Assembly: GCA_002774365.1 (NCBI GenBank)
Contig: PEYM01000128.1
Location: 1 to 44,538, forward strand
From: Candidatus Saganbacteria bacterium CG08_land_8_20_14_0_20_45_16
GTDB taxonomy: Bacteria; Margulisbacteria; WOR-1; O2-12-FULL-45-9
Direction of reading: 5' to 3'
DNA length: 44,538 nucleotides
Numbering within the stretch: position 1 is the first letter of the stretch; every line of letters starts with the position of its first letter. Both the position numbers and the translations under genes were made by a program. A model generated the notes under the pieces. That model was not told the origin of the DNA. It did no database searches and saw only the letters and a list, made by a program, of their open reading frames with translations. Shown piece by piece: positions 1 to 44,538 of the stretch.

Positions 1-94
1 CGACACTCGCGGTTGCGTCCAGGTTGAAAACAGGGTCATCAAATACCTCTACGCCCAGGTAGACGTTGATACGCCAGTTATAATAATGCCGTAG
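1..94 (+). CDS. L,D-transpeptidase (YkuD domain), C-terminal end only
   Basis: The gene enters from the left edge; reading frame starts at base 2 and stops with TAG at 92-94. The translated tail begins DTRGCVQVENRVIKYLY and ends DTPVIIMP. This matches the end of the YkuD L,D-transpeptidase domain, whose active-site motif is S/T-x-GC-(I/V)-R-(M/L)-x-N, followed by a 'LY..V..GTPV.I' strand. The Cys at bases 14-16 would be the catalytic nucleophile. The family forms or edits 3-3 peptidoglycan cross-links or anchors proteins to the cell wall in the periplasm. About 30 residues are visible, so substrate and full architecture cannot be judged. Confidence 0.75.
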   Translation, partial: DTRGCVQVENRVIKYLYAQVDVDTPVIIMP

Positions 95-143
95 AGGCTG
101 AAAGCCCCTAATCATTCGAGGCAACCCCATAAGCAGCAGCAAA

Positions 144-172
144 TTTACTTACTAACTTATTTTTGTTATAAT
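144..172 (+). promoter_or_regulatory. Promoter of mdh (extended -10, leaderless)
   Basis: TTTACT at 144-149, a 17-base spacer, and TATAAT at 167-172 preceded by TGT (extended -10). The ATG begins at 179, seven bases past the -10, so transcription should start at or next to the start codon. There is no Shine-Dalgarno sequence. Confidence 0.7.
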
Positions 173-178
173 GATTTT

Positions 179-1102
179 ATGACCTCAAAAATTTCTGTAA
201 TCGGCGCAGGCAATGTTGGCGCAGAAGCAGCCAGAATGGTCCTGCAAAAAGGCTTGGCTGATGTTGCCTTAGTTGACGTTGTCAAGGGTCTCCCACAAGG
301 TAAAGCCTTGGATTTAATGCAGGCAGGGCCGATAGTTGGCTATAACACTAAAATTGTCGGCTCCAATGACTTCTCGGCAGTCAAAGATTCACAAATTATA
401 ATAGTAACCGCTGGCCTCGCTCGCAACCCCGGGATGAGCCGCGATGATCTTTTGCAAAAGAACGCCAGCATCACGAAATCAGTTTGTGACAATATTAAAA
501 AATACGCACCAGACTCAATTGTCATTACAGTAACAAACCCACTCGACACAATGGCCTATCTAACTTATAAAACCTTAGGCTTCCCTGCCAATCGAGTCCT
601 AGGCATGGCGCCGCTCCTTGATTTAGCCAGGATGGCCGCCTTTATTACCATGGAACTTAACTGTCCGGTAACTGAAGTCAAAGCCATGGTCCTTGGAACT
701 CACGGCGACCTAATGGTCCCTGTTCCTTCGCAAACAACAGTTTCCAATAAACTGATATCTCAACTTTTACCAAAAGAAAAAATTGACGCCATTGTTGAAA
801 GGACCAGAACAGGCGGCGCAGAAATTGTCGCCCTGCTCAAAACCGGTTCTGCTTATTACGCCCCGGCTGCCTCTGCCGCTTATATGGCTGAAGCCATCTT
901 AAAAGATACAAAAGAGGTCATCCCCTCTTCTGTTTTAGCTGAAGGACAATATGGATTATCTGACCTTTACGTTGGACTACCTGCAAAATTGGGGAAAAAT
1001 GGCGTTGAGGAGATTGTGGAGATCAATTTAACTGCCGAGGAAAAAGCTGCGCTGGCCAAGTCGGCTGAAGCGATAAAGGCTAGCAACAGCAAGCTTCGCT
1101 AG
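179..1102 (+). CDS. mdh: Malate dehydrogenase (LDH/MDH superfamily)
   Basis: A 307-residue cytosolic NAD(P)-dependent dehydrogenase that interconverts malate and oxaloacetate. The N-terminal Rossmann motif is VIGAGNVGAEAA (residues 7-18), followed by an acidic residue ending the second strand (DVV, near residue 33). The catalytic loop and active site are visible as ARNPGMSRDDLL, TVTNPLD and the LGTHGDLMVP segment with the catalytic His. Arg in the RNPGMSR loop, instead of the Gln typical of lactate dehydrogenase, favours malate. Length is normal for the short LDH-like MDH type. The start at 179 is set by the adjacent -10 box, which leaves no room for an untranslated leader. Its 3' end overlaps the convergent NagB-like gene by 23 bases. 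It forms a metabolic neighbourhood with the fumarase and PEP carboxykinase genes downstream. Confidence 0.93.
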   Translation: MTSKISVIGAGNVGAEAARMVLQKGLADVALVDVVKGLPQGKALDLMQAGPIVGYNTKIVGSNDFSAVKDSQIIIVTAGLARNPGMSRDDLLQKNASITKSVCDNIKKYAPDSIVITVTNPLDTMAYLTYKTLGFPANRVLGMAPLLDLARMAAFITMELNCPVTEVKAMVLGTHGDLMVPVPSQTTVSNKLISQLLPKEKIDAIVERTRTGGAEIVALLKTGSAYYAPAASAAYMAEAILKDTKEVIPSSVLAEGQYGLSDLYVGLPAKLGKNGVEEIVEINLTAEEKAALAKSAEAIKASNSKLR

Positions 1103-2031
1103 TCCTTGATAATTGCGCTGCTGCAGGCTCATCCAAAACAATTGTGACTCGCCCTTCTGCTGCCCACAGATATTGCGCGATAAACCGCTGCGGGCCATCC
1201 TCTCCCTCAAGCAATTGATAAACCGGCAGAGCCTTGCCAGGGCCAAAAGCCATTAAAATGATTTCTTTAGCTGTCAGGATCGTTGGGAGTGTAATAGTCA
1301 AGGCGTGTGACGGCGGCCGAAGCAAATCACAGGTTTGCGCACTTGCCACTCTAGTACAAATACAAGCCTCGCTAGATAGCCCCCACTTCCAATCTATAAG
1401 TCCTGGCCAAAGCCTAACTCGGCTAGCCAGCTGTCCTGTCTTGGGGTCAGAGCCTTGAGGCAAAAAAGCCAGGTGACCATCTGGACCAAGCCCGAGAATT
1501 ATCATGTCAATGGGACTTCGTAATCTTAACCAATTATCAAAAGCCTCAACATACTTCATTTTTCTGGCCAAAGAAACTTGCCTTGGCAGCCAAGGAATAT
1601 ACGTGTCTAAGATCAGCAAGTATCCTCTTAATAACCTGGGCCTCTCTGCCTAAGGACAATTCAAGTTGTTCCTCAAAAGTTTGCTCAAGCAAAAAGGTCA
1701 GAAAAAATTGACAGAAATAATAGGGAAAGCTTAACGGGTTTGCTAATTCTGTTTCTGTTCCATCAATCATCCCCCAATGAAAGTCGCCCAGCTCACCGCC
1801 AAGTAAATCCAGCAAATTAAAATCCTGGGCAGCTGCTTCTTTGGCCAAAAGTTGGTACAACATTATCGGAGTATTACAACCCTGGGTAAGCAGCGTACCT
1901 GTTTGCTTTTTAACCAAAGGGATAATCCGCGCCAAAACAGCTTGACTGGCCATTTTTTGGCTCGGGTACACCTCCACCTTAAGAGTGTGAGCTTGTCCTA
2001 AATAATTGTATGTCCCAATTGGTAGTGGCAT
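1080..2031 (-). pseudogene. NagB/6-phosphogluconolactonase-like gene, frameshifted
   Basis: Two minus-strand reading frames together make one sugar-phosphate isomerase/lactonase-type protein. The upstream part (2031 to 1546) carries the family's GCNTPIMLYQLLA motif (cf. GGxTP) and a HWGMIDGTE segment in the position of the usual 'DE' strand. The downstream part (1619 to 1080) carries MIILGLGPDGHLAFLPQGS, the signature of glucosamine-6-phosphate deaminase and 6-phosphogluconolactonase. They overlap in different frames between 1546 and 1619, so a one-base insertion or deletion lies there. The combined length (about 290 residues) is slightly above the family norm. Either the gene is recently broken or the assembly has an indel; both halves are otherwise clean, which favours recency or error. 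Which of the two enzymes it was cannot be decided. Confidence 0.75.
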
Positions 2032-2086
2032 TGTAATTTAAATCTTTAAAAAGAGCTTTCTCCTTTGTTTAGCCAATCATTCTAGC

Positions 2087-2168
2087 GAGAGCTCCAAAAA
2101 ATTGGCTCCTTATCCGCGTAGCCGAGCCTCTTAGGCTCGGGGGTACCTACGCAAGCAAAGCGAGTTTT
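2087..2168. repeat. Structured intergenic repeat, copy 1
   Basis: Shares ordered blocks with the stretch at 6850-6963: GAGAGCTCC, AATTGGCTCCTT, TCCGCGTAGCC, AGGCTCGG, CTACGC and AGCAAAGCGAG. The centre can fold as an inner hairpin (CCGAGCC / GGCTCGG) inside an outer CGCGTAG / CTACGC pairing. Both copies lie between divergent genes. No coding potential was seen. Confidence 0.75.
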
Positions 2169-2243
2169 CCCAAGCTCCCCACAACTCTATCGATAATCAT
2201 ATTAATAAATTTCATATATTAATTTTACATAAATTTTAGCATA

Positions 2244-2272
2244 TTGACTTTTTCTGTTAAAATTGGTAAAAT
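2244..2272 (+). promoter_or_regulatory. Promoter of the LacI-type regulator gene
   Basis: TTGACT at 2244-2249, 17-base spacer, TAAAAT at 2267-2272 with a preceding TGG (extended -10). Transcription would start near 2279, leaving a leader of about 38 bases before the ATG at 2317. This excludes the in-frame TTG at 2263, which lies inside the promoter. Confidence 0.65.
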
Positions 2273-2316
2273 ATAACAGTAAGGGTGGCAAAGATTGTAT
2301 AAGTTTAATTAAACAT

Positions 2317-3321
2317 ATGCCTAAAAAAATAAAAATAAAAGATATTGCCAAAAAGGTTGGTTGCTCTCAAGCCACAGTTTCCCAAGCTTTTAACAACCCA
2401 AAACTCATTAATCGTCAAACCAGGGCCAAGATTTTGGCAGTCAGCGCAGAGCTTGGATATGTACGCCAAAGATTTAACAAAAAGAGAGAAAAAATTATTG
2501 GCATTACTGGCCTTAGCCAAGAGCTAATATTAGGCGAATACTATAATAAAATCACAGCCGCTATTATTTCAGCAGCCAAGGTCCTGGGAGTTAACGTAAT
2601 TATTGAAAGCTTTAGCGACAAAGAAATTGAGCTTCCTTCCATGTTTTCCAAAAAGGTTCTGGACGGGGTTATTATCTTGGGAAAAATTTCGCAAGAACAT
2701 ATCTTAATGATCAAACAAAATAATTTCCCCTTGGTTTTATGCGGCCATCCTGTCCCAGGGCTTGAGCTCCACACAGTCTTAAGTGATGGCAGATCAGGCA
2801 TTTTTGAGGCCACAAAACATTTAATTCAACTAGGCCACCAAAAAATTGCTTACATCGCTGGCGGCCCGCTCTTTGACCCAGTTACATCAGATCGGTTAGA
2901 CGGCTTTAGGTACGCCTTGAACGAAAAAAACATTCCCATCCCTGAAGATTATATTCAAATAAGTGATTTTTGTGCTCTAGCAAAAACCCAACAGGCCATT
3001 GAAAACCTTATAAAAATCAAACCAACTGCCATAGTTTGCGAAAACGACAGCTTGGCCTACACCACCTACCACTTACTAAGCCAAGCTGGCCTAAATATTC
3101 CCTTGGATATTTCTCTTAGCGGCTTTGATGACCTGCCTTTTCCTGAATATCTTCAGCCAATTAAACCAAACTTAACGACTGTTCACGTGGACCTTGAAGA
3201 ATTAGGTAAAATTACTCTTAATGTCCTCCTGGAAATAATTGAAAATCCCACTGACATTGCCCATCGCCATACTATTCCAGTAAAATTAAAAATTGGCGGG
3301 ACAACCTTACCCCCTCGATAA
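2317..3321 (+). CDS. LacI/GalR-family transcriptional regulator
   Basis: A DNA-binding repressor of about 334 residues. The N-terminal helix-turn-helix reads IKDIAKKVGCSQATVSQAFN and is followed by the hinge-type segment RQTRAKILAVSAELGYV. The rest is a periplasmic-binding-protein-like effector domain beginning IIGITGLSQEL, with LDGVIILG and the late GFDDLPFPEYLQPIKPNLTT-type segment typical of the family. The ATG at 2317 fits the family's N-terminus (MPKKIKIKDIA). Codons upstream fall in the promoter. The gene lies 23 bases upstream of the fumarase alpha start, and the fumarase -10 sits just after its stop codon. It may therefore control that operon or itself, but no operator could be identified and its ligand is unknown. 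Confidence 0.92.
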   Translation: MPKKIKIKDIAKKVGCSQATVSQAFNNPKLINRQTRAKILAVSAELGYVRQRFNKKREKIIGITGLSQELILGEYYNKITAAIISAAKVLGVNVIIESFSDKEIELPSMFSKKVLDGVIILGKISQEHILMIKQNNFPLVLCGHPVPGLELHTVLSDGRSGIFEATKHLIQLGHQKIAYIAGGPLFDPVTSDRLDGFRYALNEKNIPIPEDYIQISDFCALAKTQQAIENLIKIKPTAIVCENDSLAYTTYHLLSQAGLNIPLDISLSGFDDLPFPEYLQPIKPNLTTVHVDLEELGKITLNVLLEIIENPTDIAHRHTIPVKLKIGGTTLPPR

Positions 3322-3327
3322 ATTTGG

Positions 3328-3336
3328 TGCTATACT
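3328..3336 (+). promoter_or_regulatory. Extended -10 promoter of the fumarase operon
   Basis: TGC followed by TATACT at 3331-3336; the -35 region is weak. The first ATG of the fumarase alpha gene is at 3345, nine bases past the -10. A transcript starting here would have essentially no leader, and no Shine-Dalgarno is present. Confidence 0.6.
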
Positions 3337-3344
3337 GTATATAA

Positions 3345-4169
3345 ATGCGCCAAATCCCAACGAAAAAGATCGCCGACACCGTCAACGCTCTCTGCCTCCA
3401 AGCTAATACAGAGCTGACCAGCGACGTGGAAAAAGCCTTAAAACAAGCCCTAAAACAAGAAACCTCAAAAACCGGCCGAGAAATATTGCAACAAATTCTT
3501 GAAAACGCCAAAATTGCCAGGAAAGAAAAACTACCAATCTGCCAAGACTGCGGACTAGCTTTTATTTTTATCGAGATCGGACAGGAAGTGAAGGTCACCG
3601 ACGGCTCACTAACAAAAGCTATTAATGACGGAGTAAAACAAGGTTACAAACAAGGCTATCTTAGAAAATCAACAACTAGCGACCCATTAACCCGAGAAAA
3701 TCCAGGGACCAACCTGCCAGCCATGGTCCACACAGAAATCGTCCCTGGCAACAAATTAAAAATCACCGTCATGACCAAAGGTGGCGGGGCAGAAAACTGC
3801 AGTGCGATTAAAATGTTTAAACCAACTTCAAGCAAAAATGAAATTGACGACTTTATCGTCGCAACAGTTAAAAATAATGGGGCTAACGCCTGCCCGCCGC
3901 TAATTATCGGCGTGGGAATCGGGGGATCATTTGATCAAGCACCACTGCTGGCCAAAAAATCCCTGCTGCGAAAAGTTGGCAGCAGCTCAAAATGGGAAAA
4001 AGAGCTCTTAAATAAAATCAACAGGCTAGGAATTGGGCCAATGGGCCTAGGAGGAAAGGCAACTGCGCTGACTCTGCATCTTAAAAAAGGCCCATGTCAT
4101 ATCTCTAGTCTGCCGGTCGCGGTAAATATTGAATGTCATGCACATAGAGTTAAAAGCACCATTATCTGA
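3345..4169 (+). CDS. Class I fumarase / tartrate dehydratase-type hydro-lyase, alpha subunit
   Basis: A 274-residue subunit of the oxygen-sensitive [4Fe-4S] hydro-lyases that reversibly hydrate fumarate to malate. Family motifs are LPICQDCGLAFIFIEIG, KGGGAENCSAIKMF and ACPPLIIGVGIGGSFDQAP; the cysteines in these segments are the expected cluster ligands. The C-terminus holds GLGGKATALTLHLKKGPCHI. The chain stops where the beta subunit starts, the two-gene arrangement common in archaea and anaerobes, as opposed to the fused E. coli enzyme. Tartrate dehydratase shares this fold, but with mdh and pckG nearby fumarase is the better reading. It overlaps the beta gene by 32 bases. Confidence 0.9.
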   Translation: MRQIPTKKIADTVNALCLQANTELTSDVEKALKQALKQETSKTGREILQQILENAKIARKEKLPICQDCGLAFIFIEIGQEVKVTDGSLTKAINDGVKQGYKQGYLRKSTTSDPLTRENPGTNLPAMVHTEIVPGNKLKITVMTKGGGAENCSAIKMFKPTSSKNEIDDFIVATVKNNGANACPPLIIGVGIGGSFDQAPLLAKKSLLRKVGSSSKWEKELLNKINRLGIGPMGLGGKATALTLHLKKGPCHISSLPVAVNIECHAHRVKSTII

Positions 4170-4629
4170 TAACGATATCAAAAAACTAAAAGTTGGGGAT
4201 AAAGTCCTTATCGCTGGCAAAATTTTAGTGGCCAGGGATTTAGCCCACCAAAAAATGGTCAAAAAATCACCACTAGACCTTAATGGAAGCATAATTTATT
4301 ATGCCTCTCCAACCCCTACTCCGCCCCACTACACCATCGGCTCGATTGGGCCAACTACCGCTACTAGAATGGATGCTTTTACCCCTGCCCTGATTAGAAA
4401 AGGGATAAAAATAACCATTGGCAAAGGTAAGCGTGATCCCAAAGTCATGGCTGGCTCTGTTTACCTGGTTGTGCCTGGCGGAGCTGCCGCCCTGCTTTCT
4501 AAAAGTGTTGTTAATTCCAAAGTTTTGGCGTATGCTGAACTTGGTTCAGAAGCTTTGCGAGAGATTGAAGTTGTTGGTTTTCCCGCGATTGTAGCGATTG
4601 ATCTCAAAGGAAGGAGCATTTTTAAATGA
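4138..4629 (+). CDS. Class I fumarase / tartrate dehydratase-type hydro-lyase, beta subunit
   Basis: The small subunit of the same [4Fe-4S] hydro-lyase, about 163 residues from the ATG at 4138. Recognisable segments are LKVGDKVLIAGKILVARDLAH near the N-terminus, PTPTPPHYTIGSIGPTTATRMD (substrate-binding swivelling domain) and VPGGAAALLSKSV. An upstream in-frame TTG at 4129 is possible but adds only three residues. The gene starts inside the end of the alpha gene, which implies translational coupling. Its last bases carry AAGGAG, the ribosome binding site of the next gene. Confidence 0.9.
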   Translation: MHIELKAPLSDNDIKKLKVGDKVLIAGKILVARDLAHQKMVKKSPLDLNGSIIYYASPTPTPPHYTIGSIGPTTATRMDAFTPALIRKGIKITIGKGKRDPKVMAGSVYLVVPGGAAALLSKSVVNSKVLAYAELGSEALREIEVVGFPAIVAIDLKGRSIFK

Positions 4630-5510
4630 TAAATTTTAAATTTTCCCGTCTGACAGGATCCCGCAACAACAATTCTCACAATGTAGAAGCGCGACAAATG
4701 TCTAGTTATGGCCTCTCTTTAGTAAAGAACAAAATCATAAAAATCATTTTCTCATCATTGCTAGTTTTTAATTTAACCTTGCTCTTGTGTTTATCAGTAA
4801 GCGCTAAAAAGTACGACGGCATCTGGTTCCTTGGCTATAATTTAAAGAGCGAGCTCTTGGCTAACTCCCAAGTCAGGCAAGCTATCAGCAAGACCATTGA
4901 TAAGAATTATATTGTTAAAAGCATTGTGAGTGAAGAAGTGGTCCCTGCTAGCATTATTCCGCCAGGCATGATCGGTTATGATGCGGACTTATCCTCGGCT
5001 GAGGTTGATATCAGCGAAGCCAAAGAGCTCATGCGGCAAGCAGGATATCCCATCAATGACCCAAGGCTCAAAACCCTCTCCCTCCTGCACACCGATGGGC
5101 TCAAAACCAAAGCGATTGCCCAAAAGCTACAAGCTGACCTTAGCCAGATCGGCCTTAAGCTCAACCTAGTTGAGATCAGTTACATGGGACAAAACAACTG
5201 GGTCAAAGAGCTAACCTCAGGCCAACACGCTTTTTTCTTAATGGGTTACAAAGCCGGGATTGAAACGCTCTTCTCCACCCAGGAAGCCATAGACGGCGAC
5301 AGTTACAGCTTAATTGAACCGCTTTTTCAAACTCACGGTGAGGCTAATTTTACCGGTTATAGCAACGCCGAGGTTGACAAGCTGCTCGACCAGTTAACTG
5401 GCATTAACCTAGCCTTAAAAAGTGAGCGTCACCTAAAGCTTAAGCAGATCAATCAACTCTTGGTCAAAGCTTCACCAATCGAAGTCCTTTTTTATATTGA
5501 AAAGCTTTAA
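4626..5510 (+). CDS. Extracytoplasmic solute-binding protein, family 5, shortened
   Basis: A 294-residue exported protein resembling the C-terminal half of SBP_bac_5 (DppA/OppA-type) proteins. Family-like segments are SQVRQAISKTIDKNYIVKSI, PASIIPPGMIGYDADLS and EAKELMRQAGYP, plus KAIAQKLQADLSQIGLKLNL. A hydrophobic segment near residues 38-60 ending LCLSVSA is a likely signal peptide with an unusually long basic N-region. Full-length family members have about 500 residues, so most of the first lobe is missing. AAGGAG at 4611-4616, nine bases before the ATG at 4626, supports this start; an internal ATG at 4698 would give a more ordinary signal peptide. Start and stop codons overlap those of the neighbours. 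No permease genes are nearby, so it may have a role other than peptide uptake. Confidence 0.75.
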   Translation: MINFKFSRLTGSRNNNSHNVEARQMSSYGLSLVKNKIIKIIFSSLLVFNLTLLLCLSVSAKKYDGIWFLGYNLKSELLANSQVRQAISKTIDKNYIVKSIVSEEVVPASIIPPGMIGYDADLSSAEVDISEAKELMRQAGYPINDPRLKTLSLLHTDGLKTKAIAQKLQADLSQIGLKLNLVEISYMGQNNWVKELTSGQHAFFLMGYKAGIETLFSTQEAIDGDSYSLIEPLFQTHGEANFTGYSNAEVDKLLDQLTGINLALKSERHLKLKQINQLLVKASPIEVLFYIEKL

Positions 5511-5743
5511 TGGACTCTTTTGAGGTTTTTCTAAGAGTTAGAAAAGAGGACATTGTTTTTATCTGCCCTTATTTTGAGGCCTTTGCCGGCCTAGTCGCCA
5601 TTAGGACCCCAAAACCAGAAGCCGGCGATTTTGCCACGATCAAGCTCATGATCTCCCCTGATTTTAAAGAAGACTTTAACCAGCTTCTTGCCAGTTTAAA
5701 AAGGAAATTGAATTTTGAAATTACCGAGCCTCCTCAAGCCTAA
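5510..5743 (+). CDS. Small DUF4911-like protein
   Basis: A 77-residue soluble protein with no signal peptide or membrane segment. The pattern of a short strand, a FEAFAGLVAIRTP segment, a LMISPDF turn and a C-terminal helix (EDFNQLLASLKRKL) resembles the DUF4911 family, whose function is unknown. The ATG overlaps the stop of the preceding gene by one base (TAATG) and the gene overlaps the next by 29 bases. It is part of the fumarase operon by position. The family assignment is from memory of its pattern. Confidence 0.6.
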   Translation: MDSFEVFLRVRKEDIVFICPYFEAFAGLVAIRTPKPEAGDFATIKLMISPDFKEDFNQLLASLKRKLNFEITEPPQA

Positions 5744-6212
5744 ACAAAAAGCAAAGGATATTTACAGTATCAATTTTGACGAGCTGAAAAAGCTGGGGAT
5801 CACCAATCTCATCCTTGATGTTGATGAGACCCTCTTGCCAAGGCGCTCCCTTGATATCTCACCAAAATTATTTGAATGGGTGGCAACCAGAAAAGAAGAA
5901 GGGTTTAAGCTCTGCCTCACCTCAAACAGCCGTCAACCAATTAGGGTTCAGTACATTGGCAAAACCCTAACGCTCCCCTACATTTTTTTTGGCCTAAAGC
6001 CCCTCCCCTTTGCCTTTTGGCAGGCAATGAAGATATTAGAAAGTCAGCCAGCAAACACGGCCATGATCGGGGACCAGCTTTTTATGGATATTTTAGGGGC
6101 TAATTTTTTGGGAATATATTCTATCTTTACTAAGCTGATAACGCCGGAAACCTTTCTCCCCCGCCAGTGGATGAGGCAAGTAGAAGATTGGCTCTTAGGA
6201 CGTTTGCAATAA
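5715..6212 (+). CDS. yqeG: YqeG-family HAD phosphatase (subfamily IIIA)
   Basis: A 165-residue cytosolic HAD-superfamily phosphatase. Motif I is ILDVDETLLPR (nucleophile Asp and acid/base Asp), motif II is LCLTSNSR, the Lys-bearing stretch is FGLKPLPFAF, and motif III is AMIGDQLFMDILGA. The length is that of the YqeG family. Related proteins act on phosphatidylglycerol phosphate or other phosphate esters; the substrate here is not evident. The start is TTG at 5715, preceded by AAAAAGGAAA about eight bases upstream and overlapping the previous gene. It is the last gene of the fumarase run and overlaps the opposing gene by 18 bases. Confidence 0.85.
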   Translation: MKLPSLLKPKQKAKDIYSINFDELKKLGITNLILDVDETLLPRRSLDISPKLFEWVATRKEEGFKLCLTSNSRQPIRVQYIGKTLTLPYIFFGLKPLPFAFWQAMKILESQPANTAMIGDQLFMDILGANFLGIYSIFTKLITPETFLPRQWMRQVEDWLLGRLQ

Positions 6213-6836
6213 ACAAACCAAACGATTGGCTGCTTGCTGATAGGCGATTATTTCACCTTGATCAGCTAGTCCTTTTAGCAAAACTTTTAAATAGACATCA
6301 AAAGATACTGAAGAAAAATTCGCCAAAGAATAAACAGTCTTAAGCTCATTGCACCCAGGACTAATCGGCTCCTTACTTTTTATAAGGGCCTTAGCCATTT
6401 TTAAATATTGTTTTTCAGGATCGCTCATGGTCGCCCCTGTGTTGATCAGCGCCACTGCAACAACCAAGGTCTTTTGTCGATCATCTAATTTCACTGCCAG
6501 CTTATCCCAAAAATGAGTAAAATAAGCAATTAGTTCAGTAGGCAATGCGGACAAAATAGTCTGGGTCTGGAGATCTTCTTCTTGCGTCGCCAATAGGCAA
6601 TGTCCCCTAAGACTCAAGGAAAAAAACGGAGCTAGTAATAATTCTTTTGGGGGTTGCCCTAAAACCAAGGCCCTGGTTACTCTCTCAGAAAGAAAACAGC
6701 TGGCTTGATGACTACCAACCATTATTGCCCATGGCTTAGGAAGTACCGCTACCCTCCTCAAATAACCATGCCGATCTTCTATATCAAATAAAATTCTACA
6801 AGATAATTGGTATTTCAGAACACTTAACAAAAACAC
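6195..6836 (-). CDS. Hypothetical protein, unrecognised
   Basis: About 213 residues, mostly helical in appearance, without a signal peptide or clear membrane span. I do not recognise a family. The N-terminal part has a strand-rich feel (YQLSCRILFDIEDRHGYLRRV) and the remainder is rich in Leu and Ala. AGGAGG at 6845-6840 is three bases before the GTG at 6836 and nine before the in-frame TTG at 6830, so the true start may be the TTG. Its 3' end overlaps the end of yqeG by 18 bases in a convergent arrangement. It stands alone on this strand. The strong ribosome binding site and long open frame support a real gene. Confidence 0.7.
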   Translation of the reverse strand: MFLLSVLKYQLSCRILFDIEDRHGYLRRVAVLPKPWAIMVGSHQASCFLSERVTRALVLGQPPKELLLAPFFSLSLRGHCLLATQEEDLQTQTILSALPTELIAYFTHFWDKLAVKLDDRQKTLVVAVALINTGATMSDPEKQYLKMAKALIKSKEPISPGCNELKTVYSLANFSSVSFDVYLKVLLKGLADQGEIIAYQQAANRLVCLLQTS

Positions 6837-6849
6837 CCCCTCCTATAGT

Positions 6850-6963
6850 GAGAGCTCCGAATAATTGGCTCCTTGTCCGCGTAGCCAAGCCTCAAAGGCT
6901 CGGCGTCTCGACGACAAGCAGCACCCCTAAGAGGGGTGCCTACGCGAGCAAAGCGAGCTTTTC
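6850..6963. repeat. Structured intergenic repeat, copy 2
   Basis: Longer copy of the element at 2087-2168. Conserved outer blocks flank a larger middle that adds a second hairpin (GCACCCC / GGGGTGC). The outer CGCGTAG / CTACGCG pairing is retained. It lies between the unrecognised minus-strand gene and pckG, and its left end nearly touches that gene's ribosome binding site. Confidence 0.75.
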
Positions 6964-7004
6964 AAAACTTTTTTTATATCTTATCGTTAACCTGAAAGCT
7001 AAAT

Positions 7005-7033
7005 TTCACTTTCTACCCTGTGTTTGCTATAAT
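7005..7033 (+). promoter_or_regulatory. Promoter of pckG
   Basis: TTCACT at 7005-7010, 17-base spacer, TATAAT at 7028-7033 preceded by TGC (extended -10). The leader is about 70 bases and ends in a strong GGGAGG before the ATG at 7111, unlike the leaderless genes nearby. Confidence 0.65.
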
Positions 7034-7110
7034 ATTAATAAGCTTGAGGCTGAACATCAAGGTCTCCTGGGTGTTGAGTCACAGGTTTATTATTAACGGG
7101 AGGAAAAGCA

Positions 7111-8892
7111 ATGACGAAACACAAAAAACTGGCGAAATGGATAAAAGAATGTGTAACGCTGTGCCAACCAGACAAGGTGGTCTGGTGCGACAGCTCGGAA
7201 GCTGAAAGAAAAAGGCTGGGAAAAGAGGCTTATCACACCGGCGAAATGCTGAAGCTAGACCAAAAAAAGCTCCCTGGCTGCTCCTACCATCGCACCGCAA
7301 TCAATGACGTTGCCAGGACGGAAAAACTTACCTTTATCTGCAGTCAAAATAAAAAAGACGCCGGACCAACTAATAACTGGATGGACCCAAAAACCGCTTA
7401 CAAAAAAGCTTACGATATCATCCGCGGCTCGATGAAAGGCCGCACCATGTATGTGGTGCCGTTTTCCATGGGCCCGGTCGGCTCACCCTTCAGCAAAATC
7501 GGGGTTGAGTTAACTGATAGCATCTACGTTGTCCTAAACATGAGAATCATGACCCGGATGGAGAAAGCTGTCCTTGACCATCTGGAAAAAACCCAAGGTG
7601 AATTTACCAAATGCCTACATGGCAAGGTTGACATTGATATCAACAATCGCTTGATCCTCCATTTTCCAGAAGACAACACTATCATTAGTGTTAACTCTGG
7701 CTACGGCGGCAACGTCTTGCTCGGCAAAAAATGTTTAGCTTTGAGAATCGCTTCAGTCTTAGGTCGTGACGAAGGCTGGATGGCCGAGCATATGTTGATT
7801 ATGGGCATTGAAGACCCGTCCGGCTACATTGCCTACGTTGCCGCAGCTTTTCCTTCTGCTTGTGGCAAGACCAATCTCGCTATGCTCGTTCCTCCACAAG
7901 GCTTAAAAAAGAAAGGCTACCGCATTTGGACTGTTGGTGATGATATTGCCTGGATGAAGATTGACAGCGACGGCAAGCTTTGGGCAATCAACCCGGAAAA
8001 CGGCCTCTTTGGCGTTGCCCCTGGGACCAACAGCAAAACCAACCCTAACATGATGGCCTCCCTAAACAAAGATGTTATTTTTACCAACGTACTCTTAAAA
8101 CAAGACAAGACTGTCTGGTGGGAAGAAGGTGATCCACCAATCCCACAGAAAGGGACTGACTGGAAAGGGAACCCTTGGAAACCAGGCCAACACGACGAAA
8201 ACGGCAAGATCATTAATGGTGCACATCCCAACGCCCGCGTCACTGTCCCAATCCAAAATGTGCCGACAATCACTAATCGCTTGGAACACCACCACGGGGT
8301 ACCCATCTCCGCAATTATCTTTGGCGGCAGGAGAGCCAGCGTCGCCCCCTTAGTTTACGAATCCCTTACCTGGGAACACGGGGTTTTTGTAGGCTCAACC
8401 ATGGCGTCAGAGCGTACCGCAGCCCAATTTGGCAAACAAGGTGAAGTCCGTCGCGATCCCATGGCCATGCTCCCATTTTGCGGCTATAATATGAGCGATT
8501 ATTTTAAACACTGGATCAAGTTGGGCAAAAAAATGACCCCACCGCCACGGATTTTCAATGTCAACTGGTTTAGAAAAGACGAGGACGGTAATTTCTTATG
8601 GCCAGGCTTTGGTGAGAACCTTAGGGTACTAGAGTGGATTATGCGCCGCTGCCGCGGCCAGGTTGATGCCAGGAAAACCACCATTGGCTACGTGCCGCAC
8701 GACTATGATATTGATTTAACTGGGTTAAAATTCCAACCTGACAAATTAAAACAGCTCTTTAGCATCAGTAAAAAAGATTGGGAAGTTGAGATCGAAGGGA
8801 TCAAGAATTTCTACGCTAAATTCGGTAAAGAGCTACCCAAAGAGCTGGGGCATGAGCTAAAAGAGCTGGAAAAGCGGCTGGGCAAGGGTTAA
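7111..8892 (+). CDS. pckG: Phosphoenolpyruvate carboxykinase (GTP)
   Basis: A 593-residue cytosolic enzyme that interconverts oxaloacetate and PEP using GTP/GDP, linking the C4-acid genes in this window to gluconeogenesis or to anaplerosis. The P-loop with the hyper-reactive Cys characteristic of GTP-type enzymes reads AAAFPSACGKTNLAML. Other family segments are MYVVPFSMGPVGSP, the metal-binding TVGDDIAWM, the guanine-site region FNVNWFRKDEDGNFLWPGFG, and SAIIFGGRRAS. Length is normal. The start is supported by GGGAGG eight bases upstream. The gene is monocistronic, followed by convergent priA 45 bases away, with no obvious terminator between. Confidence 0.97.
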   Translation: MTKHKKLAKWIKECVTLCQPDKVVWCDSSEAERKRLGKEAYHTGEMLKLDQKKLPGCSYHRTAINDVARTEKLTFICSQNKKDAGPTNNWMDPKTAYKKAYDIIRGSMKGRTMYVVPFSMGPVGSPFSKIGVELTDSIYVVLNMRIMTRMEKAVLDHLEKTQGEFTKCLHGKVDIDINNRLILHFPEDNTIISVNSGYGGNVLLGKKCLALRIASVLGRDEGWMAEHMLIMGIEDPSGYIAYVAAAFPSACGKTNLAMLVPPQGLKKKGYRIWTVGDDIAWMKIDSDGKLWAINPENGLFGVAPGTNSKTNPNMMASLNKDVIFTNVLLKQDKTVWWEEGDPPIPQKGTDWKGNPWKPGQHDENGKIINGAHPNARVTVPIQNVPTITNRLEHHHGVPISAIIFGGRRASVAPLVYESLTWEHGVFVGSTMASERTAAQFGKQGEVRRDPMAMLPFCGYNMSDYFKHWIKLGKKMTPPPRIFNVNWFRKDEDGNFLWPGFGENLRVLEWIMRRCRGQVDARKTTIGYVPHDYDIDLTGLKFQPDKLKQLFSISKKDWEVEIEGIKNFYAKFGKELPKELGHELKELEKRLGKG

Positions 8893-8937
8893 CCTGTTTG
8901 GTTCAAAAAGCTTAGCCGATTCAGTTTTCATAATATA

Positions 8938-10935
8938 TTACATCATTCCCATGGGCTCAACATCTATAATCACTCGCACATCCGTGGGTACTACGGTTTT
9001 TTCCATGGTTTCGCAAACCAGCTCCCGCATCGCTGGCAAATTTTTGCCTTTAAGTAATATCCGATAGCGATAGTCACCTCGGATTTTAGAAAGCACCGCC
9101 GGCACCGGCCCCAACACCCTAGTCCCCAGTCCCGAGTCCCCAGTCCCAAGTCCATTTCTTAAGAAAACAGCCAAATCATCCGCGATTTTAGACGCCTTCG
9201 CCCCATTCTTACCAGAAATAACCAACGTAATCAGTTTACTAAACGGCGGATAGCCAAGCTCTTCGCGGTATTTTAATTCTTGATTATAAAAGCTTTCATA
9301 ATCATGTTTAGCTGCCGCCTGGATAGCATAATGATCCGGCGTATAACTTTGGATCACAACTTTACCAGGGAGATGATGCCTGCCTGCCCGGCCAGCCACC
9401 TGGGTTAAAAGATGAAAAGTAGTCTCGGCCGAGCGAAAATCAGGGAACTGCAGGCCGATATCTGCCGAAACCGCCCCGACTAAAGTGACACTGGGGATAT
9501 CAAGCCCCTTGGCAATCATCTGGGTCCCGATTAAGATATCTGCCTCACCGTCGCTAAAAATCCTAAAAAGTTTCTCATGCGAGCCGCGCTTGCTAACAGT
9601 ATCACGGTCATATCTCATTATCCGCGCTTTGGGAAGCAATTTGGAAACCTCCTGCTCAATCCGCTGGGTCCCAGTGCCAAAAAACCTTAACGACTCGCTG
9701 TTACATTGAGGACAACTCCTGGGCGGGTCAATTTTATACTCACAATGGCCGCAGCGCAATTTTTTATCCTTGTGATCGTAGGCTAGCGAAACCGAACAAG
9801 TTGGACAAGCAAAACTAAACCCGCACATTTGGCACAGCAAAAAAGTAAAAAAGCCCCGACGGTTAAGAAATAAAATAGCTTGTTCTTTCTTCTCAAACGT
9901 TTCCACCAGCAACTCTTTCAGTCGTCGCGAAAGCACCCCTGCTTTTTCTTTTCTCATATCAACGATCTCAACCTCTGGCAGCGGCTGTTGGTTTATCCGC
10001 TCGGGCAAAGAGAGCCGGTTGCTAGTTTCATAAAAAGTTTCAATTGAGGGGGTGGCTGAACCCAACACCAAGATTGCGCTGTGCAGTTCGCCCATTTTTT
10101 TCGCCACCTCCCGCGCGTGATAACGGGGGCTTTTATCCTGCTTATAAGAACCTTCAAACTCTTCGTCAATCACCACTATTCCTAAATCTTTCACCGGCAC
10201 AAACAAGGCCGAGCGAGCCCCTAGAACAATTCTTTTCTCTCCCTTAGCTACCAAGTCCCCCGCCACCCTTCTCTGTTTTAGCGTCATCTGGCTGTGAACA
10301 ACAGCCACCTGCTCCCCAAACCGCCCAGTAAACCTCTCAACCATCTGCGGGGTAAGGGCAATTTCAGGGACAAGAACAATTGCTGACCTCCCCAGCTCCA
10401 AAACCTTGGCAATTGCCCGCATGTAAACTTCTGTCTTGCCAGAACCGGTTACGCCGTATAATAGAAAGGTGTCGGCCTGCTTTTTCTCAATGGCTTTATT
10501 AATTTCAACCAAAGCTTTCTCTTGATAAAAAGTCAATTTTGGGACGATATTCGATATTTGATATTCGACAGCCGAAATTCGAGAAGCCTGAATATCGGAT
10601 TTTCGAATGTTCGAATTTTCGAATCTCGTTCCGATTACCAATTTCACCGCTGCCATCAAAAAACAACAATAGTATTCCGCAATCCACTTCGCCAGCTCAA
10701 GTTGTTTTTCATCAAAAAGCGGCTCTTCTGAAACAATTTCCAAAATATCCCTGGTTTTCTCAACCTCGGCTGTTTCAGCAAACCCCACCACAAAACCCAC
10801 ATCTTTGCGCTTGCCAAAAGGGACAATAATTTGCTGGCCAACCTGAAGCTTATCTTTTAAGTGATCAGGGATGCTGTAGCTAAAAGCCTTGCGGGTTGAG
10901 CGGGCTGGGTTGGCCAGGAGGACTTGAGCGTACAT
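8938..10935 (-). CDS. priA: Primosomal protein N' (PriA helicase)
   Basis: A 665-residue replication-restart helicase. The N-terminal DNA-binding region (AQVLLANPARSTRKAFSYSIP) is followed by Walker A LLYGVTGSGKTEVYMRA. The zinc-binding cysteines include CQMCGFSFACPTC and CGHCEY. Later helicase motifs include ILIGTQMIAKGLDIPSVTLV and TQVAGRAGRH. The Walker B box reads DEEF where PriA normally has DEEH. Two low-complexity inserts interrupt it: one near residues 110-135 (10546-10624) and one near residues 595-607 (9120-9154), each encoded by degenerate short tandem repeats. The first ATG at 10935 lies six bases past an extended -10, so the mRNA should be leaderless. In many bacteria priA follows coaBC; here a plus-strand insert separates them. 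Confidence 0.95.
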   Translation of the reverse strand: MYAQVLLANPARSTRKAFSYSIPDHLKDKLQVGQQIIVPFGKRKDVGFVVGFAETAEVEKTRDILEIVSEEPLFDEKQLELAKWIAEYYCCFLMAAVKLVIGTRFENSNIRKSDIQASRISAVEYQISNIVPKLTFYQEKALVEINKAIEKKQADTFLLYGVTGSGKTEVYMRAIAKVLELGRSAIVLVPEIALTPQMVERFTGRFGEQVAVVHSQMTLKQRRVAGDLVAKGEKRIVLGARSALFVPVKDLGIVVIDEEFEGSYKQDKSPRYHAREVAKKMGELHSAILVLGSATPSIETFYETSNRLSLPERINQQPLPEVEIVDMRKEKAGVLSRRLKELLVETFEKKEQAILFLNRRGFFTFLLCQMCGFSFACPTCSVSLAYDHKDKKLRCGHCEYKIDPPRSCPQCNSESLRFFGTGTQRIEQEVSKLLPKARIMRYDRDTVSKRGSHEKLFRIFSDGEADILIGTQMIAKGLDIPSVTLVGAVSADIGLQFPDFRSAETTFHLLTQVAGRAGRHHLPGKVVIQSYTPDHYAIQAAAKHDYESFYNQELKYREELGYPPFSKLITLVISGKNGAKASKIADDLAVFLRNGLGTGDSGLGTRVLGPVPAVLSKIRGDYRYRILLKGKNLPAMRELVCETMEKTVVPTDVRVIIDVEPMGMM
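9120..9154. repeat. Heptamer array NAGTCCC x5, inside priA
   Basis: Five consecutive 7-base units on the plus strand (TAGTCCC, CAGTCCC, GAGTCCC, CAGTCCC, AAGTCCA). Read in the priA frame they give a Gly/Thr/Asp-rich loop (GLGTGDSGLGTRVLG). Confidence 0.9.
10546..10624. repeat. GATATTC-type 7-base and TTCGAAT-type 8-base arrays, inside priA
   Basis: Six in-phase 7-base units beginning GA (GATATTC, GATATTT, GATATTC, GACAGCC, GAAATTC, GAGAAGC) at 10546-10587, then three 8-base units (TTTCGAAT, GTTCGAAT, TTTCGAAT) at 10601-10624. Together they encode an extra hydrophilic loop in PriA (SNIRKSDIQASRISAVEYQI). Confidence 0.85.
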
Positions 10936-10941
10936 AATGAT

Positions 10942-10950
10942 AGTATAGCA
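10942..10950 (-). promoter_or_regulatory. Extended -10 promoter of priA
   Basis: On the minus strand TGC-TATACT occupies 10950-10942. The priA ATG begins at 10935 after six bases, so the predicted transcription start coincides with the start codon. No convincing -35 is present. Confidence 0.55.
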
Positions 10951-10981
10951 GACGCCGCCAGCTCCATGTCCTTCCCGTTAC

Positions 10982-11011
10982 TTGCGAAAATTAAAATTTG
11001 CGTGTTATAAT
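10982..11011 (+). promoter_or_regulatory. Promoter of the toxin-antitoxin pair
   Basis: TTGCGA at 10982-10987, 18-base spacer, TATAAT at 11006-11011 preceded by TGT. A GAGGTG ribosome binding site follows before the ATG at 11029. Confidence 0.6.
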
Positions 11012-11028
11012 CATTATGAGGTGAAAAA

Positions 11029-11268
11029 ATGAAGAAAACAAACGGGAAAGTGGCGGAAGAAATCTTATTTTATGCCAAAAAACTGCCGCCAGTAAAACAA
11101 ATTGAGGCCTTGGATTTTGTCAAATGGTTATGGGGAGGGGTAAGCACAAGCGAAGAATACACAAAAGAAGAAATCAAAAAACTAGAAGCCTTGGCCCAAA
11201 AAAAAGGCGGAGCAAAGTTTGACAATTGGCAATCAGCCAAAAAATATCTTGAGGGTTTATCGCGTTGA
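11029..11268 (+). CDS. Putative antitoxin (DUF2281-like)
   Basis: A 79-residue charged protein. Its core 'EEILFYAKKLPPVKQIEALDFVKWL' pattern (residues 10-34) is that of small antitoxins near RelE-type toxins, in which a helix followed by DFVxWL is typical. The C-terminal half is Lys/Glu-rich and probably wraps the toxin. GAGGTG lies six bases before the ATG. The stop codon overlaps the toxin's TTG start (TTGA), so the pair is translationally coupled with antitoxin first. No DNA-binding motif is obvious, so autoregulation cannot be claimed from sequence. It belongs to an insert between coaBC and priA. Confidence 0.75.
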   Translation: MKKTNGKVAEEILFYAKKLPPVKQIEALDFVKWLWGGVSTSEEYTKEEIKKLEALAQKKGGAKFDNWQSAKKYLEGLSR

Positions 11269-11534
11269 ACTATTTTTTCAAGCCCTCGTTTAGCCGTTGT
11301 TTTAAAAAATTAGAGCGGGTTAAGCAGAAACAAGCCATCGAAGCGATTAAAGCCCTCAAAACTGTTCTGGAATCAGGCATAAAATTAGAGGGTTTAGGGT
11401 TAAAACGAATAAGCAACGAGCTCTGGGAAATCAGGTCATCACTTAAGGATAGGATTCTTTTCACCTTCAAAAAGGAAGTTGTTACCTTTGTTTTGATCGG
11501 CAATCATGACGACGTAAAACGTTATCTAAAATAA
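11265..11534 (+). CDS. RelE/ParE-superfamily toxin
   Basis: An 89-residue basic protein with the RelE-fold pattern: an N-terminal helical hairpin rich in Lys (KPSFSRCFKKLERVKQKQAI), a LKRISNELWEIRSSLKDRI strand pair, and a C-terminal strand TFVLIGNHDDVKRYLK. RelE-type members are ribosome-dependent mRNA endonucleases; ParE-type members poison gyrase. The sequence does not separate these. The start is TTG at 11265, overlapping the antitoxin stop by four bases. Downstream lies a degraded copy of the priA 5' end in the opposite orientation. Confidence 0.8.
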   Translation: MNYFFKPSFSRCFKKLERVKQKQAIEAIKALKTVLESGIKLEGLGLKRISNELWEIRSSLKDRILFTFKKEVVTFVLIGNHDDVKRYLK

Positions 11535-11568
11535 CCCTCGCCGCCTCTTCTTTTGACAGCAATGATAG

Positions 11569-11613
11569 CTTGGCCAGGAGGATTTGGACATACATGGTTT
11601 GTCCAGTATAGCA
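11569..11613 (-). pseudogene. Remnant copy of the priA promoter and first codons
   Basis: Minus-strand bases 11613-11569 repeat the priA start region. TGC-TATACT is at 11613-11605. An ATG at 11595 begins a stretch translating MYVQILLAK, against MYAQVLLAN in priA; 22 of 27 coding bases match. Similarity fades within nine codons. With the true priA start at 10935 it brackets the toxin-antitoxin pair. Confidence 0.7.
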
Positions 11614-11668
11614 AATCCACACAAAAAGTGAAATTTTCTTCTAAATTTGTCGATAAAAGATTATAAGC

Positions 11669-12658
11669 ATGGAATTAATCTTAAGACTGCCTCCGCGAGC
11701 ACAAGCCATCGCCAAAAACCCTACCGCTTGGCCGATGATAAAAATTGCCAATACAAAACCGTCCCTTTCCTTATCAATAATAAAAGAAGCAGTAAGAGAT
11801 AGCTCTCTACCAAGCCTGCATGATCCCGAAACTTTTTGTCAGAAACTCTTTGATTTAGAGACTGTTATCGGAACATGCCCTGCGCTTTTAATTGGCTTGC
11901 TAATTGCTGACGGTGATACAGCCCCGGAAAAATTATTATCCGGCCTGGATAACTTTGAAGAAGCCAAAAGGGCAATAAAAGAAAGGATTGCCAAATATCA
12001 ATACTTGCAGTATCAAAGCCCAGACGAAGATTTATACCCCTGGGCATTAACTGACGCCGTTTATAAGCCTCTCTGGATTAAAAGCCCTTCTCCTGAGCGA
12101 ATTAACGACATCTCACTTTTACTCCGCCTATCAAAAAATAGAAATGCCGAAAACGCTATCGGTCGACATCGAGGCCCAAACTGCATTTATTCTGCCGCTA
12201 TGGTCACCTTGTTCGCTTTGTCGCAAGGTTTAATATCTGCAGAAGCAAGAAAGTATCCAAGCATTCATCCATTTAGCTATTTTGAGCACATGGGACAAGG
12301 TTATTTATTTGAATACAATGGGATATGGCCTTCAACTAGCTGCGCTGACAATCACGAAGCAGAAAAGCTCCTAACAATCACACATCCCTTCTCATTAATC
12401 GCCGCCTATTTAACTTCTAACGCCACCAAATTTGTAAGAAGAAAAATGGTACTTACTCCAGACGAAAAAGAAATGGTCAGGGAAAAACTTGCTTGCGCCG
12501 AAACAATCAATCCCTTTCACTCCAGAATTTATGAGATGCTAGCTACAGTGTCAGAACAAGAAGAGGCCTGTGTTATTTACACAAACTATCATGAGGCCCT
12601 GGAAGCCTATGGGCAACACCAACACGCCGCAAGATCAAGAATAGCCCTTGCCGCCTGA
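11669..12658 (+). CDS. Unknown protein with possible Cys-His-Asp core
   Basis: A 329-residue soluble protein without signal peptide or membrane segment; no family recognised with confidence. The central segment GPNCIYSAAMVTLFALSQG, followed by a His in IHPFSYFEHMGQGYLFEYNG and an Asp in SCADNHEA, recalls the Cys-helix, His-strand, Asp layout of transglutaminase-like proteins, but spacing was judged only by eye. The C-terminal 60 residues (NPFHSRIYEMLA, EACVIYTNYHEALEAYGQH) look like a TPR-type helix pair. It follows the toxin-antitoxin pair on the same strand and its last 52 bases overlap the end of coaBC. A -10-like TATAAG touches the start, and no ribosome binding site is visible. Probably insert cargo. 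Confidence 0.65.
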   Translation: MELILRLPPRAQAIAKNPTAWPMIKIANTKPSLSLSIIKEAVRDSSLPSLHDPETFCQKLFDLETVIGTCPALLIGLLIADGDTAPEKLLSGLDNFEEAKRAIKERIAKYQYLQYQSPDEDLYPWALTDAVYKPLWIKSPSPERINDISLLLRLSKNRNAENAIGRHRGPNCIYSAAMVTLFALSQGLISAEARKYPSIHPFSYFEHMGQGYLFEYNGIWPSTSCADNHEAEKLLTITHPFSLIAAYLTSNATKFVRRKMVLTPDEKEMVREKLACAETINPFHSRIYEMLATVSEQEEACVIYTNYHEALEAYGQHQHAARSRIALAA

Positions 12659-13818
12659 TCTTTTGATTGCAGGGGATAATCAGCAACTTTGCCGGATTTA
12701 TCAATTATCGAAAACTTAATCTGGTCGCTGTCAAAAGTTGCGGGCTGGTTAGCGACAATAAAATCTAAATTCTTATCAATGAGTTTTTTCTTAGCATTTT
12801 TAATAAGGTTGTCCGTCTCCAGCGCAAAACCAACTATAACCTTGTCTTTTCTCCCCTTCATCTTTCCAATAGTTTTCAAAATATCTTCAGTCGGCACTAA
12901 ACTTAAAACAAGCCCTTGCTTTGTTTTCTTAATTTTAGATTTTGGTATTGTTTGTAATTTGTTATTTGGGATTTGGTATTTATAGTCTGCCACTGCCGCC
13001 GCCATCACCACAACATCCGCCTCATCATAATATTTAAGCACTGCCTTGAGCATTTCATCAGCCGTCTCAACCCTTACTACCTTGATATCAAGGGGATCAG
13101 GCAGTTTCGCCGCGGATATTAAAGTAACCTCTGCTCCTTGCTCCCTCGCCGCTATAGCAATCGCATATCCCATTTTCCCGGAAGAACGATTTGAAATATA
13201 ACGAACAGGATCAATCGCCTCCCTTGTCCCCCCTGCAGTTACTAAGATCTGCCGGCCTTTTAATCCCACCGAGCCACCCAGCCACCTAGCCACCTCAACC
13301 ACAATTTCCGCGGGCTCCATCATCTTGCCAATATCCTCGTCCCCGCAGGCCAACTTACCCTCAACCGGCCCAAGGATTTGCCAATTAAGCTTTTTGAGTT
13401 TTTTGATGTTCTTGGCGGTCGCGACGTTCTGCCACATCGCAGAGTTCATGGCCGGCGCGATTAATTTAGGGCCTTTGATTGCTAAAGCAATGGTGGTCAG
13501 CGGATCGTCAGCTTTGCCTTCAACTAATTTGGCAATCGTGTTGGCCGTGGCTGGGGCAATTAACATTAATGAGGCTTTTTTTGCCAGAGAAATATGGGGC
13601 ACAGGCAATTTAGCCAGTTCTTCGGAAAACAAATCGGTAATAACCGAATTACCGGAGAGGGTTCTAAAAGTTAGTGGCGCAACCAGCTTGGTCGCGGATT
13701 CTGTCATGACGACCCAGACATCTGCCCCTAATTTTTTTAAGCGGGAAACAATCTCACAGGCTTTATAAGCGGCAATACTGCTAGAAACACCGAGGATAAT
13801 GGTTTTACCAGTTAACAT
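12607..13818 (-). CDS. coaBC: Bifunctional phosphopantothenoylcysteine decarboxylase / phosphopantothenate-cysteine ligase
   Basis: About 403 residues, catalysing two successive steps of coenzyme A synthesis in the cytosol. The N-terminal FMN-binding CoaC half starts IILGVSSSIAAYKACEIV and carries PAMNSAMW and the CGDEDIGKMMEP segment. The CoaB half has VTAGGTREAIDPVRYISNRSSGKMG and ALETD. Between AVADY and the conserved KIKK lies a Lys/Asn/Gln-rich insert (YQIPNNKLQTIPKS) encoded by a 7-base repeat array. The ATG at 13818 fits the family; an upstream in-frame TTG at 13839 would add repeat-derived residues only. The gene follows rpoZ on the minus strand and its 3' end overlaps the opposing gene by 52 bases. 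Confidence 0.95.
   Translation of the reverse strand: MLTGKTIILGVSSSIAAYKACEIVSRLKKLGADVWVVMTESATKLVAPLTFRTLSGNSVITDLFSEELAKLPVPHISLAKKASLMLIAPATANTIAKLVEGKADDPLTTIALAIKGPKLIAPAMNSAMWQNVATAKNIKKLKKLNWQILGPVEGKLACGDEDIGKMMEPAEIVVEVARWLGGSVGLKGRQILVTAGGTREAIDPVRYISNRSSGKMGYAIAIAAREQGAEVTLISAAKLPDPLDIKVVRVETADEMLKAVLKYYDEADVVVMAAAVADYKYQIPNNKLQTIPKSKIKKTKQGLVLSLVPTEDILKTIGKMKGRKDKVIVGFALETDNLIKNAKKKLIDKNLDFIVANQPATFDSDQIKFSIIDKSGKVADYPLQSKDQAARAILDLAACWCCP
12951..12985. repeat. Heptamer array TTTGNNA, inside coaBC
   Basis: Consecutive units TTTGTAA, TTTGTTA, TTTGGGA, TTTGGTA, then TTTATAG on the plus strand. A further TTTGGTA lies out of phase at 12942-12948. The array encodes the non-conserved insert between the CoaB AVADY and KIKK segments. 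Confidence 0.85.
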
Positions 13819-13836
13819 CCCTAATTCCCCAATCCC
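13816..13836. repeat. Short heptamer run at the coaBC start
   Basis: Three units, CATCCCT, AATTCCC, CAATCCC, cover the coaBC start codon and the place where its ribosome binding site should be. On the minus strand this gives GGGGATT-GGGGAAT-TAGGGAT. Only three units are present, so this is weaker than the other arrays. Confidence 0.55.
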
Positions 13837-13849
13837 CAAAGGCCTAAAG

Positions 13850-14182
13850 TTACTTTTTGGTCTTTTTCTTTTCTTTCTTCTCTTTCTTTTTTGGCTCTTT
13901 CTTTGATTCTTTGGCCAAGCGTTCCAAGGCTGAAGGATCTTCCTTTGGCAACTCCTCGGTTAATTTAATTGTCTTGAGACTGGGACCAGACAAGACCTTG
14001 ACTATGATTTTATCAGCCGCCAACTCCCGCAAGGCCGTGACTACTGGATTATTGGGGTCAAAATGATTAACATAAGGCAGTGAGCCGTCAACAATTTGTT
14101 TGGCTCGGAAAGCCGCAGCATTTGAGAGGAGGAACTTGTTGTGGGCTTTGGAAATCAGGTTATCAATATCTAGTTCGTTCAA
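13850..14182 (-). CDS. rpoZ: RNA polymerase omega subunit with Lys-rich tail
   Basis: A 110-residue protein. Residues 8-40 (NLISKAHNKFLLSNAAAFRAKQI) carry the omega pattern in which helix residues contact the beta' subunit and help assemble RNA polymerase. The position directly after gmk and before coaBC is the usual rpoZ locus. The protein is longer than typical omega (about 60-90 residues): after an 'EDPSALERLAKES' helix it ends in a roughly 20-residue Lys/Glu-rich run. The start codon overlaps the gmk stop by four bases. Sequence similarity in omega is always low, so the call leans on context too. Confidence 0.8.
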   Translation of the reverse strand: MNELDIDNLISKAHNKFLLSNAAAFRAKQIVDGSLPYVNHFDPNNPVVTALRELAADKIIVKVLSGPSLKTIKLTEELPKEDPSALERLAKESKKEPKKKEKKEKKKTKK

Positions 14183-14790
14183 TTTATCAACATCCTTTCT
14201 TTTTCAACATTAATGATCGCCTTAATTTTTTCAGCGGCTGACTCAACCCGGTCATTGACTACTATATAATCATATTTTTCCATGACCTGCAATTCATCAA
14301 TGGCAGCCCGCAAACGATAATTGACCACTTGCGCGTTCTCAGTCTTTCTCTTCTTGAGCCTAAAGGCCAGGATGTCAACCGAAGGTGGGATCAAAAAAAC
14401 AAAGACCGTAGTTACAATCAATTTACGGGCCTCAACTATTTTTTTGATCGCTTCCGCCCCTTGCACATCAACCTCACAAACAACATCACAGCCCTGGCTC
14501 AGCGCTGATTTCACAGCCTTTAGCGGCGTGCCATAACAAGACCCATGAACCTTGGCCCACTCCAAAAAATCCCCAGCCTTAACCATCTTATCAAACTCTT
14601 CTGGCAAAACAAAATAATATTGTTGGCCGTCACTCTCGCCAGGTCTAGGAGAGCGGGTAGTAGCAGAAATCGAAAGCGTAATGTTTTTGTTCTGCCTCAA
14701 CAGCCGCCTGACCACCGTTGATTTGCCTACCCCAGAAGGCCCAGAAACAACGATCAACAAGCCGCGGCGCTTTCTTTTCCTTTTCGGCAT
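14179..14790 (-). CDS. gmk: Guanylate kinase
   Basis: About 203 residues; phosphorylates GMP to GDP with ATP in the cytosol. The P-loop is VVSGPSGVGKSTVVRRLL. The GMP-binding region is SATTRSPRPGESDGQQYYF, followed by FLEWAKVHGSCYGTP and CEVDVQGAEAIKK. The C-terminal LRAAIDELQVMEKYDYIVVND is also typical. I chose the ATG at 14790 (MPKRKRKRRGLL); the in-frame GTG at 14811 falls just upstream of the -10 hexamer of its own promoter. The mRNA leader is then only about five bases. It is the first gene of the gmk-rpoZ-coaBC run and is divergent from the outer-membrane gene. Confidence 0.95.
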   Translation of the reverse strand: MPKRKRKRRGLLIVVSGPSGVGKSTVVRRLLRQNKNITLSISATTRSPRPGESDGQQYYFVLPEEFDKMVKAGDFLEWAKVHGSCYGTPLKAVKSALSQGCDVVCEVDVQGAEAIKKIVEARKLIVTTVFVFLIPPSVDILAFRLKKRKTENAQVVNYRLRAAIDELQVMEKYDYIVVNDRVESAAEKIKAIINVEKERMLIN

Positions 14791-14801
14791 AATATTACGA
14801 T

Positions 14802-14830
14802 ATTTTAACACAGATCACTTGACAAATCAA
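14802..14830 (-). promoter_or_regulatory. Promoter of gmk-rpoZ-coaBC
   Basis: Minus strand TTGATT at 14830-14825, 17-base spacer, TAAAAT at 14807-14802 preceded by TGT. Predicted transcription start is near 14795, about five bases before the gmk ATG. Its -35 region interlocks with that of the divergent barrel-protein promoter. Confidence 0.65.
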
Positions 14831-14846
14831 GATCATCTGTTATATT
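14819..14846 (+). promoter_or_regulatory. Promoter of the outer-membrane protein gene
   Basis: Consensus TTGACA at 14819-14824, 16-base spacer, TATATT at 14841-14846 preceded by TGT. Transcription should begin near 14853, which rules out the TTG at 14845 as a start codon. Confidence 0.75.
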
Positions 14847-14877
14847 GATCCCAGACTTACAAAAAAGGAGCAGAATA

Positions 14878-15990
14878 ATAAAAAAAACATTTGGACTGTT
14901 AATTTGTTTATGTTTATTGGTCACCGCCTCCCTGGCTCAGCAATTGATCGGCGCAAAGTCAAGCGGTATGGGCGGAGCAGGGGTGGCTAGTAGCACAGGG
15001 TTAACAGCAGTATATTACAACCCAGCCGGCCTCTTAAGCGGCAGCTCCACAGGGCTAAGGCTTTCGCTCGCTCCATCATATTCAGACTATCAAAAAGTAG
15101 CTGACGCTTTTAGTCGAGCCACTGATATTTCCACTTTTTTAACAGACAACTTTTCCAGTGAATTAGCAGCCAAAGGTAATCTCAACGCTTTGTTTGGCCT
15201 TAAATATAATAAGATCGGGCTCAGCGTCATGGCCCTACCACTGGGCAATTATGCCGCTGATACCCTGGCCAGTGATCAAACAATTTTTATTGAAAAAGGC
15301 GCGTTTGCCCTGCAAGCCAAAGCCGCCTATTCAATTCGTTATGATTATGTTTTAACCCTGGGGCGAACTTTTTCCCTGCCGATTTTGCCAGCTAACGTAG
15401 ACGCTGGGGTAAACCTTAAATCTATTAATGCTCTCTATGGTACTTTTGCCCCGGCTGCCCTGGCGACTTCAGCCCCATATACCACTGGGACCGGCAATGG
15501 GACAGCTTTTGATCTTGGCCTACGCACTAACCTTGAGGTCCCGATCTTGGGCTCAGCCGCGGTCGGAGTAACCATGCGAGACCTAGCTGGACAAATCAAT
15601 TACACTCGAAAACAAAAAACATATTATCTCAACAATCTTACTGGCACGGTCACTACTAGCGCGGATTCAGATTTAGTTGACAAAGCTGTGACGCTGGACA
15701 GCGTGACAGTCATTGGGATCACGGGCCAGCTGGGAACAATCAACCTCGGCTTAGCTGCTGATCTTGAGCTAGACAAAGCCGGTACTATCACCCACCTGGG
15801 CTTAGAGTACCCACTGCTGTCAGGTCTTATTCTGGCCAGGGCTGGCGTTATCTCTGGACCGACCACTTCAAAAACAACCTATGGCGCAAAATTTAATTTG
15901 CCGATTTTCAGCCTTGGCGCGGCTGGGATAATAGACAACAATGACAAGAGTGCTACTGCCTGGACTTTTGATATTGGTCTTGGGGACTAA
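14878..15990 (+). CDS. Outer-membrane beta-barrel protein (FadL/PorV-like), apparent ATA start
   Basis: About 371 residues. A classic signal peptide (KKTFGLLICLCLLVTASLA, cleavage before QQ) is followed by GMGGAGVASSTGLTAVYYNPAGL, the N-terminal motif shared by FadL, PorV and TraF-like barrels. The remainder alternates short amphipathic strands, consistent with a barrel; the last residues are FDIGLGD. Substrate is unknown. The start codon is unusual: AAAGGAG at 14864-14870 is followed seven bases later by ATA AAA AAA ACA, exactly where the signal peptide begins, and no ATG, GTG or TTG in frame fits. The upstream TTG at 14845 is inside the promoter. Either ATA is used, or the base is an assembly error for ATG. 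The lipoprotein gene follows 23 bases later. Confidence 0.85.
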   Translation: MKKTFGLLICLCLLVTASLAQQLIGAKSSGMGGAGVASSTGLTAVYYNPAGLLSGSSTGLRLSLAPSYSDYQKVADAFSRATDISTFLTDNFSSELAAKGNLNALFGLKYNKIGLSVMALPLGNYAADTLASDQTIFIEKGAFALQAKAAYSIRYDYVLTLGRTFSLPILPANVDAGVNLKSINALYGTFAPAALATSAPYTTGTGNGTAFDLGLRTNLEVPILGSAAVGVTMRDLAGQINYTRKQKTYYLNNLTGTVTTSADSDLVDKAVTLDSVTVIGITGQLGTINLGLAADLELDKAGTITHLGLEYPLLSGLILARAGVISGPTTSKTTYGAKFNLPIFSLGAAGIIDNNDKSATAWTFDIGLGD

Positions 15991-16013
15991 GTTTAATTAA
16001 AGGAAGTGAAAAA

Positions 16014-16784
16014 ATGAAAAAAACACTTGCACTCAGTTTAATTATTTTCGTCGCTGTTTTATTAGCTGTAGGTTGCGCGTCAACCACTTCATCATCAGAA
16101 AAACTGTTAAGCGATACGGCAGCTGCCGTCAATGCTGACACAGCCGCGAGTCTGGCCCAAACCATTAATAAATCTATGGCAACTTGGGCCCAAACTGGCA
16201 CTGTCAGCGGGACCGTTGTCAGTAGCGAGGTCAAAGCCGCTGCGCTTGGAGATTTTTCAGTGGTTACTGGCCCAGACACCAACAGCTATTATCATGTCAC
16301 TGAAGAGGTCAGCACTACCAGTGGGACATATGAAGTCGATCTCCACGTTAAGCTGGTCAAAGATGGCTCTGATCAAGTTACTGACACGTATATTTATGGG
16401 ACTTTAAGTTTATCTGCCATTGTCGGGACCTCAAACTTTAGTTACACCATGACTTTTGGTAGTGGCGTTTCTGATCCCTACCATGGGACAGCCACCTGGT
16501 CAGGCGCTGATCTTGCGTCAATCGGTGCTTCTGGCCCCTTAAGCCTGAGCATCACCACTAATGACGGGACAACAACGCATACCACCGGCCTGACTTTGAT
16601 CATGTCCAGCTTTTCCCTCTCTGTCACCAGTGGCGCCGACTATCCAACTGGCACCATTAGTATTACCCTAACCTATGATGAGACAGCAGATTCTAACACT
16701 TACACTATTACCTTTAATGGGACCAATACCGCTACCGTCACCTATGGCACCGACACAACCACTATCACGCTGCTTTCAACTTAA
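16014..16784 (+). CDS. Predicted lipoprotein, unknown function
   Basis: A 256-residue exported protein. The signal peptide MKKTLALSLIIFVAVLLAVG ends at Cys21 (AVGC, close to a lipobox), so lipidation is likely. Residues 30-60 are helical and Ala-rich. The rest is Thr/Ser/Gly-rich and strand-forming (for example YEVDLHVKLVKDGSDQVTDT and TITFNGTNTATVTYG), suggesting a beta-sandwich or barrel-like domain. No family was recognised. AAGGAAGTG lies six bases before the ATG. The gene follows the barrel protein closely and precedes a strong terminator, so the two form an operon and may work together in the outer membrane. Confidence 0.8.
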   Translation: MKKTLALSLIIFVAVLLAVGCASTTSSSEKLLSDTAAAVNADTAASLAQTINKSMATWAQTGTVSGTVVSSEVKAAALGDFSVVTGPDTNSYYHVTEEVSTTSGTYEVDLHVKLVKDGSDQVTDTYIYGTLSLSAIVGTSNFSYTMTFGSGVSDPYHGTATWSGADLASIGASGPLSLSITTNDGTTTHTTGLTLIMSSFSLSVTSGADYPTGTISITLTYDETADSNTYTITFNGTNTATVTYGTDTTTITLLST

Positions 16785-16804
16785 GCCCTCTGACTCTTTT
16801 ACTA

Positions 16805-16838
16805 GCAACCCTGTTTAAAACGCAGGGTTGCTTTTTTA
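16805..16838 (+). terminator. Rho-independent terminator
   Basis: Stem GCAACCCTG (16805-16813) pairs with CAGGGTTGC (16823-16831) across a nine-base loop, followed by six T residues. It closes the barrel-protein/lipoprotein operon. Confidence 0.92.
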
Positions 16839-16918
16839 TCCTCGCTAAGCTATATTTTTGCCATGGCTAATCATGGCTGCAAACTAATCCCCAACCCACT
16901 GTCGGAGGCACATTTGTA

Positions 16919-19900
16919 ATGAAACGTGCTTGGCTGGTTTGCTTCTTAGTTGCTATCTCATTATTTTGTTCGGGTTTTTCCTTCAGAGAATGGCAAAGTT
17001 CGCTCTACGAAAAGATCAAGCAAGAAACAATCAATGGCTTAGAACAAAACTTTAACACCAAGCTAACTATTGGCAAGGCCAATGGCTTGATCTTAGGACA
17101 AATTAGTTTTGATGACGTGGTCATCCCTAGTTATGCTTCGGCCAAAAAAGTTTCAGTCAATTACAACCTCTTCAAACTTGCTTACTACAAAGATGTTGTC
17201 CCTGCCATTACCCAAATTATTGTAGACAACGCCACCATTAATATTAAGCGCCAAAAAAACAATCAGCTAAGTGTCGCCTCCTTGCTGCGGCCCAATGTGC
17301 CGGGCGCCGCGCCCCCGCCCCTTTTCCAAGGCAAAATAATTTTTACTAACTGTCGGGTCAACTACCAAGATGAGCTTGGTTTTCGCAGCCAGGCTGGGCC
17401 TTTTCAGGCAAGTTTGGCCAACCTCAAAGGTGAGCTAAATTTCCAGGCCAAAGACAAGCTCTATTTTTCTCTGGCCGCCACCCCTGACCAAGGGAAAATC
17501 AGTTTTTCGGGCTATAACAACTTGGCCACACCAGACTACAAAATAAAAATCTTAGCCCAGGACCTTAACGTGTCCAGCTGGGGCAACTATGCTGTGTCCT
17601 TTGCCCCCCTGGTCTTTTCTGCTGGCAGCACCAGCTTTAAGGCTGAGCTTGGCCCACCCGTGAAAAAAAACTGGCCAGTTAGTTTCTCTGGCAACTTTAA
17701 CCTGAAGCAAGTTAGCGCCAGCTTATTTGATTATCATTGCCAAAACACCAGTGGCAAAGTTATCCTAAAAGACGACCAGCTTAAGTTCCAAGGGTTTTCT
17801 CCGCAAATTGGCTCAATAAAATCCGTGCTTGACGGAACTTTGGCTGGTTTTGGCCAGCAGTCCATTGACCTTAAAGTAAAAATTAAAGCCGCCCAATTAA
17901 AAGAGCTACTACACTTATTTCCCCAAACAGATAAGCTGGCGGTCAGCGGCTCAGGCGATGCTGCTCTGCAAATTACCGGTAAACTGCCAAACCCAAAAAT
18001 ATCAGGCAGCTTTGATCTCAATAACAGCAGCTTTCTTCAACAAACCTTTAGCGCTCACGGCAACCTAACCTATAAACACCCGCAACTATTAATTGAGCTC
18101 AAGGGCCTCTCTCTCTATCAAGGAATAGCCACTGGCCAATGCGCGCTCGATTTTAGCCAGGCAGTCCCTGACCTTAAAGCCAAGGTCAAGCTCAGTCAAC
18201 TAAATTTGACTAGTGTCGCTCAAAATGTCCCGGGAGTTGTGGGTTTTATTAACGGTGAGCTTAACCTGAGCGGCTCGGTTGATCATTTAAAAGGCCAGCT
18301 CCAGACCAACCTCTCTAAGGCCCAGCTTCTGGGCCAGCCGCTGCAAGCAGTCTCGCTCTTATTTGCCATTAAAAACGGTGATGTTGATATTGAAAAATTT
18401 TCCGCCACCTCTCAAATAGCTAGTCTTGGGGCCAATGGCAAGATCTCAACAGACCTGTCTTTTGCTATGAGCGCGGAAGCAACGGGGATCAAGCTCTCTG
18501 GCCAAGGCTTGCTGGGCCCAATGCAAGCCTTGGTTGAACTTTTTAAAGGAACTGTCAAAGGCAAGTTTGATGACCAATTCTTTGCTTCACCCTTAAAGAA
18601 CCTAAGCGCGCAAGGGAGCGTCAGCCTAAAACAAGGCCGGATCGGTGAGCAGTTGTTTGACCGGGCAGCTGGCGAGCTAACCATGGGCAGCGGCCAGATC
18701 AGTGTGCAACACGTTGTTTTTGAGCAAGGACAAACCGTAATCAATGTTTCCGGTCATACGGGGCTTGGGACTTTAACTGACCTTGACATTACAAGTCAAA
18801 ATTTTAAGCTTGAAGACCTAAAAATACTCAACTATCTTTTGCCGGAAGAACTAAAAGATCCTTTAGGCTCAGCCACAATAAGGATCAACCTTAGCGGCCA
18901 GCTGCCAGAAACCACCCTCACCTCACTGGACTCGCTCTTTGATTTAAACGCTAGCGGCGAGGTCAGCTTAAAAAATGCCCAACTAGCTGGGACTTTTTTC
19001 CCTACGGCCAACCTTAATTTTTACTGGCACAACCATCAGCTCTCTCTGCCAAACTGTTCGCTAACAACTGCTAATTCCCAACTTGCCTTTGGCTTTGCTG
19101 TCAACGATCAAAAGGAGTTAACAGGATCAGCTAAGGGAATAATCGACCTCAATGATTGTCGAAAATTAACAGAAAAATATGGCCGATTCAAAGGGATCCT
19201 TGGCTTAAGCGCTCTCTTAAGTGGTAAGATCAGCTCCCTTGAGGTCTCCAGCCTGTTCTGGGCAGAAGATTGCCAATATAACAGTCTTAAGTTTGACCGA
19301 ATCAAGGGGCGCCTGGATTATTCGCAAAACCATTTGCGCTTGCCTGAACCGCTCGAGCTCTATCGAGATAAAGATGAATATCAAGTGACCGGAGCAATCA
19401 ATTTTGACCCGCTACAGCCAGAGGCAACCACCCTGGCTATCTCGCTCAACATCATTAAGGCGGGGTTACTGTCCAGCTTTGATTTTTATCAAGAGCTGCA
19501 AGGCGAAATCGCTAGAAAAATATCACCGCAGGCCAGAAACGGCAAAGTCACGCTTGATCTAGGCTCAATAACTTTGCCAAAACTGCTGTCGCCAGGAAAA
19601 AGAGCCGACCGCCAACTCTATTCAGAACAAGTTAAGCGCCACTCTTTACTCAAGCGCTGGCAACAGCTTAGTCAACCAGCCGCCAACGCCCCTGTTTCTG
19701 CTGGTAAATCAGAAAAGGTTGGGGGAGAACTGAGCGGCAAACTTCAACTTAGTGGCCCGGTCGCCAACCTCTCTGGCAATCTGACCGCTGAGGTTAAGAA
19801 CGGTTATTACCAGAACTTTACTTTTGACAAGATCAGCACCCGGTGTTTCCTCCACAACCAGACTCTGCAGATCACTAAGTTAGAACTGCAAAAAAGACGA

Positions 19901-21820
19901 GGCAAGCTAACTGCCCAGGGACAAATCGACTTTAACGGCCAGCTTAATTTAGCGCTCACAGGGGAATCTTTTTCTTGGGAGATCATGCAAGCCTTTTTTG
20001 ACAATGACCTTAAGGGGTCGTTTAATCTGAAAGCCTTGGTCCAGGGACAGCTTAGTGACCCTGATTTTTCTGCCTCGCTCGTCAGCCAAAAAACCACCCT
20101 GGCTGACCTTGAGTTTGACCAACTCGATCTCTGGCTTAACAAAAAAGGCCCCACGATCACCCTGAATAATCTGACTCTATCAGAAAATGACCAGCACTCA
20201 AAAATCTCTGGCTCCTTATCCACCGCGGCCAACGGGCCAATTGACCTGACCCTGGCCTTAAAGGACAAAGCAGTCGGCTTGCTCAATCTTTTTACTAGCG
20301 AGATCAAATGGGAAACTGGGAAGGCTGCCCTCAACGCCAAAATTGGTGGCAGCCGAGAAAATCTGGCGATCAATGGTTCGCTCGAGTGTGAACAAGCCAC
20401 TATTTATATTAAAGCTCTACAATCACACGTTCACGATCTCAAAGGCTCAGCCCGCCTTGAAAACAGCCAGTTAAAGATCAAACAGCTTACCGGTATCTGG
20501 CAAGGCAGTCACACCAAAGCATTTCCTAATTTCATTGGCCTAGCTGGCAACATTGACCTAACCAGGAGTTTTGCGGCCAAAGGTTTTGTTACTGTTTCCC
20601 TGGTCATGACCCCAACCCAATATTATGTTGACCTGGAAAATTTATACACAGGCGTAGTTAAGATCAATGAGGCCTCGCTCTCTGGGCCATTTTATTTTAA
20701 TCTTAGCCAGGCCCCCACCCTCAAGGCCAACGTCGAAATAAACAACGCCCTTATTACCATTTCCCCCAAATCAAGCGACAATCAACCCCTCCCACTCGGA
20801 CTTGACCTTGATCTTAAACTAGCCAAGAACACCTACGCGATTATGGGTGATGTCGCCACCTTAGATTTAAGTAACATTTTTATGAATCTAGAGCTGGCCA
20901 GCGACCTGATAAAGATCAGCGGGACCCTGGCCCAGCCTCAATTAATGGGACCAATTGTGTTAAAGCGTGGCACAGTCACAATTTTCAATCGGGAGTTCTC
21001 GCTCTTGCAACCAGAGCAGCAAGGAAAATTCTTTTCTTTTGAGTCAGGCAAGATCAATCAAAACACTGCTCGGTTTGAGGGGAATGAAAACAGCGCTGGC
21101 ACCGCACCAAATATAAATATTACCGCTAAGGTTGAGGTGGAAAACATTGAAGAAAACAGCCTTACCCAAGAGCTCAGCCGGAAAAAGGTCATCATTGTCT
21201 CCCACCTTAATGGGATGCTGGGTACCAGCGACAAAGAATCAGGGTTGGCAGTGAGCTTTGACAGCTTTGTCGAGGATAAAAGCAGTGGCACTTCGATCTT
21301 TAAGCCAGCTGATTACAGCGAACAGGAGATCAAGGTTATGCTTTTGCCTGATTTTATTAAGTCTTTGACCGGGATCAACAAAGGGGAAAAAAGCCAGATT
21401 GACACCAACGTGGTCCTAACTGACTATTTAAGCAGCCGTTTTCAAACCTTGGTTTTTCGCGGGGTTGAAAGGGAACTGGAACAAAAGTTGGGCCTAGAAA
21501 GCTTGACCCTAGAATATAACTTTGGCAAAAGAATGCGCCAGGAGCTAGGGATAAAAGACAGCAGCTCCTTGGTCCAACAGCCTGACTTGCGGGTTGGTTT
21601 TGTCAAAGGTTTTTTTGATAAACTTTACATTGATCTGCGCTATTCGCAAACCCTAGCTAGTGAGGGGTCTTCATTTGATGAAACATCACTGGACACCCAG
21701 ATCACCTATAAATTAAGTTCTATTTGGTCTATAATATACTACCTGGAACAGCCAACTTACCAAGAGATCACCCAGCAGTACAAAAAAGTTACGCTGCAAA
21801 TGGGCTTTTCATTTTGGTAG
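16919..21820 (+). CDS. tamB: Translocation and assembly module protein TamB (DUF490/AsmA-like)
   Basis: A 1633-residue protein anchored by an N-terminal hydrophobic segment (residues 3-21) and otherwise built from long runs of amphipathic strands. This is the AsmA/TamB architecture, a lipid-channelling beta-taco spanning the periplasm. Early repeats (IGKANGLILGQISFDDVVIP) have the AsmA character. The C-terminal DUF490 domain is visible near residues 1330-1620, with ISGTLAQPQLMGPIVLKRGT, VTIFNREFSLL and the ELGIKDSSSL region. Such proteins help insert outer-membrane proteins or move phospholipids. GGAGG lies upstream of the ATG at 16919. An Omp85 gene follows 69 bases later, the usual TamA/BamA partnership. 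Confidence 0.9.
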   Translation: MKRAWLVCFLVAISLFCSGFSFREWQSSLYEKIKQETINGLEQNFNTKLTIGKANGLILGQISFDDVVIPSYASAKKVSVNYNLFKLAYYKDVVPAITQIIVDNATINIKRQKNNQLSVASLLRPNVPGAAPPPLFQGKIIFTNCRVNYQDELGFRSQAGPFQASLANLKGELNFQAKDKLYFSLAATPDQGKISFSGYNNLATPDYKIKILAQDLNVSSWGNYAVSFAPLVFSAGSTSFKAELGPPVKKNWPVSFSGNFNLKQVSASLFDYHCQNTSGKVILKDDQLKFQGFSPQIGSIKSVLDGTLAGFGQQSIDLKVKIKAAQLKELLHLFPQTDKLAVSGSGDAALQITGKLPNPKISGSFDLNNSSFLQQTFSAHGNLTYKHPQLLIELKGLSLYQGIATGQCALDFSQAVPDLKAKVKLSQLNLTSVAQNVPGVVGFINGELNLSGSVDHLKGQLQTNLSKAQLLGQPLQAVSLLFAIKNGDVDIEKFSATSQIASLGANGKISTDLSFAMSAEATGIKLSGQGLLGPMQALVELFKGTVKGKFDDQFFASPLKNLSAQGSVSLKQGRIGEQLFDRAAGELTMGSGQISVQHVVFEQGQTVINVSGHTGLGTLTDLDITSQNFKLEDLKILNYLLPEELKDPLGSATIRINLSGQLPETTLTSLDSLFDLNASGEVSLKNAQLAGTFFPTANLNFYWHNHQLSLPNCSLTTANSQLAFGFAVNDQKELTGSAKGIIDLNDCRKLTEKYGRFKGILGLSALLSGKISSLEVSSLFWAEDCQYNSLKFDRIKGRLDYSQNHLRLPEPLELYRDKDEYQVTGAINFDPLQPEATTLAISLNIIKAGLLSSFDFYQELQGEIARKISPQARNGKVTLDLGSITLPKLLSPGKRADRQLYSEQVKRHSLLKRWQQLSQPAANAPVSAGKSEKVGGELSGKLQLSGPVANLSGNLTAEVKNGYYQNFTFDKISTRCFLHNQTLQITKLELQKRRGKLTAQGQIDFNGQLNLALTGESFSWEIMQAFFDNDLKGSFNLKALVQGQLSDPDFSASLVSQKTTLADLEFDQLDLWLNKKGPTITLNNLTLSENDQHSKISGSLSTAANGPIDLTLALKDKAVGLLNLFTSEIKWETGKAALNAKIGGSRENLAINGSLECEQATIYIKALQSHVHDLKGSARLENSQLKIKQLTGIWQGSHTKAFPNFIGLAGNIDLTRSFAAKGFVTVSLVMTPTQYYVDLENLYTGVVKINEASLSGPFYFNLSQAPTLKANVEINNALITISPKSSDNQPLPLGLDLDLKLAKNTYAIMGDVATLDLSNIFMNLELASDLIKISGTLAQPQLMGPIVLKRGTVTIFNREFSLLQPEQQGKFFSFESGKINQNTARFEGNENSAGTAPNINITAKVEVENIEENSLTQELSRKKVIIVSHLNGMLGTSDKESGLAVSFDSFVEDKSSGTSIFKPADYSEQEIKVMLLPDFIKSLTGINKGEKSQIDTNVVLTDYLSSRFQTLVFRGVERELEQKLGLESLTLEYNFGKRMRQELGIKDSSSLVQQPDLRVGFVKGFFDKLYIDLRYSQTLASEGSSFDETSLDTQITYKLSSIWSIIYYLEQPTYQEITQQYKKVTLQMGFSFW

Positions 21821-21889
21821 ATGGGTAGAAAATAGGAGCCAAAAACACAGCTTCAAAACAATAAAACAGTTACCAGAAAGGGGAAATTA

Positions 21890-23611
21890 ATGATCAAGAT
21901 ATTCAAAAACAAAAGCAGAGTTTCCGGTCTGATCTTAGCGTTTTCTTTTTCTCTTTGCCTCTTTTCCCTGCCTAGCCAGGCCCAAGCCAGTCCTTTACCC
22001 AAAAACCAAGTCGCGCTCCCCCAGGTAATCAGCGCTATCAAGATCAGCGGTAACCAAACAATTTCCAGTAATAAGATCATGGATGTAATTTTTAGCCGCG
22101 TAGGTGATTCATTAGTTGACGAAAAGATCAACTCTGACCAAAAAGCTATCTATGGCCTGGGTTATTTTGCCGATGTTTCGGCTGACCTAGCCGCTGACAA
22201 AAATGGGACGATCGTTACTTTTAAGGTCATAGAAAACCCGCGTCTAGACAAGATTATTATTGACGGCAACTCAGTTTATAGTACCGCTGAAATTAGCGCC
22301 ATGCTTTCCAGCAAACAAGGAGAGATCCTCAATTTCAAGAACCTGCAAGATGATATTGAAAAGATCAATACTAAGTACAAAGCCGCTGGCTATATGTTGG
22401 CCAGGGTAGTCGATGTTAAAACAGATGAGGCCGCTAAGCAGTTGCATTTTAAGATCACCGAAGGCCGGGTAGAATCAATCACTCTCGACGGCAATGAACA
22501 AACTCAAAATTATGTTATCCTGCGCGAGCTTGATACGGTCCCAGGCTCGGTCGTAAATGAAAACACCCTTAAAAAAGACCTGCGTCGGGTCTTTAATTTA
22601 GGCTTCTTTTCCGAAGTAAACCCTAGTTTTGAGCCGGGCACAACCAAGGACTCTGTCGCCCTGGTCCTTAAAATAAAAGAGAGCCGGAGCAGCACGATCA
22701 ATTTTGGCGGCGGCTATGGCGAGCGCGACGGCTGGTTTGGCTTTATAGACCTGTCGATCAACAACCTTTTTGGCACAGCCCAGGGCATGATGATCCGCGG
22801 TCAGTCAGGCCAACAGCTGACTACCTATCAATTTAAATATTATAACCCTTGGTTTATCCCTGACAAATTAGGCAAGCGCGCCGCTTTTACTTTTAAGCGC
22901 TGGTACACGATCGGCCGTGATATCTATTTAACCGATCAAGACGGTATTTACAATGGCTTTGAGGTTTCATTGGGCCGGCCGTTCCTAGAAAACTACAATA
23001 TCGCTTGGAGCTTGGGGAGTGAATTAGTGACCCCCCACAACAATGCCACCTTCGAAGCTTATCAATCTGACACAGTGGGCTTGACCTTTTCCTATGATAC
23101 GAGGGACTATATACTTAACCCCAAAGAAGGCCGTTTCTATTCTCTGGCCTTTAAACAAGGCTGGAAATATTCGTCTGGCAACTCCTCTTTCTTTAAAATG
23201 GGGCTTGATCTAAACCATTATTATTCTGTCTACGAAAACCAGGTGCTGGCTACCCATATCGGCTCTGGGATTGGGTTTGGCGATATCCCTGTTGGTGAAG
23301 AATACTGGGCTGGCGGCGCGAATACCATTCGCGGCTACAACCCATCTGAAGCCAAAAAAGGGACCCGCAAAATTATCACTAACATTGAGTACCGCCTTGA
23401 TTTTTCAGACATGTTCCAAGGCGTGTTTTTCTTTGATTGGGGCGATGCCTGGTACAATGGCGCACCTGTTCCAGCCAACTTTATCAGCGGTTGGGGGCCA
23501 GGGGTGCGGATCAATACCCCATTGGGCCCGATCCGGCTTGATTGGGGCGTCCCAGGAGGCAAGACCTTTGGTGAAGGGGTAATGCATTTTTCCATTGGAC
23601 AAGCTTTCTAG
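21890..23611 (+). CDS. bamA: Omp85-family outer-membrane assembly factor (BamA/TamA-like)
   Basis: A 573-residue outer-membrane protein. The signal peptide ends in SQAQA, followed by three POTRA domains (roughly residues 45-115, 116-190, 191-265; each begins with a strand such as ISAIKISGN, LDKIIIDGN, VESITLDGN) and a C-terminal barrel. The barrel contains GGGYGERDGWFG, the conserved loop motif TIRGYNP (cf. VRGY), and ends in HFSIGQAF with the terminal Phe expected for Omp85 proteins. The three-POTRA layout is found in TamA and cyanobacterial Omp85 alike, so BamA or TamA function is not separable here; adjacency to tamB fits both. AAGGGGA precedes the ATG. rsmG follows 17 bases later. Confidence 0.88.
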   Translation: MIKIFKNKSRVSGLILAFSFSLCLFSLPSQAQASPLPKNQVALPQVISAIKISGNQTISSNKIMDVIFSRVGDSLVDEKINSDQKAIYGLGYFADVSADLAADKNGTIVTFKVIENPRLDKIIIDGNSVYSTAEISAMLSSKQGEILNFKNLQDDIEKINTKYKAAGYMLARVVDVKTDEAAKQLHFKITEGRVESITLDGNEQTQNYVILRELDTVPGSVVNENTLKKDLRRVFNLGFFSEVNPSFEPGTTKDSVALVLKIKESRSSTINFGGGYGERDGWFGFIDLSINNLFGTAQGMMIRGQSGQQLTTYQFKYYNPWFIPDKLGKRAAFTFKRWYTIGRDIYLTDQDGIYNGFEVSLGRPFLENYNIAWSLGSELVTPHNNATFEAYQSDTVGLTFSYDTRDYILNPKEGRFYSLAFKQGWKYSSGNSSFFKMGLDLNHYYSVYENQVLATHIGSGIGFGDIPVGEEYWAGGANTIRGYNPSEAKKGTRKIITNIEYRLDFSDMFQGVFFFDWGDAWYNGAPVPANFISGWGPGVRINTPLGPIRLDWGVPGGKTFGEGVMHFSIGQAF

Positions 23612-23628
23612 CGCTAACGCGCCAGAAA

Positions 23629-23663
23629 ATGACAAATGTCAAATTACAAATGACAAATGATGG
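23629..23663. repeat. Heptamer array ATGACAA x5 at the rsmG start
   Basis: Units ATGACAA, ATGTCAA, ATTACAA, ATGACAA, ATGATGG in perfect 7-base phase. The array supplies both candidate start codons of rsmG (23629 and 23650). Confidence 0.9.
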
Positions 23664-24297
23664 TAAACTGTTTGATATTTACCTAGCCGAGCTGATTGAG
23701 TGGAACAAAAAATTTAATCTAACTGCGATCACAGGTCCTGACGAGATAAGAAAAAGGCATTTTGAGGACTCCTTAGCCCTTCTCTCTCACTTCTCACGAT
23801 TCACCTCTCACTGTTCACTGATCGACATCGGCACTGGCGCTGGCTTCCCAGGCCTCCCCTTAAAAATCGCTTGCCCAGAGATCAAGCTCACCCTAGTTGA
23901 AGCCACTAAAAAGAAGATTGAATTTCTCAAACATATTGTTAACGTCCTTGGCCTAGAAGGGGTTGAGATAATTTGGGGCAGGGCTGAAGACATTGTCAAA
24001 GATAAACGCGAGCAATTTGACCTCGCTGTTGCCCGAGCTGTGGCCGAGCTAAGGGTTCTAGTTGAACTGTGTCTCCCTTTTGTCAAGGTTGGCGGGCTTT
24101 TTATCGCTTACAAAGGAGCAAAAGCAAAAGAAGAAATAAAAGCCGCTACAAATGCCATCAAAATACTTGGCGGCGAGGAGCCGATCCGCCGTGGCGGATC
24201 AGGCTCCGAAGTGTCATTAATAATAATTAAAAAAGTAACTAAGACCCCGCCAAAATATCCCCGCCGCCCTGGAGTCGCCAAGAAAAGACCCCTGTGA
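23629..24297 (+). CDS. rsmG: 16S rRNA (guanine-527-N7)-methyltransferase RsmG
   Basis: A 222-residue SAM-dependent methyltransferase acting on 16S rRNA G527. The conserved start WNKKFNLTAI (residues 25-34) is followed by the SAM motif LIDIGTGAGFPGLPLKIA, the acidic strand end LVEATKKKIEFLKHIV, and the DLAVARAVAELRVLVELCLPFVK segment. The C-terminus is basic (PPKYPRRPGVAKKRPL). The first codons and a loop before the SAM motif (SHFSRFTSHCSL) are each encoded by 7-base repeat arrays; the second lies between the conserved 'RHFEDSLALL' and 'IDIG' elements. An internal ATG at 23650 is an alternative start. No Shine-Dalgarno is visible, because the repeat occupies the start. The rsmG-parA-parB order is common in bacteria. 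Confidence 0.95.
   Translation: MTNVKLQMTNDGKLFDIYLAELIEWNKKFNLTAITGPDEIRKRHFEDSLALLSHFSRFTSHCSLIDIGTGAGFPGLPLKIACPEIKLTLVEATKKKIEFLKHIVNVLGLEGVEIIWGRAEDIVKDKREQFDLAVARAVAELRVLVELCLPFVKVGGLFIAYKGAKAKEEIKAATNAIKILGGEEPIRRGGSGSEVSLIIIKKVTKTPPKYPRRPGVAKKRPL
23787..23821. repeat. Heptamer array TCACNNN x5, inside rsmG
   Basis: Units TCACTTC, TCACGAT, TCACCTC, TCACTGT, TCACTGA in perfect phase, encoding a loop between conserved RsmG elements. Confidence 0.9.
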
Positions 24298-24303
24298 TAT
24301 AAT
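24295..24303 (+). promoter_or_regulatory. Extended -10 promoter of parA
   Basis: TGA-TATAAT at 24295-24303, inside the end of rsmG; a -35-like TCGCCA lies 17 bases upstream. The parA ATG is at 24311, eight bases past the -10, so a leaderless parA mRNA is predicted. Confidence 0.6.
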
Positions 24304-24310
24304 AACCTCT

Positions 24311-25078
24311 ATGCCAATCACCTATGCCGTGGTCAATCAAAAAGGCGGGGTCGGAAAAACCACTACCACGGTTAATTTGGCAGCCTACCTAGCGACTTGC
24401 GGCAAAAGAATCCTTTTGATCGATATTGACGCCCAAAGCAATGCCTCGGTTGGCCTCGGTTTGGAACGGAGTGAGATTAAAAAATGCCTTTATGACATTT
24501 TAATTAACGGGGTGGACGCGGCCGAGGTTATTATAAAATCGCCGATCGAGAACCTAGACGTTATTCCTGCTACCCCGCGCTTGGCTGGCGCAGAGGTTGA
24601 GCTGATTACCATGGAGTCCCGCGAGACCTTGCTCAAGCAAGCCATTAAAGACGTTTCCAAAAATTATGATATTGTTATTTTGGACTGTCCCCCTTCCCTT
24701 TCGTTATTAACAGTGAACGCCCTGGCCGCAGCCAATGAGGTCATTATCCCGATCCAATGCGAGTATTACGCCCTAGAAGGGATCAGCCAGCTAACTCACA
24801 CCCTAGAGCTGGTCCGCGAAAGCCTTAATCCTGAGCTGAAAATCCGCGGCATTGTTTTGACCATGTATGACCCTCGCACGATCCTTTCAGCCCAGGTTGC
24901 TGAGGAGACCAAAAAATATTTTGGCAGCAAGGTCTTTAACACTATTATTCCTCGTAACGTTAGATTGGCCGAGGCCCCAAGTTTTGGCCAACCAATTTTA
25001 TTTTATGACCCTGGTTCCAAAGGCGCGGTGGCTTACGCAAATCTTTGTCAGGAGGTAATTGGCAATGTCAGCACCTAA
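24311..25078 (+). CDS. parA: Chromosome-partitioning ATPase ParA (Soj)
   Basis: A 255-residue ParA/MinD-superfamily ATPase that moves ParB-parS complexes. The deviant Walker A motif is NQKGGVGKTTTTVNLAAYLA, with the signature Lys at the KGG position. Walker B follows at YDIVILDCPPSLSLLTVNAL. RNVRLAEAPSFGQPI near the C-terminus is characteristic of chromosomal Soj proteins. It lacks the N-terminal DNA-binding extension of plasmid type Ia proteins, supporting a chromosomal locus. The gene overlaps parB by 14 bases and carries the parB ribosome binding site. Confidence 0.96.
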   Translation: MPITYAVVNQKGGVGKTTTTVNLAAYLATCGKRILLIDIDAQSNASVGLGLERSEIKKCLYDILINGVDAAEVIIKSPIENLDVIPATPRLAGAEVELITMESRETLLKQAIKDVSKNYDIVILDCPPSLSLLTVNALAAANEVIIPIQCEYYALEGISQLTHTLELVRESLNPELKIRGIVLTMYDPRTILSAQVAEETKKYFGSKVFNTIIPRNVRLAEAPSFGQPILFYDPGSKGAVAYANLCQEVIGNVST

Positions 25079-26000
25079 AAAAGGACTAGGTAAAGGCTTG
25101 GGCGCGTTGATCCCCAAAGGTTCAGTTTTAATGGGCGGCCGCACCATTGTCAATCTTGATATCAGCAATATTGTCCCAAACCCACGCCAACCACGCCACA
25201 CCTTTTCCAAGGAGAACCTGGAAGACTTGACCAGCTCAATCAAAGAGCAAGGGGTGATTGAACCTATCTTAACTCGCATGCGCGCTGGCAAATATGAGCT
25301 GATCGCTGGGGAGAGACGTTTGCGCGCGGCTAAGCTGGCTGGCCTGGCCACCATCCCCTCAATTGTTAAAGATTTTTCTGATGAGCAATCACTTGAACTC
25401 GCCCTGATCGAGAACCTACAGCGCGAGGATCTTAACCCAATGGAAGAATCAGAAGGATACCAGCAGCTTATCCAAGAATTCAACCTGACTCAAGAGCAGG
25501 TCGCTAAAAAAGTTGGCAAGAGCCGCTCCAATGTCGCCAACCTCTTGCGTTTGCTAGGCCTGCCTGACAAAATCAAGCAAAGCTTGCGCCGCCAAGAGAT
25601 CTCTTATGGTCATGCTCGGGCGATCTTGGCCGAGACAGAGACCGAAAAACAGCTGCATATCTGGCAGCAGATCCTGACTAATAATTTAAATGTCAGGGAT
25701 GTTGAAGCCTTGTCTGGCAGTAAAACCCAAATTAAAAAAACTGGCCGCAAGCGGGCTTACACCCAAAATGTGGAACTAAATTCTTTGGTTGAAAAACTGA
25801 CCACCCACCTAGGAACCAAGGTAAAGATTTTTGGCTCGCCTGAACGCGGTAAGATTGAGATAAACTACTATTCACAAGAAGATCTTGACCGTCTCTTAGA
25901 GGTTATTTTGGCTGGTCACTCGCGGCCAACTTCTCAATTGCTTCGCTCACCGATCCCTTCTCCTTGGCAACAGCCAGGAGAACATAGTGCAATCTCTTAG
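25065..26000 (+). CDS. parB: Chromosome-partitioning protein ParB (Spo0J)
   Basis: About 311 residues. The N-terminus KKGLGKGLGALIP is the ParA-stimulating peptide typical of chromosomal ParB. Then come the CTPase/clamp region NPRQPRHTFSKENLEDLTSSI with GERRLRAAKLAGL and LIENLQREDLNPMEESEGYQ, and a helix-turn-helix (LTQEQVAKKVGKSRSNVANLLRLL) for parS recognition. The dimerisation domain ends near KIEINYYSQEDLDRLLEVIL. The last 30 or so residues are not family-like and overlap an opposing gene. The ATG at 25065 has AGGAGGT eight bases upstream and is preferred to the TTG at 25059. No parS-like 16-base palindrome was noticed. Confidence 0.95.
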   Translation: MSAPKKGLGKGLGALIPKGSVLMGGRTIVNLDISNIVPNPRQPRHTFSKENLEDLTSSIKEQGVIEPILTRMRAGKYELIAGERRLRAAKLAGLATIPSIVKDFSDEQSLELALIENLQREDLNPMEESEGYQQLIQEFNLTQEQVAKKVGKSRSNVANLLRLLGLPDKIKQSLRRQEISYGHARAILAETETEKQLHIWQQILTNNLNVRDVEALSGSKTQIKKTGRKRAYTQNVELNSLVEKLTTHLGTKVKIFGSPERGKIEINYYSQEDLDRLLEVILAGHSRPTSQLLRSPIPSPWQQPGEHSAIS

Positions 26001-26130
26001 TCCGCTCATCAAGGCCTTTGACTGAACCAGCTAGCTGGCTTTCAAACTGCGCTTTAGCTTCAGGGGAGAGGATATCATAAACCTCAAGGAATTTTTTAAC
26101 ATCTTGTTTTAATCTTGAATTAGCGTCCAT
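25903..26130 (-). CDS. Small helical protein, leaderless, antisense to the parB end
   Basis: About 75 residues, charged and helical (RLKQDVKKFLEVYDILSPEAKAQF, then DERTKRLHYVLLAVAKEKG). No family recognised. A good minus-strand promoter (TTGTCT, 17 bases, TGC-TAAAAT) ends ten bases before the ATG at 26130, arguing that this frame is expressed and that this second ATG is the start; a first in-frame ATG at 26136 lies too near the -10. The coding region overlaps the last 98 bases of parB. The overlapped parB tail is the non-conserved part, so this reading frame probably shaped that stretch. Confidence 0.65.
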   Translation of the reverse strand: MDANSRLKQDVKKFLEVYDILSPEAKAQFESQLAGSVKGLDERTKRLHYVLLAVAKEKGSVSEAIEKLAASDQPK

Positions 26131-26139
26131 GTGCATGTT

Positions 26140-26168
26140 ATTTTAGCAAGGAAAATCCAGCAAGACAA
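26140..26168 (-). promoter_or_regulatory. Promoter of the small gene opposite parB
   Basis: Minus strand TTGTCT at 26168-26163, 17-base spacer, TAAAAT at 26145-26140 preceded by TGC. It lies between the end of the kinase gene and the small gene, so the small gene is not merely read through from the upstream operon. Confidence 0.6.
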
Positions 26169-26177
26169 GTTAGGGTG

Positions 26178-28436
26178 TTAAACCTCGGTTTCTATTAATG
26201 TTTCAGATGAGGGTGGTGGTGGCGGAGAAGAGTCTGCGCTCAAGCGGCCAGCTTTGCGGGCTGCGGCTTCACGCAGCGGACCAAGGACTGCTTTGAGCTG
26301 ATTAATAGTAGGCCGATCAATAACCCTTTTGTTAAAGCTTGCATATAAAGTATTTCTCAATTTCTCTAATTGACTTTTGTAATCTGTGTCTACTATTGGC
26401 TCACCTGGATCATTAATTCTTTGCTCAAAGGCAACACAAAATTTTGACCATATTGTATTATAATCATTACGCTCATTCATGGCTTCTAGCAAGTTTGTAC
26501 TTTTTTGAAACATTTTCTTGTTGGTTAGCATCTCATAGAAAATTACTGCCCAAGTATAAATATCAAGGCTAGTTGTTAATCCTTGTGAACCAAAAAATTG
26601 TTCGGGTGCCGCATAAAGCAAACTTCCTAAAAATACGACTTGCTGCGTTAATGTTTCATGCTCTTGGGTTCCTCCCAGCATCTCTTTATCAAACTTTAAT
26701 ATTCCAAGATCAATCAAGGTAATCCACCCAGGGGCTCCCTCACCCCCGGTTTCAATCATCACATTTTCTGGTTTTAGGTCCCGATGGATAATCCCCCTTG
26801 GCGCCCCTTTAAGAATCCCATATACTATTTTTTGCTCTGTCCCATCAAGAGTTACCCCACTGTAGTCAAAAACCGCTTTTAAAATTGTTTGTTTTGTCCC
26901 CTCCTCCCCATTAATTGTCAACTCAATAATCGCGTTTACCACCCCTTTAGAGGTGGTATATTCGCGCAGTAAACCTGCCCGAGTAAGAGACAGCCAGATC
27001 GCTCGGCCCTTGAGCAAGTTATCATTCTCAGTAAAAGCTCGTTGACTCACCATCCCCTTGTGTATGCATTCAAGCGCCGCTAAAATTTGCCAGGCATATT
27101 CAAACACCTGCCATAATGGATACTTAGCATTTCTGGTCTTCATCCCCTGAATCTCCTCGTCTAAGCCCTCACCCCGCACAAACCTAGAAACAGAATACAG
27201 AAGAGTCAGATTCCCCGCCTTGAAATCTCTAAACTTTTTCTGAAATGCTTGAACGTCAAACGATCTCATGCCTAATTTCGCTTGTGCTGCCACATCAGTA
27301 ACAAGTTGTTCTAGGGCAGGGGCCAGAGCCAAACGCGGGTCACCAATATGTTCTTCCCCAAACCTATAAAACCTGGCCACCCCATCATGATTAATTTTAG
27401 CCGCAACCGTCCCTTCTCTTATAAAACGGCCCAACTGCTCACCTGTTTCTTCCCTGAGCAGTTTCCAAAGTTCTGTCCGCTGCTCCCAAATATTGTAATA
27501 ACGCAAGGCTAAACCTTGACCGCCAAGTCCCACAAAACCAAGGAAAAGATGTGATGGCACATCCTCAGCACTTGTCCCCTGGAGTGCCTCTATCACACGT
27601 TTAACCTCATCTATTTCTGCCTGTCGCTTCTGGCTCCGGTGTTCTAGCCGTTCATCCTTAAGCCCTATCATATCCTGCATATTTTCATCAGGAAATTGGC
27701 TCGCAAGCTCATTCATGTCATCATTAAAACCTTTAATAATGCTCTTCTCTGTTTCCAATAAACCTATTTTTGCTTCTAGGCTACCAATCGCATCTAGCCT
27801 CACCACCACAGAGTGCTCGCGCTCTTTCTCAAGATTATGTCTCTCAAGTACAGTCCCTAAAGTAGCAATTTGTCTTTTCTCAGCCGCAATGCTCGCCTTA
27901 ATTTCACTTTCACGTCTCGACCACTTGCCGCTGCCTAAAGCACCATCTAAAATTTGTTTTAAATCAGCCAGGTGGTCCTCATACAATTTAAGATAAATCC
28001 GGTGAAAGGTGAGTTCGCGGTAACTGCGCTCAATGTACTCAGGCGAGGTAATCCCATTTCCTTTGGGCTGCAGGCGCAGCTCCTCAGCACTATTAAAAGC
28101 ACTGCGCAACCCCAATGGAATGCCGATAACCGCTGGCAGAGCAGCTACAAAGCCAATGGCCGCGGCAAAAGCTCCGCCAACCGCCACTGCCGCTTCACCT
28201 GAAAGCGCGGCAAAAATACCAAAAGTACCACTGGTCAGCAAAGCAGAAATAAATAGACCTAAAGCATAATTAGCTATCTTGACGAGCCTTCTAGCCTTAA
28301 AATCTTCAGCCGTGCGTGCTTCAAGACTTCTGATCGGGTGCCACTGTCTTGAACCTTTAGCCAAGGCAGCCTGCTGCCTTTTTCGCTGATTAAGATCTAT
28401 TTGGATTGTTTTTGGTATTGCAGACGCAGGTAACAT
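26178..28436 (-). CDS. Membrane-anchored Ser/Thr protein kinase
   Basis: A 752-residue protein. Residues 50-110 hold two hydrophobic helices (ALGLFISALLTSGTFGIFAAL and FAAAIGFVAALPAVIGIPLG), followed by a long coiled-coil stretch to about residue 270. The kinase domain then starts near FLGFVGLGGQGLALRYY, with a helix-C Glu in FIREGTVAAKINHDGVARFY. The catalytic loop is IIHRDLKPENVMI. The metal-binding motif is IDLGILKF (DLG in place of DFG) and the activation segment ends YAAPEQFFGS. A loop of roughly 140 residues is inserted before the catalytic loop. The essential Lys, Asp and Asn appear present, so it may be active. It is the last gene of a three-gene operon and starts one base after the previous stop, so it may phosphorylate or be controlled by those proteins. 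Confidence 0.85.
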   Translation of the reverse strand: MLPASAIPKTIQIDLNQRKRQQAALAKGSRQWHPIRSLEARTAEDFKARRLVKIANYALGLFISALLTSGTFGIFAALSGEAAVAVGGAFAAAIGFVAALPAVIGIPLGLRSAFNSAEELRLQPKGNGITSPEYIERSYRELTFHRIYLKLYEDHLADLKQILDGALGSGKWSRRESEIKASIAAEKRQIATLGTVLERHNLEKEREHSVVVRLDAIGSLEAKIGLLETEKSIIKGFNDDMNELASQFPDENMQDMIGLKDERLEHRSQKRQAEIDEVKRVIEALQGTSAEDVPSHLFLGFVGLGGQGLALRYYNIWEQRTELWKLLREETGEQLGRFIREGTVAAKINHDGVARFYRFGEEHIGDPRLALAPALEQLVTDVAAQAKLGMRSFDVQAFQKKFRDFKAGNLTLLYSVSRFVRGEGLDEEIQGMKTRNAKYPLWQVFEYAWQILAALECIHKGMVSQRAFTENDNLLKGRAIWLSLTRAGLLREYTTSKGVVNAIIELTINGEEGTKQTILKAVFDYSGVTLDGTEQKIVYGILKGAPRGIIHRDLKPENVMIETGGEGAPGWITLIDLGILKFDKEMLGGTQEHETLTQQVVFLGSLLYAAPEQFFGSQGLTTSLDIYTWAVIFYEMLTNKKMFQKSTNLLEAMNERNDYNTIWSKFCVAFEQRINDPGEPIVDTDYKSQLEKLRNTLYASFNKRVIDRPTINQLKAVLGPLREAAARKAGRLSADSSPPPPPSSETLIETEV

Positions 28437-28437
28437 C

Positions 28438-30264
28438 TTATTGCTCTACTCTTCCAGCTTCAGAATCAGCCAAAAGTGGCTCGGTTTTAGTTTGCGAAGG
28501 AGCTGCTTCAGCCCCCTCTCGTCCGTAGGGTCTAGGAAAATGGCCATTGTCAATCGTAATAACTGCATTTATGACTGCCATAAAATCCTGGTCAGTAATA
28601 TTGTAAACCGCCCGCACATTAAAGCCAGCCCAAACATTCCCCTGGCCAACTAAGTGGTGGGAATGCCTAAATAAATCTCCAATCTGCCAGGTCATTTGAT
28701 AGGATGCCTCAACCTGGTCGCTCCCATCTGGCTGGCGGCAGTAGCCTGCTTCAGCCTCCAGCCTCATGTTTGTTGTTTGATAATAAGCGTCAACATTGAC
28801 ATAGCCGCCAGCATTGCCAGCTGCATCAAGAGTTACTCCACCATAAGCTTCAATCGGCACATCATCTAACGAAACACCACCCCCCACCTCAGCCATAAAA
28901 CCTTCCTCTGTATGATCTAAATTGCTAGAACCATCTGTAACATTACTTAAAGTCCAAAGCGCGGCCGCGTGGGCCAAAAGCTCAACATGAGGGACGCGAA
29001 ATCTTAAAAAAGCATCTACCCGGTCAGAACCACCGCGTGAGCCAGCAAAATTTCCTTCAATGTCCCAGACACCTTGATAGCGCAGCTGACCAGTAAACCA
29101 ATTAATATTTATTCCGACATTCGCCTCCCCACCCACTGACAAACCACCCCGATAAATTCCATTGCTGTGATCAGCTGAAAACCCACCCCAGAACTCAAGA
29201 TCATATTCAAAAATAGAGCGATCGTGGGGAGGAGGGGAAGGATTATGATTAGACACAGGATTAGGGGTAGGCACAGGATTAGGGGTAGGATTCGGTGGTG
29301 TGATGTGTGGACCAGCGACCAGGACGCCAGCCTGGCAAGGCTCAGTAAAAGTAGCGTTAAAATCAGTGGCAATTTCGCGCAGTCGTGCATTACTGCGACT
29401 AACATCAGCTTCTCTCCCTCGGGCTTCAGCCTGACCCATCAATCCTTGTAATTCCGTCCTAAGCTCAGCTGTAACAAAATTAGACAGCCTTTGATCAACC
29501 ACTAATTCCAAGATCAAAGCGTTGAGCGCCGCCAAGGTCCGGCCCACTCCAACTAAGTTGTCTCCTAAACCCCTCTCTAGCTCAAGGAGTCTAGTGTAAG
29601 TAGCCGTAGATAAGCCAATATTTTCTAAAGTTCCATCAATATCTTGTAGCGCCCGTAACCTTGGGCTGGCCCGTAAACGGTCCCGCGGGTCACTAATTGT
29701 TGAACAATTTTCGTCCCCACACACCTCCCCTATCAATCGATAATAGGCATCAATCTCGGTCATTTCGCCACGGCCCGCTCGCCCTATGCTAGAGGTTCGC
29801 TGTAAAATATCAAAAATCTGTCTAGTGTTTTCCTGCGAAACAGATCCGCTAAAAGATCTAGAAAACGCTTCATGAAAAGCCTCAAAACTATCGGGCAGAC
29901 CAGGACTCACAGTTACTTCCCTTGATCGGCTAACATCAATGTAATTTAATTGAGACAAGACAGTAAAAATTCTTAATGAATTTCTTGCCCCAGCAATTTC
30001 ATCAAAATCCGATGGGGTAACTATTCCGACTAAGGAATGGACCAAAAGATTAGTGCGCCCTGCCGAAAGAAACGCAAATTGATAAAGCATTCTAAAATTT
30101 AAATCGCTAATGTCCCCCCTAATCTCCAATAAATTTGCAAAATCATTTAACAAAGTCAGCTCATCAGGCTCCTCAATCCCAGCTTCGTTGTTAACTACCA
30201 CACTTGCCCTAGCCTGACAGATCTGGGCTGGACTCAGGTTCCTTTGATTAATAATTACTTCCAT
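28438..30264 (-). CDS. Unknown protein: helical domain, Pro-rich linker, barrel-like C-terminus
   Basis: A 608-residue protein of no family known to me. Residues 1-315 look helical, with a few Cys (QICQARAS, VCGDENCSTIS, EPCQAGV). Residues near 320-350 form an Asn/Pro linker (NPTPNPVPTPNPVSNHNPS), coded by a near-perfect 18-base tandem repeat. The remaining 250 residues alternate aromatic and Gly-rich strands (YDLEFWGGFSADH, NININWF-like, LRYQGVWDIEGNF, VEAYGG) like an outer-membrane or autotransporter-type barrel. There is no signal peptide, which is odd for such a domain; the start at 30264 has a strong GGAGG ten bases upstream, so a missing N-terminus is unlikely. It is the middle gene of the kinase operon. 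Confidence 0.7.
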   Translation of the reverse strand: MEVIINQRNLSPAQICQARASVVVNNEAGIEEPDELTLLNDFANLLEIRGDISDLNFRMLYQFAFLSAGRTNLLVHSLVGIVTPSDFDEIAGARNSLRIFTVLSQLNYIDVSRSREVTVSPGLPDSFEAFHEAFSRSFSGSVSQENTRQIFDILQRTSSIGRAGRGEMTEIDAYYRLIGEVCGDENCSTISDPRDRLRASPRLRALQDIDGTLENIGLSTATYTRLLELERGLGDNLVGVGRTLAALNALILELVVDQRLSNFVTAELRTELQGLMGQAEARGREADVSRSNARLREIATDFNATFTEPCQAGVLVAGPHITPPNPTPNPVPTPNPVSNHNPSPPPHDRSIFEYDLEFWGGFSADHSNGIYRGGLSVGGEANVGININWFTGQLRYQGVWDIEGNFAGSRGGSDRVDAFLRFRVPHVELLAHAAALWTLSNVTDGSSNLDHTEEGFMAEVGGGVSLDDVPIEAYGGVTLDAAGNAGGYVNVDAYYQTTNMRLEAEAGYCRQPDGSDQVEASYQMTWQIGDLFRHSHHLVGQGNVWAGFNVRAVYNITDQDFMAVINAVITIDNGHFPRPYGREGAEAAPSQTKTEPLLADSEAGRVEQ

Positions 30265-30277
30265 CTAATTTTCCTCC

Positions 30278-31267
30278 TTAAACAACCGGCCCTGGACCTT
30301 CACGAGGACCATTCCTATGCCCGCCACCAGACTGCCGAGCCGCCTCTTCACCTGTTTCAATGGCTCGACATAGGTTAAGCAAAGCCTGGGCTTGGGCTTC
30401 AGTAGTAGCAGTTTGGTCGCTCATCTGGGTAGCAGCATTATCAACTGCCCCTTGCAAAACCGCCCGATGGCTGTTTCTCAAACGGTCAAGTAAGCCATCA
30501 GCTTGTTCTCTCATCTGCGGATAAAGTGTCCTGGTCACCCAGTCAAAAGCCCCTCGTCTCGCTGCTATCAAAGTTGTCAGCTGCTCTTGTCGCTCAGCCA
30601 ATGTCCCTTGCCGCAAAACACTCTCTGCCCTCTCGGCCGCCTGATCAAGGCTGGTCCGGCACGTTGCTGCCTCAGCATTATCAGCCGGCTGGCAAGCCAA
30701 GAGATCAAGCACTTCCCTTACTATATTAAGCTCAGTATGCAAACTAATCACAGCTGCTTCCTCATCACGCTGGGTCGCTAGTTCTGCTTGGACCCTAGCT
30801 ATATCTTGAGCTTTATTGAGCGATGGACAAATATCATACAAGGTTTTTTGCGGAAAGTTTATGGTTGACGTTGATCGCAGATCACCAAAACCAACAGGAT
30901 CGCAATCAAACGGTTGTAAACAAGTCAGCTCTTTCCCAAAAACTATAGAGGTCAATTTTGCTGACTCTGTTCGTAAAACCTGGCCAGCTTGGTACGGATC
31001 AGAGATCTCACCTGGCTGGCAATTAAAAGTTTTGCTAGCTTGCTCTGCCGCTTTGCTCCAGTTTTCACGGGCCGCTCCTTCCAAAGTCAAAGAAAGGGTC
31101 GGCTCCTCCACAATCTCGCCGCCAGAACAGCTAAGTTCTGAGAGAAAATAACTGGCATATTCTGAATAAAGGGCAGAAAGGGCCGTCCCCAATTGGCTCA
31201 AAGCCATGCGCCCAGAAGAAATTGATATTTGAGGTACATTTATGCCTAATACTTCCAAAACACTCAT
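30278..31267 (-). CDS. Unknown helical, Cys-containing protein
   Basis: A 329-residue protein with no recognised family, signal peptide or membrane span. It is rich in Ala, Glu and Gln with likely coiled-coil segments (residues 165-300) and has spaced Cys pairs (LTCLQPFDCDP; LACQPADNAEAATCRT) unusual for a cytosolic protein. The tail is Gly/Arg/Pro-rich (GGGHRNGPREGPGPVV). GAGG abuts the ATG at 31267, which is too close; an in-frame TTG three codons later would have better spacing. Its stop codon merges into the ribosome binding site of the next gene (TAAGGAGG). As first gene of the kinase operon it may be a partner or substrate. Confidence 0.65.
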   Translation of the reverse strand: MSVLEVLGINVPQISISSGRMALSQLGTALSALYSEYASYFLSELSCSGGEIVEEPTLSLTLEGAARENWSKAAEQASKTFNCQPGEISDPYQAGQVLRTESAKLTSIVFGKELTCLQPFDCDPVGFGDLRSTSTINFPQKTLYDICPSLNKAQDIARVQAELATQRDEEAAVISLHTELNIVREVLDLLACQPADNAEAATCRTSLDQAAERAESVLRQGTLAERQEQLTTLIAARRGAFDWVTRTLYPQMREQADGLLDRLRNSHRAVLQGAVDNAATQMSDQTATTEAQAQALLNLCRAIETGEEAARQSGGGHRNGPREGPGPVV

Positions 31268-31313
31268 CCTCTATTAGTTTGGCGTTTTCGTTCAATAATT
31301 TATCGTAGGAGTT

Positions 31314-31373
31314 TTCAAAAAATTTCAGTTTATTTGGGGAAAGTTTTTTTTGCACAAAGTGAAATTTTTTGAA
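31314..31373. promoter_or_regulatory. 14-base inverted repeat between divergent genes
   Basis: TTCAAAAAATTTCA at 31314-31327 is exactly complementary in reverse to 31360-31373, with 32 bases between. The right arm overlaps the -35 of the peptidase promoter. It could be a regulator-binding pair or a cruciform; no binding protein can be named. The 190-base gap (31268-31457) holds nothing else except the promoter and a small hairpin at 31399-31417. Confidence 0.6.
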
Positions 31374-31396
31374 ACTAGTGCGGATAATGATATAGG
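31369..31396 (+). promoter_or_regulatory. Promoter of the M16 peptidase gene
   Basis: TTGAAA at 31369-31374, 16-base spacer, TATAGG at 31391-31396 preceded by TGA. Transcription would start near 31403, within a six-base-pair hairpin (CCTGAC / GTCAGG, 31399-31417). AAAAGGAG precedes the ATG by seven bases. Confidence 0.55.
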
Positions 31397-31457
31397 AACC
31401 TGACATAAGTAGTCAGGAAACTATCTAAAATTTGTTTTAAATAAAAGGAGTAAAAGT

Positions 31458-34400
31458 ATGTCCCTTTATGTGAGATCTGAGAGATCCATGGTCCAGCCTC
31501 GCAGTCAGAAAGGTCAGGGTAGAAATAAGAATAAATTACAGCTTGCTAATCATAATTTGTGCCACAGACCCCTATCCAACAAAAAAAAAACAATAGTTAG
31601 GACACCCCTTGCAACAGATGCTCAAAAACTGCTTAAGGAACCTACAAGGCAAGCTTCCCCCAGTAGTGTGATCCCTCCTTTACTAATCAGTCTGGTCAGC
31701 GCATTGGTTATGGCTTACGCTGCCAGCTGTGCCCACACAGCCACCGTAGCTAATGAAAACACTCTCCCCGATAACTTGACCGGAGCAAAGATTGATTCAT
31801 TAGATGAATATTTTGACCTTAGTATTACTTGGCGAGACGGCAACCATAACGGTTTTATGGAGGACGGGGAAGTATCTCCGCTAACTTGGCAAATCGTTAG
31901 GGGGGTGGCAGAATTTCACAGTGAACAAGCTGGCCAGCTCCAATTATCAGGAACAGACCTGGCCCTCTTCAGAACCAACCTCAATGATGCAATGTCTCCC
32001 CAACCAACTCAACAATTTCATCGGCTGGTGCTGCCAAATGGTTTAATTCTTCTCTTGGGCGCAGATCATTCTTCCCCGCTGGTTTCCGTTGGCTTTTACG
32101 TTGGCGCAGGTTCACGCGATGCAACAATTGGGGGAGAAGCTCATTTAACAGAACATCTTCTGACCACTCGAAACCAAGGAGGTGTTGACTTTTTCGCGAT
32201 GATGGCCCAGCGTGGAACTTTTATAAATGCCCAAACAGGTTCCTTGGCCACCAGGTTTATGGGCATGACTAGAAGCAATAATTTAGCCGAGCCTGTTAAT
32301 TATTTTTCCCAGGCACTGCTACACCCTAGCTTGAGCCAAGCCAATCTTTCTTTGGAAAAAATGATTATAGCAAGAGAGGGCGAGGAAGCCCAAGCTGACC
32401 CTATCTTTGCTCTCCAAACAAGGCTTTTTGAAACCGCCTTCAGCAATCGCAGACGCCAACTTCTAGGCGACGATTTGCAGGCACTAAGCAGGGTCACTTT
32501 GGCTGATGTTCAAACCTTCCTGGCCCGACATTATTCGCCAACAAATACGATTGTTAGTATCACCGGTGATATTGAGCCAAGAGAGGCCCATCACCTCATT
32601 GAACAGAAACTAGCCTCCTGGCGCCCGACTCTGGTCACAACAACCACCCTGCCGGCTGAACCAGCTCAAAGCAAGTTGATTTTTCGCGTCCTCCCGGCTC
32701 AACCCGCCCAAGCTTCGTTTGTGGCGCTTGGCTATAAAACACCAACCGAAACCGAGCCCAACTATGCTGCCGTCCAGGTCGCTTTACATATTTTAAACAC
32801 TAGATTGAAAACCAGAGTTCCACAACTTAATCTCTTTGACCTCCCAAGGTCCGCAACCATTCCTTATGAAGCCTTCTTTTCCATTTTATCCGGAGCCGTT
32901 GCGTCAACCGGCATGAGTCAAACCCTTACCGATGTCCTGACCGAAGTCGAGGTCTTGCGCAGATACGGTGTCACCCCCGGAGAATTGCATCAGGCCCAGA
33001 TTGATCTACGGCTGAGTAAGCTTAGAGATCAAGAAGATATTGAAAGGGTCCAAGAAGAAATTGCTCGAGCTGAACTTTTAGCTACCCCAGAATTAAACCA
33101 ACGTCTGGACGAGCAAATAGCAGCTCTTACACCCAGAGAGGTCCAATCCGCCGCTGCTGCATATTTTGCTCAAGCAAACTGCACCATGGTTGTCCAGCCT
33201 CAAGCCGAAGCTGAAGAATCAGCAGGCCCAAACATCTCTGAAATACTCCAAAATGTTGGGAGTAATCTCGCCAATATAACCCCTACTCCAAGAACTACCG
33301 AGCCACCCCATAACGAAAGTTTACCTCCATTGCCCACTCCAACCAAAATCGAAGTCTCTCACCCAGAAGAACTGTTCCTACCTAATGGTATTAAGCTGGC
33401 TTTCCAGAGAAACAATCGACTGCCGTTGGTTACTTTTGACATCATGTTTCCAACAGGCGGCAGTGAATTCACGCAAGATGAAGTCACCCTAGCTTTGCAA
33501 TCTATGTTGGCTGGCAACAATGGGACTTCAATCAACGATGAGATCGCGGCTTTTGGCGGCAGAGCCAAGGTTGAGGTTTTAGAGGACGTTGCCCATGTGA
33601 CGGTAGAAGTCTTGTCTGATAAGCTTCTTCCTGCCGTTGATTTAATGACCTCTGCTTTAACCAAATCAACGATAAGCACTAATAACCTGGAACAGCTAAG
33701 AGAAGCACATCTCAGTAAACTAATGGGAGACCTAGAGGATCCGCGCGCTAACGGGCTCCGTATTCTTAGAGGCTTGCTCAAATCGCCTAATTTGCCGCCA
33801 GATCCAGCTGGTCTACGGCAAAAGGAAGGGATCGACCAATTAACACCTGAAGACTTAAGAGGCTGTCAGGACAAATTAGTTCGAAGTGGACTGGTCTTTT
33901 CGGTTGTGGGTGACATTGCTGGGCCTCAGATCGAACATATCAAGAGACAACTTAAAACACTCACAATTCGCCAAGCAACAACTACAGAACCAACATCTAC
34001 CGCCCCGATCAACAAGGCCGTCCTTAGACTCCCTGCCCCAATTCCCGTTGCTGGCGCCTTGATTGGGTTTAATACCCTTGGTTCTGCTGATCCTGATTAC
34101 CCTGCCCTAAAAGTCTTGTCCTCGATCCTAGCCCGGCGCCTTTCGGTAGCAGTTAGGGAAGAAAAGGGATTAGCTTATTACATTACTTTTAAGGATGAAA
34201 CAGCTGTCCAGTCAGGCTTTGCTTACGCCGCTGTCCAAACCAGTCCAGAAAACCTTGAAGAAGTTTTAGCCCTGATCAATGAAGAAATCAATCGTTTGCA
34301 TACAAGCAGCGAGGGTGACGACATTATCAACGCTGAAGAGGTCGCCCAATTGATTCGGCTGCTCTCCACCAGGGAAGCAATCTTTACCCAAACCAATAGT

Positions 34401-34568
34401 GCCAGAGCCACAAATTTGGCCCAAGCGGTCTTAGCTGGTAGCGTAGCTGACAGTAATCTGAGTGCCAGATTTAGCAAGGTAACAGTTGCCGACGTGCGCC
34501 GCTTAGCCCAAAGATTGCTGGACCCAGAACATAGCGCTTCGCTGATTATTGAGCCAATGCAGCCTTAA
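31458..34568 (+). CDS. Membrane-anchored M16-family zinc peptidase, two-domain
   Basis: A 1036-residue protein. A 70-residue basic N-terminal tail precedes one hydrophobic segment (residues 72-90) ending AASC, possibly a lipidated Cys91, so the bulk should lie outside the inner membrane. DGNHNGFMEDGE (residues 127-138) fits an EF-hand calcium loop. The first M16 half has the inverted zinc motif HLTEH (229-233) and a distal Glu near residue 307. A second M16 half begins near residue 640 (LFLPNGIKLAFQRNN) and lacks HxxEH, as expected of the non-catalytic partner half. Related proteins degrade or process peptides (PqqL, pitrilysin; PqqF/PqqG in PQQ maturation). The start has AAAAGGAG at good spacing. 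Its 3' end overlaps idi by four bases. Confidence 0.88.
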   Translation: MSLYVRSERSMVQPRSQKGQGRNKNKLQLANHNLCHRPLSNKKKTIVRTPLATDAQKLLKEPTRQASPSSVIPPLLISLVSALVMAYAASCAHTATVANENTLPDNLTGAKIDSLDEYFDLSITWRDGNHNGFMEDGEVSPLTWQIVRGVAEFHSEQAGQLQLSGTDLALFRTNLNDAMSPQPTQQFHRLVLPNGLILLLGADHSSPLVSVGFYVGAGSRDATIGGEAHLTEHLLTTRNQGGVDFFAMMAQRGTFINAQTGSLATRFMGMTRSNNLAEPVNYFSQALLHPSLSQANLSLEKMIIAREGEEAQADPIFALQTRLFETAFSNRRRQLLGDDLQALSRVTLADVQTFLARHYSPTNTIVSITGDIEPREAHHLIEQKLASWRPTLVTTTTLPAEPAQSKLIFRVLPAQPAQASFVALGYKTPTETEPNYAAVQVALHILNTRLKTRVPQLNLFDLPRSATIPYEAFFSILSGAVASTGMSQTLTDVLTEVEVLRRYGVTPGELHQAQIDLRLSKLRDQEDIERVQEEIARAELLATPELNQRLDEQIAALTPREVQSAAAAYFAQANCTMVVQPQAEAEESAGPNISEILQNVGSNLANITPTPRTTEPPHNESLPPLPTPTKIEVSHPEELFLPNGIKLAFQRNNRLPLVTFDIMFPTGGSEFTQDEVTLALQSMLAGNNGTSINDEIAAFGGRAKVEVLEDVAHVTVEVLSDKLLPAVDLMTSALTKSTISTNNLEQLREAHLSKLMGDLEDPRANGLRILRGLLKSPNLPPDPAGLRQKEGIDQLTPEDLRGCQDKLVRSGLVFSVVGDIAGPQIEHIKRQLKTLTIRQATTTEPTSTAPINKAVLRLPAPIPVAGALIGFNTLGSADPDYPALKVLSSILARRLSVAVREEKGLAYYITFKDETAVQSGFAYAAVQTSPENLEEVLALINEEINRLHTSSEGDDIINAEEVAQLIRLLSTREAIFTQTNSARATNLAQAVLAGSVADSNLSARFSKVTVADVRRLAQRLLDPEHSASLIIEPMQP

Positions 34569-35104
34569 AAAATCTCCTGCTGGCGGTTGATAACTTCTTC
34601 AAGTGACAACCTTAGCCAACTGGCGTACTGCTCAGGCTTATTTTTAATCTCGTCTTTTAGCTGATCAAGGGACAACCATTGCCAAGCCATGACCTCTTTG
34701 GGATCTGGCCTAAGTGGCCCGTCAAAACAACCAATAAGAATATGATCATATTCATGTTCAAATAAACCTTTATCCAACTCTGCTTTATAAATAAAAGTAA
34801 ATAATTCTTTAAACTCACAGTCAACCCCCAACTCCTCCCGCAATCTACGATGAGCCGCCGCAAAAGTCTCCTCACCTGGTCGCGGATGACTGCAACAGCT
34901 ATTAGCCCACAATCCTCCAGAGTGGTACTTGTTTTTGGCCCTTCTCTGGACCAATAATTTTTTCTGGCGATCAAATAAAAAAACAGAGAAAGCCCGATGC
35001 AGCCAACCGCAACAATGAGCTTCTAGTTTAGGCGCCGCCCCAATTTCACAGTCCTGCTCATCTACAAGAATGACCATTTCTTTGCTTTCTTGCTTATTCT
35101 CCAT
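34565..35104 (-). CDS. idi: Isopentenyl-diphosphate delta-isomerase, type I
   Basis: A 179-residue Nudix-fold cytosolic enzyme that interconverts IPP and DMAPP. Diagnostic segments are WLHRAFSVFLF, LWANSCCSHPRPGE with the catalytic Cys, the Nudix-like AAHRRLREELGV, and EHEYDHIL with the second catalytic acid. The size matches bacterial type I enzymes. The first ATG follows a -10 by five bases, so a leaderless mRNA is likely. It is not in an isoprenoid operon here. It sits between the peptidase and the radical SAM cluster without an evident link to either. Confidence 0.95.
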   Translation of the reverse strand: MENKQESKEMVILVDEQDCEIGAAPKLEAHCCGWLHRAFSVFLFDRQKKLLVQRRAKNKYHSGGLWANSCCSHPRPGEETFAAAHRRLREELGVDCEFKELFTFIYKAELDKGLFEHEYDHILIGCFDGPLRPDPKEVMAWQWLSLDQLKDEIKNKPEQYASWLRLSLEEVINRQQEIF

Positions 35105-35109
35105 AGCTT

Positions 35110-35138
35110 ATTTTATGCCATTAGGGACAGCCCTTCAA
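35110..35138 (-). promoter_or_regulatory. Promoter of idi
   Basis: Minus strand TTGAAG at 35138-35133, 17-base spacer, TAAAAT at 35115-35110, five bases before the ATG; no TGn here. A nine-base direct repeat, TTAGGGACA (35121-35129 and 35142-35150, 21 bases apart), overlaps the spacer and upstream region and could be an operator. Confidence 0.5.
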
Positions 35139-35192
35139 GCGTTAGGGACAAAGCTACGGCCCAACCCTCTTGCCCAATGTTCTGGTAGATCA

Positions 35193-35201
35193 TGCTATAA
35201 T
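35193..35201 (+). promoter_or_regulatory. Extended -10 promoter of the plus-strand radical SAM gene
   Basis: TGC-TATAAT at 35193-35201; the ATG is at 35208, six bases later. A leaderless transcript is predicted, and no ribosome binding site is present. Confidence 0.6.
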
Positions 35202-35207
35202 TAATCA

Positions 35208-37589
35208 ATGCGTGTCCTGCTCTTGGCGCCTATCTGGTCATACACCCAAAGGTATCTGCCGGTCAATTTAGCCGAATTAGCTGGTTTTATCAGAGACCAT
35301 GGCTACAAAGATGTCCAGATCCTTGACCTAAATGATGAGGTCTTTGATATTATCTCCCCGGAAAAAAAATTCGAGGCAGCCAAACAATTAGTACTTAAAG
35401 CCAAACCTGATATTATTGGAATAAGCTGCCAGACCATCAATGTCCCTTTTTGCCTAAAATTTAGCCAATTGCTCAAGGCCAGCCGAGACGTACCAATAGT
35501 TTTGGGAGGCATTCACCCTTCATTCAGGGCTAAGGAAATGTTTGCCCTGTGTCAAATCGACTACATCGTTAGAGGCGAGGGCGAAGTTACCCTGTTGGAA
35601 TTACTTGACTGTCTTACCAAAAAGCCGGCGCACAAAAGTTTAAACCAGATCCTAGGACTATCTTATAAACAAGGCCACCAAATTCATCACAACCCTGATC
35701 GCCCATTGATCAAAGACCTTGCCGACTTAGCCCCCCCAGCCTATGACTTATTAAAAGCAATGAGTCCCTCAAAAAATAAAAGCCTAAGCGCTTTTCAGCG
35801 CCTTTTTCGCCAAACTCCAACAACGGAAATTGTTGGTAGCGTAATCGCCAGTCGAGGCTGTCCTTACCGCTGTCTTTTCTGTTCATCAAACCACTTCTGG
35901 AGATACCAAAGAAGGAAACCGATCAAGAACATCATCAAGGAAATTAAATATCAAAAGCAACATTTGGAAACAAATAAATTCATGTTTGAAGATGATTGCC
36001 TCACCCTTAATCGCCAATGGTCCGCAGAATTATTTAAAGCCCTAAAAGAATTACGAGTAAGGTGGGGCTGCCTGACAAGAATTGACCTGATCGAGACCGC
36101 AACCATCAAGGCTATGAAAGCAGCTGGCTGCACCTCGATTTACCACGGAATTGAGGCCGGCAATAATAAAATGCGAAAGGTTCTAGACAAAAAAAATAAC
36201 CCCAAGCTAGACAACAATCTCATTATTAAGCTGGTCAAGGAAGAGGTCCGTCATAAGATTAAACCAACTTGCTCTTTTATGGTTGGCATTCCCAGCGAAA
36301 CCAAGAAAGATTTTGCTGACACAGTCAACCTGGCCTTCCAACTCAAGCAGATTGGAGCAGAAATTCAACTCTGGATAATGACCCCATATCCTGATACACC
36401 CGCCATTAGGATCTTTAAACATCAGCTCAGAAAAATGGACCGTTGGGTCACCTTGCGGCAAGGCGACGTTTTTATCGATGAGCAAATACTGCTTTTTCAC
36501 GACATTCTTGACCAGATGCCAGAGGAAAATCCCGATAATTATATCTTTATGCCAGACATGGGCCTGGCTCAATTTCTGAATCAATACGAGAAAGCCCTAG
36601 CACACCTTGGGCTAGGTCAATCATATCTAAAGGTCAAAGGTTGTTTTATCTACAACTATTTTTCTTGCAACGACCAAAAGATTCATTTTGTTTCCTTCCA
36701 GAAAAAAGAACCAATAAACCAATTAGCGGCATCACCAAAAACGATCTTGCTCAAGATAGAAATCGATAGGTCAGACCTAATCAAACTAGCCAACAAACTA
36801 ATCACAAACAAGATTCGCGCCTGCTTTTTGTCCGTGTCCTGCCCTCAGCGTCACGCCTCAACAAATCAACGCCAGGCTTTTGCTCAGTTCCTTTGCCAGC
36901 TCATTGTGCACAAAATTGATTTCACACTAACTAAGCCTCTGCCCCCTACAATTATCGACGGCAACTTAAAGCCGCTTTTAAAACAAGCTATTTTTTGCCC
37001 AACGAGTTGCCAAGATTGTCTAGAATTATTCAGAGTTAGCAACGACAAAGTCCATCTTTGTGGCGGGCAAGAGATCGGCCGAGTTTGTGTTTTTCAGAGC
37101 CGTCGACAACTTTTTGAGCTTTTTAAGTCCGCTCACCAAGACCCTAAAAACCAGCAGGTCCTTTCTTGCTGTCAGTTCCCTGATCCGCGGCCGCAAAAAC
37201 AACTCTCCCTATCCTTAAGAGCTGGTTATACCATCCCCCCTGATGCTGAACTGGCCAAAATTGTCAAAAAAACACCTATCAGCCAACTGCTGAACAGCAA
37301 AAACCAGAAAGGTCGTTTCCAAAACCTGCTCTTTCTCCCTACCCTGAATGAGCTTCAACCGAACCTTTCTGCTCCAGCACAGCAAAGCCACATTGTTTTC
37401 CTAAAATCAAGCGAGGAGATCCATTTATTAGACAATGCTGCCGTAGGATTACTAAAACATCTATCACAAAGTGGACAAGCCAAAGATTTGGTAACCGGCC
37501 TTTATCCCAAACAAGGCAAACTAATAATAAACAAGCTGAAAGAATTAGTGGCGTGGGGCATCATCATCGATCCAAGATCAAACCGCTAA
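35208..37589 (+). CDS. B12-binding-type radical SAM enzyme with Cys-rich and PqqD-like C-terminus
   Basis: A 793-residue protein. The N-terminal cobalamin-binding-type domain (residues 1-140) has VLGGIHPSF and VRGEGEVTLLELL. The radical SAM core carries GCPYRCLFC (Cys 218, 222, 225), a GIEAGN segment and MVGIPSETKKDF. After the core comes a Cys-rich stretch (FCPTSCQDCLEL, HLCGGQEIGRVC, LSCCQF; roughly residues 610-665) that might bind an extra Fe-S cluster. The last 70 residues (IVFLKSSEEIHLLDNAAVGL, LINKLKELVAWGIII) resemble the PqqD/RRE winged helix that binds precursor peptides. The classical cobalamin His motif DxHxxG is not seen. It converges on the SPASM gene with a 12-base overlap and probably belongs to the same peptide-modification system. 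Confidence 0.85.
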   Translation: MRVLLLAPIWSYTQRYLPVNLAELAGFIRDHGYKDVQILDLNDEVFDIISPEKKFEAAKQLVLKAKPDIIGISCQTINVPFCLKFSQLLKASRDVPIVLGGIHPSFRAKEMFALCQIDYIVRGEGEVTLLELLDCLTKKPAHKSLNQILGLSYKQGHQIHHNPDRPLIKDLADLAPPAYDLLKAMSPSKNKSLSAFQRLFRQTPTTEIVGSVIASRGCPYRCLFCSSNHFWRYQRRKPIKNIIKEIKYQKQHLETNKFMFEDDCLTLNRQWSAELFKALKELRVRWGCLTRIDLIETATIKAMKAAGCTSIYHGIEAGNNKMRKVLDKKNNPKLDNNLIIKLVKEEVRHKIKPTCSFMVGIPSETKKDFADTVNLAFQLKQIGAEIQLWIMTPYPDTPAIRIFKHQLRKMDRWVTLRQGDVFIDEQILLFHDILDQMPEENPDNYIFMPDMGLAQFLNQYEKALAHLGLGQSYLKVKGCFIYNYFSCNDQKIHFVSFQKKEPINQLAASPKTILLKIEIDRSDLIKLANKLITNKIRACFLSVSCPQRHASTNQRQAFAQFLCQLIVHKIDFTLTKPLPPTIIDGNLKPLLKQAIFCPTSCQDCLELFRVSNDKVHLCGGQEIGRVCVFQSRRQLFELFKSAHQDPKNQQVLSCCQFPDPRPQKQLSLSLRAGYTIPPDAELAKIVKKTPISQLLNSKNQKGRFQNLLFLPTLNELQPNLSAPAQQSHIVFLKSSEEIHLLDNAAVGLLKHLSQSGQAKDLVTGLYPKQGKLIINKLKELVAWGIIIDPRSNR

Positions 37590-38861
37590 TTTAACGCCTT
37601 CTTTGCGTAGCATCTCCCTAGCCAGGTTGGGACACTCTCTGAACAACCGCCGAAAAAAATAAATTTCTATCTGGAACTGCTTAAGCAATAATTCACACAA
37701 AGGATCAGGCAATCTCTCTGCCTGAAAACAATGGCCACTACAAGAGCGGTGACAGTAAAGGCTGATGGGGCAGCGCACACACTTTCCCTTTAGCTGGGTT
37801 TTCCGCTCAATAAAACCAACAAACTCTTTTACTGCCTTGACATCACAGCCGCCTACAACCTCTCCAACTTGAAATTTATTTAATCCGGCCGCAATAACAC
37901 AGGGATATATTTCTCCATTCACAGCTATCGCTAAATAATTCTGCCCGCCACCAGCGCATAAGGCTGTCGTGCCTGCCCCGATAAAAAGATATTTACGCAA
38001 AGCACCAAGTAGGGGCATAACAAAAACCGCCGTACCACGCTTAAGCTCATCAAGGTAAAAATCACAAAAAGCCAGATAATTTTTGGCCCAGAGCTTGACA
38101 TCAATTTTTAAAGTCTCTCCCAAACGATAAACTGGATACGAAAATGACTGCATCCACATAAAACTAAAATTGAGTGAAACCAAGTTTTTGTAAGCCTCAA
38201 TAAAACGATAAGGATAAGCGATCATTGGGTGAGCACTTCTGGAAATACCAACCCGATCGATATATTTTAAGTTATTAACCACTTTGTGCCACGACCCACA
38301 GCGATCCCTGTCATGCTCAAATTTATTTCCATCGATACTGATCTGATAATCTTTATCCTTGAAGCGGGAAAATTTCTCCAGCAGTTTCCGGTCAATAATC
38401 GTACCATTGGAATAAATCACCAAGGAAAATCTGTTTTTTTGCTTTTTATTAAGTTGCCAAAGACGATCCAAGAAAAATTCTAACACCAGCGGATTCAGTA
38501 GTGGTTCCCCGCCGTAAAAAGCCAGCTCAATCTTACGTCTATCATCAGACAAGATTGATTTTTTAAGATATTTCCAAATTCCTTGGGCCGTAACCAAACT
38601 CATATCCTCTTTTTTGCATTGACTGTTCCAACAGTAACTACAACGCAAATTGCAACGAGTCGTTAAAAATATCGTAACAGTAGTGTGGCTATCAGGGCCG
38701 GTTTTTTTCCGTCCCACGCCCTCCCCCGACAAAAAATCCAAAAGTTGCGGCTCCAGACCTTGCCTCTGGCGGCCAAAATCCCAACGACCACTCGCTGGTA
38801 AATACTTAAAATGCAAACCATTAATCGCAAATTCACATTTTTTAAAGCTCTTTTTAACCAT
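37578..38861 (-). CDS. Radical SAM/SPASM peptide maturase
   Basis: A 427-residue enzyme. The radical SAM motif is TTRCNLRCSYCW (Cys 70, 74, 77), followed by LAFYGGEPLLNP (SAM-binding GGE), SNGT and QISIDG. The C-terminal SPASM region has CAGGGQNYLAIAVNGEIYPC (302-321) and KCVRCPISLYCHRSC with a later Cys-x3-Cys (361-378), enough ligands for two auxiliary [4Fe-4S] clusters. SPASM enzymes of this layout modify ribosomal peptides (thioether, C-C bond, epimer or decarboxylation) or activate sulfatases. No sulfatase gene is present, whereas a peptide gene is, so peptide maturation is favoured. Its ATG overlaps the stop of the preceding gene (TAATG). It is last in the six-gene operon. Confidence 0.88.
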   Translation of the reverse strand: MVKKSFKKCEFAINGLHFKYLPASGRWDFGRQRQGLEPQLLDFLSGEGVGRKKTGPDSHTTVTIFLTTRCNLRCSYCWNSQCKKEDMSLVTAQGIWKYLKKSILSDDRRKIELAFYGGEPLLNPLVLEFFLDRLWQLNKKQKNRFSLVIYSNGTIIDRKLLEKFSRFKDKDYQISIDGNKFEHDRDRCGSWHKVVNNLKYIDRVGISRSAHPMIAYPYRFIEAYKNLVSLNFSFMWMQSFSYPVYRLGETLKIDVKLWAKNYLAFCDFYLDELKRGTAVFVMPLLGALRKYLFIGAGTTALCAGGGQNYLAIAVNGEIYPCVIAAGLNKFQVGEVVGGCDVKAVKEFVGFIERKTQLKGKCVRCPISLYCHRSCSGHCFQAERLPDPLCELLLKQFQIEIYFFRRLFRECPNLAREMLRKEGVKLAV

Positions 38862-40615
38862 TATTTACTTATCTCCAAAACGTGATGTCGCAACAATTTA
38901 CACAGCGCGGCCGTTACCGCTTGCTTTAAAAGAAGAAACTGGACTGATTGACCAGGCAACCTCTTTAAGATGTCCGCGACTGTGGTCCCCTCGCCAACCA
39001 ATTCTAATACTTTTGAGTCTATTTCATCAAGTTCACACTTTACTCCATGTACCTGGTTAGTAGCCAAATAACTAGTTCGAAGTTCAAGGCCTTTTCCCGC
39101 AACGGCCAAAAATTCCTTGATGGAACAGTCCCTTGAAAATCGTAGTCGCGTCTCTAGCCTCAGGGCAGACGGCTTAACATCAGCCAGCGGGATTTTCTGC
39201 TGGTGACAACGGGTGATCTCAAGCAAATTCTGCGCAGAGAGCGTCAGGGACCGAAATCCCATCTGCTCCTCAACACCGATCTTCCCCAGGTCCTTAACTT
39301 TGGCCATGCGCTTAGAATAGTTGCAAAAATCTTGCAAGCCATGCCTAAGCACTTTGACCTTGTACTTTCCCGGCCGCTGATAAAAGTCAGCCCCTGGCTC
39401 TATCTCAGGAAAATAGATCATCGGCGTAGTAAAAGGATAGTTCTGGGCAATCTGCTCCTTCAGGGCAAATGTTTGCTCCACTTCCTTAGCAGTTTCAAAA
39501 GGTGTCCCCATAAAAAAGTAAACCATGGTAGCAAGCGATTTGTCTTTTAGAAAATCAAGCGCCCCAAAAAGTTCGCTGTTAGAAAAATAAAAGCCCTTGG
39601 TTAATTTTCTAACCCTCTCCGACCCAACGTCCGGCGAAATTATCAAAATAGAGTTCGGCAAAAAAGTTTCCCTGAACTTCTTTATAAAGTCCTTGCTGGG
39701 CAGAGCCCAGGAGGCAAAATTACCCAAGACCTTGATCTTGGACCTTTTTATCTCCGCAAAAAGATCGTCATAGTAACCTGCGTTCGGTTCCGGATCATAG
39801 TCCATAAAAACATTGTTTATCCCGTATTTTATGATCCGTTTTATATCTGCGACAACTTTGCGGGGAGAGCGAAAAACATGGCAATTTCTGTTACTGATCA
39901 GTTTCTGCGCCCGCTTACCACCACCGCAATAAAAACAATTGACACTACAACCCCGGCCGGGACAAAGCATAAACGTTTTAACATCTTTCACAAAATTACA
40001 ATTAGACGAATAAGAATAACCTGTTTCCGTTAGGCGCGTTAATAGATCAAAATGCCGCATTAGATCACAGCAGCTAAAATTCAAATCATCAAGATCTTTT
40101 TGCGTGGCAACATAGGTCAATTTGTTTTTAACTACGCTTCCCCCGCTGCGCCAGACTAAGTTGGGGACACCCCCTAAATTTTTTGGCTTACTCAAGCAAA
40201 GATTTTTTACTAAAGAGAGGAGTGGAATCTCTCCCTCACCACAAATAATGAAATCGATTTGCTTCTGACCCTGCATTAGCTGCCGAGCAAAGTAGCTGGC
40301 AGTGAAGCCACCGACAACAATTTTTGTTTGGGGAACGCGCTTCTTCAAGGATTTTATTACACAAAGTGTATCCCAAAGCTGGTAATGCCAATGGATGGCA
40401 AAGCAAACCACGTCAAACCCATTTTGATCTACTTCCTTAGCCAGATCAAAGTCAGGACCTAAGATCTTTTCCAGCCCCAGATGTATAATTTGGGCATCAA
40501 AACCATGCCGATTAAGAAGCTCAGCCATGGCAAAATAACCGATCGGCGGCAAACCAATTGAGAACGTCTGTTTTCGAAAATGAGGCACATGAACAAACAA
40601 AACCTTAAGCCCCAT
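38861..40615 (-). CDS. B12-binding-type radical SAM enzyme with PqqD-like tail
   Basis: About 584 residues from the ATG at 40615, chosen because GAAGGAG lies six bases upstream; in-frame ATGs further up (40636, 40630) lack such a site. The N-terminal Rossmann-like domain (VLFVHVPHF, IVVGGFTASYFA, IICGEGEIPLL) is of the cobalamin-binding type. The radical SAM motif is GRGCSVNCFYC (Cys 223, 227, 230), later YFFMGTPFETAKEV. The last 60 residues (ELDEIDSKVLELVGEGTTVADI, ALCKLLRHHVLEI) have the helix pattern of a PqqD-like recognition domain. Enzymes of this class include peptide C-methyltransferases and other C-C-bond chemists. It overlaps the upstream gene by 11 bases. Confidence 0.85.
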   Translation of the reverse strand: MGLKVLFVHVPHFRKQTFSIGLPPIGYFAMAELLNRHGFDAQIIHLGLEKILGPDFDLAKEVDQNGFDVVCFAIHWHYQLWDTLCVIKSLKKRVPQTKIVVGGFTASYFARQLMQGQKQIDFIICGEGEIPLLSLVKNLCLSKPKNLGGVPNLVWRSGGSVVKNKLTYVATQKDLDDLNFSCCDLMRHFDLLTRLTETGYSYSSNCNFVKDVKTFMLCPGRGCSVNCFYCGGGKRAQKLISNRNCHVFRSPRKVVADIKRIIKYGINNVFMDYDPEPNAGYYDDLFAEIKRSKIKVLGNFASWALPSKDFIKKFRETFLPNSILIISPDVGSERVRKLTKGFYFSNSELFGALDFLKDKSLATMVYFFMGTPFETAKEVEQTFALKEQIAQNYPFTTPMIYFPEIEPGADFYQRPGKYKVKVLRHGLQDFCNYSKRMAKVKDLGKIGVEEQMGFRSLTLSAQNLLEITRCHQQKIPLADVKPSALRLETRLRFSRDCSIKEFLAVAGKGLELRTSYLATNQVHGVKCELDEIDSKVLELVGEGTTVADILKRLPGQSVQFLLLKQAVTAALCKLLRHHVLEISK

Positions 40616-42233
40616 TGTTATCTCCTTCATAAGCAATCAAAAATGCTTCAATCTTACTTGGCTTGTTATGGCGAACAAGGGCAATGGCAAAATCAAGAAA
40701 AAGGACGCTTTGCTTCTTTACCCCACCCCGCAGAAAGACCCCTTTGCACCCTTTTCGTGCTAGCCATGATCGCCAAGCAAAACAAAGCCATAAAGGGGCC
40801 TTCTCAAGCGTTTGGCTTAAAGACAAAAGGGTTTGCGGAAACATATAAATCAAAGGGAAAAAATAGAGCTTCATTTCATAATACTCTTCAAGACTCAGGT
40901 CCCTTGTTCGATAATTATAAAAACAAGAAAAAATCTCTTTCTCTTGAGCGATAAGTTTGGCCTCTCGGGCAGTCAAATAAGCATAATGCGTCTTGAGGTA
41001 TTGGCGACACAGAACAAGCTTATTTTTTTCACTCTGCCACAAGGCCGTGTCCCAATACGGCTCGAGCAAACTAATCTCAACCTGGCAACCCTGGGCCGCT
41101 AGTTGGAGCGACAAGCTCAAGGTTTGGTCCGCTTCTGCCTTGGTCTCATTCGGAAATCCCATTATAAAAGAGGCCAAGCAAAGCATTCCAGCCTTCAGCA
41201 CCATATCAATGGTTTTTTGTGCTCGTTTAAGATCAAGCCGTTTATTGATTTGCTTTAACAGCCTGGGGGAGGCACTTTCCAACCCAACAAAAATACCTGT
41301 ACAGCCAGCCGCAGCCAAGCGCTCAATAAGTTTCTTATCCAACAGATCGACCCGAGCGTAGCACCGCCAAGTCACCGGCAACCTCTTTTTTGAAAAAAGC
41401 TCACAAAAAGACTCGATCCTTTTCCGGTCAGCCATAAATTGGTCATGATTAAAAATAAAATCAGTAATATGATATTTCTGATATAAGTGTTTCATCTCTC
41501 TATAAATTCTTGACGGGGTCTTCTGCCTAACCAAACCACCCCAAAATTTTGAGCTCGAACAATAGGCACACTTAAAACCACAGCCGCGACCCACGTCAAG
41601 ATGAGAGCTATGCCCCCGACCGGCCCGGTCCGGCTGATAACTTGCTAAAGCAGGGATCAAAGAAAAATTAGGCATCGGCAGAGCATCAATGTCTGCGACA
41701 AAAGCTCTGGGAGGAGTGAAAAATGGTCGCCCACCCTTGCGCAGCGCCAGGCCAGAAACCGACTCAAGAGACTTATCTCCATCTAGTGCCCTGATAAGCT
41801 CGATCACGGTACTCTCGCCTTCTCCCAACACAATGATATCAATAAACTTAAAACTCAAAAGCAATTGCCTGGCAGTCAAGGTTGCCTGCACCCCGCCAAA
41901 AATAATATTGCTTTCCGGATTCAGTCGTTTTATTTCTTTGGCCAGGTTAACAGCAAAAGGCAAACCCTTGTCCATGCTCAAGAAAAGAAAGTTCTTTAAT
42001 TGCTTATTACCAAGAATCTTCTGGGCAATCTGCCGATGGACACCAGGTCGTCTAAAATTAATTTTTCTTTCAAAAACACTTAACTGTAAGTCATTAACAA
42101 TAAATTTTATACCGGCTTGATCAAGTAGCGTGGCCAGATGAACCAAGACCAAAGGGAGAAAACAACCACCCCAATCCACAGAACCATACGGGATATTTAT
42201 CAAACAAGTATTTACAGGCTCGTGACAATGCAT
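40605..42233 (-). CDS. B12-binding-type radical SAM enzyme
   Basis: A 542-residue enzyme. The N-terminal cobalamin-type domain spans residues 1-150 (IIFGGVQATLTARQLL, IVLGEGESTVIELI). The radical SAM motif is GRGCGFKCAYC (Cys 218, 222, 225), with RCYARVDLLD, GIFVGLESASPRLL and SFIMGFPNETKAEAD downstream as in the wider MiaB/BchE-like class. The helical C-terminus shows no PqqD-like pattern, unlike its two homologues here. The start overlaps the upstream U32-like gene by 22 bases, which implies coupling. Its reaction is not evident; methylation or another radical C-H modification of the cluster peptide is plausible. Confidence 0.87.
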   Translation of the reverse strand: MHCHEPVNTCLINIPYGSVDWGGCFLPLVLVHLATLLDQAGIKFIVNDLQLSVFERKINFRRPGVHRQIAQKILGNKQLKNFLFLSMDKGLPFAVNLAKEIKRLNPESNIIFGGVQATLTARQLLLSFKFIDIIVLGEGESTVIELIRALDGDKSLESVSGLALRKGGRPFFTPPRAFVADIDALPMPNFSLIPALASYQPDRAGRGHSSHLDVGRGCGFKCAYCSSSKFWGGLVRQKTPSRIYREMKHLYQKYHITDFIFNHDQFMADRKRIESFCELFSKKRLPVTWRCYARVDLLDKKLIERLAAAGCTGIFVGLESASPRLLKQINKRLDLKRAQKTIDMVLKAGMLCLASFIMGFPNETKAEADQTLSLSLQLAAQGCQVEISLLEPYWDTALWQSEKNKLVLCRQYLKTHYAYLTAREAKLIAQEKEIFSCFYNYRTRDLSLEEYYEMKLYFFPLIYMFPQTLLSLSQTLEKAPLWLCFAWRSWLARKGCKGVFLRGGVKKQSVLFLDFAIALVRHNKPSKIEAFLIAYEGDNNGA

Positions 42234-43030
42234 CGGCTAAAAATCCCCAGCCCCTTTGGCATTTCATCATTCTCATAATAAATCCCCTTGCCCAACTGAT
42301 CGCAAGAAGTAGCCTTTAAACCCGCCGGGCCTGAGATTTCTCGCTGCACAAAATAATCCAGACACGATCTTTGGCAGCCGCCAAGACTAGGTCCAGCCTT
42401 TGTTGTACTTGAATAAATACATTCACGTGACAAGCTCGCCACAACATGAGGATAATAAAGATGCAGCTGGACCCCCATCAAGTCGCCAGTAGCGGCTAAC
42501 CCTTGCCGCACATTATCATACTCAATCGCCACTATCCTTTTTGCCTTAAGAAAGCCCAGCCAGCGCTGGTCATCAACCATTGACCCCCTTAAAATACGGA
42601 GCAACCAAGGAGGAAGCTTTTTATAATCTACGCGGGGATCTCGTTCTCTTTTGTTTAAAAGTCGGCCCAAAATTAGCACTAGATTGTCATACTCCTGAGC
42701 CAGGGACAAAACACCCCAATCATTAATGACCACTTCCACTTTCCGTTTGCCCCCCGCCAGAAAACCTAATAGTTTCCTAATTTTACCAACCTCAAACTCG
42801 CTCACCATAGCTGGAATAACAAAGGTAAAGCCGTAACCGGCTTCTTGGACCTGATTGATATGTCGTTCTAACTGAGACAAAGTTGGCAGCAATCTCACAC
42901 AAGATTCTGCCCCTAAATATACCCGCCCCAGTTTCCGACCAAAATGTAGGGTCTGCCTTAACTGGCGCAACTTCACAAGAGCCTCCTTGGGCGAGGCCTT
43001 AGGGATTAAATTAAAAACTGCGTATTCCAT
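42212..43030 (-). CDS. Divergent U32-family protein, UbiV-like
   Basis: A 272-residue soluble protein. VEVVINDWGVLSLAQEYDNL and LVLILGRLLNKRERDPR match the U32-family barrel segment found in UbiV/YhbV-type proteins ('NDxG.L', 'GRxLN'). Cys at residues 44, 204, 219 and 223 reproduce the spacing style of the [4Fe-4S] ligands of E. coli UbiV (one early Cys, then C-x12-C-x3-C; here C-x14-C-x3-C). UbiV works with UbiU in O2-independent ubiquinone hydroxylation. Paired with the next gene, this protein could form an analogous heterodimer. The start has only a weak ribosome site. It lies 12 bases after the UbiU-like gene. Confidence 0.7.
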   Translation of the reverse strand: MEYAVFNLIPKASPKEALVKLRQLRQTLHFGRKLGRVYLGAESCVRLLPTLSQLERHINQVQEAGYGFTFVIPAMVSEFEVGKIRKLLGFLAGGKRKVEVVINDWGVLSLAQEYDNLVLILGRLLNKRERDPRVDYKKLPPWLLRILRGSMVDDQRWLGFLKAKRIVAIEYDNVRQGLAATGDLMGVQLHLYYPHVVASLSRECIYSSTTKAGPSLGGCQRSCLDYFVQREISGPAGLKATSCDQLGKGIYYENDEMPKGLGIFSRCIVTSL

Positions 43031-43042
43031 TATTTTTAACTT

Positions 43043-44059
43043 CTAATAGTAACAAAAATATTTGGCCGCGCAAGTCTCCCTACCCTTCTGGCCAAACGTT
43101 GCTTCGTATTTTTTGACAATCTCTTTCCGCGTAAAATTTCCATCTGCGATCATGCGCGCCAAAGCAACCATTTTTAATTTTAGGCTGAAGGCCCTGCCCC
43201 GACTGACAATCTTGAGATACCTTACCCCAGCAGCCTTCAATTTTTTAACATAACACAAGCCACAATCAACCAAAATGTTGTTCTGGTCAATCGGCTCCCC
43301 TTTCAACCGAAAGGCAAAGTTAAACCTATTTCTTTTTTGATATTCAACATAACTAGTATAAGCCTTGTTCAAAAAGGCCAAAGAGTGTGGCTCGGCCAAT
43401 GAAATGGAAAAATTAGCTTCTAGCAGCTCAGAACACAAATTTCTATTTAGGCCAGAGTACTTATCCCAAAAAACATCTCCATGCCCAGCAAAACAATGCG
43501 CTCCAACAAAAGGGCACTTCTCATTCAAAATAAAAGCCTCATACTCATATTGTGGGAATTTTTTTGCTATGGCCGCTATTTCGCTAACCGCTAAGTGGCG
43601 TTGAATTGTAATCCTCTTAATATTTTTTATAGCTCCAAGCAAAGCAAGAGAGTAACTGTTAAAAACTCCAAACTCACCGCTTAAAATTACAGGAACATTG
43701 GGCTTCAGCTCAGCCAGTAAAAGCAACAGCCCAGGATCAGCAATTATTAACCCGCTCGGCCCAAGTGAAAGCACCTTCAAAATAACTCTCTTTATTTCAG
43801 GCATAAGCCTCTGGGGATAATACAAAGAATTAAAAACCACCCAGATCTGTCGGTGAAATTTCTTCGCCAATGCAATCGCTTCGCTCAAATGTTTATAGCT
43901 TAAAAAATTTGAGCCAGCATTTTCCCGACGGCTCAAAAACGAACAAGCATATTTCTTTCGCCAAGTCGAAGGGATTACACCACAATAAAACTCATCTGCT
44001 CCGACTTTGACTAACTGGGCTATCTCGCTGGCCTCATTTATTCCAACACATATTTTCAT
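43043..44059 (-). CDS. U32-family protein, UbiU-like
   Basis: A 338-residue soluble protein. The N-terminal VKVGADEFYCGVIP matches the U32 opening 'GADAVYxG'. SRRENAGSNF and VVFNSLYYPQR are also in family positions. Cys 182, 189, 209 and 266 (or 269) give C-x6-C-x19-C-x56-C, close to the UbiU [4Fe-4S] pattern C169-x6-C176-x16-C193-x38-C232. Older annotation calls such proteins 'peptidase U32', but the better-studied members are Fe-S hydroxylase subunits for ubiquinone or tRNA/rRNA modification, the latter using prephenate. Here the pair is in an operon with radical SAM peptide enzymes. It is the first gene after the attenuator that follows the peptide gene. Confidence 0.82.
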   Translation of the reverse strand: MKICVGINEASEIAQLVKVGADEFYCGVIPSTWRKKYACSFLSRRENAGSNFLSYKHLSEAIALAKKFHRQIWVVFNSLYYPQRLMPEIKRVILKVLSLGPSGLIIADPGLLLLLAELKPNVPVILSGEFGVFNSYSLALLGAIKNIKRITIQRHLAVSEIAAIAKKFPQYEYEAFILNEKCPFVGAHCFAGHGDVFWDKYSGLNRNLCSELLEANFSISLAEPHSLAFLNKAYTSYVEYQKRNRFNFAFRLKGEPIDQNNILVDCGLCYVKKLKAAGVRYLKIVSRGRAFSLKLKMVALARMIADGNFTRKEIVKKYEATFGQKGRETCAAKYFCYY

Positions 44060-44125
44060 ACAAAGCCTTGATTCGCCTATAAAATTTTGGACCGCATTTT
44101 CAGAAATTTTTCGCTTAAATAATAC

Positions 44126-44168
44126 CTAAAAACAAGTAGCTTCCATCTACTTTCGAGATGGAAGCTAC
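44126..44168 (-). terminator. Terminator/attenuator after the peptide gene
   Basis: A perfect 13-base-pair stem (44136-44148 with 44156-44168) and a seven-base loop. On the minus strand it is followed by TTGTTTTTAGG. Placed 20 bases after the peptide stop and 67 bases before the UbiU-like gene, it would end most transcripts and let a fraction read into the enzyme genes. Confidence 0.88.
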
Positions 44169-44188
44169 TATAAGTCTACTACCAATAA

Positions 44189-44368
44189 CTATCTGGCTAC
44201 ATCCCGGCCCCCTGAAGAGCTATGGTATCCATAACCCCAACTAGCGGCAGCAACCCCTGGCTTTTTAGTTTCGGCTAATTTTGCGACAGATTGATCTGCT
44301 CTAACGATCCTGCCTAAAGCATCAGCAATTTTCACTTTATCTTTCAAAGTCATTTTCTTTTTTGCCAT
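44189..44368 (-). CDS. Candidate RiPP precursor peptide
   Basis: A 59-residue peptide starting at ATG 44368. AAGGAGGTGA, a near-perfect Shine-Dalgarno, sits five bases upstream, the strongest in the window. Residues 1-36 are a charged, helix-prone leader (MTLKDKVKIADALGRIV, ADQSVAKLAETKK). After KKPGVAAA the tail is SWGYGYHSSSGGRDVAR, rich in Gly, Ser, Tyr and with Trp and His; this would be the core. There is no signal peptide and no Cys, so thioether chemistry is excluded. A consensus promoter precedes it and an attenuator follows. Context with four radical SAM enzymes and a U32 pair supports the call. No similar peptide family is known to me. Confidence 0.78.
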   Translation of the reverse strand: MAKKKMTLKDKVKIADALGRIVRADQSVAKLAETKKPGVAAASWGYGYHSSSGGRDVAR

Positions 44369-44390
44369 CAATATCACCTCCTTGGATTAA

Positions 44391-44419
44391 ATAGTAACAA
44401 AAACAGTATATCTTGTCAA
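44391..44419 (-). promoter_or_regulatory. Strong promoter of the peptide operon
   Basis: Minus strand consensus TTGACA at 44419-44414, 17-base spacer, TACTAT at 44396-44391 preceded by TGT. Transcription starts near 44384, just at the ribosome binding site. Confidence 0.75.
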
Positions 44420-44488
44420 AATATTATTTACAAGTGTAGCGCCAAAGTAGAAATGTTACATTTTGTGGGGAGGAGCACAAATATAGTT

Positions 44489-44498
44489 GGGGGGGGGG
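44489..44498. repeat. Run of ten G near the right edge
   Basis: A pure G10 tract in the otherwise non-coding 44420-44538 stretch, where no gene or promoter was seen. Such a tract near a contig edge may be a sequencing or assembly limit, or a slippage-prone site. Confidence 0.8.
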
Positions 44499-44538
44499 AG
44501 TATTTTCCAATCCAGAAATGAGGCTGAACTCAGGCTTG

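Follow-up and report, generated by a model that had tools for sequence, protein, structure and literature searches.

The window, a 44,538-nt stretch of DNA from the Candidatus Margulisiibacteriota genome of an uncultured bacterium, contained an operon on its minus strand in the order candidate precursor peptide, U32A, U32B, B12a, B12b and a SPASM radical SAM protein (Table 1). The coding frames of U32B and B12a, of B12a and B12b, and of B12b and the SPASM enzyme overlapped. The initial annotation had described one tightly overlapping minus-strand operon. All six frames were indeed present, but U32A and U32B were 12 nt apart, and the peptide frame overlapped no neighbour and was set off from U32A by about 130 nt, with a hairpin and a T-run located within this gap. 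Because the contig ended 170 nt upstream of the peptide, genes for leader binding, proteolysis and export were not seen. A third B12 radical SAM gene, absent from the initial annotation, was convergent on the operon. The search against plasmids returned only distant, uninformative matches, and the search of viral contigs gave no match.

Table 1. Features of the operon and its surroundings (positions are those of the window).
Feature	Position	Strand	Remarks
Sigma-70-type promoter match TTGACA-17-TACTAT, upstream of peptide	44391..44419	-	10/12, extended TG; consensus match only
Shine-Dalgarno AAGGAGGTGAT, near-perfect	44373..44383	-	Sequence
Candidate precursor peptide, 59 aa, MAKKKMTLKDKVKIADALGRIVRADQSVAKLAETKKPGVAAASWGYGYHSSSGGRDVAR	44189..44368	-	ORF; codons 44192-44368, stop 44189
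14-bp hairpin then TGTTTTT, attenuator/terminator-like, precursor/enzyme gap	44135..44169	-	z -2.66 (whole 141 nt)
U32A, UbiU/TrhP-like U32 protein, 338 aa	43043..44059	-	PF01136 2.7e-21
U32B, divergent UbiV-like partner, 272 aa	42212..43030	-	Cysteine pattern, pairing, weak profile homology
B12a, B12-binding radical SAM protein, 542 aa, CX3CX2C at 218	40605..42233	-	B12-binding + Radical_SAM
B12b, B12-binding radical SAM protein, 591 aa, CX3CX2C at 230, TIGR04190-like	38861..40636	-	B12-binding + Radical_SAM
SPASM-type radical SAM protein, 427 aa, CX3CX2C at 70	37578..38861	-	Radical_SAM; sub-threshold SPASM match
Convergent third B12 radical SAM protein, 793 aa	35208..37589	+	Possible extra member; relation to operon unproven

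The candidate precursor contained no Cys, as the initial annotation had stated, and every aromatic residue and the sole His were located at positions 44-49 (WGYGYH) in its C-terminal stretch. It had no family match in Pfam or NCBIfam. In dinucleotide shuffles of a 479-nt stretch, an ORF of at least 59 codons preceded by a strong Shine-Dalgarno sequence was observed in 38 of 5000, and such an ORF occurred in 27% when the Shine-Dalgarno was not required. The peptide is therefore credible through its Shine-Dalgarno sequence, promoter and terminator rather than through its length. The end of the locus previously given as 44419 corresponded to the start of the promoter match. No relative of the peptide was detectable in 74 genomes of the phylum, and no peptide adjoined the most similar U32 pair (genome G065, locus L006), so the expectation that the peptide would be conserved beside homologous enzyme genes was not borne out locally; there were few relatives to compare, and conservation is the usual support for a RiPP (ribosomally synthesised and post-translationally modified peptide) rather than a strict criterion. 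Matches elsewhere in the Margulisiibacteriota were weak (E at best 0.03) and were rejected, the best three, which were examined, lying inside larger unrelated genes.

Known U32 oxidases carry out the O2-free hydroxylation of quinones and RNA, and to our knowledge their mechanism is not yet understood. U32A scored 55.8 bits against TrhP and 49.3 bits against UbiU, for which the cut-off is 440 bits. U32B had no Pfam or NCBIfam match, and its low-confidence predicted structure (pLDDT 53.5) gave no meaningful PDB match; its profile resembled that of U32A weakly (hhalign E 7e-7, prob 92%). Fe-S U32 oxidases are recognised by their conserved four-cysteine clusters (PMC6747719, PMC11574389). In U32B, C44, C204, C219 and C223 aligned with all four UbiV positions (C39, C180, C193 and C197), and in U32A, C182 and C189 aligned with the first two UbiU positions (C169 and C176), accompanied by other conserved cysteines. 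The two U32-type proteins of the initial annotation were thus upheld to different degrees: U32A belongs to the family by its Pfam match, whereas U32B is U32-type only by the hhalign result, the four UbiV cluster cysteines and its pairing with U32A. Identification of U32B as UbiV by sequence profile was not significant, and we kept it as an argument from cysteine pattern and pairing only.

In its tandem arrangement and protein sizes the pair resembled UbiU/UbiV, the O2-independent ubiquinone hydroxylase pair that is grouped with TrhP and RlhA among the U32 oxidases. It differed from UbiU/UbiV in its distance from the UbiU model, in the failure of U32B to be recognised as UbiV, in four extra C-terminal cysteines of U32A (C266, C269, C330 and C336; absent from UbiU and TrhP) and in its linkage to radical SAM and peptide genes. 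UbiU and TrhP are nevertheless the nearest characterised relatives, and the pair might, like UbiU/UbiV, produce a quinone or another small molecule that carries a hydroxyl group, independently of the neighbouring radical SAM genes. We consider this very improbable, given a UbiU score very far under the cut-off, the lack of ubiquinone (ubi) genes nearby and the overlap of a U32 coding frame with that of a radical SAM gene. The quinone-pathway reading was rejected on the tested features, namely the UbiU score and the ubi genes.

The radical SAM enzymes were compared with known families. The best family for B12a was ApyD (235.5 bits, far below the cut-off), followed by BchE (158.2 bits). B12b carried a C-terminal extension with a weak PqqD-like match, for which the model was of low confidence (pLDDT 44). 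The operon contained no separate RRE or PqqD gene; such leader-binding domains are frequent in RiPP clusters, though not universal. The SPASM enzyme was best matched by PapB (135 bits, well below the cut-off) and then by TIGR04084, geopeptide, nif11 and SCIFF families; its best solved-structure match was 5wgg, a radical SAM domain protein which we take to be the SCIFF maturase CteB. No relatives of the SPASM enzyme were found in the phylum, and the search for an operon-type SPASM enzyme in Omnitrophota yielded only generic proteins, about 30% identical. A short precursor gene with translation signals thus adjoined enzymes of peptide-modifying families (SPASM and ApyD-like, all below equivalog cut-offs), and both features are typical of RiPP clusters.

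Several known RiPP systems shared parts with the operon. In the aminopyruvatide pathway, the B12 radical SAM enzyme ApyD methylates Tyr at C-beta, forming beta-methyl-Tyr in the GYLYD motif of ApyA (PMC11117315), and the operon peptide has GYGY in its putative core. However, B12a lacked the C-terminal part of ApyD, and the operon had no P450 or methyltransferase gene and no MNIO among its six genes, the MNIO enzyme being class-defining for aminopyruvatides (PMC11117315). The SPASM enzyme had the radical SAM/SPASM architecture of the ranthipeptide/SCIFF maturases PapB and CteB, but thioether chemistry is impossible on a peptide without Cys, and the ranthipeptide reading was rejected. SynChlorMet (Scm) cassettes comprise PqqD, an HprK-like protein and SPASM radical SAM enzymes, and in those of Omnitrophota homologous U32 pairs accompany evident precursors. 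In contrast, HprK, PqqD and NTP_transf_5 genes were absent from the operon (a PqqD gene was present elsewhere in the genome), the precursor was unrelated, and the U32 pair was placed elsewhere in the tree. The SynChlorMet precursor profile (KFxPxITRIKLNPEQAVLxC) had no match in genome G000, including the operon contig. Our literature search found no described RiPP class that combines these parts, in agreement with the initial annotation, and no publication that connects U32 proteins with RiPPs.

About ten Omnitrophota loci had relatives of the U32 pair next to RiPP precursors. Precursors of the type KFxPxITRIKLNPEQAVLxCxC were located beside the pair at L055, L057, L069, L070, L075 and L083 and near L054, and other precursor-like ORFs at L060, L062 and L080. 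The gene order at L070 was precursor, SPASM, U32A, U32B, HprK-like, B12 rSAM, rSAM and B12 rSAM. This one locus repeated the full part list (precursor, SPASM enzyme, U32 pair and two B12 radical SAM enzymes), and both of its B12 enzymes were best matched by a RiPP C-methyltransferase family. The precursor and U32B profiles occurred together in 11 of 384 genomes, with 1.9 expected (p 1.5e-7); without the six profile-building genomes, the count was 5, with 1.2 expected (p 0.004). The SynChlorMet-type pairs formed a single clade in both trees. The operon pair was located outside this RiPP clade in both trees and scored equally against RiPP-type and glycan-type profiles.

Other relatives of the pair were found in envelope-glycan clusters, which contained 2-6 B12 radical SAM enzymes, glycosyltransferases, PMT-type transferases, an O-antigen ligase and a DegT aminotransferase, and no precursor was seen at the Nitrospirota loci with U32 pairs. 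The view that the pair is RiPP-specific was dropped, and its presence in glycan clusters suggested a reusable oxidation module. These clusters also point to an alternative in which the substrate of the operon enzymes is not a peptide but, for instance, an envelope lipid or glycan precursor, as in the Omnitrophota clusters rich in B12 radical SAM genes. The small ORF would then have no part in the pathway and might encode a small basic protein whose transcript ends at the hairpin. The position of the operon pair, no nearer to the RiPP clade, would fit this explanation, as would a hairpin that makes the peptide a separate transcription unit. However, no glycosyltransferase or other glycan-type genes of envelope clusters were present in the operon, and most glycan clusters lacked a small ORF preceded by a Shine-Dalgarno sequence. 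Their B12 enzymes were of the HpnJ/BchE type and their SPASM enzymes of the MoaA/PqqE type, whereas those of the operon were ApyD- and PapB-like; in a control, eight B12 enzymes of glycan-type clusters were best matched by HpnJ or BchE, not by ApyD. In addition, the peptide resembles in its sequence a leader followed by a core. A non-peptide substrate is therefore unlikely in our judgement.

The best-supported reading of the operon is a RiPP pathway, because the peptide has its own expression signals, the SPASM enzyme is of the RiPP-maturase type, one B12 enzyme is ApyD-like, and the U32 pair recurs independently beside RiPP precursors of Omnitrophota. The initial proposal of a RiPP system stands on these points and is weakened by the unconserved peptide and by a U32 pair that is not exclusive to RiPP clusters. 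We regard it as very probable that the operon converts the peptide into an extensively modified natural product, and as fairly probable that it is the RiPP pathway of an anaerobe with the U32 pair as the catalyst of peptide hydroxylation or of some other oxidation of the peptide. In such a pathway, the hairpin behind the peptide would stop most transcripts, so that the peptide would be made in excess over the enzymes. The leader would be the basic N-terminal part, and the core would lie in the C-terminal WGYGYH-SSSGG region. The SPASM enzyme would probably cross-link the aromatic stretch through a C-C or C-O bond; B12a would probably C-methylate a core residue, for which the analogy with ApyD makes Tyr the first guess, and B12b would probably do so at a second site. 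A U32A/U32B heterodimer with one [4Fe-4S] cluster per subunit would introduce hydroxyl groups into the peptide or oxidise it in an equivalent O2-free manner. The oxygen source would likely be prephenate, as in known U32 oxidases, and the genome has kept a prephenate dehydratase (PF00800), consistent with a prephenate pool.

Within a RiPP pathway, the U32 pair might serve a purpose other than hydroxylation, either by cleaving off the leader or by using its Fe-S clusters for another oxidation, for instance dehydrogenation or cross-linking. Peptidases gave the family its original name (peptidase U32), a RiPP pathway requires a leader protease and none was seen in the operon, and no U32 protein shown to hydroxylate a peptide was found in our literature search. 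On the other hand, the conserved cysteine clusters that mark Fe-S U32 oxidases (PMC6747719, PMC11574389) and the A+B pair design, as in the UbiU/UbiV heterodimer, count against this alternative, and we hold the non-hydroxylating role to be improbable.

Collectively, there is about an even chance that peptides join quinones and RNA as a new substrate class of the U32 oxidases, and that UbiU/UbiV-like heterodimers are a portable module for O2-independent peptide oxidation that RiPP pathways have acquired on more than one occasion (the Scm-type and other cassettes of Omnitrophota and the Margulisiibacteriota operon). The recurrence of U32 pairs in peptide-modifying clusters of another phylum suggests that this may be a new kind of peptide chemistry. 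If true, a peptide substrate, being soluble, genetically encoded and trackable by mass spectrometry, would make the chemistry of the U32 family directly testable. O2-free hydroxylation would join the RiPP toolbox, and anaerobes of uncultured phyla would have a route to chemistry that is usually the province of oxygenases.

The window corresponded to contig C20 of a genome of 1.78 Mb in 148 contigs. All six minus-strand genes lay at the positions given in the initial annotation. The operon had been described as tightly overlapping, which held for the enzyme genes (one 12-nt gap and three overlaps at four junctions), whereas the peptide gene formed a separate unit. RiPP operons commonly share this layout, placing the precursor first, with attenuated read-through into the enzyme genes. 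The candidate peptide (MAKKKMTLKDKVKIADALGRIVRADQSVAKLAETKKPGVAAASWGYGYHSSSGGRDVAR) contained 13 Lys/Arg residues (pI 10.2) and, as previously stated, no Cys; Trp44, Tyr46, Tyr48 and His49 were its sole aromatic or His residues. ORF length by itself was not significant against shuffles, and length combined with the Shine-Dalgarno sequence was significant, with 38 of 5000 shuffles reaching both. The peptide matched none of the family models searched. Its conservation beside homologous enzymes was not observed: the 74 genomes of the phylum held no credible relative, and the nearest U32 pair had no peptide beside it.

Features of the peptide gene, the window and related loci
Feature	Position or sequence	Strand	Remarks
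Peptide-gene promoter	TTGACA-17-TACTAT	minus	consensus match
Peptide-gene Shine-Dalgarno	AAGGAGGTGAT	minus	
Hairpin	between peptide gene and first enzyme gene	minus	14 bp with T-tail
Third B12-binding radical SAM protein	window 35208-37589	+	793 aa; convergent with operon, overlaps SPASM gene end by 12 nt
Second RiPP-like cassette, same genome (L107)	G000:C16, 5586-9755	-	PqqD/RRE, two radical SAM/SPASM proteins, NTP_transf_5-like protein
Precursor-like ORF at L080	4516-4821	+	ends HANTHANHCSHNSHSQGGWC; amid four radical SAM genes, close to U32 pair

U32A matched PF01136, with TrhP and UbiU as its nearest families. An added C-terminal cysteine set (C266/C269/C330/C336), which UbiU and TrhP lack, occurred in 38 of 41 U32A sequences. 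U32B gave no match in Pfam or NCBIfam; its family profile aligned with that of U32A, and four cysteines at the UbiV cluster ligand positions (PMC6747719) were each kept in 39 to 42 of 42 aligned sequences. The best family of B12a was ApyD, at 235.5 bits far ahead of every other family and far under the family cut-off of 750 bits; ApyD C-beta-methylates Tyr in a GYLYD motif (PMC11117315). For the third B12 protein, ApyD and BchE were about equal as best families. The SPASM enzyme, the sole one of its type within the phylum, was nearest to PapB and then to other peptide maturases. Some 3 kb separated the end of the operon from a gene (window 31458-34568, +) for a metallopeptidase of family M16, to which the PQQ protease PqqF belongs.

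No RRE, protease or exporter was seen in the operon, partly because the contig stops 170 nt upstream of the peptide. The second cassette also carried an S24/S26-type peptidase (judged by eye), and its PqqD could serve the operon in trans.

Searches for U32B by profile or query identified one further genome in the phylum (G065), 28 of 384 Omnitrophota genomes and 5 of 246 Nitrospirota genomes, and U32A adjoined U32B at nearly all loci. Group (a) loci were SynChlorMet-type RiPP cassettes, whose precursors carried a KFxPxI...LNPEQAVLxCxC leader/core border, with varying sets of SPASM radical SAM, HprK-like, PqqD and NTP_transf_5 genes. Group (b) loci (L060, L062 and L080) were RiPP-like, with differing Cys- or Gly-rich precursor-like ORFs. 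Group (c) loci combined several HpnJ/BchE-like B12 radical SAMs with glycosyltransferase, PMT, Wzy or DegT genes. At group (d) loci, from Nitrospirota and G065, no precursor was seen beside the U32 pair. Eight Omnitrophota clusters (L058, L061, L063, L064, L066, L067, L073 and L076) combined a U32 pair with many B12 radical SAMs, and those that were checked also carried glycosyltransferase or O-antigen genes. They represent an envelope-glycan or lipid pathway, apparently uncharacterised, which may also use O2-free hydroxylation. Another genome of the phylum Margulisiibacteriota, G046, encoded several Scm-type precursor-like peptides (contigs C49 and C32), and U32B was not detected there.

In both trees, group (a), L060, L062 and two unassigned rows formed one clade, outside which lay the L080 and window pairs. 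The window pair was sister to the G065 pair with strong support and long branches, and scored equally against RiPP-type and glycan-type profiles. The key replicate of the operon's parts is L070, where a single strand encoded a precursor, SPASM enzyme, U32A, U32B, HprK-like protein, B12 radical SAM, radical SAM, B12 radical SAM and methyltransferase; both B12 enzymes best matched a RiPP C-methyltransferase family, under its cut-off. Precursor and U32B shared a genome in 11 cases against 1.9 expected, and in 5 against 1.2 (p 0.004) when the six genomes used to train the precursor profile were omitted, shared descent being ignored in both counts. Since 15 precursor-bearing genomes had no detected U32 pair, the pair seems to serve for optional tailoring and not to be a core part.

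Hydroxylation by U32 oxidases needs no O2; prephenate supplies the oxygen in ubiquinone synthesis, with the direct chemistry unproven (PMC11574389). Prephenate is presumably made by the host, because its genome encodes prephenate dehydratase. We therefore propose that U32A/U32B would hydroxylate or otherwise oxidise the peptide, B12a and B12b would methylate it, and the SPASM enzyme would cross-link its aromatic stretch. The literature searched, mostly outside subscription journals, contained no relevant paper on U32 proteins together with RiPPs and none on SynChlorMet by name. The operon is a probable RiPP pathway whose U32 tailoring pair is, on the former result, undescribed for RiPPs within that literature.
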